Positions 1-64,000 of a stretch of DNA of 64,000 nt are shown here, piece after piece. Under the pieces are notes generated by a model that was given only the letters and a program-made list of their open reading frames with translations, made no database searches and was not told the origin of the DNA. The position numbers and the translations under genes are program-made. Numbering within the stretch: the first letter of the stretch is position 1; every line of letters begins with the position of its first letter. The DNA comes from Alteraurantiacibacter buctensis (GTDB lineage: Bacteria; Pseudomonadota; Alphaproteobacteria; Sphingomonadales; Sphingomonadaceae), in assembly GCF_009827655.1 (NCBI RefSeq), contig NZ_WTYV01000004.1, positions 124,001 to 188,000 of the forward strand, read 5' to 3'.

Positions 1-1202
1 ACGGCCAGCGATCCCACGGTGACCGCCAGGCTGTCCCCGGCGGCCACGTCATAGGGATAGCTCTGGTCGGTCAGCAGGCCCATCAACTGGCCGCATTCGC
101 TGGCCTGGGCATCGGCCAGGGGATCATAGCGGCAATCGGGGCCGGAGACGGTAATCGGCGCCTCACGCGTGGTCTGCGCCAGCCCCGGGTTCGCCAGTTC
201 GCCCAGCCCCCAGAATAACGGGAACAACAGCACGATGCTGGCCACATAGCCCCAGATGATGGGCTTCTTACGCCCGATCCGGTCCGACAGGCTGCCGAAC
301 CAGATCATGAATCCGATTGCCGCCAGCGAGCCCAGTCCCACGATCAGCTCAGCCGCGGTATCCTCCACCCGCATCGGCCCCTTCAGGAACGAAAGGGTGG
401 AGAAGAACGCGGTGTAGAACACGATCGTCAGCCCGCAGGCGACACCGAACAGGGCGACGACAATGCGCTTCCTGTTGCCGGGATAGGTGAAGCTTTCCAC
501 GAAGGGATTGTGCGACATCTCGCCCGCTTCCTTCATAGCGCGGAACACCGGGCTTTCGTTCAGCTTCAGCCGCATCCACAGGCTGACCGCCAGCAGGACG
601 ATGGAGATCAGGAATGGCAGGCGCCAGCCCCAGGCGGCAAAGGCATCGGCGGGAATCAGGAAGCGGCAGCCCAGCACCACAAGCAGGCTGAGAATGAATC
701 CGCCCACCACACTGGCCTGGATGAAGCTGGTATAGAAACCCCGCTTCCCCGCCGGGGCATGCTCCGCCACATAGATCGCCGCGCCGCCGTATTCGCCGCC
801 CAGCGCCAGCCCCTGGGCTATGCGCAGCAGGATCACCAGGACCGGCGCGGCATAGCCGATCGTCTCCACCGAAGGCACGAAGCCCACCCCGGCCGTGGCA
901 ATGCCCATCAGCGTTACCGTGACCAAGAAGGTGTACTTGCGGCCCAGCCGGTCTCCCAGATAACCGAACAGCACCGCACCCAGCGGGCGGAAACCGAAGC
1001 CGATGGCGAAGCCCGCCCAGGTCAGCAGCAGCGAGAAAGTGGCATTGTCTGCGGGGAAAAAGGCCTGGCTGACAAAGGCGGCCAGGGTGCCGTAGATGAA
1101 GAAATCATACCATTCGAACACGGTGCCGGCGGACGACGCCGCGATGACTAGGCGGATTTCTTTGGCCGACGGCTCATGTGCCTCGGTCATCTGCGTTGCC
1201 AT
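1..1202 (-). CDS. MFS transporter, metabolite:H+ symporter (MHS) family, 3'-truncated
   Basis: Integral inner-membrane transporter of the MHS branch of the major facilitator superfamily, which imports organic acids or osmolytes with protons. The reading frame opens with ATG at 1202 and runs off the left edge after about 400 codons, so the C-terminus is missing. Early residues include the MHS-type FEWYDFF motif near residue 30, followed by a GYLGDRLGRK loop between helices 2 and 3, LRIAQGLALGGEYGGA in helix 4, and SDRIGRKKPI in the central loop; several hydrophobic helices are visible. It lies 38 bases downstream of the NifU-like gene on the same strand and may be read through from that operon. 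The substrate cannot be told from sequence. Confidence 0.85.
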   Translation of the reverse strand, partial: MATQMTEAHEPSAKEIRLVIAASSAGTVFEWYDFFIYGTLAAFVSQAFFPADNATFSLLLTWAGFAIGFGFRPLGAVLFGYLGDRLGRKYTFLVTVTLMGIATAGVGFVPSVETIGYAAPVLVILLRIAQGLALGGEYGGAAIYVAEHAPAGKRGFYTSFIQASVVGGFILSLLVVLGCRFLIPADAFAAWGWRLPFLISIVLLAVSLWMRLKLNESPVFRAMKEAGEMSHNPFVESFTYPGNRKRIVVALFGVACGLTIVFYTAFFSTLSFLKGPMRVEDTAAELIVGLGSLAAIGFMIWFGSLSDRIGRKKPIIWGYVASIVLLFPLFWGLGELANPGLAQTTREAPITVSGPDCRYDPLADAQASECGQLMGLLTDQSYPYDVAAGDSLAVTVGSLA

Positions 1203-1240
1203 TGTCTTCGATCCCCCGCCTGACCTCGTCGTCGCAGGGA

Positions 1241-1672
1241 CTAGCTGGCTGCGGGCGCGCTGGAAAGGGCCGCGATGGCGGCCTTCCACGGCAGCATGAT
1301 CGCGCCGTGCCGAGCGGGATAGTGACGCGCCGGCTCAAGCATGGCCAGGCCCGGCCAGTCGGGCAAGGGCGCCTCGCCATCCAGCCAGCCCTCGATCCGG
1401 TCATGCATGGCCTGCAGGGCGGCAAGGTCGCAGCCCTTGGCATGCCGGGCGAACAGCGTGGCGCTGGCCTGGCCCACGGCGCAGGCCCGCACCCGCAGGC
1501 CCATCGTGTCGATCCGGCCCGCCTCGTCCAGCGCCAGGTCCACCGCCAGGGTGCTGCCGCAAGTAGGAGCCCGCGCATCGCCATGCAGCGGCAGGTTTTC
1601 CATTGCCGGCCACTGCGCCAGCTCCAGCGTCAGGGCCAGCATTTCGGGCGTGTAGAGGCGTTCGGCGGACAC
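1241..1672 (-). CDS. NifU/IscU/SufU-like iron-sulfur scaffold-family protein with missing ligands
   Basis: A 143-residue protein of the IscU/SufU fold, last gene of the radA-cvpA operon, starting at GTG 1672 one base after the cvpA stop. SufU proteins bind a nascent cluster or zinc with three Cys and one Asp. Here Cys38 (PTCGS) and Cys64 (RACAVGQAS) sit at the first two Cys positions. The usual Asp after the first Cys-Gly is Ser40. In the C-terminal motif (YPARHGAIMLPWKAA) the third Cys position reads as Ala124. Cys81 lies elsewhere and does not match the pattern. The fold assignment is fair, but a scaffold role is doubtful given two absent ligands. It may be an alphaproteobacterial variant with another role. 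The alignment was made by eye. Confidence 0.7.
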   Translation of the reverse strand: MSAERLYTPEMLALTLELAQWPAMENLPLHGDARAPTCGSTLAVDLALDEAGRIDTMGLRVRACAVGQASATLFARHAKGCDLAALQAMHDRIEGWLDGEAPLPDWPGLAMLEPARHYPARHGAIMLPWKAAIAALSSAPAAS

Positions 1673-1673
1673 C

Positions 1674-2207
1674 TCAGTTGTGCCCTTCTACCGATTGCTC
1701 AGCTTCGCTGTGGGCATAGGCGCGCCGCTGCTCGATCAGTTGCACCATGGCTTCGGAACTGGCGTTGACGAACGGATAGGTGCGGGCCGTGCTGATCCAC
1801 AGTGGCCGCCCGCTGGGGCCCCAGACCGCATCGTATCCCAGCACCAGCAGCGAAAAAGCCATCACCACCACAATCACGCCCTTCACCGCGCCGAAGCCGA
1901 AGCCCAGCACCCGGTCGATCGGGCCAAGCGCGGAACCCCGCGCGCTCTTGCCCGCCCTGGCAGCGATCGCGCGCATGGCCAGGTAGGGGATCAGCAGCAG
2001 CAGGGCAAAAGCCAGCAGGGCAGCGCTGATCGGGCCGCCGGTAAAGGCGTGGATGGCTGCCGTCATGTCCGTGTGCAGGAACCGCAGCGCCAGTACGGCC
2101 ACTACCCAGGCAGCGAGCGACAGCATCTCCTGCACGAAACCGCGCATGAAGCCGCCAGCGGCGGTTACGCCCACGATCAGCAGGACCAGGAAATCGAACA
2201 CGGTCAT
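1674..2207 (-). CDS. cvpA: CvpA family membrane protein
   Basis: A 177-residue inner-membrane protein of the colicin V production (CvpA) family. Several hydrophobic helices are visible: residues about 5-23, 27-45, 58-80 and 98-120. The typical N-terminal pattern TVFDFLVLLIVGVTAAGGFMRGF is followed by a Gly-rich segment (GPIDRVLGFGFGAVKGV) that is characteristic of the family. The C-terminal 30 residues are polar. It sits 11 bases after radA and 1 base before the NifU-like gene, so the three are almost certainly one transcript. CvpA proteins have been linked to envelope integrity and, in enterobacteria, to purF operon expression; the role here is not evident. Confidence 0.88.
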   Translation of the reverse strand: MTVFDFLVLLIVGVTAAGGFMRGFVQEMLSLAAWVVAVLALRFLHTDMTAAIHAFTGGPISAALLAFALLLLIPYLAMRAIAARAGKSARGSALGPIDRVLGFGFGAVKGVIVVVMAFSLLVLGYDAVWGPSGRPLWISTARTYPFVNASSEAMVQLIEQRRAYAHSEAEQSVEGHN

Positions 2208-2218
2208 CGCCCGCCAGC

Positions 2219-3598
2219 CTATGCCGATGCCATCACCCGGTCAACGAGCGCGGCGAGCCCGGGCAGCCCGGCATAGCGCATGCCTCCTTTGGCCGGGCCT
2301 TCCCCGCTCGCCTCGCTGCGTGGGCCGGTGGCCTGGTCGAAGCCCAGCTTGGCCGCTTCCTTGAGGCGCAGGTTGCCGTGGGCCACCGGGCGGATCTCGC
2401 CCGATAGAGAGACCTCGCCGAACCATACCGAACGCATCGGCAACGGCTTGTCCGCCAGCGCCGAAACCAGCGCGGCAGCGACTGCTAGATCTGCCGCCGG
2501 GTCAGCCAGACGATAGCCGCCGGCCACGTTGAGATAGACCTCTGCCGAGGAGAAGTTGAGCCCGTAGCGGGCCTCAAGCACGGCCAGCAGCATGGCCATG
2601 CGGCCGCTGTCCCAGCCCACTACCGCGCGGCGCGGGGTGGCGCCCGATTGCAGCCGCACGATCAGCGCCTGGATTTCCACCAGCACGGGCCGGGTGCCTT
2701 CCAGTGCCGGGAACACGGCGCTGCCCGCCACCGGCTCGTCCCGCCCGGTGAGGAACAGCATGGAAGGGTTGCCAACCTCGACCAGCCCCTGCCCTTCCAT
2801 GGCGAAGACGCCGATCTCGTCCACCGCGCCGAAACGGTTCTTCAGCGCGCGCAGGATGCGGTACTGATGGCTGCGCTCGCCCTCGAAGCTCATCACCACG
2901 TCCACCATGTGCTCCAGCACGCGTGGCCCGGCGATGGAGCCATCCTTGGTGACATGGCCCACCAGCACCAGGGCGACGTTGTTTTCCTTGGCGTAGCGGA
3001 TCAGTTCAAAGGCGCTGGCGCGGACCTGGCTGACAGTGCCCGGCGCACCCTCGATCATGTCGGAATGCATCGTCTGGATCGAATCGATCACCACCAGCGC
3101 GGGCGGCGGGCCATCGGCCAGCGTGGTAAGGATATCGCGCACCGATGTGGCACTGGCGAGCTTCAGCGGCGCATCGGCCAGGCCCAGCCGTGTGGCGCGC
3201 AGCCGCACCTGGCCGGCGGCCTCTTCACCGCTGATGTAGACGGCAAGGCCGCCTCCGCGGGCCACGCTGGCTGCAGCCTGCAGCAGCAGGGTCGATTTGC
3301 CGATGCCCGGCTCTCCACCCATCAGGATGGCGCTGCCCGGCACGATACCGCCGCCCAGCGCCCGGTCCAGCTCGGCAATACCACTGCTCTGGCGGACAAG
3401 CGGCCTGGTGGGGGTGTCCAGCGCCTCGAAAGCGATCACCCGGCCCCCGGCAGAAAGATCATGCTTGGCGGTGAAAACCGACTCCGGCGCTTCCTCGGTA
3501 AGGGTGTTCCACGCCCCGCAATCGGCGCACTGGCCCTGCCAGCGGTGGGTAACGCTGCCGCATTCGGTGCAGACATATCGGCGTTTGGGCTTGGCCAT
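2219..3598 (-). CDS. radA: DNA repair protein RadA/Sms
   Basis: RadA is a hexameric, DnaB-like branch-migration helicase that processes recombination intermediates. The 459-residue protein has all expected parts: an N-terminal four-Cys zinc finger (CTECG...CADCGAW, residues about 10-30), a Walker A motif GGEPGIGKST near residue 95, the RadA-specific KNRFG motif near 255, and a C-terminal Lon-protease-like domain (about 290-455) with GEVSLSGEIRPV. Start ATG at 3598 gives the standard N-terminus MAKPKRRYVC. It heads a minus-strand operon with cvpA and the NifU-like gene. A GAAC-N7-GAAC element matching the alphaproteobacterial LexA box lies 19 bases upstream of the start codon, suggesting SOS control. 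Confidence 0.97.
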   Translation of the reverse strand: MAKPKRRYVCTECGSVTHRWQGQCADCGAWNTLTEEAPESVFTAKHDLSAGGRVIAFEALDTPTRPLVRQSSGIAELDRALGGGIVPGSAILMGGEPGIGKSTLLLQAAASVARGGGLAVYISGEEAAGQVRLRATRLGLADAPLKLASATSVRDILTTLADGPPPALVVIDSIQTMHSDMIEGAPGTVSQVRASAFELIRYAKENNVALVLVGHVTKDGSIAGPRVLEHMVDVVMSFEGERSHQYRILRALKNRFGAVDEIGVFAMEGQGLVEVGNPSMLFLTGRDEPVAGSAVFPALEGTRPVLVEIQALIVRLQSGATPRRAVVGWDSGRMAMLLAVLEARYGLNFSSAEVYLNVAGGYRLADPAADLAVAAALVSALADKPLPMRSVWFGEVSLSGEIRPVAHGNLRLKEAAKLGFDQATGPRSEASGEGPAKGGMRYAGLPGLAALVDRVMASA

Positions 3599-3616
3599 AG
3601 TGGCATTGCCTAATCA

Positions 3617-3631
3617 GAACATAGGTGGAAC
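3617..3631. promoter_or_regulatory. Putative LexA (SOS) box between radA and patatin gene
   Basis: The plus strand reads GAACATAGGTGGAAC, that is GAAC-N7-GAAC, equal to GTTC-N7-GTTC on the minus strand. This is the direct-repeat LexA operator known from Rhodobacter, Sinorhizobium and Caulobacter. It lies 19 bases upstream of the radA ATG (minus) and 55 bases upstream of the patatin ATG (plus), so it could repress either or both. The match to both half sites and to spacing is exact. Confidence 0.7.
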
Positions 3632-3685
3632 GCAATGGGCATGTGCGATTGCCAAGCGCGCTTTCCACCTGCACAAGGTGTAACC

Positions 3686-6007
3686 ATGCGCCAGAAGGAA
3701 CTCCGCATTGCCCTGATCTGTTACGGCGGCGTCAGCCTGGCTGTGTACATGCATGGCGTCACCAAGGAAATCTGGCACCTCGCCCGCGCCAGCCGGGCCT
3801 TTCATGCGCGGGAAATTTCTGGAATTGCAGGGGAAAAAGGCAGCGCGGCGATTTACGCCGAAATGCTGGATACCATCGCACGAGAGCAGGGCCTGGCTCT
3901 GCGGGTCCTGCCCGATATCCTGACCGGCGCCAGCGCGGGCGGCATAAACGCGGTGTTCCTGGCCCAGGCTGTGAATTCCGGCCAGTCGCTTGATCCGCTG
4001 ACCGACCTGTGGCTGGAAACGGCCGATGTCGACCGGCTGCTCGATCCGGCAGCAGATGTCTGGACCCGCACTGTCAAGTTCTGGGCGCCGCCAGTGGTGC
4101 AACTGCTCCTGTCCCGTCCCGGCAACGTGGTGTCGGAAAGCGTCGCCCCGGAAATGCGGCAGGAAGTGCGCGGCAAACTGGCGCAGTTCGTGCGCAGCCG
4201 GTGGTTCGAGCCGCCCTTTTCCGGCTATGGCTTCTCTGCCCTGCTGGCCGATGCGCTGCAGGCGATGGCCGCAGGTCCGCCGGGCGAGCCCCTGTTGCCG
4301 CCAGGCCACCCGGTTGATCTGTCTGTCACTGCCACCGATTTCCACGGCTATCGCCAGCGGCTCCAACTCAACAGCCCGCCCGTGGTGGAAGAGAGCGAGC
4401 ACCGGCTGACCATCGGCTTTCGCAGCCGGGTGCCGCAGCAGGCCGGCCATGCGCTGGCCCCGCTGCCCGAATTGCTACTGGCGGCGCGCTCCACCGCCAG
4501 CTTCCCCGGCGCCTTTCCGCCGCTGCGTCTGGGAGAGATCGACCGGCTGGCGGCAGACCGGGGCTTTGCCTGGCCGGGGCGCGAGGCTTTCCTCGCCCGC
4601 GTGATGCCAGCGCGCCAGAGCGCGGCAGAGTGCGAAGCGGTCTCGCTGATCGACGGATCGGTGCTGGTCAACGCGCCGTTCTCTGAGGCCATGAGTGCGC
4701 TGCAGGACCGGCCTGCCCAGCGCGAGGTGGACCGGCGCTTCGTCTACATCGACCCTACGCCCGATGCAGCCACCCGGGCACTGGCCCCGCAGGGAGATGT
4801 CGGCTTCTTTCGCGCGATCTTCGGCTCGATTTCCTCGATCCCGCGCGAACAGCCGATCCGTGACAACCTGGAAGCGATTGGCGCGCAATCGCGCGAGGCA
4901 GCCCGCTTGCAACGCATGGTGGAAACCTTGCGCCCTGATGTGGAACGGACGGTTGAGAAGCTGTTTGGCGGCACCTTCTTCCTCGATCGGCCGACGTCGG
5001 CGCGGCTGTCTGCCTGGCGGGCCAAGGCCCAGCAGGCGGCGGCGGAGCAGGCGGGTTATGCCTTCCACTCCTATGCCCAGGCCAAGTTCGCCGGCATCGT
5101 CGACCGGCTGGCAAAGTTGATCGAGGCCCACGTTCCCGGGTTGCACGCAGAAGGGGGATCACTGGCGGATTTGCTCACCAGCTATCTCGATGCGGCAGGC
5201 CTCGGCGCATTGGGCGGTAGCAAGGGCGGCGCCAGCGAAGAGGCCATCGCCTTTTTCCGCGCGCACGACATCGGCTATCGCATCCGCCGCCTGCGCCTGA
5301 TCGCCCGCCGCCTGACGCGTGAATGGGATGACGATCCGGAAGTCACCGATGCCGACCGCGATGCCGCACGCGAGGTGATCTATTGCATGCTGGCGCTCTA
5401 TTTCGCCCGGGAGGGTAGCGATGCGCTGGGGCCGCAGTTTTCGCATGTGGCCGAGCGGGTGCTTATCGATCCCGGCCCGGTGCTGGCGGAAATCGCCCGC
5501 CTGCGCCAACTGGAAGCGCTGGATGAGCAGGCCGAGGCGATGCTGGCCGCCGGGCTGGAGGCCATGCCCCGCCCGCTGCGGCGCAAGGTGCTGATGGCCT
5601 ACCTTGGCTTTGCCTTCTACGATGTTGCCACCCTGCCCCTGCTGCGTAACGAAGGGCTGACCGAGTTCGACCCGGTAAAGGTTGACCGCATTTCGCCAGA
5701 GGATGCCGCATCAATCCGTGGGGGCGGTTGTGCGGCCACCTTGCGCGGCATCGAGTTCTACAACTTCGGCGCCTTCTTCAGCCGCGCCTATCGCGAGAAC
5801 GATTACCTGTGGGGCCGCCTGCACGGCGCGGAAAGGATGGTTGACCTGCTCCTTTCCGCCACCATTGCGCCATTGGCGCCAGATGCGATCCGGGCAATCA
5901 AGCGTCGCCTGTTCATGGCCATCCTTGACGAGGAACAGCCGCGCCTGCGGGCCGACCCGGCGCTGATTCCCGGCCTCAGGCGCGAGGTGGCTGCGCGCCT
6001 GGGCTAA
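3686..6007 (+). CDS. Patatin-like phospholipase family protein (large, DUF3376-type)
   Basis: A 773-residue patatin-fold lipid acyl hydrolase with a Ser-Asp dyad. The oxyanion-hole stretch CYGGVSLAVYMHGVTKEIW is at residues 12-30, the nucleophile elbow GASAGG places Ser83, and DGSVLVNAPF places the catalytic Asp323. A long helical C-terminal region (about 390-770) without signal peptide or membrane segment follows, as in the larger DUF3376-type patatins. ATG 3686 is preferred over the in-frame ATG 3635 because AAGGTG lies just upstream and the conserved N-terminus begins there. The gene is divergent from radA and shares with it a LexA-type site. Its stop overlaps the dnaJ stop by four bases (CTAA). 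The lipid substrate is unknown. Confidence 0.88.
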   Translation: MRQKELRIALICYGGVSLAVYMHGVTKEIWHLARASRAFHAREISGIAGEKGSAAIYAEMLDTIAREQGLALRVLPDILTGASAGGINAVFLAQAVNSGQSLDPLTDLWLETADVDRLLDPAADVWTRTVKFWAPPVVQLLLSRPGNVVSESVAPEMRQEVRGKLAQFVRSRWFEPPFSGYGFSALLADALQAMAAGPPGEPLLPPGHPVDLSVTATDFHGYRQRLQLNSPPVVEESEHRLTIGFRSRVPQQAGHALAPLPELLLAARSTASFPGAFPPLRLGEIDRLAADRGFAWPGREAFLARVMPARQSAAECEAVSLIDGSVLVNAPFSEAMSALQDRPAQREVDRRFVYIDPTPDAATRALAPQGDVGFFRAIFGSISSIPREQPIRDNLEAIGAQSREAARLQRMVETLRPDVERTVEKLFGGTFFLDRPTSARLSAWRAKAQQAAAEQAGYAFHSYAQAKFAGIVDRLAKLIEAHVPGLHAEGGSLADLLTSYLDAAGLGALGGSKGGASEEAIAFFRAHDIGYRIRRLRLIARRLTREWDDDPEVTDADRDAAREVIYCMLALYFAREGSDALGPQFSHVAERVLIDPGPVLAEIARLRQLEALDEQAEAMLAAGLEAMPRPLRRKVLMAYLGFAFYDVATLPLLRNEGLTEFDPVKVDRISPEDAASIRGGGCAATLRGIEFYNFGAFFSRAYRENDYLWGRLHGAERMVDLLLSATIAPLAPDAIRAIKRRLFMAILDEEQPRLRADPALIPGLRREVAARLG

Positions 6008-7131
6008 CCTGAAAAGGCGTCCTTCAACCGGTCGAAGAAGCCGCGGCTTTCCGGGCATTCCTCGCCCGTTTCCGTCTCGCGGAACTCGCACAGCAATTCC
6101 TTCTGGCGGGCGGTGAGGCGGGTGGGCGTTTCCACCTGCACCTCCACCACCAGATCGCCCCGCCCGCGTCCCTGAAGGACCGGCATGCCGGCCCCGCGCT
6201 TGCGCAACTGCTTGCCGCTCTGGATGCCGGCGGAAATGTCGATCCTGTGCGTTTCGCCATCCAGACCCGGAATTTCCACGCTGCCACCCAGTGCTGCGGT
6301 GGTGAAACTGATCGGCATCCGGGTGAACAGGGCCGTGCCTTCCCGCTCGAACACCGCGTGACGGCGCACCTGAATGAAGATGTAGAGATCGCCCGCCGGA
6401 GCGCCCATCGGCCCTGCTTCGCCCTTGCCGGCCAGTCGGATACGGGTGCCGTTATCCACGCCTGGGGGAATATCCACCTGCAGTTTCTGGATGGTGTCGC
6501 TTCGCCCTTCACCGCCGCAATCGCGGCAGGGCTTTTCCAGCATCTCGCCCCGGCCGTGGCATTGCGGACAGGGCCGTTCGATCACGAACAGGCCCTGCTG
6601 CGCGCGGACCTTGCCGTGCCCGTGGCAGGTGCCGCAGGCACGACGGCCGGTGCCGGGGGTTGCCCCGCTGCCAGAGCAGGTGGTGCAGGCGGTGGCCACT
6701 TCCACCTCGATCTCGGCCTGCTTGCCATGGAAGGCATCTTCAAGCCCGATCTCCAGGTCATAGCGCAGGTCAGCACCGCGGCGCGGCCGGGCACGCCCGC
6801 CGCCGCCAAAGGCGCTGCCAAAGATTGTCTCGAAGATATCACCGATATCGCCGAAGTCCGCGCCGCCGGCAAAACCGCCCGCGCCGGGTCCTCCGCCGCC
6901 TTGGGTGAAGGCGGCATGGCCATAGCGGTCATAGGCCGCGCGCTTCTGCGGATCCTTCAGGCAATCATACGCCACACTGATCGCCTTGAAGCGGGCTTCT
7001 GCCTCGGCATCGCCCGGATTGCGGTCCGGGTGCCACTTCATAGCCAGCTTGCGATAGGCGCGCTTTATGGTGTCGCCGTCGGCGGTGCGTTCCACCTCCA
7101 GCAATTGGTAGAAATCGATGTCGGTCGACAT
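6004..7131 (-). CDS. dnaJ: Molecular chaperone DnaJ (Hsp40)
   Basis: Co-chaperone that delivers unfolded substrates to DnaK and stimulates its ATPase. The 375-residue protein has an N-terminal J domain with the HPD motif at residues 34-36, a Gly/Phe-rich linker (about 75-110), four CxxCxGxG zinc-binding repeats (CTTCSGSG, CGTCHGHG, CPQCHGRG, CRDCGGEG; about 145-215), and a C-terminal substrate-binding region. ATG 7131 is chosen because the J domain starts immediately after it and GAGGGG lies just upstream; an in-frame extension to 7173 would run into the intercistronic hairpin. It is the second gene of dnaK-dnaJ and converges with the patatin gene. Confidence 0.97.
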   Translation of the reverse strand: MSTDIDFYQLLEVERTADGDTIKRAYRKLAMKWHPDRNPGDAEAEARFKAISVAYDCLKDPQKRAAYDRYGHAAFTQGGGGPGAGGFAGGADFGDIGDIFETIFGSAFGGGGRARPRRGADLRYDLEIGLEDAFHGKQAEIEVEVATACTTCSGSGATPGTGRRACGTCHGHGKVRAQQGLFVIERPCPQCHGRGEMLEKPCRDCGGEGRSDTIQKLQVDIPPGVDNGTRIRLAGKGEAGPMGAPAGDLYIFIQVRRHAVFEREGTALFTRMPISFTTAALGGSVEIPGLDGETHRIDISAGIQSGKQLRKRGAGMPVLQGRGRGDLVVEVQVETPTRLTARQKELLCEFRETETGEECPESRGFFDRLKDAFSG

Positions 7132-7143
7132 GCGGGACCCCTC

Positions 7144-7182
7144 AAAAACCTGCCGCCACCGGCACGATTGCACCGGTGGCGG
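7144..7182 (-). terminator. Intercistronic hairpin with U-run between dnaK and dnaJ (attenuator)
   Basis: On the minus strand a perfect 10-bp stem (CCGCCACCGG / CCGGTGGCGG, arms at 7173-7182 and 7153-7162) with a 10-base loop is followed after CAGG by TTTTT and then the dnaJ ribosome-binding region. It lies wholly inside the 72-base dnaK-dnaJ gap. It has the form of an intrinsic terminator and probably allows partial read-through. Confidence 0.6.
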
Positions 7183-7203
7183 GCTGGCTTTCCATCAGGC
7201 TGA

Positions 7204-9129
<1,926 letters not shown>

Positions 9130-9231
9130 TTAATCCCCACTCTTTCCAAATGTTGACGCCGCGCTTCCAGTCCCCCGACTGTGCAGCAAGACCGTGTTGG
9201 CGGCTCGATCAGAACTTGTGTTCGAGGCGCG

Positions 9232-9259
9232 ATATAGGTGGCGTTTTGGCCGCGACAAG
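9232..9259 (-). promoter_or_regulatory. RpoH (sigma-32)-like promoter for dnaK
   Basis: On the minus strand CTTGTC (9259-9254) is followed by a 15-base spacer and CCTATAT (9238-9232). This resembles the alphaproteobacterial RpoH pattern (CTTG, then C-Y-TATNT about 17-18 bases on). It lies about 105 bases upstream of the dnaK ATG and points towards it. Transcription would start near 9225 and leave a leader of roughly 95 bases. The match was made by eye. Confidence 0.55.
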
Positions 9260-9330
9260 AGACCTGCCCACTTGGCACGGACACCGGGGCAACCTACAAC
9301 CGGGCCAAGGCAATATCGAAGGGGATGCAC

Positions 9331-9816
9331 ATGGCTAAGACAACCTGGGTGGGCGCGCTGGCACCGGCGGCGCTGCTGCTGGTCACCGCAGGCTGCAGCA
9401 GCGAACCGGAGGCGCCGGTCGAGACTGCGCCGGAGGCACCCGAGGGCATTTCGGTAGCCGACGGGCGGATGAACCTTCCGGCCGTCAGCGGCAACCCGGC
9501 CGCAGTCTATTTCACCATCACCAACGATGGGGCGGAAATGCAGATGATCCGCTCGGTCCATGTCGAAGGTGCGGAGAGCGCCATGCTGCACGAGACAAGC
9601 GAGTGGAGCGGCCAGGTGGACATGCAGGAACTGACGCAGGTTGCCGTGGAGGCCGGCGAGACTCTGGCCTTCGCCCCGGGCGGCAAGCACGTGATGGCCA
9701 TGAACGTGGATCCCGCCCTGCAGCCTGGCGGCGAGGTGGAGGTTACCCTCACCTTCGTGCGCGGCGACAAGGTCAGCTTCCCGGCGCGGGTGCTGGCGCC
9801 TGGTGACGAGGGCTGA
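9331..9816 (+). CDS. Periplasmic copper chaperone PCu(A)C-type lipoprotein
   Basis: A 161-residue PCu(A)C-family (formerly DUF461) protein. PCu(A)C proteins bind Cu(I) outside the cytoplasmic membrane and help metallate the Cu-A centre of cytochrome c oxidase. A lipoprotein signal with VTAGC places the lipidated Cys at residue 22, followed by an acidic Pro-rich linker. The copper-site residues are recognisable as MLHET, VDMQEL and the C-terminal GGKHVMAMN, a Met/His pattern typical of the family. ATG 9331 is chosen over ATG 9325 because GAAGGGG then lies at proper spacing. No oxidase genes are nearby; the gene is divergent from dnaK. Confidence 0.87.
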   Translation: MAKTTWVGALAPAALLLVTAGCSSEPEAPVETAPEAPEGISVADGRMNLPAVSGNPAAVYFTITNDGAEMQMIRSVHVEGAESAMLHETSEWSGQVDMQELTQVAVEAGETLAFAPGGKHVMAMNVDPALQPGGEVEVTLTFVRGDKVSFPARVLAPGDEG

Positions 9817-9902
9817 CGGGTCTGGCCCCGGCAGACCCCGCCCCTTGCCCCGTTGGCGGAACGCGCCCCCTCTCCCCCGGAGAGGTTGCGCTGGCCCGCA
9901 GC

Positions 9903-10325
9903 ATGTTTGGTGACGCGATCGACTATGGCCTGGTCACCATCCGCCGCCGCAAGTGGTTTCCGCTGCAGCCGCGCAAGGTGACCATGGCTCCGCTGGGCCA
10001 CCTGCACTTCCATCCGCAGAGCGGCGTGTATTGTGACGACTTCGCATTTGGCACACCGCACGCCCAGGCACTGTTCATCCACGAGATGACCCACGTCTGG
10101 CAGACCCAGACGCGCGGGCGCTGGTTCCTGCCGCTGCATCGGCCGTTTTCCAGCCGCTATGACTACAGCCTCAAGCCGGGCTGGACGCTGAAGCAATATG
10201 GCATAGAACAGCAGGCTATGATCGTGCAGCACGCCTTTACCTTGCGCGAAGGGCGGCCGGTGCCGGGCGCTCCGCCACTGGAGCAGTACAAGCTGGTCCT
10301 GCCGTTCGCGCCCTTCAGGGATTGA
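9903..10325 (+). CDS. Vgr-related HExxH protein (possible upstream CTG start)
   Basis: A small sphingomonad-type protein often labelled vgr related protein, with a zinc-metallopeptidase-like motif HEMTH (IHEMTHVWQTQ) in the middle, but no visible link to type VI secretion. ATG 9903 is the first ATG and gives 140 residues. In the same frame the preceding codons read PLSPGEVALARS, which resembles the N-terminus I remember for this family, and the frame is open back to a TGA at 9804. No ATG, GTG or TTG occurs there in frame. A GGAGAGG at 9879-9885 is 17 bases from ATG 9903 but 5 bases from a CTG at 9891, so CTG initiation is plausible. Peptidase activity is unproven. Confidence 0.75.
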   Translation: MFGDAIDYGLVTIRRRKWFPLQPRKVTMAPLGHLHFHPQSGVYCDDFAFGTPHAQALFIHEMTHVWQTQTRGRWFLPLHRPFSSRYDYSLKPGWTLKQYGIEQQAMIVQHAFTLREGRPVPGAPPLEQYKLVLPFAPFRD

Positions 10326-10330
10326 TCCGG

Positions 10331-11005
10331 ATGCCCCACGCCGTTGACCATCACGCTATCCTCGATCGCCTGGCCGCCATGCGCGGCGTGGGCAACGTGT
10401 TCGCGGTCCCCGATCCGGCGCGCACCGCCCATGTGATCGTCGACCTGCAGAATGGTTTCATGCAGGTAGGCGCGCCGGTGGAAGTGCCGATGGCACGGCA
10501 CATCGTGGACGAGGTGAACCTGGTCAGCCGCGCAGTGCGCGAGGCCGGGGGAACGAACATTTTCCTGCGTTATACGACCCCGCCCGACTGGGAGAACCAG
10601 TGGACAGTGTTCTGGGAACGCATGGGCCCTGCCGCTGCGGGGCACCGGGAGGCTTTCACTCCCGGTCATCCCATGCACGACCTGTGGGCCGGCCTGGATG
10701 TGCGGCCGGATGACCTGGTGGTCGACAAGCACCGCTTCAGCGGCTTCTTCCCCGGTACTAGCACCCTGCCTGACGTGCTGCGGGATCGCGGGATCAACAC
10801 CCTGATCATCAGTGGCACCCTGACCAATTGCTGCTGCGAAAGCACGGCGCGCGATGCCATGCAGGCGGGTTACAGGGTCATCATGGCGGCCGATGCCAAT
10901 GCTGCCCTGACCGACGAGGAGCATGGGGCCACGCTGCACATCCTTGCGTTCGTCTTTGCCGATTTGCTTTCGGCCAAGGAAATTGCTGCACTCTGGCAGG
11001 CATGA
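10331..11005 (+). CDS. Isochorismatase-fold cysteine hydrolase
   Basis: A 224-residue cytoplasmic cysteine hydrolase of the isochorismatase / N-carbamoylsarcosine amidase superfamily, which hydrolyses C-N bonds or vinyl ethers. The triad can be placed at Asp38 (VDLQNGF), Lys133 (VVDKHRFSGF) and Cys168 in TNCCCESTARDA, where three Cys occur in a row. The cis-peptide stretch SGTLTN precedes the nucleophile. ATG 10331 is chosen; a TTG at 10322 would add three residues. It begins 5 bases after the vgr-related gene stop and may share its transcript. The substrate is not evident; the CCES-STARDA context is closer to carbamoylsarcosine-type amidases than to isochorismatase itself. Confidence 0.85.
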   Translation: MPHAVDHHAILDRLAAMRGVGNVFAVPDPARTAHVIVDLQNGFMQVGAPVEVPMARHIVDEVNLVSRAVREAGGTNIFLRYTTPPDWENQWTVFWERMGPAAAGHREAFTPGHPMHDLWAGLDVRPDDLVVDKHRFSGFFPGTSTLPDVLRDRGINTLIISGTLTNCCCESTARDAMQAGYRVIMAADANAALTDEEHGATLHILAFVFADLLSAKEIAALWQA

Positions 11006-11104
11006 CAGTATTTGTGTGTATTCCGTTCATCGACGGTTATGCACAGCCTGGCGATGACAACAACCGGAACCGCAGGGGCGGTTTCCCCACCTGGAGATAG
11101 ACCG

Positions 11105-11572
11105 ATGAAGCTGGTTCCTTCCTTGCTCCTTGCCGCCTGTTCCCTGGCGCTGACCACTCAAGCTGCGGCGCAGGACACGTCCGCCCGCCCGACCTACGAT
11201 ACGGTCAACCTGAGCGCGGGCTTTCCGAACGATCCTTACAGCGTATCGCTTTCGTCGGGTGGCAGCATCGATGCCAGCAACATCGGCTCGCCTTGCCGCG
11301 GCTTCGTGGCCAATGCACCTGACGTGCGCCTGAACTACGACAGCGGCAGCCTGCCGCTCTACATCTACGCCAACTCCGACAGCGACACCACGCTGGTGGT
11401 GAACGCGCCCGACGGCCAGTGGTACTGCGACGACGACAGCAACGGCGGCCTCAACCCGCAGGTGACCTTCCTTAAGCCGCAGAGCGGCCAGTACGACATC
11501 TGGGTGGGTACTTATTCGGGCAGCGATTTACGCCCGGCCACGCTGTATATCTCGGAACTGGCGGGCGACTGA
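11105..11572 (+). CDS. Small secreted beta-rich protein, pre-peptidase-domain-like
   Basis: A 155-residue exported protein with a clear signal peptide (residues 1-22, cleavage near TQAAAQ). The mature part is rich in Ser, Asp, Tyr and beta-prone stretches, with GSPCRGFVANAPDVRLNY, LPLYIYANSDSDTTLVVN and QSGQYDIWVGTY. The SGQYDIWVGTY ending resembles bacterial pre-peptidase C-terminal domains, which are beta sandwiches. Two Cys (SPCRG and WYCDDD) could form a disulfide. Similar proteins are sometimes labelled peptidase S1, but no catalytic triad is present. ATG 11105 is chosen because the signal peptide starts there. The function is unknown. Confidence 0.8.
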   Translation: MKLVPSLLLAACSLALTTQAAAQDTSARPTYDTVNLSAGFPNDPYSVSLSSGGSIDASNIGSPCRGFVANAPDVRLNYDSGSLPLYIYANSDSDTTLVVNAPDGQWYCDDDSNGGLNPQVTFLKPQSGQYDIWVGTYSGSDLRPATLYISELAGD

Positions 11573-11618
11573 TCCGCCGCCGATCCGACGCGGGGGCCGG
11601 ACCAGCGGGAACTGACCG

Positions 11619-12176
11619 TCAGTCCGGCTTCTTCGCCACGGCCACCAGCGCCGGGCGCAGCAGGCGGTCCTTGATCATGTAGCCGCTCTGCATCTCGCTT
11701 ACCACGATGCCGGGTTCGTGCTCGGTCGAAGGCACTTCGATCATCGCCTGGTGCTGGTGCGGATCGAGCGGCAGGCCCACGGCGGCAATGCGGCTGATGC
11801 CGTGCTGGCCAAAGACCTTTTCCAGTTCGCGCTGGGTCGCCTCGATGCCGGCCACCAGCCCTTCCATCTGGTTGTGCGCCCGCAGTTCCGCCGGGACGGC
11901 TTCAAGCGCACGGGCCAGGTTGTCCGACACGCTCAGCACGTCGCGGGCAAAGCCGGTAGCGGCATAGGCGCGTGCATCGGCAATGTCCTTTTCCAGCCGC
12001 CGGCGCACGTTCTGCGTTTCCGCCCGGGCATAAAGCACCTGCTGTTTCAGTTCCTCCAGTTCGGCCTCCATCGCGGATATCCGCTCGGCCTCGTCACCGC
12101 GATCAAGGAACTGTTCGGGCACGCCTTCCAGTTCCTTCTCGACTTCCTGATCCTGACCCTTGCCGTCTTCGTTCAT
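11619..12176 (-). CDS. grpE: Nucleotide exchange factor GrpE
   Basis: GrpE releases ADP from DnaK and so resets the chaperone cycle. The 185-residue protein has an acidic N-terminus, a long coiled-coil helix (about 25-95) and the C-terminal beta domain with LPLDPHQHQAMIEVPS and GIVVSEMQSGYMIKDRLLRPALVAV, the GrpE signature. It begins 3 bases after the hrcA stop, forming an hrcA-grpE operon. The last codons overlap a GCCGGAC/GTCCGGC inverted repeat that may end transcription between this gene and the convergent secreted-protein gene. Confidence 0.97.
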   Translation of the reverse strand: MNEDGKGQDQEVEKELEGVPEQFLDRGDEAERISAMEAELEELKQQVLYARAETQNVRRRLEKDIADARAYAATGFARDVLSVSDNLARALEAVPAELRAHNQMEGLVAGIEATQRELEKVFGQHGISRIAAVGLPLDPHQHQAMIEVPSTEHEPGIVVSEMQSGYMIKDRLLRPALVAVAKKPD

Positions 12177-12179
12177 AAT

Positions 12180-13235
12180 TCAACCAATTCTCTTGCCCAA
12201 TGACCGCTCCAGAGAGCGGGCGGTAAAATCGACCATCGGCACGACCCGTGCATAGTTCAGGCGAGTCGGCCCGATTACCCCCAGCACACCCACCACCCGC
12301 CCTTCGCGGTCGCGATAGGGGGCAGCGATCACCGAGGATCCGGAGAGCGCAAATAGGCGGTTTTCCGCGCCGATAAAGATGCGCGTTGCATTTGCCTCGC
12401 GCGCGCTGTCCAGCAGGTCGGCGATGGACTGCTTGTTTTCCAGGTCATCCAGCAGCGATCGCACCCGTTCGATGTCGGACAGGGCGCTCTCATCCAGCAG
12501 GTTGGCCTGCCCGCGAACGATCAGCACGCGGCGGCGCGCCGCGTCCTCGCTCCAGGTCACGAGACCGCGTTCCACCAGGTCGCGGCTTGCTTCGTCCAGC
12601 GCGGTCGCCCCGGCGCGAATCTCCGCCTCGATGGCTGCCACCGCCTCGCGCAGGGTCCGCCCGGCCAGGCGGGCATTCATGTAATTACTGGCCTGTTGCA
12701 AGGCCGCCGGTCCGGTGCCCGGCGGCAGGTCGAGCAGGCGATTCTCCACGTGCCCCGCATCGTCCACCAGCACCACCAGGGCGCGGGTGGGATCCAGCGG
12801 CACGATGTTGAGCTGCACCACCCGAACCTCGCGGTGTGGCACCATGACCATGCCGGCCGCGCCGGACAAGTCGGAGAGAATCGAACTTGTGGCCTCCAGC
12901 GCCTGCTCGATCGGGCCGGGTGCGGCCAGTTGCGCCTCGATCACGGCGCGTTCCTGCGCGCTGGGTTCGGCCACCTGCATCATGCCGTCCACAAACAGCC
13001 TCAGGCCCGTCTCGGTCGGCATCCTCCCGGCGCTGGTATGGGGGGCGGCCAGCAGGCCAAGACGTTCCAGATCGGCCAGCACGCTGCGGATCGATGCGGG
13101 CGAAAGGTTCAGGTCCGCCCTGCCCGCCAGCGTCTTCGATCCAACCGGTTGCCCGCTGTCGAGATAATCCTCCACCACCCGGCGGAAAATCTCGCGCGCC
13201 CGCAGCGTCAGTTCTGTGATCGGGGGTGAGACCAT
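12180..13235 (-). CDS. hrcA: Heat-inducible transcription repressor HrcA
   Basis: HrcA normally represses chaperone operons by binding CIRCE operators. The 351-residue protein has an N-terminal winged helix (about 1-85, with [26 protein letters not shown] and the [18 protein letters not shown] block), a central GAF-like domain and the conserved C-terminal [17 protein letters not shown]. It is coupled to grpE. No CIRCE element (TTAGCACTC-N9-GAGTGCTAA) was found upstream of hrcA, grpE or dnaK in this window, so its targets probably lie elsewhere, for example at groESL. Confidence 0.97.
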
Positions 13236-13245
13236 GACAGGGCCT

Positions 13246-13273
13246 TATCTAAGCGCTAGGGGCAAGCAAGCAA
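13246..13273 (-). promoter_or_regulatory. Possible promoter for hrcA-grpE
   Basis: On the minus strand TTGCTT (13273-13268) and TAGATA (13251-13246) are separated by 16 bases, a fair sigma-70-type match. The -10 element ends only 10 bases before the hrcA ATG at 13235, so the transcript would have almost no leader. A weak call made by eye. Confidence 0.3.
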
Positions 13274-13299
13274 TCCCCGAGTCCCTATTGGAGAAGTCC

Positions 13300-14013
13300 A
13301 TGCGTCCTTCCGGTCGCGCCGCAGATGAAATGCGCGCCATCACTATCGAAACCGGTTTCACCAAGCATGCCGAAGGCTCGTGCCTGATCAGCTTTGGGGA
13401 GACCCGCGTGCTGTGCACCGCCAGCGTGGAGGAAAAGGTGCCGCCGTTCCTGCGCGGCAAAGGTTCGGGCTGGGTCACGGGCGAATATTCGATGCTGCCC
13501 CGCGCCACGCACACCCGCGGCAGCCGCGAGGCGGCCAAGGGCAAGCAGAGCGGGAGGACACAGGAAATACAGCGGCTGATTGGTCGCTCGCTGCGCGCCG
13601 TGACCGACTTGCAGAAGCTGGGCGAACGGCAGATCGTCCTCGATTGCGACGTGTTACAGGCCGATGGCGGCACCCGCACCGCCTCGATTTCGGGTGCATG
13701 GGTGGCGCTGCGTCTTGCCGTGGACAAGCTGATGGCCTCGGGCGCGATCAAGGACGATCCTCTGACCGCCAAGATCGCCGCCATTTCCTGCGGCATCTAC
13801 CAGGGCAACCCGGTGCTGGACCTAGACTATGACGAAGACTCCAGCGCTGATGCCGACGCCAACTTCGTGCTGATCGAAGGCGGCCAGATTGCCGAGGTGC
13901 AAGCCACTGCCGAGGGCGCGACCTACGACGAGGAAGGCCTGCTTCGCCTGCTGCGCCTGGCGCGGATCGGCTGCAACAACATCTTCGCCGCACAGGAGCG
14001 CGCCACGCGATGA
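13300..14013 (+). CDS. rph: Ribonuclease PH
   Basis: Phosphorolytic 3'-to-5' exoribonuclease that trims tRNA 3' ends. The 237-residue protein opens with [31 protein letters not shown] sequence and carries the RNase PH core motifs [34 protein letters not shown] and [19 protein letters not shown] 13300 is chosen over the in-frame upstream ATGs because the RNase PH N-terminus begins there; AGAAG lies a few bases upstream. It is divergent from hrcA, and its stop overlaps the rdgB start (ATGA), so the two are translationally coupled. Confidence 0.97.
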
Positions 14014-14636
14014 CCCGCAAGCTTGGCGGCAAGCTGGTGATTGCCACGCACAACGCCGGCAAGCTTAAGGAAATCGGTACGCTGCTGGCGCCCTACGGCA
14101 TCGACTGCATCTCCGCCGGGGCGCTGGGCCTGCCCGAACCGGCGGAGACCGGCACGACCTTTGTCGCCAACGCGCTGATCAAGGCGCGCGCGGCGGCGGA
14201 GGCGAGCGGCCTTTGCGCGCTGGCCGATGACAGCGGTCTGTCGGTCGCCGCGCTGGACGGGCGGCCCGGCGTCTACACTGCCGACTGGGCCGAGCGGCAG
14301 TGGTTTGAGGGCGAACCGGGCCGCGACTGGCACATGGCCATGGGCAAGGTGGAAGGCCAGTTGCAGGCCCTGGGGCCGGATGCCCCGCGCCATGCGTGGT
14401 TCTCGTGCGTGCTCGCCCTCGCCTGGCCGGATGGCGAGACGGCAGTTTACGAAGGGCGGGTGGATGGCACCCTCACCTGGCCGCCACGTGGCACCATGGG
14501 CTTCGGCTATGATCCCGTCTTCGTGCTGGATGGTGAGAACCGCACTTTCGCCGAAATGGATCCGGCCGAAAAGCACGCCCGCAGCCACCGGGCCGATGCC
14601 TTTGCAAGGCTGGTCGCCGATCAGTTCGGCCGCTGA
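14010..14636 (+). CDS. rdgB: dITP/XTP pyrophosphatase, RdgB/HAM1 family
   Basis: Hydrolyses non-canonical purine nucleoside triphosphates such as dITP, XTP and ITP to monophosphates, keeping them out of DNA and RNA. The 208-residue protein has the family pattern [15 protein letters not shown] at the N-terminus, the [18 protein letters not shown] stretch, [22 protein letters not shown] near residues 70-92, and [12 protein letters not shown] followed by [15 protein letters not shown] near the C-terminus. It overlaps rph by 4 bases. It is followed by a CAP-domain gene on the opposite strand that separates it from hemW. Confidence 0.97.
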
Positions 14637-14638
14637 GC

Positions 14639-15154
14639 TTACGGCACCCGCTTGGTCATCACGTTGCCGGCGGGATAATAGCGACAAACCAGGTATTCGC
14701 TGCCCCGCCCCTGCGCCATCGCGCAGCCCAGTTCCTCGGTATCAGGCCAGATAAGCTGGGTGTAATGGCCCACATGGTGCCAGTCTCCGGTTGTTGAGAC
14801 ATCTGGAAACCGGCCGGGGCGGAAATAGGCGCGTTCGTCGATAAATGCCTGGATCATCTGTTCCGGTGTTGCCGTGCCGGTCCAACCCATCCACAGGTTC
14901 TCGCCCGCGCCGTGGCGTTCCTCCGCGTGTTCGTAGAGACCGTGATAGGCTTGGTGATCGGCCCAGGCCTGTGCCTGCCCCGCCAGTCGGTCGCTCCAGC
15001 GCAGCAGCGGCAGACCCAGACGTGTGCGCTCGGCATTGTGGGCATCGAGCAGCCTTTCGCTGAAGGTGCGTGTATGCTCCTCTCGCCAGCGCTGGGCAGC
15101 AGCCGGCACGGCGGCAAGGGCAACGACAAGGACTAGCAGGCGGACAAGGGGCAT
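14639..15154 (-). CDS. Secreted CAP-domain (SCP/PR-1) protein
   Basis: A 171-residue exported protein of the CAP superfamily. Residues 1-20 form a signal peptide (PLVRLLVLVVALAAVPAAAQ). The CAP fold is shown by LLDAHNAERTRLGLPLLRWSDRLA, the HAEERHGAGENLWMG signature and HYTQLIWPDTEELGCAMA, with the conserved His and Glu residues in place and a C-terminal YLVCRYYPAGN. The role of bacterial CAP proteins is mostly unknown. ATG 15154 is chosen because the signal peptide starts there. The gene sits on the opposite strand between rdgB and hemW, 44 bases from the hemW start. Confidence 0.88.
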   Translation of the reverse strand: MPLVRLLVLVVALAAVPAAAQRWREEHTRTFSERLLDAHNAERTRLGLPLLRWSDRLAGQAQAWADHQAYHGLYEHAEERHGAGENLWMGWTGTATPEQMIQAFIDERAYFRPGRFPDVSTTGDWHHVGHYTQLIWPDTEELGCAMAQGRGSEYLVCRYYPAGNVMTKRVP

Positions 15155-15198
15155 TGCCTTTCCTTGACAAAGAGACCTTAAGCGCGGCTGAAAGCCTG

Positions 15199-16365
15199 AT
15201 GGCCCGCGCACTCTATATCCATTGGCCGTTCTGCCTGCAGAAGTGCCCCTATTGCGATTTCAATTCGCACGTGCGCGATAGCGTGGACCATGCTCGCTGG
15301 CAGGCTGCGCTGCTGGCCGACATGCGGGCCGAGGCGGAGATGGCCGGCGGCGAGAGGCTGGATTCGATTTTCTTCGGCGGCGGTACGCCTTCGCTGATGC
15401 CCCCGGCCCTGGTCGCCTCCCTGCTGGACGAGGCAGAGCGGCTATGGGGTTTTGCCCAGGGGATCGAAATCACGCTGGAGGGCAATCCCAGTTCCGTAGA
15501 GGCGGGAAACTATGCCGCGCTGGCCTCTGTCGGCGTCAACCGCGCCTCGCTGGGCCTGCAATCGCTGCATGATGATACTCTGCGTTTTCTGGGCCGTTTG
15601 CACGATGCGCAGGAGGGGCTGAATGCGCTCGAAGTGGCGCAGAAACACTTCAGGCGCGTCTCATTCGACCTGATCTATGCCCTGCCCGGGCAGACGCCGG
15701 ACCAGTGGCAGGCGGACCTGACCCGCGCCCTCGATTTGGGCACCGGGCATCTCTCGCTCTACCAGTTGACCATCGAGCCCGGCACACGCTTTGCGACGAT
15801 GGTGCGGCAAGGCGATTTCTTACCCCTGGAAGATGATGCCGCTGCTGATCTGTTCGTTCTGACCCAGGAGTTGACCGCCGCCGCCGGCCTTCCCGCCTAC
15901 GAGATCAGCAACCATGCGCGCTTGGGGGAAGAGAGCCGTCATAACCTCGGCTACTGGCGCTATCACGACTACCTGGGCATTGGCCCCGGCGCGCATGGCC
16001 GGCGCAGTGGCCCGAGTGGCGAAAAGTGGGCCACGCAGCGGCACAGGAAGCCCGAGAACTGGCTGGCCGCAGTAGAGGCGCGTGGGTCCGGCTGCCAGAG
16101 CGAGGTGGCCATTCCCCGGCCCGAACAGGCGGCTGAAGCCCTGCTGATGGGCCTGCGCCTGCGAGAAGGGGTGGACCTTGCCGTAATCTCCGCGCGCACC
16201 GGGGTTGCCGTGGAAGACCTGGTCGATTGGCCGGAGGTGGAGGCGCTGGATAAGCTGGGTTTGCTCCGCACCAGCGGGCACCGCATCGCCATTACCCTGC
16301 AGGGCATGCCGCTGCTGGATGCCATTCTGCCCCGCCTGGTGGCTGACGGTCTGGTGTCCGCATGA
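15199..16365 (+). CDS. hemW: Radical SAM heme chaperone HemW
   Basis: HemW binds heme and a radical-SAM 4Fe-4S cluster and is thought to insert heme into respiratory proteins; it was formerly mislabelled as coproporphyrinogen III oxidase. The 388-residue protein opens with ALYIHWPFCLQKCPYCDF, giving the CxxxCxxC cluster motif plus a Cys-Asp-Phe typical of HemW, then FFGGGTPSLM, GVNRASLGLQSL and LIYALPGQT. The C-terminal HemW domain follows (GLRLREGVDL). The N-terminus is shorter than that of HemN, which favours HemW. Its stop overlaps the xerC start by 4 bases. Confidence 0.94.
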   Translation: MARALYIHWPFCLQKCPYCDFNSHVRDSVDHARWQAALLADMRAEAEMAGGERLDSIFFGGGTPSLMPPALVASLLDEAERLWGFAQGIEITLEGNPSSVEAGNYAALASVGVNRASLGLQSLHDDTLRFLGRLHDAQEGLNALEVAQKHFRRVSFDLIYALPGQTPDQWQADLTRALDLGTGHLSLYQLTIEPGTRFATMVRQGDFLPLEDDAAADLFVLTQELTAAAGLPAYEISNHARLGEESRHNLGYWRYHDYLGIGPGAHGRRSGPSGEKWATQRHRKPENWLAAVEARGSGCQSEVAIPRPEQAAEALLMGLRLREGVDLAVISARTGVAVEDLVDWPEVEALDKLGLLRTSGHRIAITLQGMPLLDAILPRLVADGLVSA

Positions 16366-17258
16366 ACAAGGCCGATCTCCTGCAAGCCTGGCACGATCAC
16401 CTGCTGCATTCGCGCCGCCGGTCACCGCACACGGTGCGGGCCTATCTCGCCACGGCCGAGCGGCTGCTCGCGCGCACGGGGGCGACAAGCTGGGCCGAAG
16501 TGGCGCAGATGGAAGCCGGTGACCTGCGCCTGCAACTGGCCGCCCGCCGCGCCGGCGGGATCGGCAACGTCTCCGCCGCGCGCGAACTGTCGGCGTTGAA
16601 GGGCTTCCTTGCCTTCGCCCGCCAACAGGCAGGCCTGGCCGATGCCACCCCGCCGCGGATGCGCGGGCCGCGGGTGAAGAAGGGCCTGCCCCGCCCCATT
16701 ACCCCCGACGATGCCAGCAATCTTGCCGAGTTGGTGGAGAACAATGCTGCGAACGGCTGGATCGGTGCGCGCGACCGTGCCGTGCTGCTGCTGATGTATG
16801 GGGCGGGACTGCGCATTGCCGAGGCGCTGTCGCTCACCGGCGCGCACCTGCCGCTGGGCGAGACGCTGCTGGTGACCGGCAAGGGTGGCAAGCAGCGGAT
16901 AGTTCCGCTGATCCCCGTGGTGCGTGCTGCTGTGGCAGACTATGCGCGCCAGTGCCCCTGGCCGCTTGGCCGCGATGAGCCGCTATTTCGCGGGGCCAAG
17001 GGTGGTGCGCTGTCACAAGGCATGGTGCAGAAGGCGGTGGCCCAGGCCCGCCGCGTCCTGGGCCTGCCGGAAACGGCCACGCCCCATGCCTTGCGCCACT
17101 CATTCGCTACCCACCTGCTGGGCGCCGGGGCGGACCTGCGGAGCCTGCAGGAACTGCTTGGCCATACCAGTCTTGGCTCCACGCAGATCTATACCCGGGT
17201 GGATGCGGCAACGCTGCTGGACACTTACCGTCACGCCCATCCGCGCGACCGGGACTAG
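16362..17258 (+). CDS. xerC: Tyrosine recombinase XerC
   Basis: Site-specific recombinase that, with XerD, resolves chromosome dimers at dif during division. The 298-residue protein has an N-terminal SAM-like core-binding domain (about 1-85) and the catalytic domain with Arg in GAGLRIAEAL, Lys in GKGGKQR, HALRHSFATHLL (His and Arg), LGHTSLGSTQIYTRV (His and nucleophile Tyr). The C-terminus ends soon after, as in XerC/D. XerC rather than XerD is inferred from length and neighbourhood. It overlaps hemW (ATGA) and shares a CTAG with the stop of the convergent dedA. Confidence 0.9.
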   Translation: MNKADLLQAWHDHLLHSRRRSPHTVRAYLATAERLLARTGATSWAEVAQMEAGDLRLQLAARRAGGIGNVSAARELSALKGFLAFARQQAGLADATPPRMRGPRVKKGLPRPITPDDASNLAELVENNAANGWIGARDRAVLLLMYGAGLRIAEALSLTGAHLPLGETLLVTGKGGKQRIVPLIPVVRAAVADYARQCPWPLGRDEPLFRGAKGGALSQGMVQKAVAQARRVLGLPETATPHALRHSFATHLLGAGADLRSLQELLGHTSLGSTQIYTRVDAATLLDTYRHAHPRDRD

Positions 17259-17878
17259 TCATCCGCCTGCTGGTCGCGCCCTGCGCGCGGAACCCATGTG
17301 ACCACGCGATAGATATAGCCCAGCACGGCCACTCCCGTCAGGCCGATGATGATCCAGGCCAGCATTTCCTGCGATTCCGCCAGATAGCTGCCCAGCCACT
17401 CCCCACCCTTGATGAGCAGGGCGTTCCAGATCAGCGATCCGGCAAAGGTGAAGATGAAGAACTTCATCTTGGGCATATGCGCCAGGCCGGCGGGCAGCGA
17501 GATGATCGTCCGCAGAAAGGGCGAAAAGCGCAGGAAGAAGATCACCCAATGGCCGTGGCGGGTGAAGAACAGTTGCGCGCGCACGATGTCTTCCCAGTCC
17601 ACCGTCAGCCAGCGGCCCCACCGGTCCACGACCGGTTGCAACCGGCGGTAGCCATAGCTGTCGCCCAGCCAGAACCAGAACCAGTTGCCCAGCGTGGTGC
17701 CCAGCGTGCCGATCAGCAGTAACGGCCAGAATTCCATGACGCCGCGGCCTACCAACAGGCCGCCGATGCCCATGATTACCTCCGACGGAATGGGGGGAAT
17801 GACGTTTTCCAGCGCCATCAGCAGGAAAATGCCGAAATAGCCGCCCTGCTCGATTGCGCGGATGATGAATTGATCCAT
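17255..17878 (-). CDS. DedA family membrane protein
   Basis: A 207-residue polytopic membrane protein of the DedA/SNARE-associated family, linked to undecaprenyl phosphate or phospholipid flipping and to envelope homeostasis. The N-terminal part carries LENVIPPIPSEVIM, and the hallmark FFLRFSPFLRTIISLPAG lies at about residues 110-127, with four to five hydrophobic segments. ATG 17878 is chosen since the family N-terminus starts there; upstream in-frame ATGs add only basic, non-conserved residues. It converges with xerC, the two stop codons sharing CTAG. Confidence 0.9.
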   Translation of the reverse strand: MDQFIIRAIEQGGYFGIFLLMALENVIPPIPSEVIMGIGGLLVGRGVMEFWPLLLIGTLGTTLGNWFWFWLGDSYGYRRLQPVVDRWGRWLTVDWEDIVRAQLFFTRHGHWVIFFLRFSPFLRTIISLPAGLAHMPKMKFFIFTFAGSLIWNALLIKGGEWLGSYLAESQEMLAWIIIGLTGVAVLGYIYRVVTWVPRAGRDQQADD

Positions 17879-18012
17879 TCGCCTGAAAACGCCCATCCGA
17901 CGAAAAAGTTCAAGCCCCATTCGCTTGTCCGTGCGCGGATGGCGGCTGGTGAGGAAAATGGTCCGCCCGCCCGTCTGCCGGATGGCAGGCAATATCCGGC
18001 AAGAGGTGACAG

Positions 18013-18855
18013 ATGAAGTGGGTCAAGGTGGCCGTTCTGGCCCTGATACTGGTGCCGATGGGCGCACGGGCGCAGGCCAACCTTGACGGGGAGTGGAACT
18101 GGCTGCCGCACGAGGACGGGCCCGATCCTGCCATCGGCGAATATGACGGATTGCCGATCAACGATGCCGCCCGCTATCGCGCCGCACACTGGAGCGCATC
18201 GCTGTGGACCGTGCCGGAGCACCAGTGCATCCCCCACCCGGCGGACTACGGTCCCACCTTCTCCCCGGTGCGCATCTGGCGTGACATCAATCCGCTGACG
18301 CAGCAGACGGTCGCCTATCACACCATGATGAACTGGAATAACCCGGTCCGCACCATCTGGATGGACGGGCGCGCCCCTCCGCCAGCCAATGCGCTGCACA
18401 CGTGGGAGGGCTTTTCCACCGGGCGCTGGGAAGGCGATACGCTGGTGGTCACCACCACCCACCTGAAGCCGGGCTATGTGCGCCGCAATGGCGTGCCGCG
18501 CAGCGACCTGGCCGTACTGACCGAGTATTTCATCCGTATGGGCGATGTGCTGACCTGGGTCAGCATAACGCAGGATCCGGTTTACCTGACCGAACCCTTC
18601 GTGAAGAGCCGCAACTTCCGGCTGGATCCCGGCTACCAGACCGAGATCTACCCCTGCTCGATCGATGTGGAAATCGAGCGGCCAATGGGTGAGATTCCCC
18701 ATTACGTCGACGGTAACCCGCAGCTTCACGAGGAGGCTGACGAACGCGGCATCCCGCGGGCCGCCAGCATGGGCGGCGCGGCCACGATGTACCCGCAGTA
18801 TCGCGAGATCCTGCGCCGCGATGTGGCAGCGCGCAATCGGGAGGCCGGGGAATGA
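18013..18855 (+). CDS. Secreted protein of unknown function (paralogue of next gene)
   Basis: A 280-residue exported protein with a signal peptide (about residues 1-21, cleavage near ARAQA). The mature part opens with NLDGEWNWL, and the second half carries GFSTGRWEGDTLVVTTTHL, GYVRRNGVPRSDLAVLTEYF and DPVYLTEPF. The latter two blocks recur in the next gene as GYLRRNGVPYSADAVITEQF and DPVYFARPF. Two Cys are present (HQCIPHP, YPCSID). No catalytic motif of a known family is recognised. An AGAGG ribosome-binding site precedes ATG 18013. Its stop overlaps the next start (ATGA), so the two products are probably made together and act outside the cytoplasm. Confidence 0.8.
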   Translation: MKWVKVAVLALILVPMGARAQANLDGEWNWLPHEDGPDPAIGEYDGLPINDAARYRAAHWSASLWTVPEHQCIPHPADYGPTFSPVRIWRDINPLTQQTVAYHTMMNWNNPVRTIWMDGRAPPPANALHTWEGFSTGRWEGDTLVVTTTHLKPGYVRRNGVPRSDLAVLTEYFIRMGDVLTWVSITQDPVYLTEPFVKSRNFRLDPGYQTEIYPCSIDVEIERPMGEIPHYVDGNPQLHEEADERGIPRAASMGGAATMYPQYREILRRDVAARNREAGE

Positions 18856-19682
18856 AGCGCCTCGCATGTGCGCTGTTACTAGCGCTGCTACCCGCCCCGC
18901 TGTCAGCCCAACCTGCCACTCCGACCCCTATATCCGACGCCCGGGCAAGTGCGCCGTTCGACATCACCGGGCAATGGGTGCCGCTGATAACCGAAGACTG
19001 GCGCTGGCGCATGATCACCCCGCCGGTGGGTGACTGGATCGCCGTGCCGCTGACTCCAGCAGGGGTTGCCCGGACGCTGGAATGGGACCTGGCCGCAGAT
19101 CGCGCTGCAGGCCGCGAGTGCCACGCCTATGGCCCGGGCGGCTTGCTGCGCCTGCCGGTGCGGGTGCGGTTCGACTGGGCTGACGGCAACACGCTGCGGC
19201 TGCAGACCGACGAAGGGGAGCAGGTTCGCAGTTTCCACTTCGTGACCGCCGCACCCGGCCCCGATTTGCCAGCCTTGGCCCGACCCGAGCGGGCCGCAGG
19301 AGCGCCCACCCTGCAGGGGCGCACCCTCGCCCAGTGGCACGCCTATCCGCAAGCGCGCGGCCTGGGTTTTGGCGCTCGCGAAACTTCCGGCGGGGCGCTG
19401 CGTGCCGTCACCACCAACACCACCGGCGGCTATCTGCGGCGTAATGGCGTTCCCTACAGCGCCGATGCCGTGATTACCGAACAGTTCAACCTGCTGCCCA
19501 TGCCCGATGGCGGAGACCTGCTGGTGCTGACCACGCAGGTGGAAGACCCGGTCTACTTTGCCCGCCCCTTCGTGGTTTCAACCACATTCCGGCGGGAAAC
19601 CGATCTGTCGCAGTGGACCCCTGCGCCCTGCCACACCGATGATCCGTTGGAGCCGACCATTCCAGGCGGTCGCGGACGCTGA
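18852..19682 (+). CDS. Secreted protein of unknown function (paralogue of previous gene)
   Basis: A 276-residue exported protein with a signal peptide (residues 1-19, cleavage near LSAQP). The mature N-terminus FDITGQWVPL mirrors NLDGEWNWL of the upstream protein. Later blocks EDWRWRMITPP, ECHAYGPGGLLRLPVRVRFDW, GYLRRNGVPYSADAVITEQF and DPVYFARPFVVS are evenly spaced like those of its neighbour. Two Cys (ECHAYG and PAPCHTD) are in similar places to those of the neighbour. I do not recognise a function. The 4-base overlap with the preceding gene and similar length point to a tandem duplication that has diverged strongly. Confidence 0.8.
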   Translation: MKRLACALLLALLPAPLSAQPATPTPISDARASAPFDITGQWVPLITEDWRWRMITPPVGDWIAVPLTPAGVARTLEWDLAADRAAGRECHAYGPGGLLRLPVRVRFDWADGNTLRLQTDEGEQVRSFHFVTAAPGPDLPALARPERAAGAPTLQGRTLAQWHAYPQARGLGFGARETSGGALRAVTTNTTGGYLRRNGVPYSADAVITEQFNLLPMPDGGDLLVLTTQVEDPVYFARPFVVSTTFRRETDLSQWTPAPCHTDDPLEPTIPGGRGR

Positions 19683-19736
19683 TCGGCCGCTGGACTACGT
19701 TTTATCCCCAATACCTCAAGTGACTTTGAGTTGAAC

Positions 19737-20690
19737 CTACATCGCTGCGTGACGGCGCTCGAGCGCGTCCCAGATCAGCGCAGCCGTATCGGTGCCGTTG
19801 AAGGCGTCGATGGCCACGATGCCTGTGGGGCTGGTGACGTTGATCTCGGTCAGCCATTTCCCCCCGATCACGTCGATGCCCACGAACACCAGCCCGCGCG
19901 CCTTAAGGTCAGGCCCCATGGCGGCGCAGATTTCCTCTTCCTGCGGGCTGAGGCCCGCAGCCTCGGCATAGCCGCCACGCGCCAGGTTGCTGCGGAATTC
20001 GCCCTCGCCCGGACGGCGGTTGATCGCCCCGGCAAATTCGCCGTCAACCAGCACGATGCGCTTGTCGCCCAGCGAGACTTCCGGAATGAAGGGCTGCACC
20101 ATGTGCGCCTCGGGCCAGGTCTGGTTGAACACCTCGAACAGGGCGGAAAGGTTGGTGCCATCGGCATCCACCTTGAAGATCGCCTTCCCACCATTGCCGT
20201 GCAGCGGCTTCACCACCACCGCGCCGTGCTGTTCGTGGAAGGCGCGCACATCGTCCAGATGGCGCGTCACCAGCGTGGGCGGCATGAACCGGGCATAGTC
20301 CAGCACGTACATCTTTTCCGGGGCGTTGATCACTTCGCGCGGATCGTTGGCCACCAGCGTGGTGCCTTTCAGCCGGTCCAGCAGCAGCGCGGCGCTGATA
20401 TAGCCCAGGTGGAACGGCGGGTCCTGTCGCATCAGGATCACGTCGATATCGGCGGCAAGATCCACCCGCCGTCGCTCGCCCATGGTGAAGTGGTCACCCA
20501 CCACCCGCTGCACGCTGACGGGCGCGGCCCAGGCTGTGAGGCGTCCGCAGTCATAAGTCAGCGTGGTCACATCGTAATGCCACACCTCATGCCCGCGCGC
20601 CTGCGCGGCCAACATCAGGGCAAAGCTGGAATCCCCGGCAATGTTGATCGATTCCAGCGGGTCCATCTGGATGGCGACGCGCAAACCCAT
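19737..20690 (-). CDS. gshB: Glutathione synthase
   Basis: ATP-grasp ligase that joins gamma-glutamylcysteine and glycine, the last step of glutathione synthesis. The 317-residue protein has the GshB N-terminal domain (LRVAIQMDPLESINIAGDSS), the RQDPPF motif near residue 90, VVKPLHGNGGKAIFKVD in the ATP-grasp region and FVGIDVIGGKWLTEINVTSPTG near the C-terminus. ATG 20690 is preferred over an in-frame start at 20750 because the conserved sequence begins there. It is the third gene of an rsmI-yraN-gshB unit, 10 bases after yraN. Its product feeds glutathione-dependent enzymes such as the GST at 26427-27152. Confidence 0.96.
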   Translation of the reverse strand: MGLRVAIQMDPLESINIAGDSSFALMLAAQARGHEVWHYDVTTLTYDCGRLTAWAAPVSVQRVVGDHFTMGERRRVDLAADIDVILMRQDPPFHLGYISAALLLDRLKGTTLVANDPREVINAPEKMYVLDYARFMPPTLVTRHLDDVRAFHEQHGAVVVKPLHGNGGKAIFKVDADGTNLSALFEVFNQTWPEAHMVQPFIPEVSLGDKRIVLVDGEFAGAINRRPGEGEFRSNLARGGYAEAAGLSPQEEEICAAMGPDLKARGLVFVGIDVIGGKWLTEINVTSPTGIVAIDAFNGTDTAALIWDALERRHAAM

Positions 20691-20700
20691 TCGTAAACCC

Positions 20701-21051
20701 CTATGGCTGCCAGGCGTTGGTGATGTGGCGGGGGAACGCGCGCGGCGCAAGCAGGATCACGTCGATCCGCAGGTCCTCGCCGTTCCGGGCATACTTGTGG
20801 GCCACCACTTCGGCGGCGGCGGCCACGCGGCGCAGGCGATAAGCGTCGATCGCGGTATCGAGGTCTTCTGCTCGGTTACGCCATTTCACCTCGACGAAGG
20901 CCACCAGGTTGCCGCGCCGGGCCACCAGGTCGATCTCGCCCACCGGGGTCTTCACCCGGGCATCAAGGATCGCCCAGCCCTTCAGCCGCAGCCAGGCTGC
21001 AGCGCGCGCCTCGCCCTGGCGACCGCGGGTTTCGGCCTGCTGGCGCTTCAA
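20701..21051 (-). CDS. YraN/UPF0102 family nuclease-fold protein
   Basis: A 116-residue protein of the UPF0102 (YraN) family, a small restriction-endonuclease-like fold. The pattern GEARAAAWLRLKGW, VGEIDLVARRGNLVAFVEVKWR (an Asp and a Glu-Val-Lys typical of the PD-(D/E)xK site) and ERGDL-like LRIDVILL is present. The start is TTG at 21051, which overlaps the rsmI stop as TTGA; no nearby ATG gives the family N-terminus. Its location between rsmI and gshB, opposite a PBP activator, echoes the yraL-yraM-yraN order of enterobacteria. The cellular role is unclear. Confidence 0.88.
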   Translation of the reverse strand: MKRQQAETRGRQGEARAAAWLRLKGWAILDARVKTPVGEIDLVARRGNLVAFVEVKWRNRAEDLDTAIDAYRLRRVAAAAEVVAHKYARNGEDLRIDVILLAPRAFPRHITNAWQP

Positions 21052-21908
21052 GACTGGCGCAGCTCCAGCGCCCGGGCATAGAGCTCGCGCCGGTCAAGGC
21101 CAGTGACTTTAGCCACTTGGGCCGCCGCCTGCGACGGCTTTTCACTGTCGAGCGCGGCAAGCAGCAGGGCATCCACGTCATGCGCACCGGCATCCGCCTC
21201 GCACGGCGGGCCGACCAGCAGCACGATCTCGCCCCTGGGCGGATGCGCGGTGTAATGGGCGATCAGGTCTGCCGCCGATCCGGTGCGGCACTCCTCGTGC
21301 AGCTTGGTCAGTTCGCGCGCCACCGCCACTTCGCGGCCCGGCAATGCCTCGCCGATGGCGGCCAGCGATTTGGTCAGGCGCGGGGCGGTTTCGAAGAACA
21401 CCAGCGTGGCGCGCACCGTGGCCAGCTCCGCCAGCGTGGCAAGGCGGGCGGCATCCTTCGGGGGCAGGAAGCCGGCGAACAGGAATCGGTCGCTCGGCAG
21501 GCCGGACAGGGCCAGCGCGGTCAGCGGGGCATTGGCCCCCGGAGCTACCGTCACGGGCACGCCCGCAGCCAGCGCATCACGCACCAGGCGATATCCGGGA
21601 TCGGAGACCAGTGGCATCCCCGCATCGCTCACCAGCGCGACTGGCTGGCTCCGCATGTGCTCGATCAGCCGCGCCCGGTCGGCATCGCTGGCGTGATCAT
21701 CGTGCCGCAGCAGCCGGTTGGAGAGGCCCAGCAACTGCATCAGCTTGCCGGTCACGCGGGTGTCCTCGCACGCAATTACCGCGCAGCGCGCCAGGATGTC
21801 CTTTGCCCGCAAGGTGATATCGCCGAGATTGCCAATCGGGGTGGCCACGATATAGAGGCCGGGAGTGAGGGGTTCGGGTTGAGGCGCACTTGTCACGCCA
21901 ACCGTCAT
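21048..21908 (-). CDS. rsmI: 16S rRNA (cytidine-1402-2'-O)-methyltransferase
   Basis: Methylates the ribose of C1402 in 16S rRNA in the P site, improving decoding. The 286-residue protein has the tetrapyrrole-methylase fold with GLYIVATPIGNLGDITLRA at the N-terminus, VIACEDTRVTGKLM, LVSDAGMPLVSDPGYRLV and the SAM-binding GANAPLTALALSGLP. ATG 21908 is chosen; a GTG at 21896 would be an alternative. Only 27 bases separate its start from that of the divergent PBP-activator gene, so the promoters must overlap. It heads a unit with yraN and gshB. Confidence 0.95.
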   Translation of the reverse strand: MTVGVTSAPQPEPLTPGLYIVATPIGNLGDITLRAKDILARCAVIACEDTRVTGKLMQLLGLSNRLLRHDDHASDADRARLIEHMRSQPVALVSDAGMPLVSDPGYRLVRDALAAGVPVTVAPGANAPLTALALSGLPSDRFLFAGFLPPKDAARLATLAELATVRATLVFFETAPRLTKSLAAIGEALPGREVAVARELTKLHEECRTGSAADLIAHYTAHPPRGEIVLLVGPPCEADAGAHDVDALLLAALDSEKPSQAAAQVAKVTGLDRRELYARALELRQS

Positions 21909-21935
21909 GAACCAGATCGAGTGGAGGCAGCAAGC

Positions 21936-23096
21936 ATGTTCGGCAATTTGCGGCGGGCGATGGCCCTGGCCCTGTTCACCCTGGCGCTCGCTGCCTGCCG
22001 GGTGGTGCCGGATGCCGGCGGGCCTTCCACTGCGCCTACCCCCGTCGCCACGCCGACCGCGCCCGTCAGTGGCCTGCCGCAGGACGAGGGACGCCATCGC
22101 GTGGCCCTGCTGGTGCCGCTCAGCGGCTCGAACGCCGAGGTCGGCCAGGCGATCGCCAATGCCACCACGATGGCTTTGCTGGATACCAATGCGGATAACC
22201 TTCGCATCACCACCTATGATACCGCTGCCGGGGCTGCCCGCGCGGCAACCCGCGCCGTGGCTGATGGCAACAAGCTGATCCTGGGCCCGCTGGTCCGCGA
22301 TGATGTGGCAGCGATCATCAGCCAGGCCCGGCCCGCCAATGTGCCGTTGATCACATTCTCCAACGATGCCGGCGTGGCACAGCCCGACGTGTTCGTGATG
22401 GGTGCCATTCCCGAGCAGTCGATCGAGCGGACCGTGGCCTTTGCCACCGCCCAGGGTGCCCGCCGCTTCGCTGCGTTGGTGCCGGAAGGCGAATATGGCG
22501 AGCGCGCGCTCAGTGCCCTGCGCGCTGCGGCCGGGCGCCACAACGCCACCGTTGTGGCCAGCGAAACCTACAACCGCGGCAATACCTCGATCATCAGCGC
22601 CGCGACCCGGCTCGATACGCGCGGCGGGTTCGATACCGTGCTGATCGCCGATGGCGCGCGCCTGGCGGCCATGGCGGCCAGCCAGCTCAAGGAGCCGGGA
22701 GAGACCCTGCCCTCGCTGATCGGGCCGGAACTGTGGGCGGGCGAGGCCAGCCTGACTCAGGCCAGCGCGATGCGCGGCGCGTGGTTCTCCACCGTGTCCG
22801 ATGGCCGTTATCGCCAGTTTGCCACCAGCTATGAAGCGCGCTTCGGTAATGCCCCGCCGCGTATCGCCTCGCTGGGTTATGACGCCGTGTTGCTGACCCT
22901 GCGCGTGGCACGCGAGTGGCGACCCGGTACTGCGTTCCCCGGCGGGCGGATGCTGGATGCCGGCGGCTTCCTGGGTGTGGACGGGGCCTTCCGCTTCGCC
23001 AGCACCGGCGTGGGCGAGCGGGCCTTCGAGGTGCGCGAAGTGGGCAACGGCACCATCAGCATCGTCGACCCAGCCCCGCGCCAGTTCGGCAACTGA
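21936..23096 (+). CDS. Penicillin-binding protein activator (LpoA-like lipoprotein)
   Basis: A 386-residue lipoprotein with a periplasmic type I solute-binding fold, related to LpoA C-terminal domains and to leucine-binding-protein-like activators of peptidoglycan synthases. The signal peptide ends in LALAACR, giving a lipidated Cys near residue 21. A Pro/Thr-rich linker follows, and from residue 55 comes RHRVALLVPLSGSNAEVGQAIANA, then ILGPLVRDDVAAI, VPLITFSNDAGV and a long C-terminal lobe. GGAGG at 21923-21927 fits ATG 21936 well. Its divergent pairing with rsmI is conserved in many proteobacteria (yraL/yraM in E. coli), which supports the call. Confidence 0.88.
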   Translation: MFGNLRRAMALALFTLALAACRVVPDAGGPSTAPTPVATPTAPVSGLPQDEGRHRVALLVPLSGSNAEVGQAIANATTMALLDTNADNLRITTYDTAAGAARAATRAVADGNKLILGPLVRDDVAAIISQARPANVPLITFSNDAGVAQPDVFVMGAIPEQSIERTVAFATAQGARRFAALVPEGEYGERALSALRAAAGRHNATVVASETYNRGNTSIISAATRLDTRGGFDTVLIADGARLAAMAASQLKEPGETLPSLIGPELWAGEASLTQASAMRGAWFSTVSDGRYRQFATSYEARFGNAPPRIASLGYDAVLLTLRVAREWRPGTAFPGGRMLDAGGFLGVDGAFRFASTGVGERAFEVREVGNGTISIVDPAPRQFGN

Positions 23097-23167
23097 GGGG
23101 TCGCTGCGGTAGATAACGGCCGCGCGGCGCTTGAAGCGCCGGATTCCGCCGCGCTATGGTCCCGCGC

Positions 23168-25171
23168 ATGAGTGACGACCTGTTCGACAGCCTGCCCAAG
23201 GGTGGCGGCGACTACGATTCCTCCGCGATCGAGGTGCTGGAAGGGCTTGAGCCCGTCCGCCGTCGCCCCGGCATGTATATCGGCGGCACCGATGACCGCG
23301 CGCTGCATCACCTTGCGGCCGAAGTGCTCGACAACTCGATGGACGAGGCCGTAGCTGGCCACGCCAACCGCATCGAGGTTCTGCTGGAGGAAGCCCCGGG
23401 CAGCGCGGGGAAGCTGACCATCACCGACAACGGTCGCGGTATGCCGGTGGACGAGCACCCGAAGTTCCCCGGTAAAAGTACGCTGGAGGTAATCCTCACC
23501 ACGCTGCACTCTGGCGGCAAGTTCTCCGGCAAGGCCTATGCCACCAGTGGCGGCCTGCACGGCGTGGGGGTTTCGGTGGTGAACGCGCTGTCCAGCCACG
23601 TGCGGGTGGAAGTTGCCCGCAACAAGGAAGTCTACGCGCAGGAATTTTCGCGCGGCACGCCGCAGGGGCCGTTGCAGCGCATCGGTGCCACGCCAAACCG
23701 GCGCGGCACCAGCGTCACCTTCATTCCCGACACTGAGATTTTCGGGGATCGCAAGTTCAGCGCCAAGCGGCTGTTCAAACTGGTCCGCTCCAAGGCCTAC
23801 CTCTTTGCAGGGGTGGAAATTCGCTGGAAGTGCGCGCCTTCACTGGCAACCGATGACGTTCCCGAGGAGGCGGTGTTCCAGTTCCCCGGCGGTCTGGCCG
23901 ATCATTTGCGTGAGCAGATCGGCACCCGCGAGTGCGTGACGGCGGAGCCGTTCACGGGCCGCCAGGATTTTCCCGCCAACGAAGTCGGTGAGACGCAGGG
24001 CCGCGTGGAATGGGCGGTGGCCTGGCCCCTGTGGTCCGATGGCTCGACCAGTTGGTACTGCAACACCGTGCCCACGCCCGATGGTGGCACGCACGAGCAG
24101 GGCCTGCGCACCGCCCTCACCCGATCGTTGCGCGGTTTTGGCGAGCTGGTGGGCCAGAAGAAGGCCAAGGACATCACCGCAGACGACGTGATGGGCGGCA
24201 GCGAGATCATGCTGAGTGTCTTCATCCGCGACCCCCAATTCCAAAGCCAGACCAAGGACCGTCTGACCAGCCCCGAAGCGGCCACGCTGGTGGAACGAGC
24301 GGTGCGCGACCACTTCGACCATTTCCTGGCCGATAACATGGAGCGCGGTCGTGCCCTGCTCGGCTCCGTTATGGAGCGGATGGACGAGCGCCTGAAGCGC
24401 AAGGCGGAACGCGAGATCAAGCGCAAGACGGCCACCAACGCCAAGAAGCTGCGCCTGCCCGGCAAGCTGACCGATTGCAGCGGCGAAACCGATGGCGAGA
24501 CCGAGCTGTTCATCGTGGAAGGTGACAGCGCCGGCGGCAGCGCCAAGCAGGCGCGCGACCGCAAGACCCAGGCGATCCTGCCCATCCGCGGCAAGATCCT
24601 CAACGTCGCCAGCGCCACGGCCGACAAGATCCGCGCCAACAGCGAGATTGCCGACCTGTCGCTGGCGCTGGGCTGCGGCACCCGCAAGGACTGTGATCCG
24701 GCGCAATTGCGCTATGACCGCGTGGTTATCATGACCGATGCCGACGTGGACGGCGCGCATATCGCCACCCTGCTGATGACGTTCTTCTTCCAGGAAATGC
24801 CCGAAATCGTCCGCAACGGGCACCTCTATCTGGCGCAACCGCCGCTCTACCGCCTGACTGCTGGCAAGGAGAGCCGCTATGCCAAGGACGAGGCGCACCG
24901 GGCGGAGCTGGAAGCCACCGTGTTCAAGGGCAAGAAGGTTGAAGTCAGCCGGTTCAAGGGCCTGGGCGAGATGAACCCGCAGCAATTGCGCGAAACCACC
25001 ATGAGCCCGGCCAGCCGCAACCTGATCCGCATTACCCTGCCCACCGAGCACGAACAGCGCTTTGCGGTAAAGGAACTGGTGGACCAGTTGATGGGCCGCG
25101 ACCCTTCGCAGCGCTTTAACTTCATCCAGAACCGCGCGGGCGAAGTGGACCGCGAGATGATCGACGCATGA
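23168..25171 (+). CDS. parE: DNA topoisomerase IV subunit B
   Basis: ATPase subunit of the decatenating topoisomerase IV. The 667-residue protein has the GHKL ATPase domain (AEVLDNSMDEAVAGHA, TDNGRGMPVD, GGLHGVGVSVVNALS), a transducer domain, and the TOPRIM block EGDSAGGSAKQARDRKTQAILP with LRYDRVVIMTDADVDGAHI. The length and the lack of the large GyrB C-terminal insertion favour ParE over GyrB; gyrA lies 26 kb away and parC is not in the window. ATG 23168 (MSDDLF) is preferred over 23156. Its stop overlaps the next gene start (ATGA). Confidence 0.94.
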   Translation: MSDDLFDSLPKGGGDYDSSAIEVLEGLEPVRRRPGMYIGGTDDRALHHLAAEVLDNSMDEAVAGHANRIEVLLEEAPGSAGKLTITDNGRGMPVDEHPKFPGKSTLEVILTTLHSGGKFSGKAYATSGGLHGVGVSVVNALSSHVRVEVARNKEVYAQEFSRGTPQGPLQRIGATPNRRGTSVTFIPDTEIFGDRKFSAKRLFKLVRSKAYLFAGVEIRWKCAPSLATDDVPEEAVFQFPGGLADHLREQIGTRECVTAEPFTGRQDFPANEVGETQGRVEWAVAWPLWSDGSTSWYCNTVPTPDGGTHEQGLRTALTRSLRGFGELVGQKKAKDITADDVMGGSEIMLSVFIRDPQFQSQTKDRLTSPEAATLVERAVRDHFDHFLADNMERGRALLGSVMERMDERLKRKAEREIKRKTATNAKKLRLPGKLTDCSGETDGETELFIVEGDSAGGSAKQARDRKTQAILPIRGKILNVASATADKIRANSEIADLSLALGCGTRKDCDPAQLRYDRVVIMTDADVDGAHIATLLMTFFFQEMPEIVRNGHLYLAQPPLYRLTAGKESRYAKDEAHRAELEATVFKGKKVEVSRFKGLGEMNPQQLRETTMSPASRNLIRITLPTEHEQRFAVKELVDQLMGRDPSQRFNFIQNRAGEVDREMIDA

Positions 25172-26430
25172 TCCGCCTGCTGCTCGCCTTCCTTGCACTG
25201 CTGGCCATGCCGCTGGCGGCGCGGGCTCAGGACGCAGAAGTGCTGCGGCAGCGGGCCGAGGATGTGGCGGCGGTGATCCGGGGCGAGAAGCCCTATGCCG
25301 ACGTTTTTGCCCCGGTCTTCGTCAACGCCGTCCCGCAGGGCCAGTTTGAGGCACTGACCGGGCAGTTGCGCGACCAGTTGGGGCCGTTCGAGGGGCTGGC
25401 GCAGATTGATGCTGGCGAGGCCCCCGGTGCGGGCACGATCGGCTTGCGGTTCCGGGATGCCATTGCCGGCGGGCCGATCCAGCTTGAAGGCGCCGCACCG
25501 TGGCGGGTGGCTGGGCTGCGGCTGAATGCGATCCGGCCGGTGGCGGTGGAAGGCCAGACCGCGCTGGACCTGGTCCGTGACTTGCCGGGGACGTCGTCGA
25601 TCTATCTCGCGCGCCTCGACGGTTCGCACACCCTGATCGAACACAATGCCGACCGGCAAATGGCCATCGGCTCCACCTTCAAGCTTTATGTGCTGTCTGC
25701 GCTGGCACAGGCCGTGGCGCGCGGTGAGCGGCGATGGGACGATGTGGTGCCGCTGACCGAGAGGAGTTTTCCCAGCGGGCAGATGCAGGACTGGCCGCAA
25801 GGCACGCCTGTTACCTTGCAAACGCTGGCCACGATGATGGTGGCGATCAGCGACAACACCGCCACCGACCAGCTGATGCATGTTCTGGGCCGCGCGGCGG
25901 TGGAGGCGGAAGTCGGCGCATCGGGCCACGCGCAGCCCGAGGCGACTTTGCCCATGATGACCACACGCGAACTATTCCTGCTTAAGCTGGGGCCTGAGGA
26001 GCAGCTTGTCCGCTATGCCGGCGGCGATATGGCCACGCGCCGTGCGATCCTGGCCGGACTGGCTGGGCGCGAGCTGGACATGGACCAGATGCAGGCAGTG
26101 TTTGCAGACGGGCCGCATCACATCGGCGTTGAATGGTTCGCTTCCGGGCGCGATCTGGCTGCAATCTACCGTCGCATGGCCGATGATCCGGTTGCCGCTG
26201 CGATCCTGGCGGTGAACCCGGGCATGGACCGTGCGCAGTTCGGCTCATGGACTTCTGCCGGATACAAGGGCGGCTCCGAACCCGGGGTCCTCAATTTCGC
26301 CTGGCTATTGCGCGATCCGGCGGGCGCACCGTGGGTGTTGGCGATGACCTGGAACGACCCGGCTGCCAACGTGTCCGAGGCCCGCCTGATCGCCCTCGCG
26401 CAGCAGGTTCTGGCAGAAAACGCGCCCTAG
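25168..26430 (+). CDS. Serine hydrolase, class A beta-lactamase-like, exported
   Basis: A 420-residue exported protein with a signal peptide (residues 1-20, MPLAARA). An N-terminal domain of about 110 residues precedes a beta-lactamase/transpeptidase-like domain. The active-site elements are Ser169-Thr-Phe-Lys172, Ser228-Asp-Asn230 and Lys367-Gly-Gly (KGG in place of the usual KTG/KSG). No clear class A ExxLN omega-loop was found, so real beta-lactamase activity is uncertain; it may be a peptidase or an unknown hydrolase. It is translationally coupled to parE (ATGA), a partnership with no obvious functional logic, and its end overlaps the convergent GST gene by four bases. Confidence 0.82.
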   Translation: MIRLLLAFLALLAMPLAARAQDAEVLRQRAEDVAAVIRGEKPYADVFAPVFVNAVPQGQFEALTGQLRDQLGPFEGLAQIDAGEAPGAGTIGLRFRDAIAGGPIQLEGAAPWRVAGLRLNAIRPVAVEGQTALDLVRDLPGTSSIYLARLDGSHTLIEHNADRQMAIGSTFKLYVLSALAQAVARGERRWDDVVPLTERSFPSGQMQDWPQGTPVTLQTLATMMVAISDNTATDQLMHVLGRAAVEAEVGASGHAQPEATLPMMTTRELFLLKLGPEEQLVRYAGGDMATRRAILAGLAGRELDMDQMQAVFADGPHHIGVEWFASGRDLAAIYRRMADDPVAAAILAVNPGMDRAQFGSWTSAGYKGGSEPGVLNFAWLLRDPAGAPWVLAMTWNDPAANVSEARLIALAQQVLAENAP

Positions 26431-27152
26431 AACTCGCGCGGCACGTTGGCGAACACCCGCTGCACGTTGGCGCGCGCGTTGATCTGCTCGATCCACCGCA
26501 ACAGGTGCGGCGTGTCCTCCCGGTTCACAAACTCGGCAAAGCCGCGCTCCATCCCGTTGGCGATTGAGAAATTGCAGATGTCCGCGAGGGTGTACATGCC
26601 GCCTGCCAGCCATTCGTTGTCGGCCAGGTGGTCATCCAGCTTGCGGACTGAAGAGCCGATCTTGCGCATTTCCTCGTCCAGAAGATCCTGCGGAAAACCT
26701 TCGCGGGCGCGGCGCCATTTGACCTGCTGTTCTGCCACCGGGATACGGGCGACCACTTCCTCGAACTCGGCATCGGACAGGTGCTCCACCATTTTGCTGA
26801 CATGGCGGTGCCAGCCGATCGTGGAGACGCACCAGCAGAAATATTCGTCCACCCACTTGGTCCAGATCCGCATCTGCGCGCGGTCGAAGTGATCGTCGGG
26901 GCGCAGTTTCACGGCGGTGGGGTGGGCATCTTCGAGGTATTCGCAGATCACTGTGCTTTCGGTGACGATGCGACCGTCATCATCCAGCGCGGGCACCTGG
27001 CCGCGCGGGTTGATGGCCTTGTACCATTCGGAATGGTGCTCGAACGTACGCGGGTTGAGCAGCTTGTGCTCGAACGCCAGCTGCTTCTCGTACAGCGCCA
27101 GCATGGGCTTCAAGGAATTGGCCCCGGGGCCGAAGCTGTAGAACTTGAGCAT
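26427..27152 (-). CDS. Glutathione S-transferase, LigF-like beta-etherase candidate
   Basis: A 241-residue cytosolic GST with an N-terminal thioredoxin-like domain (1-80) and helical C-terminal domain. The sequence is close to what I recall of LigF of Sphingobium SYK-6, the glutathione-dependent beta-aryl-ether-cleaving enzyme of lignin dimer breakdown. Shared stretches include YSFGPGANSLKP, INPRGQVPALDDDG, ESTVICEYLEDA, IWTKWVDEYFCWCVSTIGW and the ADICNFSIANG helix. The Ser in FGPGANSLKP occupies the usual GST catalytic region. LigE, LigD or LigG partners are not in the window; the facing transporter gene starts 114 bases away. Substrate identity is inferred, not shown. Confidence 0.82.
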   Translation of the reverse strand: MLKFYSFGPGANSLKPMLALYEKQLAFEHKLLNPRTFEHHSEWYKAINPRGQVPALDDDGRIVTESTVICEYLEDAHPTAVKLRPDDHFDRAQMRIWTKWVDEYFCWCVSTIGWHRHVSKMVEHLSDAEFEEVVARIPVAEQQVKWRRAREGFPQDLLDEEMRKIGSSVRKLDDHLADNEWLAGGMYTLADICNFSIANGMERGFAEFVNREDTPHLLRWIEQINARANVQRVFANVPREF

Positions 27153-27265
27153 GTGTGTTTCTCTCCCTTGGCCCGAACCTTGGCAATCTGGCGCGGCTTG
27201 GCAAGTGTCTTTGCTTGCCGAGCATGACTGAACGCGCCACAGCGCGCTTTGAAGAGGATCAAGGA

Positions 27266-28543
27266 ATGGGTCAGGCAGACACAGTGCCCGATCGCGGCCA
27301 GGCCCGCCGCGCCATCGCTGCGGCCACGATCGGCAACGCGCTGGAATTCTATGACTTCATGGTCTTCAGCTTCTTTGCCATCCAGATCGGCGCTGCCTTC
27401 TTCCCGTCTGGCGACCCGCTGGCCAGCCTGATGGCATCGCTGGCTGCCTTCGGTGCCGGGTTTGTTACCCGCCCGCTGGGGGCCTGGATGATCGGCGGCT
27501 ATGCCGACCGGCACGGGCGCAAGCCGGCGCTGGTATTCTCGATGGTGCTTATGGGCCTGGCCATCGGGGTGATCGCCCTGACCCCCTCCTACGCAGCCAT
27601 CGGCATCGCCGCGCCGGTGATCGTGGTGCTGGCGAGACTGGCACAGGGCTTTGCCGTGGGTGGAGAGGTTGGCCCGGCCACCGCCTATCTGCTGGAGAAC
27701 GCCAGCGATGCGCGCCGCGGCGTAGTGGTGGGGATGCAGCGCGTCAGCCAGTTGATCGCGGTGACCGCCGGGTCGCTGGTGGGCCTGCTGCTCAGCCTGC
27801 TGCTCACCGAGGCCGCCTTTGCCGAATATGGCTGGCGCATCGCCATGCTGCTGGGGGTGGCAATCGTGCCCTTCGCCCTGTGGATGCGCCGCCGCCTTCC
27901 CGAAACGCACGACCGTGTGAGCGAGCCGGATGCTGCACTGCCGCTACTGGAACCAGGAGTGTGCCGCATCTACGTGATCGGGCCGGTGCTGATGGCCGCT
28001 GGCACGATCTGCGCCTATGTCGGCACCTATCTCGCCACCTTCGGCCAGGCGAGCCTCAGCCTGTCTCCCAGCACGGCGCTGGCGGGTCAACTGGCAGGCA
28101 ATGCGGCGGCCCTCGCCACATGCCTGGCAAGTGGGTGGATCAGTGACCAGGTGGGCCGCAAGCCGGCGCTACTGGCGATCATCGTGGCGCAGATCGTGCT
28201 GATCCCGTTGTCCTTCGCGTGGATGGTGGGTGAGCCTGCGCTAGTGTCATTCATGGTCGGCTCGGTGCTGCTTTCGGCAGCAATCGGCGCTTTTCCAAGC
28301 CCGGCCAACACAGCCATCATCGAAAGCCTGCCCAAGGCGCGGCGATCGCGAGGGTTCGCGCTGATCTTCTCGATTCCCGTCAGCCTGTTCGGCGCTACGA
28401 CGCAATTGATCGTGACTTGGCTGATCGCGGTCACCGGCAGCCAGATGATGGTAGCCTGGGTTCCCGTCGCCGGGCTGGTGCTGGCGCTGGTTGCCACTCT
28501 TATGCTGCGCGAGAGTGCTCCACGCAAATTGCGGTCAGTATAG
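27266..28543 (+). CDS. MFS transporter, metabolite:H+ symporter (MHS) family
   Basis: A 425-residue polytopic inner-membrane transporter, full length, with 12 predicted hydrophobic helices. MHS features include GNALEFYDFMVFSFFAIQIG near the N-terminus, GGYADRHGRKPAL in the 2-3 loop, ARLAQGFAVGGEVGPATAYLLEN in helix 4-5 and SDQVGRKPALLAI in the second half. ATG 27266 is chosen because AGAGG lies 8 bases upstream; an ATG at 27224 has no ribosome-binding site. It is divergent from the LigF-like GST, so it may import an aromatic or organic acid, but this is inferred from position only. It overlaps the namZ end by 9 bases. Confidence 0.88.
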   Translation: MGQADTVPDRGQARRAIAAATIGNALEFYDFMVFSFFAIQIGAAFFPSGDPLASLMASLAAFGAGFVTRPLGAWMIGGYADRHGRKPALVFSMVLMGLAIGVIALTPSYAAIGIAAPVIVVLARLAQGFAVGGEVGPATAYLLENASDARRGVVVGMQRVSQLIAVTAGSLVGLLLSLLLTEAAFAEYGWRIAMLLGVAIVPFALWMRRRLPETHDRVSEPDAALPLLEPGVCRIYVIGPVLMAAGTICAYVGTYLATFGQASLSLSPSTALAGQLAGNAAALATCLASGWISDQVGRKPALLAIIVAQIVLIPLSFAWMVGEPALVSFMVGSVLLSAAIGAFPSPANTAIIESLPKARRSRGFALIFSIPVSLFGATTQLIVTWLIAVTGSQMMVAWVPVAGLVLALVATLMLRESAPRKLRSV

Positions 28544-29734
28544 CAGGAGGTCGCGCGTCTCGGCGATCCAGGCTGCCTCGTCCCGCGCTGCTAGAGCATC
28601 CAGATCGGCCGGAGTGGCGGCCTCATCGTCCACCCATTCGCGCAAGGCCGGGCCGCCGTTGATCACGTCGATAGCCAGGCGGTCAAACTCGTACTCGTAG
28701 GGAAAATCGCGCCAGATCGGGTAATCCGGCTGCAGGTTCCGGATCGCCTTGAAGGCCAGCGCCTGCAAGCGCCAGGGCCGGAACGCATGGTGGTCGTAGA
28801 ACTTGCCCTCGGCATGGACCATCAGCCCGCTGCACAGTTCCCCTGCGTGCTTGTGGAAGGTGGGCGTGAACCAGCATTCGCGCAGCGCGCAGCCGGCCAG
28901 CCAGTAAGGCGCCAGCCGGTGCATTTCGGCCAGCACGGCCTTCGCATACACATCCGGCGCACCGAACAGCACTTCCAGCGCGCGGGTGGTGCCCCGCCCC
29001 TCGCTCAAGGTCGCGCCCTCGATCATCACCGTTCCGGCATAGGCGCGGGCCATGTTGAGGGTGGCGGCATTGGGGCTGGGATTGATCCAGATGCGGCTTT
29101 CCGGCCAGCCATACCCGGGCGCTGCATCGGGCTGCCAGCCCTCCATCGTCACCACATGATAAGGCAGGCTGAGCCCGAACTGGCGGATGAACCAGTACCC
29201 CATCTCGCCCATCGTCAGCCCGTGGCGCATCGGCATGGGGCCAGCGCCGACAAAGCTCTCCTGCCCCGGGAGCAAAATGGTGCCTTCAACCGGGCGACCG
29301 GCGGGGTTGGGCCGGTCCAGCACCCACACTTCCTTGCCGTGGCGCGCCGCCTCCTCCAGCAGGTAGAGCAGCGTGGTGACGAAGGTATAGATACGGCAGC
29401 CCAGGTCCTGCAGGTCGAACAGGAACACGTCGGCACTTTCGATCATTTGCGGGCTTGGCCGGCGCACCTCGCCATAGAGGCTGAACACGGGAATGCCGTA
29501 GACGGGATCCACCTCGTCCGCCGTCTCGACCATGTTGTCCTGCTTGTCGCCCTTCAGGCCGTGCTGCGGGCCGAAGGCACTGGTCACCTTGACACCGGCG
29601 GCAATCAGCGCGTCGAGCGAATGGACCAGGTCTGCCGTGACTGAAGCCGGATGGGCCACCAGCGCCACGCGGCGCCCTGTCAGGCGGGCCAGGAGTGCGG
29701 GGTCCGCCAGCAGGCGGTCGATACCGAAATTCAT
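28535..29734 (-). CDS. NamZ-like exo-beta-N-acetylmuramidase (DUF1343)
   Basis: A 399-residue protein of the DUF1343 family, whose Bacillus member NamZ removes terminal N-acetylmuramic acid from peptidoglycan fragments. Family signatures include GRRVALVAHPASV, SAFGPQHGLKGDKQDNM, PVFSLYGEVRRPSPQMI, VFLFDLQDLGCRIYTFVTTLLYL, WVLDRPNPAGR and a C-terminal PTFHKHAGELCSG. No signal peptide is seen from ATG 29734, so it would act in the cytoplasm in muropeptide recycling unless exported by another route. Its start overlaps the stop of the DOMON-like gene (ATGA), so it is the second gene of that pair. Confidence 0.88.
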   Translation of the reverse strand: MNFGIDRLLADPALLARLTGRRVALVAHPASVTADLVHSLDALIAAGVKVTSAFGPQHGLKGDKQDNMVETADEVDPVYGIPVFSLYGEVRRPSPQMIESADVFLFDLQDLGCRIYTFVTTLLYLLEEAARHGKEVWVLDRPNPAGRPVEGTILLPGQESFVGAGPMPMRHGLTMGEMGYWFIRQFGLSLPYHVVTMEGWQPDAAPGYGWPESRIWINPSPNAATLNMARAYAGTVMIEGATLSEGRGTTRALEVLFGAPDVYAKAVLAEMHRLAPYWLAGCALRECWFTPTFHKHAGELCSGLMVHAEGKFYDHHAFRPWRLQALAFKAIRNLQPDYPIWRDFPYEYEFDRLAIDVINGGPALREWVDDEAATPADLDALAARDEAAWIAETRDLLLY

Positions 29735-30273
29735 GGCGTTTCGGGTGGCGCAAGGTGCGCGGCAAAGCAAGCCGGATGATGGAAATCCGGCTTGTCCGGA
29801 TCGCCATGTGCCATTGCCCAATAGGACAGGGTGCTGCCGGCTTCCTCGATCACCATGTTCAGCGATAGCGCGGCGGGCAGCGGGGGCAGGTCGGCCAGCG
29901 GCAGGGCGACATCGACGATCAGCAGGTTGCGTCCCGGGCGCGGGGTGATGGCCGGATCATGGCTTACAGGATGGTTGCCCGCGCTCTCGCGCCACCCGCG
30001 AAAGGCATAAGCCGCCCAGCTTTCCGACGGGCTGAAGTTGAACTCGGTATAACCAGCCGCGCCCTTGGTGTGCATGAACAGCTCGCAGCAGGTGGTACGC
30101 CACAGGTTGTCGGCACGGCGACGCCCGGTGAACGGGGGCAGCATCACCTTGCCCGCCCCTTCGACCCGCCAGCGCAGTTGCAGCCAGGGCCCTACCACGC
30201 CAAAGCGCGCCTCTACCGCGATTACAGCCAGCGGCGGATTTGCCGGATGCGGCACCAGCAGATGCGTTTGCAT
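29731..30273 (-). CDS. DOMON-like domain protein
   Basis: A 180-residue protein of a sphingomonad family annotated as DOMON-like, a beta-sandwich that binds heme or sugars in other proteins. Conserved stretches are LQLRWRVEGAG, RRADNLWRTTCCELFMHT, YTEFNFSPSESWAAYAF and the C-terminal GDPDKPDFHHPACFAAHL. No signal peptide is seen. GTGGAGAGG upstream fits ATG 30273 better than the GTG at 30285. It overlaps namZ and may share in sugar or muropeptide use, but this is inferred only from coupling. Confidence 0.8.
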   Translation of the reverse strand: MQTHLLVPHPANPPLAVIAVEARFGVVGPWLQLRWRVEGAGKVMLPPFTGRRRADNLWRTTCCELFMHTKGAAGYTEFNFSPSESWAAYAFRGWRESAGNHPVSHDPAITPRPGRNLLIVDVALPLADLPPLPAALSLNMVIEEAGSTLSYWAMAHGDPDKPDFHHPACFAAHLAPPETP

Positions 30274-30319
30274 GTGCCTCTCCACGTGCTAACCGCCGCC
30301 GCGAACGCAAGAGAGAACC

Positions 30320-31552
30320 ATGAGCACTTTCCAGTCCGATCTACTCAACCTGCTCAGCGAGCGGGGCTATGTCCACCAGGTGACCGATGCCGAGGCGCTT
30401 GATGCGCTGGCCGGCAAGCAGGTGGTGCCGGGCTATATCGGGTTCGATGCCACTGCGCCAAGCCTGCATGTGGGATCGCTGGTACAGATCATGATGCTTC
30501 GCCGCCTGCAGCAGACCGGCCACAAGCCGGTGGTGGTGATGGGCGGCGGCACCACCCGCATCGGTGACCCCACGGGGCGCGACGAAAGCCGCAAGATGCT
30601 GACCGACCAGGCGATCGAGGACAATATCGCCGGCATCCGCAAGGTGTTCGAGAAGCTGCTGGTGTTCGGCGATGGCCCGACCGATGCGGTGATGGTCAAC
30701 AACCACGACTGGCTGGGCAAGCTGGGCTACATCGAGCTGCTGCAGACCGTTGGCACGCACTTCACGATCAACCGGATGCTCACCTTCGATTCGGTGAAGC
30801 TGCGGCTTGATCGCGAGCAGCCGATGACCTTCCTGGAGTTCAACTACATGATCCTCCAGGGGTACGACTTCCGCCACCTGAGCCATGACATGGGCGTGCG
30901 CCTGCAGATGGGAGGCAGCGACCAGTGGGGCAACATCGTCAACGGCGTGGAGCTGACGCGGCGGATGGACGGGGTGGAGGTGTTCGGCCTCACCACCCCC
31001 CTGCTGACCACGGCGGACGGGGCCAAGATGGGCAAGACTGCGGCCGGTGCCGTGTGGCTGAACGAGGAGCAACTCCCCAGCTACGATTTCTGGCAGTACT
31101 GGCGCAATGTCGATGACCGGGACGTGGGCAAGTTCCTCAAGCTGTTCACCGACCTGCCCTTGGACGAGATCACCCGCCTGGAAGGGCTTGAAGGCAGCGA
31201 AATCAACGCCGCCAAGGTGGTCCTCGCCAACGAGGTAACCCGCCTGGTGCGCGGTGAGGAAGCCGCCCGCACCGCCGAGCAGACCGCTGCCGCCACCTTC
31301 GCCGGGGGCGGCCTGGGGGCCGACCTGCCGGTGCTGGAAGTGGGCCGCGATGGCATTGCCGTGTTTGCGGCCCTGGCCGCGCTGGGCTTTGCCGCCTCCA
31401 ATGGCGAGGCGCGGCGCAAGGTTGGCGAAGGCGCGGTGAAGCTGGATGACGTGGCCGTTTCCGATCCCAGCCAGGTGATCACCGTGGAGCCGGGCGCGGA
31501 CCGCAAACTGAGCCTTGGCAAGAAGCGTCACGCGGTGCTGCGCGGAGTCTGA
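30320..31552 (+). CDS. tyrS: Tyrosine--tRNA ligase
   Basis: Class I aminoacyl-tRNA synthetase charging tRNA-Tyr. The 410-residue protein has the Rossmann catalytic domain with the HIGH-type motif HVGS ([10 protein letters not shown], near residue 51), [40 protein letters not shown] and the KMSKS-type loop KMGKT near residue 235, and a C-terminal S4 RNA-binding domain (about 345-405). ATG 30320 follows a purine-rich stretch (GAGAGAA). It has its own 46-base upstream region and is divergent from the DOMON-like gene. Confidence 0.97.
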
Positions 31553-31661
31553 TTTCTTCACACCTTCGCGTTGCGGAAGCCCTCAGGGTTTACCCTTTAT
31601 CCAGCTTTTGCTGCCAATACCGGCCTTCAACCGTTCCGCACGTGCAGAAGGACCGCAGAAC

Positions 31662-32000
31662 ATGGCCCACGGCGCCCAGCTTTCCGTCACGGACATGCGT
31701 CGTTCGACGCGTCACCCGGTGAGCCACAATGTGATCGCCGAACATCGCCAGTCCGGCGACATGAAGCTGCACATCTGCAACCTTTCGGCCCACGGATTCA
31801 TGGTCGATAACGAGCCGGCGGTGGCGCGCGGTGACCGGCTGATCATCCGCCTGCCTACCGTGGGTCGGATCGAGGCCTACTGCATCTGGAAGACCGAGGA
31901 TCGCGCCGGCTTCCAGTTCGAGCGGATCATCCGCATGGACGATTTCATGGCCGTGATCCGCGAGCTGCAGCCCAACCCGGCCCTGCGCCGCCGCGGCTGA
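31662..32000 (+). CDS. PilZ domain protein
   Basis: A 112-residue, single-domain PilZ protein, a fold that commonly binds cyclic di-GMP. It opens with RRSTRHPVSHNVIAEHR, an RxxxR-like segment, and continues with LHICNLSAHGFMVDN, corresponding to the D/NxSxxG motif (here NLSAHG), and GRIEAYCIWKTEDRAGFQFE. Both halves of the usual cyclic di-GMP motif are thus recognisable, though the RxxxR match is loose. It stands alone between tyrS and an MFS gene. No output domain is present, so it would act through a partner. Confidence 0.82.
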   Translation: MAHGAQLSVTDMRRSTRHPVSHNVIAEHRQSGDMKLHICNLSAHGFMVDNEPAVARGDRLIIRLPTVGRIEAYCIWKTEDRAGFQFERIIRMDDFMAVIRELQPNPALRRRG

Positions 32001-32079
32001 GCGCCAGGTCCAAGCCAGCTATCACCGCCCATAGCGGGATTTTGTTGCCCTGCGAACGGCGCACTGTCATTCCGCGCCG

Positions 32080-33363
32080 GTGACTGCCGAACCTTCGCTA
32101 CCCTCATCGCCGCTGCATCTGCCCGAGTTCCGGCGGCTGTGGGTCGCGCGGTTCCTGTCGGTCTTCTCCACCCTCTCGATGGTGGTGCTGATCGGGTACC
32201 AGACTTATGACCTGGCACGTAGCGACTATGGCATGGATCCGGGTCGGGCGGCTTTCATGCTGGGACTGCTGGGTGCCGCCCAGTTCGTGCCGCTCGCCGT
32301 CCTTACCCCGCTGGCCGGTGTGGCGGCTGACCGGTTCGACCGGCGCTACGTTGTGGTCTGCGCCAACCTGGTCGACTGCCTGATCGCGCTGGTGATCGGC
32401 TTTGCCACCTGGTCCGACGCGCTGACCCTGCCCCTGCTGTTCACCCTGGCCGCGATGCACGGCGCGGCGCGGGTATTCAACGGGCCCGCCTTGTCCGCCA
32501 TTGCTCCTAATATCGTGCCCGCCCCGCTTCTGCCGCGGGCCATCGCGCTGTCTTCGATGGCCTGGCAGATTGGCACCGTGGCCGGACCCGCCATCAGTGG
32601 GTTGATCTTTGGCATCCACGAATCGATGCCCTATTTCATCGCTGCCGGAATGCTGCTGGCGGCCGCAACGCTGATCATCACCATCAGGCCGGTCAAGGCC
32701 AGGCACGATGGTGGCCCGGCCCACCCTTTCCGCCAGGTGGTGGAAGGCTTTCGCTTCGTCAGAGGCAACCGATTCCTGCTCGGCTGCATTACGCTCGACC
32801 TGTTCGCCGTGCTGCTGGGCGGGGCCACGGCCATGCTGCCGGTATTCGCGCGCGACGTGCTGCACGTGGGCGCGGCGGGCCTGGGCGTGATGCGCGGCGC
32901 ACCTGCCATCGGCGCTGCGCTGACTGCGGCCTTCCTCTCGTGGCGACCGCTGGAAAACAACGTGGGCGTGAAGATGCTGTGGGCCGTGGTGGCTTTCGGC
33001 GTGGCCACGATCGCCTTCGGCCTCTCGCGCAGCTTTGCCCTCAGCCTGCTGTGCTTGGCGGTGCTGGGCGCGGCGGACATGATCTCGGTCTTCATCCGCA
33101 GCTCGCTGGTGCAGCTCTATACTCCGGACAACACCCGCGGCCGCGTGTCGGCCATCAGTGGCCTCGCCATTTCCGCCAGCAATGAACTGGGCGAGCTTCA
33201 GTCCGGCCTCGTCGCCGCGGTCATCGGCGCAACGGGGGCGGTTGTATTCGGCGGTGTGGGTGCGATATTCGTGACAGCCCTGTGGGCCCTGATATTCCCG
33301 GAACTGCGCCGGGCCAGGACTTTCGCCGTGCAATACCAGGATGCAAAGGAACCCGCGCCATGA
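32080..33363 (+). CDS. MFS exporter, EntS/MFS_3-type
   Basis: A 427-residue major facilitator protein with about 12 hydrophobic helices, of the MFS_3 type (EntS-like exporters). The sequence [23 protein letters not shown] near the N-terminus, [14 protein letters not shown] in the 2-3 loop, [13 protein letters not shown] and [36 protein letters not shown] are typical. The start is GTG 32080; there is no better ATG nearby. Its stop overlaps the cysK start (ATGA), and cysK in turn overlaps a hydrolase gene, so three products are translationally coupled. The substrate is unknown. Confidence 0.88.
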
Positions 33364-34280
33364 AGTATGACAACGTCCTGCAGTCCATCGGCAACACCCC
33401 GCATATCCGCCTGGGCAAGCTGTTCCCGAACCACGAAGTGTGGGTGAAGAGCGAGCGGGCCAACCCGGGTGGATCGATCAAGGATCGTATCGCCCTTGCC
33501 ATGGTCGAGGCGGCCGAGGCTTCGGGCGACCTGCAACCGGGCGGCACCATTGTTGAGCCGACCAGTGGCAACACCGGCATTGGCCTGGCCATGGTTGCGG
33601 CGGTGAAGGGCTACAAGCTGGTGCTGGTCATGCCCGAGAGCATGAGCATCGAGCGCCGCCGCCTGATGCTGGCCTATGGTGCCAGCTTTGACCTGACCCC
33701 GCGCGAGAAGGGCATGAAGGGGGCGCTGGAACGCGCGGCGGAGATCGTCGCCGCCACGCCCGGCGCGTGGATGCCGCAGCAGTTCGAGAACGCCGCGAAC
33801 GTAGCGATCCACGCGCGCACCACGGCGCAGGAAATCCTGGCCGATTTCGCCGATGCGCCGCCAGCCCTGCTGATCACCGGCGTGGGTACCGGTGGCCACC
33901 TGACCGGTTGCGCCGAGGTGCTCAAGCAGCACTGGCCGAACCTGAAGGCCTATGCGGTGGAGCCCGCACTCTCCCCCGTCATCTCCGGCGGCCAGCCAGG
34001 CCCGCACCCGATCCAGGGCATTGGCGCGGGCTTCATCCCGGGCAACCTGCACACGCGCGTGATCGACGGGGCAATCCAGGTCGATGCCGAAAAGGCCAAG
34101 GAAATGGCCCGCCGTTGTGCCCGCGAAGAAGGCCTGCTGGTAGGTATCAGCTCTGGCGCAACCCTGGCGGCGATTGACGCCAAGCTGGCCGAGCTGCCCG
34201 CCGGCACCCGCGTGCTGGGCTTCAACTACGATACGGGTGAACGCTATCTCTCGGTGCCCGAATTCCTGCCGACCGAATGA
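33360..34280 (+). CDS. cysK: Cysteine synthase A
   Basis: PLP enzyme (O-acetylserine sulfhydrylase) making cysteine from O-acetylserine and sulfide. The 306-residue protein has the PLP-Lys in [12 protein letters not shown] (near residue 43), [13 protein letters not shown], the phosphate-binding [11 protein letters not shown] and [15 protein letters not shown]. Start ATG 33360 overlaps the stop of the MFS gene, and its stop overlaps the hydrolase gene, both as ATGA. Placement behind an exporter is unusual for cysK and hints that the exporter may concern a sulfur metabolite, but that is speculative. Length and motifs are fully standard. Confidence 0.94.
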
Positions 34281-34978
34281 GCATGATCGAGGTTTCCTAT
34301 GCCGACGGCGAGGTGGCGCTGACGGGCACGCTGCATGTGCCCGACAGCACTCCGCGCGCGGCCGTGGTGGTCTTCCCCACGATCATGAACCCTACCCAGT
34401 CGGTCAGCGACAAGGCGGCGGACCTGGCGGCAAACGGCTACCTGGCGCTGGTGGCGGATTTTTACGGCGCAGTGCCCGCGAGTTTCGACGAGGCGCGGGA
34501 TATGGCGATGGGCATCCGCGCCACGCCCGAAACCTACCGCCGCCGTTTGCGTGCCAGTTTGAAGGCGCTGGCCACCCGTCCGGAAGCTGCCGGCCTCCCC
34601 ATCGGCGCGATCGGGTTCTGCATGGGCGGGCAGGCGGTGCTGGAACTGGCGCGCGATGGTGCGCCGTTGTTCGCCGTTGTCAGCTTCCACGGCCTGCTGG
34701 ATACCGATGCGCCCGCCGGTTCAGACGCGATCAGCGCGCGAATCCTGGTCTGCCACGGCGATGCCGACCCGATGGTGCCCCGCAGCCAGGTGATGGCGTT
34801 CTGGGAGGAGATGGACGCCGCAGGAGCTGACTGGCATTTCCACTCCTACGCTGGTGTGAAGCACGGCTTCACCAACCCGGCGCCCAACCCCAACCCTGCC
34901 ACCGGCTATAACGCCAGTGCCGACCGGCAGAGCTGGGCGGCAATGTACGCGCTGTTTGACGAGGTGCTGGGCGCTTAG
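34277..34978 (+). CDS. Dienelactone hydrolase family protein
   Basis: A 233-residue alpha/beta hydrolase of the dienelactone hydrolase family. The nucleophile elbow GFCMGGQA carries Cys in place of Ser, as in true dienelactone hydrolases. The acid is in HGDADPMVP and the His in [12 protein letters not shown]. No signal peptide. It is coupled to cysK by a 4-base overlap. True dienelactone hydrolases act in chlorocatechol breakdown, but no aromatic-degradation cluster is present here, and many family members have other ester or lactone substrates. Its stop overlaps that of the convergent acyl-CoA dehydrogenase. Confidence 0.88.
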
Positions 34979-36759
34979 GTCCGCAGGAACTGCTCCGGGC
35001 TCAGCGCCATCATGGCCCCGGCCCCCACCTTCACGCGCTGGCGCAGCGTGGTGCACAGCGGCAATTGCTGCTCCGCATAGAAGCGCGCAGTGCTGAGCTT
35101 GGCCTCAAGGAAAGGCTTGTCCCCTTCGCCTGCGGCCAGTTGCGCGTGGGCCACGCTGGCCAGCCGCAGCCACATCCAGCCAAGCGCCAGGGTGCCGACC
35201 AGCTGCATCCAGGCATAGGCCCCGCCCAGCATATCCTCCGGATCGACAGCGGCCTGTTCCAGCAGCATCTTCACCGCCGCCTCGCCATGGTGGACGGCCT
35301 TTTCCAGCGGATCGGCGATAAAGGCGAGCTCTGCCGGTGCTGCCTGGCAATCAGCCGCGATCTGGTGCAGCAGCGCGTTCGCCACCGCCCCGCCATCACG
35401 CGCGGTCTTGCGGCCCGCAAGGTCCAGCGCCTGCACGCCGTTCGCGCCTTCGTAGATCATCGCGATGCGGGCATCGCGCACGATCTGCTCCATGCCCCAT
35501 TCCTTGACGTAGCCGTGCCCGCCGAACACCTGCTGCATGTTCACAGCTACCTCGAAGCCCCTGTCCGTGCCGAAGGCCTTGATGACAGGAGTAAGGAACG
35601 AGATCAGCGCATCGGACTGCTTGCGCACCATCGGATCACTGGCGTGGTGCGACTTGTCGATCTGTACCGCCGTCCACAGCACCAGCGCGCGGAACCCTTC
35701 TGCAAAGGCGCGCGCGTCCATCAGCATGCGCCGCACATCGGGGTGGACGATCAGCGGATCGGCGGCGGTGGCCTTGTCCGCCCGCTGGCCCGCGCCGCGC
35801 CCCTGCCTGCGGTCCAGCGCATAGGCGGCGGCTTTCTGGTAGGAATGCTCGGCATGGGCCAGCCCCTGCACGCCCACGCCAAGGCGGGCGGCATTCATCA
35901 TGATGAACATGGCGGCCAGGCCCTGGTGTGGCTCGCCCAGCAGCCAACCGGTGGCGCGGTCGAAGTTGAGCACGCAGGTGGCGCTGCCGTTGAGGCCCAT
36001 CTTGTGCTCGATCGAACCCACGCTGACCGTGTTGCGCTCGCCCGTCTCGGGAATGAACTTCGGGACCAGGAACAGCGAAATGCCCCGCGTGCCCACTGGC
36101 GCGTCAGGAAGGCGGGCCAGCACCAGGTGGACAATGTTGTCGGTCAGGTCATGGTCACCGCCGGAGATGAAGATCTTTTCGCCGCTGATGGCGTAGGTGC
36201 CGTTGCCGGCAGGCACGGCGCTGGTCTTCATCAGGCCCAGGTCGGTGCCGGCGTGGCCCTCGGTCAGGGCCATGGTCGCCAGCCATTCGCCGCTGACCAT
36301 CTTGGGCAGGTAAGTGGCCTTGAGTTCGTCCGACCCGGCCGCTTCCACCGTGGCCACCGCGCCACTGAGGATGCCGGCATACATGGTGAAGCCGGGGCAG
36401 GAGGAGTTGAGATACTCCTCGATCACGCTGAACAGCGCGTGGGGCATCCCCTGCCCGCCAAAGACCTCGGGCTGGGCCAGCGTGCCCCAGCCGCTTTCCA
36501 CCCACTGGGCATAGGCCTCGCGGAAGCCATCGGGCGTTGTCACGCTGCCATCGGCGTGGCGGGTGCAGCCCTGCCGGTCGGATACAGTGTTGAGCGGGGC
36601 AATCACCTCGCGGCAGAAGCGGCCGGCTTCGTGGGCAACGGCTTCGATCAGGCTCTCATCGACCATTGCGTAGGCAGCGGGATCGTCCATCTCATGTACG
36701 CGCAGGACATCGCGCAGCACGAAGATCACGTCAGCGGCGGGAGGGGCGTAATCGGCCAT
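34975..36759 (-). CDS. Acyl-CoA dehydrogenase, long form with C-terminal extension
   Basis: A 594-residue flavoprotein that forms the 2,3 double bond of an acyl-CoA. It has the N-terminal helical domain, the FAD-binding middle (MALTEGHAGTDLGLMKTSA, GTYAISGEKIFISGG) and the catalytic-Glu region RIAMIYEGANGVQALDLAGRK. A C-terminal extension of about 125 residues matches the DmdC-like long acyl-CoA dehydrogenases, which include methylmercaptopropionyl-CoA dehydrogenase. ATG 36759 gives the family N-terminus MADYAPP. It lies 11 bases after hisI, and both may be transcribed together. The substrate is unknown. Confidence 0.92.
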   Translation of the reverse strand: MADYAPPAADVIFVLRDVLRVHEMDDPAAYAMVDESLIEAVAHEAGRFCREVIAPLNTVSDRQGCTRHADGSVTTPDGFREAYAQWVESGWGTLAQPEVFGGQGMPHALFSVIEEYLNSSCPGFTMYAGILSGAVATVEAAGSDELKATYLPKMVSGEWLATMALTEGHAGTDLGLMKTSAVPAGNGTYAISGEKIFISGGDHDLTDNIVHLVLARLPDAPVGTRGISLFLVPKFIPETGERNTVSVGSIEHKMGLNGSATCVLNFDRATGWLLGEPHQGLAAMFIMMNAARLGVGVQGLAHAEHSYQKAAAYALDRRQGRGAGQRADKATAADPLIVHPDVRRMLMDARAFAEGFRALVLWTAVQIDKSHHASDPMVRKQSDALISFLTPVIKAFGTDRGFEVAVNMQQVFGGHGYVKEWGMEQIVRDARIAMIYEGANGVQALDLAGRKTARDGGAVANALLHQIAADCQAAPAELAFIADPLEKAVHHGEAAVKMLLEQAAVDPEDMLGGAYAWMQLVGTLALGWMWLRLASVAHAQLAAGEGDKPFLEAKLSTARFYAEQQLPLCTTLRQRVKVGAGAMMALSPEQFLRT

Positions 36760-36770
36760 GGCTTGCTCTT

Positions 36771-37142
36771 TCAGTCGAGGCGCGAGAGGCCGTCCGGCCC
36801 CAGTTCGCGGTAGAAACACGAGAATTCGCCGGTGTGGCAGGCGGGCCCCGTCGGGCGCACCTTCAGCACCAGCGCGTCCTGGTCGCAATCGACCAGGATC
36901 TGGTGAACGTGCAGCGCGTTGCCGCTGGTCTCGCCCTTCTGCCAAAGCCGCCCGCGGCTGCGTGAGTGGAAGTGGGCCAGCCGGGTTTCACGCGTGGCGG
37001 CCAGTGCTTCGGCATCCATGAAGGCGAACATCAGCACTTCGCCCGAGACCGCATCCTGCACGATGGCGCCGATCAGCCCGGCCGAGTCGTATTTGGGGGC
37101 AAAGGCGAAGCCGGCCTCGGCCTCGGTGCTGGCGGCGGACAT
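36771..37142 (-). CDS. hisI: Phosphoribosyl-AMP cyclohydrolase
   Basis: Opens the purine ring of phosphoribosyl-AMP in the third step of histidine synthesis, using zinc. The 123-residue stand-alone HisI has the family blocks GLIGAIVQDAVSGEVLMFAFMD, FHSRSRGRLWQKGETSGNALHV and the metal residues DCDQDAL, PACHTGEFSCFYR (Cys residues at the ends). No HisE domain is fused, as usual in alphaproteobacteria. ATG 37142 is chosen from the family N-terminus. It lies apart from other his genes and may share a transcript with the following acyl-CoA dehydrogenase. Confidence 0.95.
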   Translation of the reverse strand: MSAASTEAEAGFAFAPKYDSAGLIGAIVQDAVSGEVLMFAFMDAEALAATRETRLAHFHSRSRGRLWQKGETSGNALHVHQILVDCDQDALVLKVRPTGPACHTGEFSCFYRELGPDGLSRLD

Positions 37143-37339
37143 GGCGGTGCGGCTCCCTCGCTTCGTCGCGGTTAATGCGCCGGTTCCATAGCGGCTTGTT
37201 GCAGGATGACCACAGGGATTCAGCAAAATCGGCGCGGCGGAACGTGCGCTGTTTGCGATGGGGCATTTATCGGGGATGAAGGCCTGCGGCTGGACGGGCC
37301 GTCTGCCTTTTGCGGCTAGCCAATGGCCAAGGATGGGGA

Positions 37340-37466
37340 GGAAGGGACCTGCACAAGCAGGCCATTCATGAGGGTTTGGAGCGCGCTTTTAACGGGGGGT
37401 TAGAACGCCGCTGCTCCAGCGAGATCGTCACGCGAACGCCCGGGGTGGAAACGCCCCGGGCGTTTT
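37340..37466 (+). ncRNA. Candidate structured small RNA ending in an intrinsic terminator
   Basis: The 339-base gap between hisI and comF (37143-37481) holds no supported protein gene. Its right half carries three hairpins in order on the plus strand: CCTGC-ACAA-GCAGG (37348-37361), CGCTG-CTC-CAGCG (37409-37421) and the terminator at 37435-37466. Flanking genes both lie on the minus strand, so a plus-strand terminator here has no coding gene to serve. A small RNA of roughly 120 bases is the simplest reading. No clear promoter was found, so the 5' end is a guess. No known family was recognised. The left half (37143-37339) shows nothing I can name. Confidence 0.4.
37435..37466 (+). terminator. 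Intrinsic terminator in hisI-comF gap
   Basis: A perfect 11-bp stem (AACGCCCGGGG / CCCCGGGCGTT, arms at 37435-37445 and 37454-37464) with an 8-base loop runs into TTTT at 37463-37466. On the minus strand the hairpin lies 16 bases after the comF stop but lacks a U-run, so the plus strand is its better sense. Confidence 0.75.
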
Positions 37467-37481
37467 GCTTTGGTCGCGCCT

Positions 37482-38213
37482 TCACAGCGCTTCATCCAGC
37501 ACTCGGCTGAAACAGGCGATCCGCACTTTCGCGGCACCAGCCTTGCGCAGCACCTTGAGACAGGCTGTGGTGGTCGCCCCGCTGGTCATCACGTCATCCA
37601 CCAGCAGCACCTGCGCCCCCTTCACCTTCGCGGCCCGCTTCGGGTTCACCGCGATGGCCCCTTTCAGCACTTCGGCCCGCTGCTTGCGCCCCAGTTCGCC
37701 CAGCGACGGCGTGGCCTTAACCCGCACCAGGCCATCCACCAGCAATTCGTGCCCCATTGCCCGAGCGATCTCGCCCGCCAGCAGCGCGCTCTGGTTGAAG
37801 CCGCGCCGCCACAGCCGCCAGCGATGCAATGGCACCGGCACCACCAGCCATTGCCCCTCCAGCAGCGGCAACCGGGCCAGCATCTGCCGGGCCAGCAGAC
37901 CGGACAGGGCAATGCGGTGGCCGTGCTTGAAGGCCAGCACCAGCTTCCTCGCCTCATCGGTGTAGAGCGTGGCAGCACTCACCCCGTCGTGCAGCGGCGG
38001 GCTGGCGAGGCACGGGGCGCAGACCGAACCGTCGGGCATCTCGTCATGTCCGAACGGCCGCTGGCAGGCGGCGCAGGCCGGTTCGCCCGGGATCACCAGG
38101 CCCGACCAGCAGTCCTGGCACAGTGCCCCGTGAGCGGCGATCGCCGTCCCGCAGGCCGGACAGCGCGGCGGGTAGACCAGGTCGATCACCGGGCTGAGGG
38201 CCTGTTTCAGCAT
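37482..38213 (-). CDS. ComF family phosphoribosyltransferase-fold protein
   Basis: A 243-residue ComF-type protein, related to the ComFC component of DNA uptake in naturally competent bacteria. The N-terminal half has paired Cys motifs of a zinc site (CPACGT, CQDCW, CAACQRPF, CAPC). The C-terminal half is a phosphoribosyltransferase-like domain with the PRPP-type motif VLLVDDVMTSGATT and the upstream RRGFNQSALLA. ATG 38213 is used; an in-frame start at 38249 is possible. It is divergent from a methyltransferase gene, a pairing common in alphaproteobacteria. No other competence genes are in the window. Confidence 0.9.
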   Translation of the reverse strand: MLKQALSPVIDLVYPPRCPACGTAIAAHGALCQDCWSGLVIPGEPACAACQRPFGHDEMPDGSVCAPCLASPPLHDGVSAATLYTDEARKLVLAFKHGHRIALSGLLARQMLARLPLLEGQWLVVPVPLHRWRLWRRGFNQSALLAGEIARAMGHELLVDGLVRVKATPSLGELGRKQRAEVLKGAIAVNPKRAAKVKGAQVLLVDDVMTSGATTTACLKVLRKAGAAKVRIACFSRVLDEAL

Positions 38214-38290
38214 CAGCGCCACGCTGCCGCTTCCAACCGACCGAGGCAAGCGCTGTTGCGCGCCGCCCGCTCTCGCGGCATGGGCGGGCG

Positions 38291-39034
38291 ATGGCCAGCG
38301 TTCCCCGCATCTTCAGCCAGTCCCGCCGTGCCGCCCGCGCCCGGCGCCACGCCGCGCTGGCCGCCTGCGCCGCGCCGGAGGACCAGTTCCTGCGCGCCCA
38401 CCTGGCCGACGAGGTGCTCGACAGGCTCGACTTCATGCGGCTCGATCCTTGCCCCACCCTGCTGCTGGGGGATGCGGCGGGCGTGTTGGCGGAGCAGCTT
38501 GAGCGGCGGGGCCACCCGGTCACCAAGCTGGAGGTCGACGAGGAGCGCCCCCTTCCCCCGCCGCAGTGGCCGTTGATCGTCAGTCTGCTGGCGCTGGATA
38601 CGGTGAACGACCTGCCCGGTGCCCTGATCCACCTGCGCCGCGCACTCACTCCCGGTGGCCTGCTGATCGCCTGCATCACCGGCGCGGGCACACTGGCCAC
38701 CTTGCGCGCAGTGCTGCAACAGGCCGATGGCGACCGGCCCGCCGCCCGCGTGCATCCGCAGATCGACAACCAGATCGCCAGCGGCCTGCTGGCCCGCGCC
38801 GGGTTCCAGCGCCAGGTGGTGGATTCGCATAGCCTGCCGGTCAGCTACCGTTCGCTTGACCGGCTATTGACCGACCTGCGCACGCAAGGCCTCACCGGCG
38901 TACTGGCCGATGCCCCGCCGCCGCTGACCCGCGGCGCCCTCGATCGCGCCCGCGCCGCCTTTGCCAATCGCGCCGATTCGCAGGGTCGGGTGACCGAGAC
39001 GTTCGAGCTGCTGACGCTGACCGCCTGGGCCTGA
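38291..39034 (+). CDS. SAM-dependent methyltransferase, BioC/NDUFAF5-like
   Basis: A 247-residue class I methyltransferase-like protein. It opens with the family pattern RIFSQSRRAARARRHAAL, has a degenerate SAM-binding region (CPTLLLGDAAGVLAEQL), VSLLALDTVNDLPGALIHLRRALTPGGLLIA and a C-terminal helical part that matches alphaproteobacterial homologues of human NDUFAF5. That protein is a hydroxylase of complex I subunit NDUFS7 despite its methyltransferase fold. The classic GxGxG loop is not evident, so catalysis of methyl transfer is uncertain. It is divergent from comF. Confidence 0.82.
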   Translation: MASVPRIFSQSRRAARARRHAALAACAAPEDQFLRAHLADEVLDRLDFMRLDPCPTLLLGDAAGVLAEQLERRGHPVTKLEVDEERPLPPPQWPLIVSLLALDTVNDLPGALIHLRRALTPGGLLIACITGAGTLATLRAVLQQADGDRPAARVHPQIDNQIASGLLARAGFQRQVVDSHSLPVSYRSLDRLLTDLRTQGLTGVLADAPPPLTRGALDRARAAFANRADSQGRVTETFELLTLTAWA

Positions 39035-39132
39035 AATCCAACTAACCTGGAACACCTGGAACAGTGTCCAGGGGCCAATCGTCACGATGCCGCCAAGGGC
39101 GGGCAATTGCCGGGTGGAGACGCTGGGCGGAA

Positions 39133-39166
39133 GGGGGGCCATGTGCCGCAGCACTGGCACACCCCC
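39133..39166. terminator. Hairpin between convergent methyltransferase and ppdK genes
   Basis: GGGGG-CCA-TGTGCC (from 39133) pairs with GGCACA-CCCCC (to 39166), leaving an 8-base loop and a 3-base bulge. It fills the gap between two convergent genes and could block read-through in either direction. Neither side has a U-run, so this is a weak terminator call. Confidence 0.3.
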
Positions 39167-39185
39167 TGCCGTGTAGGACAGCCCC

Positions 39186-41849
<2,664 letters not shown>

Positions 41850-41991
41850 TACCTAAGCTCCGCACATTCGTGGCCGGCGCGTTTCTCCCCCGCGCCGGTC
41901 CGCGATCCCCCTGCAACGTGGCGGACACAAAGTCGAATGTTACAGGCGTGACCGTGCCATAAGGCAATTGTTACACCCGCGAAGGTTCGCT

Positions 41992-44088
41992 TCAGCCCTC
42001 GATACGCGAGAAATCCGCCACGTTGTGCACTGCAGCACGGAACCTTGCAAGCAGCGCGAGGCGCTGGCCGCGTTTGGCCGGGTCCGCATCGTTGACCGTG
42101 ACGCTTTCGAAGAAGGCATCGATCGGCCCGCGCAGGGTGGCGAGCGCGGCCATGGCGCCCGCGAAGTCCTCTGCGGCAATGGCAGCGGTGGCCTTCGGCT
42201 CGGCCTCGTCCAGCGCGGCGATCAGGGCGGCCTCCGCCGGTTCCGGATCGTAGGGCAGACCGGGCGCGTGGCGCATTGCCATCTTGGCGGCAACGGCACT
42301 GGCGACCAGCGGATCGTCCACCATCGCCAGCGGGTCTTCCTCGCCCGTCTGGGCGATCTGGCCCTCGATGCCCTGCCAGTCCTCCTTCTTCAGGATATTG
42401 GCGGCGCGCTTGTAGCCCGCCAGCAGGTTGGCCCCTTCAGCCGTCTCGATATAGCTTTGCACTGCGTTCACCCTTGCCAGCAGGCGGACCAGATCGTCCT
42501 CCCCGCCAAGAGCAAACACCGCATCGATGATATCGTGCCTGACGCCGGCCTCGCGCTGCTGGACCTTGAGGCGGTCGGCGAAGAAGTCGAGCAGGTCACC
42601 CTCGGCTACGCCGAAGCGCAAGCCATTGTCCTGAATGACGCGGATGATGCCAAGGGCCGCACGGCGCAAGGCAAAGGGATCCTTCGAGCCGGTGGGCTTC
42701 TCCTCGATTCCGAAGAAGCTGCGCAGGGTATCCAGCTTGTCCGCCAGGCTCACCGCCACCGTCACCGGCGCAGTCGGCACCTCGTCACCCTGCCCGACCG
42801 GCTTGTAGTGATCGCGCACGGCATCGGCCACGGCATCGGGTAAACCAGCAGCGCGGGCGTAGTAGCCACCCATCAGACCTTGCAATTCAGGGAATTCGCC
42901 GACCATTTCGGTGACGAGGTCGGCCTTGCACAGGCGCGCGGCCTGTTCGGCCAGGTCGGGGTTGGCTCCGGGGACAATGCCTTCCTCGGCCAGCCAGCGG
43001 GCGAGCTTCGCCACCCGCTCCACCTTGTCGGCCACGGTACCCAGCTTCTCGTGGAAGGTGATCCGCGCCAGCTTCCTGGCGTGGTCTTCAAGCGAGACCT
43101 TCTGGTCCTGCTCCCAGAAGAACCGCGCATCGGACAGGCGCGCGGCCAGGACCTTGCGGTTGCCGTCCACGACAACGGCGGGATCATCGGCGGTGATGTT
43201 GGCGGTGCAGACGAAGGCGTTGGCCAGCTTCCCGTCCGCCCCGGTGCACACGAAGTACTTCTGGTTCACCCGCGCCGTCAACTGGATCACCTCGGGCGGC
43301 ACGTCCAGGAAGGCCTCGTCGAACCGGCCCAGCAGCGGCACGGGCCATTCGGTCAGGCCGGCGTTCTCCACCACCAGCCCCTCGTCCGCCACCAGCGTCA
43401 GCCCGGCGGCGGCGGCCACGGCGGCAGCCTCGCGGCGGATCGTGTCCTGCCGTTCCTCGTGGTCCACGATCACATGGCAGGCGCGCAGCTTCTCCTGGTA
43501 ATCGGCAGCCGAGCCGATGGTGATCTCACCCGGGCAATGGAAGCGATGGCCGTGGGTGGCATAGCCGCTGGCAATGCCGTCCACCGCGCATTCCACCAGT
43601 TCCTCGCCCAGGATGGCGACTATGCCCGACAGCGGGCGCACCCAGCGCAAGCATTCGGTAGACAGCGAAGCCGCCCCCCAGCGCTGCGACTTGGGCCAAC
43701 TGAACTGGCGGATGATTGAGGGGATTGCCTCGGCCAGCACGTCCTTCACCGCGCGACCCGGCTTGTCGATCACGGCGAACCACACGCCGTCACGGTCCTG
43801 CAACTGGTCCCTGGTCAGGCCCGTCTTGCGCAGGAAGCCCTCTAGCGCCTGCTCCGGAGCGGAAGTGCGCGGGCCCTTGAACTCCTCGCTCACCGCCGCC
43901 GTGGTGTCCGGCAGGTCACGCGCGATCAGTACCAGGCGGCGCGGGGTGGACCATACGGTGATGGCACCGGGCGACACGCCTGCGGCAGCCATCTGGGCGC
44001 GGAACAGCTTGTCCAGCTCCTCGCGCGCGCCCCTTTGCATGCGGGCGGGGATTTCCTCGCTGCGCAGTTCGAGCAGGAAGTCGGTCAC
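41992..44088 (-). CDS. glyS: Glycine--tRNA ligase beta subunit
   Basis: Beta subunit of the bacterial alpha2-beta2 glycyl-tRNA synthetase, needed for tRNA binding. The 698-residue protein opens with [20 protein letters not shown] and contains [19 protein letters not shown], the FNWPKSMRWG-like [11 protein letters not shown], and a C-terminal anticodon-binding region. The start is GTG 44088, which overlaps the glyQ stop as GTGA; an upstream in-frame ATG at 44118 lies inside glyQ and adds no conserved sequence. The gene forms a glyQ-glyS operon. Confidence 0.97.
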
Positions 44089-44984
44089 AGCGTCCACTCC
44101 GGATACCTGGCCTGCCATTCGGGCGTCATCTTCTCGGCATATTTCTCGCAGCTCGACCGGGCCAGGTCACGCACGCGCGCCATGTAACTGGCGCGTTCCT
44201 GCACGCTGATCACGCCGCGCGCCTGCAGCAGGTTGAACACGTGGCTGGCTTCAACCGCCTGCTCGTAGGCCGCGATCGGCACGCCAGCTTCCAGCGACCG
44301 GCGGCATTCGGCCTCGGCCTTGGCGAACAGGTCGAACAGCGCATCGGTATCGGCCACCTCGAAGTTCCACTTCGACATCTGCCGCTCGTTCTCCAGGAAC
44401 ACGTCACCATAGCAAACGCCGCGCCCGTTGAAGTCCAGGTCGTACACGTTGTCGACGCCCTGGATGTACATCGCCAGGCGCTCCAGGCCATAGGTCAGCT
44501 CGCCCGCCACCGGCTTGCAATCGAACCCGCCCATCTGCTGGAAATAAGTGAACTGCGTCACCTCCATGCCATCGCACCACACTTCCCAGCCCAGGCCCCA
44601 GGCACCCAACGTGGGGCTCTCCCAGTCATCCTCCACAAAGCGGATATCGTGCTTCAACGGATCGACGCCGATCACCTCAAGGCTTTTCAGGTAGAGGTCC
44701 TGGATGTCCGGCGGGCTCGGCTTCAGGATCACCTGGTACTGGTAATAGTGCTGCAGCCGGTTGGGGTTCTCGCCATAGCGGCCATCGGTGGGCCGGCGGC
44801 ACGGCTGCACGAAAGCGGCGTTCCACGGCTCCGGCCCCAGGGCGCGCAGCGTGGTGGCCGTGTGGAAGGTGCCTGCGCCCATGCGCATGTCATAGGGTTG
44901 CAGGATCAGGCAGCCCTGCGCGCTCCAGAAATCGTGGAGCGCAAGGATCATGTCCTGAAAGCTCTTGTCAGGCTGTCTCGTCAT
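44085..44984 (-). CDS. glyQ: Glycine--tRNA ligase alpha subunit
   Basis: Catalytic alpha subunit of glycyl-tRNA synthetase. The 299-residue class II synthetase begins with [25 protein letters not shown] and contains the family stretches EVGAGTF-like [38 protein letters not shown] and [20 protein letters not shown] 44984 gives the standard length; a TTG at 45023 would extend into non-conserved sequence. No Shine-Dalgarno motif precedes ATG 44984. It overlaps glyS by 4 bases, and a GumN-family lipoprotein gene lies divergently 128 bases away. Confidence 0.97.
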
Positions 44985-45112
44985 ATGCGGAGGCGCAATG
45001 GCGGAAGGCGGTTTGCGGGTCAATGGCGAGGGCGCAACGGGCAGGACTGGACTTGCCCGCGCGCTGCCCTATGGATCGCAGGCGAAAACCGTCCTTCGGA
45101 GTAACAGGGGCA

Positions 45113-46036
45113 ATGCCGATTTCCATGGTGCGCAAGGCCGCTTTGGCACTGGCGGGCGCATGCCTGCTGCCGCTGCTGGGATCGTGCGCCACGCCGGCCG
45201 ATGCCGGGGCAACAACCGAACAGCGCCCCGCCGATGCCGTGCCCGGCCCTGCACTGTGGGTGGTGCGGGACGAGGACACCACTATCTACCTGTTCGGCAC
45301 GGTCCACGTGCTGCCCGAAGGCGTGGAGTGGTTTGATACCCGCATCGCCGGTGCGCTGTCGTCGGCCGACGAACTGGTGACCGAGCTGAACATGGACAAT
45401 CCGGAGGCGATCTCCGGCTCGATCATCGCTGCCGCGCCGCTGCCGGAAGGGCAGAACCTGCGCGAGTTGATGACCCCGCAAAACCGCGTGGAGTTCGAAA
45501 CCGCGCTGACCAGCATCGGCTTGCCGCCGAACGCGCTGGACCGGTACGAGCCGTGGTATGCCGCCATCGTCCTGTCGCTGGGACCGTTGCAGAACGCCGG
45601 GTTCGATCCGGCCACCGGCGTGGAGAACGCCCTGGCCGAGCGCGCCGCCGGCAAACGCCATGACGCACTGGAAACGATCGAGCAGCAGGTGCAGATGTTC
45701 GACGGGATGGAGCTGGAGCACCAGCTCAATTACGTGGACGAGGCGGCCGAGGGCGTGGCAGACGTGCTGACCACGGTGGAAACGATGGTCAGCCAGTGGC
45801 GCGCGGGCGACGTGGACCAGCTCGGCCAGACGCTGAACGACGATATGGACGATGCCTATCTGGTCAATCGCCTGCTGATCAACCGCAACATGAACTGGGC
45901 AGGCTGGATCGAACGGCGACTGGCCCAGCCCGGTCGCGTGTTCGTGGCCGTGGGTGCCGGGCACCTGGCCGGTGAAGGCAGCGTGCAGGACCAGTTGCGC
46001 ACCCGCGGGCTGACCGTCACCCGCATCTGGAAGTGA
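45113..46036 (+). CDS. TraB/GumN family lipoprotein (first of tandem pair)
   Basis: A 307-residue TraB/GumN-family protein, a group related to the TIKI metalloprotease fold with conserved GxH and Glu residues. A signal peptide ends in LLGSC, giving a lipidated Cys at residue 25. The domain starts with LWVVRDEDTTIYLFGTVHVLPEG (the GTVH motif), has ELNMDN, and ends with RVFVAVGAGHLAGEGSV (the GAGHL motif). Both hallmark motifs are intact, so a metal site is likely. ATG 45113 is chosen from the signal peptide. Its stop overlaps the next start (GTGA), and the next gene is a paralogue. Confidence 0.88.
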   Translation: MPISMVRKAALALAGACLLPLLGSCATPADAGATTEQRPADAVPGPALWVVRDEDTTIYLFGTVHVLPEGVEWFDTRIAGALSSADELVTELNMDNPEAISGSIIAAAPLPEGQNLRELMTPQNRVEFETALTSIGLPPNALDRYEPWYAAIVLSLGPLQNAGFDPATGVENALAERAAGKRHDALETIEQQVQMFDGMELEHQLNYVDEAAEGVADVLTTVETMVSQWRAGDVDQLGQTLNDDMDDAYLVNRLLINRNMNWAGWIERRLAQPGRVFVAVGAGHLAGEGSVQDQLRTRGLTVTRIWK

Positions 46037-46896
46037 TCGCGCGTTTCCTGCTGTCGCTGTCGCTGGCTTTGGGGCTTGCCGCCTGCCAGCAGGAACCGGC
46101 GCGCGACTGGCCCGATCCCCGGCCTGCCCTGTGGCACGTTTCGTCCGATAACGGGGCGGAAGGCTGGCTGTTCGGCACCGTCCATGCCCTGCCCGAAGGA
46201 GCGGATTGGGAAACCCCGCTGCTGGAGGCGGAACTGGCCAGGGCTGGCCTGCTACTGGTCGAGATCGCCGGGCTGAACGACACCACCGGCGCATCCGAGG
46301 CGTTCGAGGATCTCGCCCATTCGCCCCGCCTGCCTCCGCTGCTGTCGCGCGTAAATGAAGCAAGGCGAGCCGAAGTCGCCACTCTGCTCGCTGCCAGTGG
46401 GCAGTCCGAAGATGCTTTTGCCGATGTCGAGACCTGGGCGGCGGCGCTGATGCTCTCCGGGTCAGGCCGCGTGGGCGATCCGGCGCTGGGTGTGGACCGC
46501 GCACTGCTGCGCCGGGGGCCGCGTGCCGAGGGGCTGGAAGATCATCGCTCGCAACTGGCGATCTTCGATACCCTGCCAGCCGGCGAACAGGCCGATCTGC
46601 TGGTGGCCGTCGCCCGCGAAACCGCCGCCGACGACGGCGAGCAGGCGCTGGAGGATTGGCTGCGCGGCGACATCGCGGCGCTGGAACGGCGTGCCGATGC
46701 GGGAATGATGGGCGATGCGGAACTGCGCGATGCGCTGATGGACGGCCGCAACCGCGCCTGGAGCGGGCGGATTGCCGCCGCGATCGATGGCGGACGCAAG
46801 CCGTTCGTGGCTGTCGGCGCGGCGCATATGCTGGGGCCGCAGGGTCTGCCGGCGCTGCTGGCGGCGCGCGGCTTTCGGGTGGAACGCATACAGTAG
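46033..46896 (+). CDS. TraB/GumN family lipoprotein (second of tandem pair)
   Basis: A 287-residue paralogue of the preceding protein. A signal peptide ends in LGLAAC with the lipidated Cys near residue 18. The GTVH motif is in GWLFGTVHALPEGADW and the GAAHM motif in KPFVAVGAAHMLGPQGLPALL. The region between differs strongly from its neighbour in both length and sequence, so the duplication is old. It starts at GTG 46033, overlapping the first gene by 4 bases, and ends about 100 bases before rplY. A shared substrate or a two-part function seems possible but is not shown. Confidence 0.86.
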   Translation: MIARFLLSLSLALGLAACQQEPARDWPDPRPALWHVSSDNGAEGWLFGTVHALPEGADWETPLLEAELARAGLLLVEIAGLNDTTGASEAFEDLAHSPRLPPLLSRVNEARRAEVATLLAASGQSEDAFADVETWAAALMLSGSGRVGDPALGVDRALLRRGPRAEGLEDHRSQLAIFDTLPAGEQADLLVAVARETAADDGEQALEDWLRGDIAALERRADAGMMGDAELRDALMDGRNRAWSGRIAAAIDGGRKPFVAVGAAHMLGPQGLPALLAARGFRVERIQ

Positions 46897-46999
46897 TTGC
46901 TTTTCCACTCGTGCCTGCTAATGGCCCGCCCTTCCCCGACATGGTCATCCCTGGAGGCGTGGCGGGCGAAATGTGTATCCGTATTCGAAAGGCATTACC

Positions 47000-47614
47000 A
47001 TGAGCGACGCTCTGAACCTGCCGGCCGAAGCGCGCGAACGGGCTGGCAAGGGAGCCTCCCGTGCACTGCGTCGCGCAGGCCGTGTCCCCGCCGTGATCTA
47101 TGGCGGCAATGAAGAACCCACCACCATCCACGTGGAAGAGAAGCTGCTGATGCAGCAGCTGATGACCGGCCACTTCATGAACTCGATCATCAAGATCGAG
47201 GTCGGTGGCAAGACCGTCAGCACCCTGGCGAAGGACGTTGCGCTGCATCCGGTGAGCGATCGCCCGCTGCACGTGGACTTCTATCGCCTGGGCAAGGACG
47301 CCAAGTTCCACGTCTCGGTTCCGGTGGTCTTCATCAACGAGGAAGCCAGCCCGGGCCTGAAGCGCGGTGCCGTGCTGAACGTTGTCCGCCACGAGCTGGA
47401 CCTGGTGTGCGATGCCGAGCACATCCCCAGCGAGATCGAGATCGACGTGACCGGCCTGGACGTGGGCGATTCGATCCACATCAGCCACGTGAAGCTGCCG
47501 CAGGGCGCCGCTTCGGGCATCACCGACCGCGATTTCACCATCGCCACCGTGGTGGCCCCGTCGGCTCTCCGTCGCGCTGACGCGGAAGCTGCCGAGGAAA
47601 CCGCCGAGGCTTGA
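47000..47614 (+). CDS. rplY: 50S ribosomal protein L25/general stress protein Ctc
   Basis: Binds 5S rRNA in the large ribosomal subunit. The 204-residue protein is the long CTC/TL5 form: an L25 N-domain ([20 protein letters not shown]; about 1-95) and a C-terminal TL5 beta domain (about 96-185) with [22 protein letters not shown] and [15 protein letters not shown], then an Ala/Glu-rich tail. ATG 47000 has AAAGG upstream. A strong intrinsic terminator follows at 47642-47674, before pth; some transcription probably reads on, since the rplY-pth order is common in bacteria. Confidence 0.96.
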
Positions 47615-47641
47615 GCCTTTCCGGCATTTGCGACACAGCAG

Positions 47642-47674
47642 GGGGCCGGCAGCGATGCCGGCCCCTTTCTTTTT
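47642..47674 (+). terminator. Intrinsic terminator after rplY
   Basis: A perfect 9-bp stem (GGGGCCGGC / GCCGGCCCC, arms at 47642-47650 and 47657-47665) with loop AGCGAT is followed by TTTCTTTTT. It lies between the rplY stop and the pth ribosome-binding site (AGGAG at 47676-47680), so it may set the level of pth expression. Confidence 0.85.
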
Positions 47675-47690
47675 CAGGAGCCTGTCAGCG

Positions 47691-48260
47691 ATGCAATTGT
47701 GGGTCGGCCTCGGCAATCCCGGACCGCAGTACGCGATGCACCGCCACAACGTGGGCTTCATGGCGCTGGACGTGATGGCCGATATGCACGGGTTCGGACC
47801 GGTGCAGAAGAAGTTTCAGGGCTGGCTGCAGGAAGGCCGCATCGGGCGCGAGAAGGTGCTGCTGCTGAAGCCCGCCACGTTCATGAACGAGAGCGGCCGC
47901 GCGGTGGGGGAAGCCATGCGCTTCTACAAGCTTGGGCCGGACGCGCTGACCGTGTTCCATGACGAGCTGGACCTGGCCCCCTTCAAGGTAAAGGTGAAGC
48001 GCGGCGGCGGCACGGCGGGCCACAACGGCCTGCGCTCGATCGATCAGCACCTGGGCCCCGATTTCCGCCGCGTGCGGCTGGGTATCGGCCATCCGGGGCA
48101 CAAGGACCGGGTCCACGGCCACGTCCTGGGCAACTTCGCCAAGGCGGAGCTAGACCGCCTGACCGACATGCTGGCGGCCGTTTCTGCCGAGGCCCCGTGG
48201 CTGGCCGAGGGCGACGATGCCCGCTTCATGAGCGATGTGGCCCTGCGGATGCAGGATTGA
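47691..48260 (+). CDS. pth: Peptidyl-tRNA hydrolase
   Basis: Releases tRNA from peptidyl-tRNA that has dropped off the ribosome. The 189-residue protein has the Pth blocks LWVGLGNPGPQYAMHRHNVGF with the catalytic His near residue 19, LLKPATFMNESGRAV, FHDELDLAPFKVKVKRGGGTAGHNGLRSI with the Asp of HDELD, and RVRLGIGHPG. Start ATG 47691 lies 10 bases after AGGAG at 47676-47680. An in-frame upstream start at 47628 would run through the rplY terminator and is rejected. It is downstream of rplY, as in many genomes. Confidence 0.97.
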   Translation: MQLWVGLGNPGPQYAMHRHNVGFMALDVMADMHGFGPVQKKFQGWLQEGRIGREKVLLLKPATFMNESGRAVGEAMRFYKLGPDALTVFHDELDLAPFKVKVKRGGGTAGHNGLRSIDQHLGPDFRRVRLGIGHPGHKDRVHGHVLGNFAKAELDRLTDMLAAVSAEAPWLAEGDDARFMSDVALRMQD

Positions 48261-48333
48261 TCGCACCCGCGGGCAAACCGTCGGAATTCTTGACAGTAAC
48301 AAGGTGTCCACATCACCGTTAACCAACCAAAAC

Positions 48334-48347
48334 CGCAGAATTCTGCG
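48334..48347. promoter_or_regulatory. Perfect 14-bp palindrome upstream of the sigma-54 promoter
   Basis: CGCAGAATTCTGCG is a perfect palindrome that ends 3 bases before the TGGCAC of the sigma-54 element. Its place at about -42 to -29 is close for an enhancer site, so it could be a repressor operator, an IHF-independent activator site or chance. Confidence 0.45.
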
Positions 48348-48349
48348 AT

Positions 48350-48365
48350 TGGCACGGCCTTTGCG
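48350..48365 (+). promoter_or_regulatory. Sigma-54 (RpoN) promoter for the PEP-CTERM gene
   Basis: The plus strand reads TGGCACG-GCCT-TTGCG. It matches the sigma-54 consensus TGGCACG-N4-TTGC exactly, with GG and GC at the required 12-base interval (-24/-12). Transcription would start near 48376, about 46 bases before the ATG at 48422. PEP-CTERM genes in exosortase systems are often under RpoN with the PrsK/PrsR two-component pair, which supports the call. Confidence 0.8.
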
Positions 48366-48421
48366 ACGTTTTTGGCACAAGTTTGTTTAGCTTCGTCATT
48401 TGCCAATCTTGGGGGTAACTC

Positions 48422-48769
48422 ATGATCAAGAAGTCGTTCATCGCCATGGCTCTCGCCACTGCCGCTTTCGCAGCTACGCCGGCTTCGGCCACCTTCTCGT
48501 GGTGGGGCGGTTCGTCGGGCGGGCATACCCACAGCCCGGGTTGCGGCCACTACACCGGCAGCTCCAGCACCGGCTCGAGCACCTCGACCTCGTCGAGCTC
48601 GTCCAGCTCTTCCTCGACCAGCAGCTCGACCTCGTCGTCGACCACGGGCGGCACCACCGGCAGCACCAGCGGCACCCCGGTGCCGGAACCGGGCATGCTG
48701 GGCATGTTCGGCCTGGGCCTAGCCGGCATCGCTTTCGGTCGTCGCCGGATGCGCCGCGCGGCGCGCTGA
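48422..48769 (+). CDS. PEP-CTERM sorting-domain protein with Ser/Thr-rich linker
   Basis: A 115-residue exported protein. A signal peptide spans residues 1-23 (ending PASA). A short Trp/Gly/His-rich segment (WWGGSSGGHTHSPGCGHYTG) is followed by a linker of almost pure Ser, Thr and Gly (about 47-84). The C-terminus is a PEP-CTERM signal: VPEP at 87-90, a hydrophobic stretch (91-105) and an Arg-rich tail. Exosortase would cut near the PEP motif and anchor or release the protein; the Ser/Thr linker is a likely site of glycosylation. GGGGG precedes the ATG. A sigma-54 promoter lies upstream. No exosortase is in the window. Confidence 0.85.
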   Translation: MIKKSFIAMALATAAFAATPASATFSWWGGSSGGHTHSPGCGHYTGSSSTGSSTSTSSSSSSSSSTSSSTSSSTTGGTTGSTSGTPVPEPGMLGMFGLGLAGIAFGRRRMRRAAR

Positions 48770-48780
48770 GCCAAGTTTAC

Positions 48781-48836
48781 GAAAACCTCTCCTGGTTTTC
48801 TTCGGCGGGCGGGTATCCTTCGGGGTATCCGCCCGC
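48781..48836 (+). terminator. Two hairpins after the PEP-CTERM gene, the second with a UUCG loop
   Basis: First hairpin: GAAAACC/GGTTTTC (48781-48787, 48794-48800) with a 6-base loop, followed by TTC. Second: a 14-bp stem with two G-U pairs (48805-48818 with 48823-48836) closed by a C(UUCG)G tetraloop, a very stable form. There is no U-run after the second. Together they probably end the PEP-CTERM transcript or protect its 3' end. Confidence 0.55.
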
Positions 48837-48927
48837 ACCCGTCTGGGTCCGGGTGTTTCGGACTTGTGGCCCCTGCCCGCCTCACCTAAGGCGCAGCCCT
48901 ACTCCTTAATCTGACGGGACACGCAAA

Positions 48928-50028
48928 ATGGGATTCCGCTGCGGGATCGTGGGTCTGCCCAATGTCGGCAAGTCGACCCTGTTCAACGCCCTTACCGAAA
49001 CGCAGGCAGCGCAGGCGGCCAACTATCCGTTCTGCACGATCGAGCCGAACGTGGGCAACGTGGGCGTGCCCGATCCGAGGCTGGACAAGCTGGCGGCGAT
49101 TGCCGGCAGCCAGAAGATCATTCCCACCCAGCTCGGCTTTGTCGACATTGCCGGCCTGGTGCGCGGTGCTTCGAAGGGCGAAGGCCTGGGCAACCAGTTC
49201 CTTGGCAATATCCGCGAGGTGGACGCCATCGTCCACGTGCTGCGCTGCTTCGAGAACGATGACATCCAGCACGTCGACAACAAGGTGGACCCGATCAGCG
49301 ACGCGGAAACGGTCGAAACCGAACTGATGTTGAGCGACCTGGAAAGCCTGGAGAAGCGCGTCCCGGCCGCGCAGAAGAAGGCCGCCCAGGGCGACAAGGA
49401 ACAGAAGATCGTCGCCTCCGTGCTGGGCCAGGCGCTCGACCTGCTACGCGAGGGCAAGCCCGCCCGCCTGGTCGAGCCGAAGGATGACGAGGAAGCCCGC
49501 GTGTTCAAGCAGGCGCAGCTCCTCACCGCCAAGCCGGTGCTCTACGTGTGTAACGTGGAGGAAGAAAGCGCCGCCAATGGCAACGCCTTTTCCGCCAGGG
49601 TATTCGAGAAGGCCAAGGCCGAAGGCGCCAATGCCGTGATCGTCTCTGCCGCCATCGAGAGCGAGCTGGTGGGCATGGAGCCGGAAGAACGGCTGGTCTT
49701 CCTGGAAGAGATGGGCCTGCACGAAACCGGCCTCGCCCGCGTGATCCGCGCCGGGTATGACCTGCTGCACCTGATCACCTTCTTCACCGTCGGCCCCAAG
49801 GAAGCGCGCGCCTGGACCGTGCACACCGGCGCCAAGGCCCCGCAGGCGGCCGGCGAGATCCACACCGACTTCGAGCGCGGCTTCATCCGTGCCGAAACCA
49901 TCGCCTACGACGATTACATCGCCCTCAACGGCGAAGCGGGTGCCAAGGACGCCGGCAAGCTGCGGCAGGAAGGCAAGGAATACGTGGTGCAGGACGGCGA
50001 CGTGATGCACTTCAAGTTCAACGTCTGA
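48928..50028 (+). CDS. ychF: Redox-regulated ATPase YchF
   Basis: Obg-family P-loop protein that prefers ATP and binds ribosomes and the proteasome or catalase in other organisms. The 366-residue protein has the G1 loop GLPNVGKSTLFNALT, TQAAQAANYPFCTIEPN, G3 FVDIAGLVRGASKGEGLGNQFL, then a coiled-coil insertion and a C-terminal TGS domain (about 280-366, ending KEYVVQDGDVMHFKFNV). Full length and canonical. It stands alone between the PEP-CTERM gene and a bidirectional terminator. Confidence 0.97.
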   Translation: MGFRCGIVGLPNVGKSTLFNALTETQAAQAANYPFCTIEPNVGNVGVPDPRLDKLAAIAGSQKIIPTQLGFVDIAGLVRGASKGEGLGNQFLGNIREVDAIVHVLRCFENDDIQHVDNKVDPISDAETVETELMLSDLESLEKRVPAAQKKAAQGDKEQKIVASVLGQALDLLREGKPARLVEPKDDEEARVFKQAQLLTAKPVLYVCNVEEESAANGNAFSARVFEKAKAEGANAVIVSAAIESELVGMEPEERLVFLEEMGLHETGLARVIRAGYDLLHLITFFTVGPKEARAWTVHTGAKAPQAAGEIHTDFERGFIRAETIAYDDYIALNGEAGAKDAGKLRQEGKEYVVQDGDVMHFKFNV

Positions 50029-50051
50029 CGCGGCCCTAAAGGGCAAAAGGA

Positions 50052-50084
50052 AAGGCGCGGGAGGGTTACCCCTTCCCGCGCCTT
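50052..50084. terminator. Bidirectional terminator between ychF and TPR-like gene
   Basis: An 11-bp perfect stem AAGGCGCGGGA / TCCCGCGCCTT (50052-50062, 50074-50084), extended inwards by GGG/CCC with an A offset, lies between two convergent genes. The plus tail is CCCTGTTTTCC; the minus tail is TTCCTTTTGCC, which is U-rich. It can serve both genes. Confidence 0.75.
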
Positions 50085-50114
50085 CCCTGTTTTCCGGCCT
50101 GAGCCTGCGGGCGA

Positions 50115-51416
50115 TCAGCCCTGCGAGGCGATGAAGGCCTGCCACAGCGCGGCCAGGCGCGCGCGGGCACCGCCAACCTGGGCAAGGGTGGCACTGGCTT
50201 CGGCCTTCTTGCCGCCGCGATACTCGGCAATGGCCTGGCGCATCAGGTCACGGTCGCGATCGGTCGAACCCTTGGTCAGGGCCATCTCGTACAACGCCTC
50301 GGCCTGGGCATAGTCACCCAGCGACATGTAGATCTCGCCCGCCTCGTAGGCTTCAAGGCCGGTCGCGGCCGACTGCGCCTCGCGCAGCAGTCCGGGGGCG
50401 GCACTGCGTTCCGGCCCGGCGCGCTCCGATGCCGTGGCGAAGTTCTCGGTATGGAACGAGTCGCTGGCCGGGATCACGTTGGTGCTGCTGCTGCGTTCCA
50501 GCACGCGCAGCACTTCGTTGGCCATCAGGCGCGCGTCGAGGCTGCCGACATAGGCGGCAACGTCGGCTTCCGCCGTCATGGCATTGGCTTCGTAGAGCAG
50601 GCGCATGGCGTCGGCCATGATCGGGCCGTTGCGCACGCCATCCTGGCTCAGCGCCACGCGCACGGCGTTGCGCACGTTGCGCGGGTTGGGATACTGCTGG
50701 ACCAGCGGCACCGAGAAGGTGGCGGCAGCCTGCGGGTTCTGCGTTTCGATCGCGCCCTGAAGGCCATAGGTCAGCCACAGTTCGGGCACTGCAGCGCCGT
50801 TGGCGGCGGTCACCAGTTCCTCGGCCGACTGGCTCAGTTCGGGAAACTTCTGCTCCAGGAACAAGCTCTGCAGGATCTGCGTGCGCGGATCGATCGAGGG
50901 ATCGGTGGCGGCCTGCGGCGGGGTGAAGCCCAGAGCCACGGCCTGGCGCAGCGCGGTGCGGCCGGCCTCGAATTCACGCGCCTGCAGCGCGAAGTTGCCG
51001 ACGTAATAGTAGAACTGGCCCTGGTTTTCCGGGGCCACCTTGCCGCTGGCCAGCATCATTTCGATGCCCTGGCGCTGCAGGGCTACATCGCGCAGGTTCT
51101 GGCCCACCTGCAACAGCATGTTGCCGGCGGCATCCTTCTCGTCATTCGACACGGAAGCGGCCAGCATCGCCGGGATCAGCGGGCGGGCCGCGCTGAAATC
51201 GGTAGCGCCCGACTGGGTCACCGCCTGCACGGCGTTGTAGGCAGTGACGAAGGCTTCGCTGTATTCGGCCTGCGGCGCGCGCTGCTGGCGCTCGCGGCGG
51301 TTCTGCGCATCGGCGGCACCGGCCACGGCCACGCTGGCAAGCGCGGTGGCAAGGGCAAGCGCGCGCGCCAGGCTGGCAACCTTGCGACCGCCGGTGGAAA
51401 CAGAAATGGCACCCAT
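50115..51416 (-). CDS. Exported TPR-like repeat protein of unknown function
   Basis: A 433-residue exported, Ala-rich, all-helical protein. A signal peptide is visible at residues about 14-38, with cleavage near GAADAQ. Helical hairpins consistent with TPR or Sel1-like repeats occur at about 120-180 (YYYVGNFALQAREFEAGRTALRQAVALG) and near the C-terminus (YEAGEIYMSLGDYAQAEALYEMALTKG). AGGAGAG lies upstream of ATG 51416. It is divergent from gyrA across a palindrome-rich spacer. I do not recognise a named family; it is likely a periplasmic scaffold or assembly factor. Confidence 0.8.
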   Translation of the reverse strand: MGAISVSTGGRKVASLARALALATALASVAVAGAADAQNRRERQQRAPQAEYSEAFVTAYNAVQAVTQSGATDFSAARPLIPAMLAASVSNDEKDAAGNMLLQVGQNLRDVALQRQGIEMMLASGKVAPENQGQFYYYVGNFALQAREFEAGRTALRQAVALGFTPPQAATDPSIDPRTQILQSLFLEQKFPELSQSAEELVTAANGAAVPELWLTYGLQGAIETQNPQAAATFSVPLVQQYPNPRNVRNAVRVALSQDGVRNGPIMADAMRLLYEANAMTAEADVAAYVGSLDARLMANEVLRVLERSSSTNVIPASDSFHTENFATASERAGPERSAAPGLLREAQSAATGLEAYEAGEIYMSLGDYAQAEALYEMALTKGSTDRDRDLMRQAIAEYRGGKKAEASATLAQVGGARARLAALWQAFIASQG

Positions 51417-51477
51417 CTGTAAGCTCTCCTGAAGGCAAAACCGGCTTTTCCAGCCGACATTCGTGGGGGACAATGCG

Positions 51478-51507
51478 CCCATGCATGGGATCGATCCCGA
51501 TTGCAAT
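51478..51507. repeat. Palindrome cluster in the gyrA/TPR-gene spacer
   Basis: Two perfect 12-bp palindromes, CCCATGCATGGG (51478-51489) and GGGATCGATCCC (51487-51498), overlap by GGG, and an 8-bp palindrome ATTGCAAT (51500-51507) follows at once. They lie about 60-90 bases upstream of the TPR-gene start and about 190-215 bases from gyrA. Operator function is possible but not shown. Confidence 0.6.
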
Positions 51508-51526
51508 TGGGCACTAGGTATCCTGC

Positions 51527-51568
51527 GCTGAACGGTGTTTTAACGCCGGTGCACCCCTCCCGTTCAGC
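51527..51568. repeat. Inverted repeat upstream of gyrA
   Basis: Perfect 9-bp arms GCTGAACGG (51527-51535) and CCGTTCAGC (51560-51568) enclose 24 bases. If transcribed it would form a hairpin in the gyrA leader about 126 bases before the GTG start. As DNA it could be an operator. Confidence 0.5.
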
Positions 51569-51693
51569 AAGTGTGGATAAAGGGCCCTACAGTCCCCACA
51601 TGAGGGTCGGCGTGCTGGCCTAACCACCCCCCTTCCCCTAGGGTCCGGAGGCCTTTTCAAGCAAATGACAACAACAACAGGCGACACCCGCAG

Positions 51694-54456
<2,763 letters not shown>

Positions 54457-54476
54457 TCCTCGCCGGCGTCCCTGCC

Positions 54477-55151
54477 CTACTTCACCACCCGCAGTTCCGG
54501 TTCCTTCTTGCGTACGGTGTCGATCACGCCGGTGGCGATCAGCAGCACGCCCAGGTAGTACAGCGGCCAGACCATGTATTCGGGGAGGAAGTGCCCATCC
54601 AGCGGGCCCATGCGGGCAAAGATCAGCAGGTCGCTGAACAGGAACAGCATGGCCCCTGCCCCCACGCGATAGCGTGGAAAGGCGCTGGCCCAGGCGCTGG
54701 CGGCCATTGCGCCCAGGGCGACGGCATAGAGCGCCACCTGCCATGCCCCTTCTCGATCAGCCGGCAGCAGCCAGGCGATCAGCGGGGTAAGGCAGAACGT
54801 CATTCCCACCACCCAGCTCTGGCTGGACGTTAACGCCGCGCGGCGATGGCGCAGGAACAGCATCACGGCGAAGAAGTGGAACAGCAGGAACAGCAACCCG
54901 CCAATCTGCGTGTCGAACTCCATCGCCATGTCACCCGCTGCGGCCGCCGCCAGCGCCCAGCCCAGCAGCTTCACGTCCGGTCCGGAATGGCGCAGAAAGG
55001 CATAGAGCGCCAGGCTGCCCACCGCCGCGCCCTTCACCAGCATCAGGAACAGCTCCGGAAAACCGGTGAAGCGCAGGTAGTAATAGGCCAGCGCCGCCAC
55101 CACGGACAGCAGCAGAAGCGGGCGTTTTTCGGCCAGGGCACGTCTCGACAT
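54477..55151 (-). CDS. YhhN family membrane protein (lysoplasmalogenase-like)
   Basis: A 224-residue polytopic inner-membrane protein of the YhhN/TMEM86 family. Mammalian TMEM86B is a lysoplasmalogenase; the bacterial role is less clear. About seven to eight hydrophobic helices are visible. Family motifs include [42 protein letters not shown] and [15 protein letters not shown] near the C-terminus. ATG 55151 is chosen; the CATG there also contains a plus-strand ATG. It converges with gyrA and is divergent from trmFO. Confidence 0.85.
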
Positions 55152-55197
55152 GGCCCGCACTCTTGACCCCAAGCCCGCCGGTCTGCAAGCCGCGCGG

Positions 55198-56550
55198 ATG
55201 GAATTCGATGTGCACATCATTGGTGGCGGCCTGGCGGGCAGCGAGGCGGCCTGGCAACTGGCGCAGCGCGGCATGCGGGTGCGCCTGTCGGAAATGCGCG
55301 GCAGCGGCCAGGGTGGGACCGATGCCCACCAGACCGACGGGCTGGCCGAACTGGTCTGCTCCAACTCCTTCCGCTCCGACGATGACGAGAAGAACGCCGT
55401 GGGCCTGCTGCATCATGAGATGCGGCGGCTGGACAGCCTGATCATGCGCGCGGGCGAAGTGGCCCGCGTTCCCGCCGGCAGCGCAATGGCGGTGGACCGC
55501 GACGTGTTCAGCGCCGAGGTGCAGAACGCGCTGGAGGCGCACCCCAACGTTACCATAGTGCGCGAGAGGGTAGACGAGTTGCCGCAGGCCGGCCTCACCA
55601 TCGTCGCCACTGGCCCGCTGACCGCTCCCACCCTGGCCCAGTCCATCGTCAAGGCCACCGGCGAGGACCGGCTGGCCTTCTTCGATGCCATTGCCCCCAT
55701 CGTCCACCACGAGACAATCGACATGTCGATCTGCTGGATGGCCGCGCGGTGGGACAAGGGGGGCAAGGACTACATCAACTGCCCGATGACCAAGGAGCAG
55801 TACCTCGCCTTCGTCGATGGCCTGAACGCCGCCGAAAAGGGCGAGTTCAAGGAATGGGAGGCTAACACCCCCTATTTCGAGGGCTGCATGCCGATCGAGG
55901 TGATGGCCGAGCGCGGGGTAGAAACGCTGCGCTTCGGCCCGATGAAGCCGGTGGGGCTGGACAACCCGCACTGGGCCACGCCCGAGCATCCCAACGGCCG
56001 CTGGCCCTATGCCGTGGTGCAACTGCGGCAGGACAACAAGCTGGGCACCTTGTGGAACATGGTCGGCTTCCAGACCAAGATGAAATATGCCGAGCAGGTC
56101 CGCCTGTTCCGCATCATCCCAGGGCTGGAGAATGCCGAATTTGCCCGCCTGGGTGGGATGCACCGCAACACTTTCATCAACTCGCCAGTGCTGCTTGACC
56201 GGCAGTTGCGGCTGAAGGGAGCGGAACACATCCGCTTTGCCGGGCAGGTTACCGGCTGCGAAGGCTATGTGGAATCGAGCGCCGTGGGCTTGCTGGCGGG
56301 CATGATGGCCGCCTATCAGGTGACGGGGCGCGAATGGATCGGCCCGCCGCGCACTTCGGCGATGGGCGCCCTGCTGGCGCACGTGACCGGCGATGCCGAG
56401 GGCGAGAGCTATCAGCCGATGAACATCAACTTCGGCCTCTTCCCGCCGTTGCCCGATGTCAACAAGAAGGCCCGCAAGGAGGCCTATACCGCGCGCGCAA
56501 AGTCCGATTTCGGCCAGTGGCTGGCCGCGCTGGAGCCTGTGCCCGCCTGA
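55198..56550 (+). CDS. trmFO: Methylenetetrahydrofolate--tRNA-(uracil(54)-C5)-methyltransferase
   Basis: FAD- and folate-dependent enzyme forming ribothymidine at position 54 of tRNAs. The 450-residue protein has the dinucleotide-binding N-terminus [39 protein letters not shown], the catalytic-Cys region [11 protein letters not shown], and the C-terminal [19 protein letters not shown] 55198 gives the family N-terminus; an in-frame ATG at 55150 adds 16 non-conserved residues and cannot be ruled out, as neither has a strong ribosome-binding site. It abuts the EF-hand gene stop with no gap. Confidence 0.95.
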
Positions 56551-57009
56551 TCAGCAGCGGCAGCGCGGCGTTGCCGCAGGGCGCGGCGCACTGGTGGCGA
56601 ACTCGGCCGGGTTCAGCCACCCGTTGCCATCGCTGTCCATCCCGGAGAAGCGGGTGCTGGTGGCCACGGCCCATTCCTCGAAGGTCAGCAGGTTGTTGCC
56701 ATCCTTGTCGAGCGCGCGGAACCCGTCGGTCCGGGTGGACATCATTTCGTTGCGGGTGATGCGCCGGTCCCGGTCGCGGTCATAGCGGAAGAAGCGCTGC
56801 TCCTCGCGCGTCAATTCGCTGGCTTCGGGCGGCGCGGGCCCGCGCATGTCCGCCACATTGGCGCTTGGCAGCGCGTTGGGGTCAGGGCTGCTCGCGGCAG
56901 GCTCCGGCGGCGGCGCGCCGCGTTCCACCGCTGCCCTGCCCTGCCACCAGAACAGGCCCACGGCGACCATCACCAGTGCACAGAACGCTCCCAAGACCAG
57001 GCGGTTCAT
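56551..57009 (-). CDS. Membrane-anchored EF-hand domain protein
   Basis: A 152-residue protein with an N-terminal hydrophobic segment (about residues 3-24, likely a signal anchor) and three EF-hand-like calcium loops in the second half: DRDRDRRITRNE, DKDGNNLLTFEE and DSDGNGWLNPAE. The second and third are canonical; the first lacks a Gly at position 6 (Arg) but keeps the acidic residues. A Pro/Ala-rich linker joins the anchor to the loops. It would bind calcium in the periplasm. It lies 46 bases after the squalene/phytoene-synthase-fold gene on the same strand. Confidence 0.82.
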   Translation of the reverse strand: MNRLVLGAFCALVMVAVGLFWWQGRAAVERGAPPPEPAASSPDPNALPSANVADMRGPAPPEASELTREEQRFFRYDRDRDRRITRNEMMSTRTDGFRALDKDGNNLLTFEEWAVATSTRFSGMDSDGNGWLNPAEFATSAPRPAATPRCRC

Positions 57010-57055
57010 GCCCCGCTCCCCCCAATTCCTGCCAGACCCGTTGCCCGCCAGACAG

Positions 57056-57721
57056 TTAGCGCCCCAACAGCCCGGTCCGCAAGGCCAGCAATCCGGCGCC
57101 CGCCCCGCCAAGCTCCGCCGATCCCCGCCGCAGCGCGCGGGCTGAAAGGGCATGGATCACGGCCAGCGGACGAAGCGCGCGCGGCAGGTTGGGCTTCTGC
57201 CACTTGCAGGCCAGCGCCAGTTGCCGCGCGGCCGCGGCCTCAGCTTCGGTTCCCAGATGCATGGCCAGGTCGAAATAGCTGGTCTCGCGGGCCGCCTGGG
57301 CCGCTGCATCGGCCGCCTGCGGGGCCCCGAAGGCCAGCGCCAGGGCACGCCAGGCAGCGGCGCGACCTGCCGCGAATTCGTCCACGCCGGCGGCAGTCAG
57401 GTCCTCCGCCAGCAGGGCTTCCCATCCGTCAACCAGCGGCACGAAGTCCCGGGGTGCCACTTCACCATTTCTCAACAGGCCCAGCAGCGGCTCACCGGCA
57501 GGCCACAGTGCCGGATCCTCGCCCAGCCGGTCGCGCCACCAGGCCAGCTTGATCTGGGCGATCATCACCTCGCCCTGCGCCTGCAGGATGCCCGCCAGTC
57601 GCCGGTCGAGCAGCCACAGCGCCCCCACCAGCGTGCGGGCACCGCGCGGCGCATAGCTGAGCGCGAGTCGCTGCGGCAACGGCAGCGCATCGGCGGCGAA
57701 ATCGGTGGCGGGGTCGGACAT
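57056..57721 (-). CDS. Squalene/phytoene-synthase-fold protein lacking catalytic aspartates
   Basis: A 221-residue protein of the squalene/phytoene synthase superfamily. Head-to-head prenyl synthases use two DxxxD motifs. Here the first region reads LWLLDRRLAGIL and no second aspartate motif is present, so catalysis is unlikely. The stretch QIKLAWWRDRL is typical of the NDUFAF6-like branch, whose human member aids complex I assembly. The remainder is helical, with KWQKPNLPRALRPLAVIHAL near the end. ATG 57721 is chosen. It is upstream of the EF-hand gene on the same strand. A complex I assembly role is inferred. Confidence 0.72.
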   Translation of the reverse strand: MSDPATDFAADALPLPQRLALSYAPRGARTLVGALWLLDRRLAGILQAQGEVMIAQIKLAWWRDRLGEDPALWPAGEPLLGLLRNGEVAPRDFVPLVDGWEALLAEDLTAAGVDEFAAGRAAAWRALALAFGAPQAADAAAQAARETSYFDLAMHLGTEAEAAAARQLALACKWQKPNLPRALRPLAVIHALSARALRRGSAELGGAGAGLLALRTGLLGR

Positions 57722-57888
57722 CGGCGCACCCTTCCGGCCCGCCCGCCCAAAGGTCAAGGCAGCGCGCGCAGCCATGATCGCGCAAGACGGTGGTTTACAG
57801 ACCGGTAACCAGTTTTGGGAACACGAAGGACACCAAATTCCTTGCAAAGCCCGTTCAGAACTAGGTGCCAAGGCGGGAAACAAGTGCA

Positions 57889-59475
57889 ATGCTAAGCTCC
57901 CTCAAGCGTCTCGCAAACGATCTGCGTAACTGCTCCAGCGGCAATGCCACGCTCATCGTGGCTCTTGGCGCGCCGGTGCTGATCGGCGGCGCGGGCCTGG
58001 GTGTCGACTTAACCCAGTGGTACATGTGGAAGCGCGAGCTGCAGTTCGCCGTGGACCAGGCCGCCGTGGCCGGGGCCTGGGCGCGCACCAACGATGCCAC
58101 GTCCGCCACCTATGCCACCCGCGCGACGCAGGAATTCACCGCGAACCTTTCGGTTACCGAGGACTTTGCCGCCACGCCGCAGGTGTCGCTGGCCAACTAT
58201 TCGGGCGGCAGCAACAACTCGGTGATCGTCTCGGCCTCAGCCACCAAGGCCCTGCCCTTCAGCAGCTTCGTCAGCGGCACCACGGCCACGATCACCGCCT
58301 ATGCCCAGGCCAGTTTCACGCGCGGGGCCACGTTCACTTCGTGCCTGATCGCGGTGGACGAGGACGAGGACGGCGCCATCACCATCGGCGGCAGCGCCAG
58401 CCTTACTGCGGGCTGCGGCATGGCCGCCCTCTCGAGTGACCCGAATGCGGTGATCGCCAACGGTAACCCCACGGTGGATGCCGGCTGGATCCTGGCGCGG
58501 GGCGGGATCGACGACTGGTTCTCGACCAATACCGATGATGTCATCATCGAGAACATGGATGGGCTGTACGATCCGTTCGAGAATCTCACCCCGCCCAACC
58601 CGACTGAAAGCCAGGTGCAGCGCACGTACAGCTGTGCAACCTCGGCCGGCACCACAAGCGCCACGGTGGGCACGGTCACCACGATGACCTATGCCTATTT
58701 CCGTGGTTCGAACTCGAACAACGCGACGGCCTACACCTATGGCAGCCCCAAGCCGAACACGACAAGTTCGAACACCAAGTATAACCAGATCGTCAGCAAC
58801 TCCACCCAGGCGGGGTCCAGTACCGCCACGTCGACCTCGTGGACGCACGTTTCTGGCAGCGGCAGCAACAAAATCTGGGAACGGCGGATCACCCAGATCA
58901 CCACCACCTATTCCGATGTGGTGACAACCGGCGGCACGGTGGGCGGCAGCGTGGTGCCCGGCACCTACAGCGACATCTTCGTGAGCTGCAACACCACTTT
59001 CGCCACCGGGGTCTACATCATCGACGGCGGCGGGCTGGACCTGACCAGCCAGTACGAGGTGACCGGCAATGGCGTGATGTTCGTGCTGAAGAACGGCGCT
59101 TACATAAAGATCCGCGGCGGCTCGACGATCAACCTTACCGCGATCCAGGCATCGGACCTGATTGCCCGCGGCGTCAGCACTACCGATGCGAACGCCCTGG
59201 CAGGGATGCTGGTGTTCGAGGACCGCGATTCCGAGGGAACGAGCCGGAACGACATCAACGGCAATTCCACGACCATTCTCAACGGCACGCTCTATTTCCC
59301 CGTCAGCAACATCACCTTCTCGGGGACGGCACAGGTGACCAGCCAGTGCCTGATGATCGCTGCCAACACCATCACGCTGACCGGCACCACCAACATGTCG
59401 ACCTTCTGCCCCAGCGGTTCTTCGGAAGACACCACGGTGGCAACCACCATCGGCGAAGTGAAGCTGGTGGCATGA
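57889..59475 (+). CDS. Tad pilus-associated protein with Tad N-terminal domain (TadG-like, module A)
   Basis: A 528-residue envelope protein. The N-terminus is a Tad/TadG-like segment with one membrane helix (about residues 19-37; CSSGNATLIVALGAPVLIGG) and the usual VDLTQWYMWKRELQFAVDQAAVAGA that follows. The rest is extracytoplasmic, rich in Thr, Ser and Asn. The last 170 residues (about 355-528) have repeated short beta strands with regular Gly/Asn turns, suggesting a beta-helix-like fold, with several Cys. ATG 57889 follows AGGCGGGA; GTG 57865 is an alternative. Its stop overlaps the next gene by 4 bases. No VWA motif is seen, unlike the second module. Confidence 0.78.
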   Translation: MLSSLKRLANDLRNCSSGNATLIVALGAPVLIGGAGLGVDLTQWYMWKRELQFAVDQAAVAGAWARTNDATSATYATRATQEFTANLSVTEDFAATPQVSLANYSGGSNNSVIVSASATKALPFSSFVSGTTATITAYAQASFTRGATFTSCLIAVDEDEDGAITIGGSASLTAGCGMAALSSDPNAVIANGNPTVDAGWILARGGIDDWFSTNTDDVIIENMDGLYDPFENLTPPNPTESQVQRTYSCATSAGTTSATVGTVTTMTYAYFRGSNSNNATAYTYGSPKPNTTSSNTKYNQIVSNSTQAGSSTATSTSWTHVSGSGSNKIWERRITQITTTYSDVVTTGGTVGGSVVPGTYSDIFVSCNTTFATGVYIIDGGGLDLTSQYEVTGNGVMFVLKNGAYIKIRGGSTINLTAIQASDLIARGVSTTDANALAGMLVFEDRDSEGTSRNDINGNSTTILNGTLYFPVSNITFSGTAQVTSQCLMIAANTITLTGTTNMSTFCPSGSSEDTTVATTIGEVKLVA

Positions 59476-59936
59476 TGCGCCGCGCCCTCTCCCTGCTGCG
59501 CCGGGCCCTGCGCTGCCAGGCCGGATCGATGGCCATCGAAACGGCCATTATCGCCCCGGTGCTGATCGCGCTGTCGATCGGCGGGTTCGAGATCGGCTCG
59601 ATCGTGGCCCGCCAGACGGAACTGCAGAGCGCGGCGGCCGAGGCTGCGGCCATCGTGCGTGCGGCCACGCCTGCAACCTCGGAGGAGCGCACCGCCATCC
59701 GCGACGTGGTGGCGACGTCTACCGGCCTTAGCACCGGCCAAGTCAGCGTAACCGAAATCTACCGCTGCGCCGATGCCACGGCCTATGTGACCAGCGAGGC
59801 CGATTGCAGCACCGGCGTGGTGATCAACAAGTTCATCCGCCTGGCCATTGCCGATACCTATCATCCGCTGTGGGCCGAATTCGGCATCGGATCGGAGCTG
59901 ACGTTTGACGTCACCCGTACGGTGCAGGTGGGATGA
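59472..59936 (+). CDS. TadE-like pilus assembly protein (module A, first)
   Basis: A 154-residue TadE-family pseudopilin-like protein. After a basic N-terminus, the class III-type segment QAGSMAIETAIIAPVLIALSIGGFEIG gives the TadE hallmark, a Glu at the start of a membrane helix (about residues 17-40). The mature domain has two Cys (YRCADAT and EADCSTG) that could pair. TadE proteins are processed and help assemble Flp pili. Start ATG 59472 overlaps the preceding stop (ATGA); its own stop overlaps the next gene. Confidence 0.82.
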   Translation: MMRRALSLLRRALRCQAGSMAIETAIIAPVLIALSIGGFEIGSIVARQTELQSAAAEAAAIVRAATPATSEERTAIRDVVATSTGLSTGQVSVTEIYRCADATAYVTSEADCSTGVVINKFIRLAIADTYHPLWAEFGIGSELTFDVTRTVQVG

Positions 59937-60379
59937 TGCGTCGGTTGCTCGCCACCCTGGCCGGCCTGCGGCGCGATGATCGCGGGGCGATGGTGGTGGA
60001 ATTCGCGCTGCTGGCGCCGGCCTTCCTGGTCATGATTTTCGGGGTGATGTACGTAGGCATGGGATTGCAGAACTATAACGCAATCCGCAACCTTTCGGCC
60101 GACATAGCGCGCCAGGCGCTGGTGCAGCAGCAGAACGGCAATACGCTGTCCCCTTCGCAGATCCGCACTTTCGCGTTCTCGCGGGCGGGTGGCGCGCCCT
60201 ACATGCTCGATCCTTCGCGGCTGGAGGTGCGGGTGGATGATGCCGCCACCCAGCGGATTACCGGCGTGCGCGAACTGGAGATCGTGGTAACCTACCAGGT
60301 GGACAACATGCTGGAGTTCGCCGGCATCCCTGCCCCCTTCTTCACCTACACGCGCCCAGTCTTCCTCAGCACGACCTGA
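59933..60379 (+). CDS. TadE-like pilus assembly protein (module A, second)
   Basis: A 148-residue TadE-family protein. The N-terminal hydrophobic segment is DRGAMVVEFALLAPAFLVMIFGVMYVG, with the diagnostic Glu before the helix (about residues 16-42). The rest is periplasmic with an ILE/VTY-rich C-terminus and no Cys. It overlaps the previous gene by 4 bases (ATGA) and is followed by an 86-base gap before the second module. TadE pairs are common in tad clusters, but the tad motor genes are not in this window. Confidence 0.82.
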   Translation: MMRRLLATLAGLRRDDRGAMVVEFALLAPAFLVMIFGVMYVGMGLQNYNAIRNLSADIARQALVQQQNGNTLSPSQIRTFAFSRAGGAPYMLDPSRLEVRVDDAATQRITGVRELEIVVTYQVDNMLEFAGIPAPFFTYTRPVFLSTT

Positions 60380-60412
60380 CACCTTGGCGAAAAGGCCAGA
60401 AGTGTAAGCATA

Positions 60413-60420
60413 TTAACCAT
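60413..60420 (+). promoter_or_regulatory. CtrA-like half site (TTAACCAT)
   Basis: TTAACCAT matches the CtrA half-site motif known from Caulobacter and relatives. It lies 46 bases upstream of ATG 60466 in the only gap of the tad cluster. The full TTAA-N7-TTAA site is not present, since the second half reads CCTT. CtrA controls pilus genes in several alphaproteobacteria. Confidence 0.4.
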
Positions 60421-60465
60421 GTCCCTTGGGGATAGCCTTACGCCCTGTGCCCTATGAGGCCGAGC

Positions 60466-62367
60466 ATGATGGCAGTGTCCTTCCAATCATGGCGACGCGG
60501 GGCAGCCCGGTTCCTTGCGCGGCTATCGCGCGAGACGGCGGGTAACGTCATCATCATTGTGGCGGCATCGCTGTTTCCGCTGCTGGCACTGGTCGGCAGC
60601 GGGATCGACATGGGGCGCGGCTATCTTGCGGAGACGCGGCTGCAGCAGGCCTGCGATGCCGGCGTGCTGGCCGCCCGCAAGCGCCTGGGTACCGCGGCTG
60701 CGGTAAGCACCACCATCCCTTCGTCCGCGGCAGACACCGGGCAGCGGTTCTTCAACCTCAACTTCCGCAACCGGTCCTACGGCAGCAATACGCGCAGCTT
60801 CTCGATGCGGCTGAACGAGGACTATTCGGTCAGCGGCACGGCCACGGCCGATATCGAGACCACGGTGATGGCCGTGTTCGGCTTCGAGAGCATCCCCGTC
60901 TCCGTCGCCTGCCAGGCCCAGATCAACATGGGCAACATGGACGTGATGATGGTGCTGGATACAACCGGCTCGATGTCGTGGACCAATCCCGGTGACAGCC
61001 AGACCCGCATCCAGGCCCTGCGCGCCACGGTGAAGAGCTTCTATGCCCAGATGGAGGCCAGCAAGACCCCGGGTTCGCGCATCCGCTATGGCTTCGTGCC
61101 CTATTCCACCAACGTCAATGTTGGCCACCTGCTTCAGGACGACTGGCTGGTGGACGAGTGGAACTACAACTACCGCCTGCCCCGCTCGGCCGGTGGCACA
61201 ACGACCAGGCCGATCTACGAAACCCGATACACCTACATCAGCGGCACCTTCACCAACACCTCATCCTACGTCGCGTCCTCGTGCCCTGCCTCTACGCAAG
61301 CGCGCGAGGTGCTTAGCGAAACCGTTGATGCCGACGGCTGGACCGTCCAGCAAATCAAGGAAACCGGAACCCGCTACAACTGCTCGCAGATCGATGCCAA
61401 CACCTACACAGTGTCGGGCACAACCTATAACGACCACCGGTTCGCCTGGGCATCCCGTCAGACCGGCATGGAGACTGTCGACAACTTCGAATGGCGCTAT
61501 GCCTCGATGCCGGTAGACCTCGACTTCCTTGAAAGCTCGAACAGCACCACCGTGCCGATGGGGGGCACGCCGCTGGCGCCCACCGATGTCACCGTGTCTT
61601 ATCGAGGCTGCATCGAGGAGCGCAGCACATACGAGATCAACAACTACGGCAACGTCGATCTTGGCCGGGCATTGGACCTGGATATTGACCGCGTGCCAGA
61701 TCGCAATAATCCCGACACCCAATGGCGCCCCATGCTCAACGAACTGAGCTATCTGCGTGAGGTTCGCACCAACGGGCAGGGCATGTTCACGCCCGGACCA
61801 GTCAGGAGTCCTTTGGAATTCGTAAATTCCTGGTGGTGGGGTTATGGCGCCTGCCCGCAACCGGCGCAGAAGTTGCAGGTGATGACGGCCGCCCAGATTG
61901 CCACCTATGTCGATAATCTGGTGCCCCAAGGCAGCACCTACCACGATATCGGCATGATCTGGGGCGGCCGCCTGCTTTCCGCCACCGGTCTGTTCGCCGC
62001 TGAGAACGCAGACGTGGGCAACGTGCCCACCACCCGCCACATGATCTTCCTGACCGACGGCGAGACCGCGCCGCTCGACATCTCCTATGGCTCCTACGGC
62101 ATCGAGCCCCTCGACCGGCGGCGCTGGCGGCCCACCTCCAGCATGAGCCTGACGCAGACGGTGGAAGCGCGCTTCAGCTTCGCCTGCGAGGAAGTGAAGC
62201 GCCGCAACATCCAGGTCTGGGTGGTCAGCTTCGGCACCAGTGCCAATGCGATCATGCAGAACTGCGCCGGCTCGGGCCACTATTTCGTGGCCGCCAATGC
62301 CGCCGAATTGCAGAACACCTTCAGCGAAATCGCCCGTCGCATGGCGGCGCTGCGGATCACCCGCTGA
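60466..62367 (+). CDS. Tad pilus-associated VWA-domain protein (TadG-like, module B)
   Basis: A 633-residue envelope protein. It begins with a Tad N-terminal segment (RETAGNVIIIVAASLFPLLALVGSGIDMG; membrane helix about 26-46) and the RGYLAETRLQQACDAGVLAARK stretch. A von Willebrand A domain starts at about 158 with the MIDAS motif DTTGSMS (Asp165, Thr167, Ser169); MIFLTDGE-like FLTDGET lies near the C-terminus. A large Tyr/Thr/Asn-rich insertion of some 200 residues lies between. ATG 60466 follows GAGG; 60454 is an in-frame alternative. The first Ser of DxSxS is Thr, which is common in this family. It overlaps the next gene by one base. Confidence 0.84.
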   Translation: MMAVSFQSWRRGAARFLARLSRETAGNVIIIVAASLFPLLALVGSGIDMGRGYLAETRLQQACDAGVLAARKRLGTAAAVSTTIPSSAADTGQRFFNLNFRNRSYGSNTRSFSMRLNEDYSVSGTATADIETTVMAVFGFESIPVSVACQAQINMGNMDVMMVLDTTGSMSWTNPGDSQTRIQALRATVKSFYAQMEASKTPGSRIRYGFVPYSTNVNVGHLLQDDWLVDEWNYNYRLPRSAGGTTTRPIYETRYTYISGTFTNTSSYVASSCPASTQAREVLSETVDADGWTVQQIKETGTRYNCSQIDANTYTVSGTTYNDHRFAWASRQTGMETVDNFEWRYASMPVDLDFLESSNSTTVPMGGTPLAPTDVTVSYRGCIEERSTYEINNYGNVDLGRALDLDIDRVPDRNNPDTQWRPMLNELSYLREVRTNGQGMFTPGPVRSPLEFVNSWWWGYGACPQPAQKLQVMTAAQIATYVDNLVPQGSTYHDIGMIWGGRLLSATGLFAAENADVGNVPTTRHMIFLTDGETAPLDISYGSYGIEPLDRRRWRPTSSMSLTQTVEARFSFACEEVKRRNIQVWVVSFGTSANAIMQNCAGSGHYFVAANAAELQNTFSEIARRMAALRITR

Positions 62368-62966
62368 TGGCCCGCATCCGCCTTTACCGCCGCATTGTCG
62401 CCCTGCGTGCCGACACCGGCGGGGCTGCGGTGGTGGAGTTCGCCCTGATCGCCCCGGTGCTGATCATGGCCCTGATGGGCATGTTCGACCTCACCTACAA
62501 CATCTACACCTCCGCCATGCTGGAAGGATCGATCCAGAAGGCCGCGCGCGATTCCTCGGTAGAGGATGCCGATGCCGTGGTGGACAACCGCGTCACCAGC
62601 GCAGTGAAGTCCATCGCGCCGGATGCCACCCTTACCTTCAGCCGCCGCGCCTATGACACCTATGCCAATGTCGCGCAGCCGGAAGACTTTACCGACCTTG
62701 ACAACAACGGGGCCTGCAATGCCGGCGAGCCGTTCGAGGACGTGAACGGCAACAACACCTGGGACCGGGACCGGGGCAGCTCCGGCTTCGGCGGCGCGCG
62801 CGATGCGGTGATGTACGAGGTGACGGTCAGCTATCCGCGGCCCTTCCCCATTTCGCGCTTTGTCCCGGGCATGGACGCACGGGTGACGACCGTGGCGCGC
62901 ACGATCCTGCGCAACCAGCCCTTTGGCATGCAGCAGACTTCGGTGCGGGTGGGCAACTGCACATGA
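62367..62966 (+). CDS. TadE-like pilus assembly protein (module B, first)
   Basis: A 199-residue TadE-family protein. The class III-type N-terminus is DTGGAAVVEFALIAPVLIMALMGMFDLTY, with the Glu before the helix (about residues 17-42). The periplasmic part carries a Cys (NNGACNAGE) within an acidic Asp/Asn-rich loop (TDLDNNGACNAGEPFEDVNGNN) that resembles a calcium-binding or dockerin-like turn, plus a C-terminal Cys (RVGNCT). It starts one base into the preceding stop (TGATG) and its stop overlaps the next gene (ATGA). Confidence 0.82.
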   Translation: MARIRLYRRIVALRADTGGAAVVEFALIAPVLIMALMGMFDLTYNIYTSAMLEGSIQKAARDSSVEDADAVVDNRVTSAVKSIAPDATLTFSRRAYDTYANVAQPEDFTDLDNNGACNAGEPFEDVNGNNTWDRDRGSSGFGGARDAVMYEVTVSYPRPFPISRFVPGMDARVTTVARTILRNQPFGMQQTSVRVGNCT

Positions 62967-63898
62967 CCGCAAGCCCCCCTGCCCGCCCCTTGCGCGCCCT
63001 CGCCGCCCGCCTGCGGGGCTGCACCGCCGGCCTGGCCGCGACCGAGTTTGCCCTGACCTTTCCGATCATCCTCGCCCTGGGGCTGACCGGGCTGGAGCTG
63101 TGCAACCGCACGATCGTGACCATGCAGGTCAACCAGCTGGCCGTGCAGCTGGCCGACAACGCCTCGCGCATCGGTGACGAATCCATGCTCCAGGACCGGC
63201 GGATCTACGAAAGCGATATCCAGGACCTGTTCTATGGCGCGGAGCTGCAGGCTGGCCCGTCGTTGAACCTCTATGGCCAGGGGCGGGTGATCCTCAGCAG
63301 CCTGGAAGTGGTGCCCGGCACCAACAACCAGTATATTCACTGGCAGCGCTGCATGGGCGCGCTGCGTTCCAATTCAACCTATGGCAATGAGGGTGACGGG
63401 CGGAACGGCGGCTTTCCCGGCATGGGCCCCCCGGGCGAGGAAGTGCTCGCCTTTCCCGACGAAGCGGTCATGTTCGTGGAGCTGCATTACGAATACAAGC
63501 CGATCATCGGCAATCCGTTTGGCAGCCCATCACAGATTCATTCGCGCGCCAGCTTCACCGTGCGCGATGACCGCGACCTGTCACAGATTTACCAGAAGGA
63601 CGCATCGAACCCGGCGACGGTGGCATCCTGCGGCAGCTATGGCACCACCAGCTACAGCGATCCCCTGCCTGCCGGATCCAGTTCCAGCTCCACATCGAGC
63701 ACATCGTCGACCAGCACAACCAGTGGCGGAACCTCGGCTAGCTCCACTACGACGGGCGGCACTACAACCACGGGTAGCAGCACAACCACCGGAGGAACGA
63801 GCACGACATCGGGCAGCTCGACCACCACGTCCGGCGGCTCCAGCACTTCGGGCGGGACGACCTGCACCTTCCTGATGCGGCTGCTGTTCCTCTGCTGA
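62963..63898 (+). CDS. TadE-like protein with long Ser/Thr/Gly tail (module B, second)
   Basis: A 311-residue TadE-family protein. The hydrophobic segment is GLAATEFALTFPIILALGLTGLELC, with the family Glu (about residues 23-47). A folded region runs to about 235. From 238 to 300 it is almost pure Ser, Thr and Gly, in short SST, TTG and GGS units, and it ends in CTFLMRLLFLC, a hydrophobic end with two Cys. Such a tail is not usual for TadE proteins and resembles the linker of the PEP-CTERM protein at 48422. Glycosylation or attachment to a surface partner is possible. It overlaps the preceding gene by 4 bases. Confidence 0.82.
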   Translation: MTASPPARPLRALAARLRGCTAGLAATEFALTFPIILALGLTGLELCNRTIVTMQVNQLAVQLADNASRIGDESMLQDRRIYESDIQDLFYGAELQAGPSLNLYGQGRVILSSLEVVPGTNNQYIHWQRCMGALRSNSTYGNEGDGRNGGFPGMGPPGEEVLAFPDEAVMFVELHYEYKPIIGNPFGSPSQIHSRASFTVRDDRDLSQIYQKDASNPATVASCGSYGTTSYSDPLPAGSSSSSTSSTSSTSTTSGGTSASSTTTGGTTTTGSSTTTGGTSTTSGSSTTTSGGSSTSGGTTCTFLMRLLFLC

Positions 63899-63909
63899 CA
63901 GGCAGGTAA

Positions 63910-63937
63910 CCGGCCGGGGCACACCGCCCCGCGCCGG
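63910..63937. terminator. Hairpin between convergent genes at right end
   Basis: CCGGCCGGGGC (63910-63920) pairs with GCCCCG and GCCGG (63926-63937) to give 11 pairs with one bulged C and a 5-base loop ACACC. It lies between the last Tad gene and the convergent gene that ends at 63956. There is little U-rich sequence on either side. Confidence 0.45.
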
Positions 63938-63955
63938 TATTGCTGCCCTATCGAC

Positions 63956-64000
63956 TCAGCCCTTGTAGCAGACCTTCTTTGCGGCCGTGACGATGCGCGA
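63956..64000 (-). CDS. 3' end of a minus-strand gene (14 codons visible)
   Basis: On the minus strand the last 42 bases of the window read in frame as SRIVTAAKKVCYKG and end at TGA (63958-63956). The frame is open to the edge, and the hairpin just beyond the stop supports a real gene end. Too little is visible to name the product; the end has one Cys and several Lys. Confidence 0.35.
   Translation of the reverse strand, partial: SRIVTAAKKVCYKG

What the first reader, a model, noticed from the sequence alone, without database searches (positions are those of the whole stretch)
3617..3631. LexA-type operator shared by radA and a divergent patatin-like phospholipase
The spacer carries GAAC-N7-GAAC, an exact match in half sites and spacing to the alphaproteobacterial LexA box, 19 bases from the radA ATG and 55 bases from the patatin ATG. 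SOS control of radA would fit its role in recombination. Control of a phospholipase by the same site would be new and would link DNA damage to membrane lipid hydrolysis, a logic known from abortive-infection effectors.
Basis: partly seen in the sequence, partly recalled or inferred. Interest (0 to 1): 0.7.

Follow-up and report, generated by a model that had tools for sequence, protein, structure and literature searches.

The report
LexA operator inside the radA promoter
The short repeat is very probably a real DNA-damage (SOS) switch that in this bacterial family travels with the DNA-repair gene radA, while the neighbouring lipid-cutting gene looks like a bystander whose own promoter, in this genome, lies just beyond the switch.

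Summary
GAAC-N7-GAAC is at 3617-3631, the only exact copy in the window. One per 64 kb is what chance gives, so the case is comparative. Of the 80 best radA relatives, 78 have an exact box starting 30-34 nt before the radA start, with a variable N7. In this genome lexA, recA, uvrA, a UvrD/PcrA-type helicase and rmuC carry it too. Conserved flanks put it between the -35 and -10 of a nearly leaderless radA promoter.

The shared-operator claim is not supported. In 33 genomes where patatin lies away from radA, 1 has a box at patatin; of 31 of them checked at radA, 25 have it. Seven genomes with no patatin match still have the radA box. Patatin has its own promoter: in 38 compact relatives its -35 starts 4 bp from the box, so LexA could cover both; here it starts 17 bp away.

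radA induction with SOS genes is in print for a sphingomonad (PMC6472365), and a LexA box upstream of a patatin gene has been predicted in Shewanella (PMC4471891). Verdict: a sound LexA operator for radA; SOS control of the phospholipase unlikely here, untested in compact relatives.

The parts
3617..3631 (-). LexA operator, read GTTC-CACCTAT-GTTC in the radA direction
   Evidence: exact GAAC-N7-GAAC; 78 of 80 relatives at the same place
3630..3635 (-). inferred radA -35 (TTGCGT); overlaps the outer two bases of the box
   Evidence: GCAA directly after the box in 58 of 58 patatin-adjacent loci, but in only 23 of 61 separated or patatin-free ones
3607..3612 (-). inferred radA -10 (TAGGCA), 17 bp from the -35; the box lies between the two
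   Evidence: TA at this offset from the box in 74 of 78 loci, at most 6 of 78 at any other offset tried
2219..3598 (-). radA (sms), 459 aa
   Evidence: TIGR00416, 525 bits against cut-off 403
1674..2207 (-). cvpA-like gene starting 11 bases past the radA stop; probably in the radA transcript (inferred)
   Evidence: PF02674, 99 bits; coordinates
3649..3654 (+). inferred patatin -35 (TTGCCA), 17 bp beyond the LexA box
   Evidence: TTGC 35-37 nt before the patatin start in 38 of 38 compact loci, and at 37 here and in L035
3672..3677 (+). inferred patatin -10 (CACAAG); 8 bases to the start codon
   Evidence: first two bases at the aligned place in 38 compact loci are C 86% and A 76%; spacing 17
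3686..6007 (+). patatin-like protein, 773 aa, TIGR03607 with DUF3376; GASAGG and DGS motifs present
   Evidence: TIGR03607 666 bits, PF01734, PF11856; motifs read by eye from the translation, their catalytic meaning recalled

Best explanation
The site is a LexA operator set between the -35 and -10 of the radA promoter. LexA bound there blocks RNA polymerase; after DNA damage RecA-stimulated cleavage of LexA frees the promoter and radA (probably with cvpA behind it) is transcribed from a nearly leaderless start. The divergent patatin gene has its own promoter. In this genome 17 bp separate that promoter's -35 from the box (4 bp in compact relatives), so LexA is expected to have little direct effect on it. 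Shown by sequence: the box, its conservation at radA, the conserved flanking signatures, the lack of linkage to patatin. Inferred: LexA binding, repression, induction, promoter function and transcript starts.
For: 78 of 80 radA loci with an exact box starting at -30 to -34; the two exceptions, L092 and L097, have the box ahead of a GFA-family gene lying just upstream of radA. In genomes where patatin is away from radA, radA has the exact box in 25 of 31 (5 more with one mismatch, 1 without) and patatin in 1 of 33. Of 8 loci without patatin beside radA, 7 genomes gave no patatin match and still have the radA box; the eighth has patatin elsewhere with no exact box in its 5.3 kb locus. TA of the inferred radA -10 at a fixed offset in 74 of 78. 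Boxes at lexA, recA, uvrA, a UvrD/PcrA-type helicase, rmuC and pdeM in the same genome. Published radA induction listed under SOS (PMC6472365).
Against: No expression or binding data exist for this organism here. Promoter elements are inferred from conservation, not mapped, and the radA -35 letters GCAA are kept in only 23 of 61 loci without a neighbouring patatin. In compact relatives the box does abut the patatin -35, so co-control there is not excluded. One patatin away from radA (L138) has an exact box 84 nt upstream. In 4 of 16 further genomes with the genes 0.5-5.3 kb apart no exact box was found between them. Close relatives are not independent samples.
Confidence: 0.82

Rival explanations
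1. One LexA operator represses both divergent genes, so DNA damage induces the phospholipase with radA.
For: In 38 compact loci the sequence after the box is GCAATTGC, giving back-to-back -35 elements; the patatin -35 then starts 4 bp from the box. The TTGC half occurs there in 38 of 38 compact loci and in 0 of 20 longer-spacer and 0 of 61 separated or patatin-free loci, so it belongs to patatin. A LexA box 194 nt upstream of a patatin gene is predicted in Shewanella piezotolerans (PMC4471891).
Against: The box does not follow patatin (1 of 33). In this genome and in L035 the patatin -35 is 17 and 19 bp from the box. The main text of the Sphingopyxis paper lists radA under SOS and never names patatin (its supplements were not open to me). 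The Shewanella entry has no expression change beside it and is a gammaproteobacterial box of another sequence.
Confidence: 0.15
2. The two promoters overlap, so freeing radA during SOS crowds polymerase off the patatin promoter: damage lowers patatin, the opposite of the reader's prediction.
For: The inferred radA -35 (3630-3635) and patatin -35 (3649-3654) are 13 bp apart on opposite strands here and closer in compact relatives, probably too near for two polymerases at once (geometry; polymerase footprint recalled).
Against: No expression data; the effect may be small if the radA promoter is weak.
Confidence: 0.2
3. Chance match with no function.
For: About one exact match per 64 kb is expected at random.
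Against: Position-specific conservation in 78 of 80 loci with variable N7 and a fixed offset to TA in 74 of 78.
Confidence: 0.02

Closest known systems
Alphaproteobacterial LexA box GTTC-N7-GTTC (Caulobacter consensus as given in a legend passage of PMC4211646)
   Same: half sites, spacing, direct-repeat form; present at lexA, recA and uvrA in this genome
   Different: the target: radA carries it in 78 of the 80 sphingomonad loci but in 1 of 40 radA genes sampled from other families of the class and order
radA of Sphingopyxis granuli TFA (PMC6472365, table passage read)
   Same: radA listed under 'SOS DNA repair system', 5-fold up, with lexA, recA, dinG, imuAB-dnaE2
   Different: the condition was anaerobic growth, not a DNA-damaging drug; the passages read show no operator and no patatin
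Predicted LexA box 194 nt upstream of a patatin gene (Swp4746) in Shewanella piezotolerans (PMC4471891, one table passage read)
   Same: a LexA box predicted ahead of a patatin-family gene
   Different: gammaproteobacterial CTGT-type box, no expression change given beside it, no radA mention in that text; relation of the two patatins not tested
Patatin-type abortive-infection effectors such as CapV (PMC9095652, search listing and abstract start only)
   Same: patatin-like phospholipase family
   Different: this is the larger TIGR03607/DUF3376 type, no PADLOC match, a relative in 167 of 197 genomes of the order; a CD-NTase partner was not looked for

Membership tests
LexA (SOS) operator of Alphaproteobacteria | exact GTTC-N7-GTTC | tested here: met
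LexA (SOS) operator of Alphaproteobacteria | same motif at lexA and recA of the same genome | tested here: met
   72 bases upstream of lexA, 77 bases upstream of recA
LexA (SOS) operator of Alphaproteobacteria | placed over promoter core | tested here: met
   between inferred radA -35 and -10; by sequence conservation only, no mapped transcript start
LexA (SOS) operator of Alphaproteobacteria | LexA binds and represses | not testable with these tools
   needs binding assay and lexA mutant
SOS regulon, patatin gene as member | box retained upstream of the gene across relatives when away from radA | tested here: not met
   1 of 33; 0.54 expected by chance at this genome's site density
SOS regulon, patatin gene as member | induced by DNA damage through LexA | not testable with these tools
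   no expression data
Abortive-infection/CBASS patatin effector | match to a known defence model | tested here: not met
   0 PADLOC families at E 0.001
Abortive-infection/CBASS patatin effector | linked sensor gene (CD-NTase) | not tested
   neighbours were seen only as an ORF list for 1-9000

The most novel reading that the evidence does not exclude
In the compact-spacer relatives (box directly followed by GCAATTGC) one LexA dimer covers the shared back-to-back -35 pair and makes a TIGR03607 phospholipase damage-inducible, tying DNA damage to membrane lipid turnover; the lineage of this window, with 13-15 more bases between box and patatin -35, has uncoupled the phospholipase again (or never had the coupling).
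Probability: 0.25. Interest if true: 0.55.

Novelty: new member of a known kind. Interest (0 to 1): 0.32.

Why it matters
It adds strong comparative support for radA as an SOS gene in the Sphingomonadaceae, possibly a lineage-specific addition since 39 of 40 radA genes sampled outside the family lack an exact box. It also shows how a shared spacer can mislead: two genes around one operator need not share control, and the relatives give a ready-made series of spacer lengths for asking when a repressor site reaches a neighbour's promoter.

Tried and rejected
Shared control of patatin was tested with patatin genes lying away from radA and is not supported for this genome. A defence role was tested with PADLOC: no match at E 0.001. 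The patatin has no sequence match in the PDB at E 0.001. Literature: no held paper joins DUF3376 with patatin. The patatin + LexA + SOS response search gave 5 papers; I read the patatin passages of 2 (PMC4471891, a predicted Shewanella box; PMC8940909, unrelated) and judged the other 3 by title and abstract start. The wider search was judged on its top 12 of 76 by title and abstract start. Erill et al. 2004 is not held.

Outgroup check: an exact box within 150 nt of radA in 1 of 40 genomes (34 of the 50 class genomes outside the own family whose radA passed the cut-off, plus 6 genomes of other families of the order; the hit, G015, is one of the 6); with one mismatch allowed 6 of 40 against 4 of 40 for the reversed control. 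recA has an exact box within 260 nt in 8 of 30 of the 56 class-sample genomes with recA (the 30 whose loci were given; 2 of them of the own family, 1 of these with the box). Six of the boxed genomes had radA sampled and none had a radA box. Power is limited: mostly exact boxes were counted and presence of LexA in each outgroup was not checked.

Limits of the samples: one search kept the best 80 of 562 relatives. The 33 and 16 genomes were picked by eye from the listed places and are not exhaustive. For G094 the radA place was not in the list, so its linkage is unknown; radA upstream was not fetched for G094 and G053. Completeness of the seven patatin-free genomes is not given and several are MAGs, so some absences may be gaps. 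The classes pool two samples that share some genomes, were not de-duplicated, leave out loci with no box near radA, and allow one mismatch in the second sample. imuA was named from a match far below its cut-off (28.5 against 150 bits); uvrA, the helicase, and rmuC were scanned as N-terminal pieces and so stay below full-length cut-offs. Boxes beside mobile genes were not followed up. dnaE2 was not checked. No structure was predicted: the question is about DNA.

Full report
Observation. The sequence GAACATAGGTGGAAC is at 3617-3631, the only exact GAAC-N7-GAAC in the window on either strand. The neighbours are radA on the minus strand (2219-3598, TIGR00416, 525 bits) and a TIGR03607/DUF3376 patatin-like protein on the plus strand (3686-6007, 666 bits). 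One match per window is what shuffled sequence gives, so the letters alone prove nothing.

Is it a LexA box in this genome? The own genome has 101 exact sites against 50 for the backwards control. I read the surroundings of the listed sites other than the window's own (loci, stretches): 99 distinct sites, of which 56 lie outside the ORFs predicted by a simple codon score or close to a start. Among the genes with a box just upstream are lexA (72 bases), recA (77), uvrA (68), a UvrD/PcrA-type helicase (4), rmuC (19), the endonuclease gene pdeM (box overlapping the predicted start) and a ribonucleotide reductase alpha subunit (64). Several of these are standard SOS genes. I scanned 10 of the 52 candidate proteins with NCBIfam and three more or repeated ones with Pfam; the rest were not sorted. 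dnaE2 was not checked.

Is it conserved at radA? A genome scan found 562 relatives of radA and kept the best 80. In 78 of these an exact box starts 30-34 nt before the radA start codon, while the seven middle bases vary. In the two exceptions, L092 and L097, a GFA-family gene sits just upstream of radA in the same direction and the box lies on its far side. So there too the box heads the unit that ends in radA.

Whose operator is it? The genes are not always neighbours, which allows a test. From a survey of 197 genomes of the order (patatin in 167, radA in 197) I picked by eye 33 genomes of the own family whose patatin lies far from radA or on another contig (for one, G094, the radA place was not listed). 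Upstream of patatin (600 nt) 1 of 33 has an exact box (L138, 84 nt upstream; 0.54 expected by chance at this genome's density). Upstream of radA in 31 of these genomes, 25 have an exact box, 5 have one with a single mismatch and 1 has none. In 16 further genomes with the genes divergent but 0.5 to 5.3 kb apart, 10 have an exact box within about 23 nt of radA, 2 have it 67 nt from patatin (G178, which is the genome of L097, and G155; both have a GFA-like gene between box and radA), and 4 have no exact box (one of these, L152, has a one-mismatch box at radA). None of the 16 has a second exact box at patatin. Of the 8 radA loci with no patatin within the flank held, 7 genomes gave no patatin match at all and still have the radA box; the eighth, Novosphingobium taihuense, has patatin elsewhere with no exact box in its 5.3 kb locus. 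The box follows radA.

How does it work? Two further conserved elements frame the box. On the radA side, TA sits 5-6 bases past the box in 74 of 78 loci and in at most 6 of 78 at any other offset tried. On the other side GCAA follows the box directly in 58 of 58 patatin-adjacent loci and in 23 of 61 others, where GCCA and other variants are common. Read in the radA direction this is TTGCGT, 17 bp, TA----: a -35 and a -10 with the LexA box between them. The -10 starts 11-15 nt before the start codon, so the radA message should be leaderless or nearly so. In the window these are 3630-3635 and 3607-3612. A repressor bound between -35 and -10 blocks polymerase; cleavage of LexA after damage would release it. 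That mechanism is inferred from the known LexA pathway. The cvpA-like gene begins 11 bases past the radA stop and is probably carried along.

What about patatin? In 38 compact loci (radA-patatin spacer 69-75 bases) the sequence after the box is GCAATTGC without exception. The second half, TTGC, is absent at that place in 20 of 20 longer-spacer loci and in 61 of 61 loci where patatin is separated or missing. So TTGC is most simply the patatin -35, 35-37 nt before its start codon, and it starts 4 bp from the box. A LexA dimer would probably reach it (footprint size recalled). In this window the patatin promoter keeps the same layout (TTGCCA 3649-3654, 17 bp, CACAAG 3672-3677, 8 bases to ATG), but its -35 starts 17 bp beyond the box, 13 more than in the compact loci; in L035 (Altererythrobacter sp. 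KTW20L) the gap is 19 bp. Direct repression by LexA is therefore unlikely here, though a weak effect on upstream contacts of polymerase, or competition between the two overlapping promoters, remains possible. The latter would lower patatin when radA is switched on.

Known or new? The Caulobacter LexA consensus GTTCN7GTTC is in print (PMC4211646, passages). radA is listed as 5-fold induced under 'SOS DNA repair system' in Sphingopyxis granuli TFA grown without oxygen (PMC6472365, passages); its main text does not contain the word patatin, and its supplements were not open to me. The word radA does not occur in the main text of the Caulobacter SOS paper PMC12700426 (find). A LexA box 194 nt upstream of a patatin gene is tabulated as a prediction for Shewanella piezotolerans, without an expression change beside it (PMC4471891, one passage), so the bare idea is not wholly new. 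Outside the own family an exact box within 150 nt of radA is found in 1 of 40 sampled genomes, against recA with an exact box in 8 of 30 of the class sample, so radA may have joined the SOS regulon in the sphingomonad line; this rests mainly on exact boxes and LexA itself was not checked in the outgroups. The operator is a new instance of a known kind. The phospholipase link, the surprising part of the finding, is not supported for this organism and is a testable idea for the compact relatives.

Noticed in passing
1674-2207: A cvpA-like gene (PF02674) starts 11 bases past the radA stop, so an SOS-controlled radA message would probably include it.
   Followed up: partly
L092:3553-3990, L097:3545-3997, L160: A GFA-family gene lies between the LexA box and radA, in the radA direction, keeping the box at the head of the unit (PF04828 for L092 and L097; L160 of G155 by eye).
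   Followed up: partly
L021, site 1501-1515: Exact LexA-type box 64 bases upstream of a ribonucleotide reductase alpha-subunit gene in the own genome.
   Followed up: no
L243 and L244: Contigs C20 and C21 of the own genome hold, near an end of each, the same two boxes in mirror order beside the same 273-aa gene, which suggests a repeated element or overlapping contig ends.
   Followed up: no
L207, L209, L216, L217: Several exact boxes lie beside an integrase (L216, PF00589) and integrase- or repressor-like genes judged by eye, hinting at damage-linked mobile elements.
   Followed up: no
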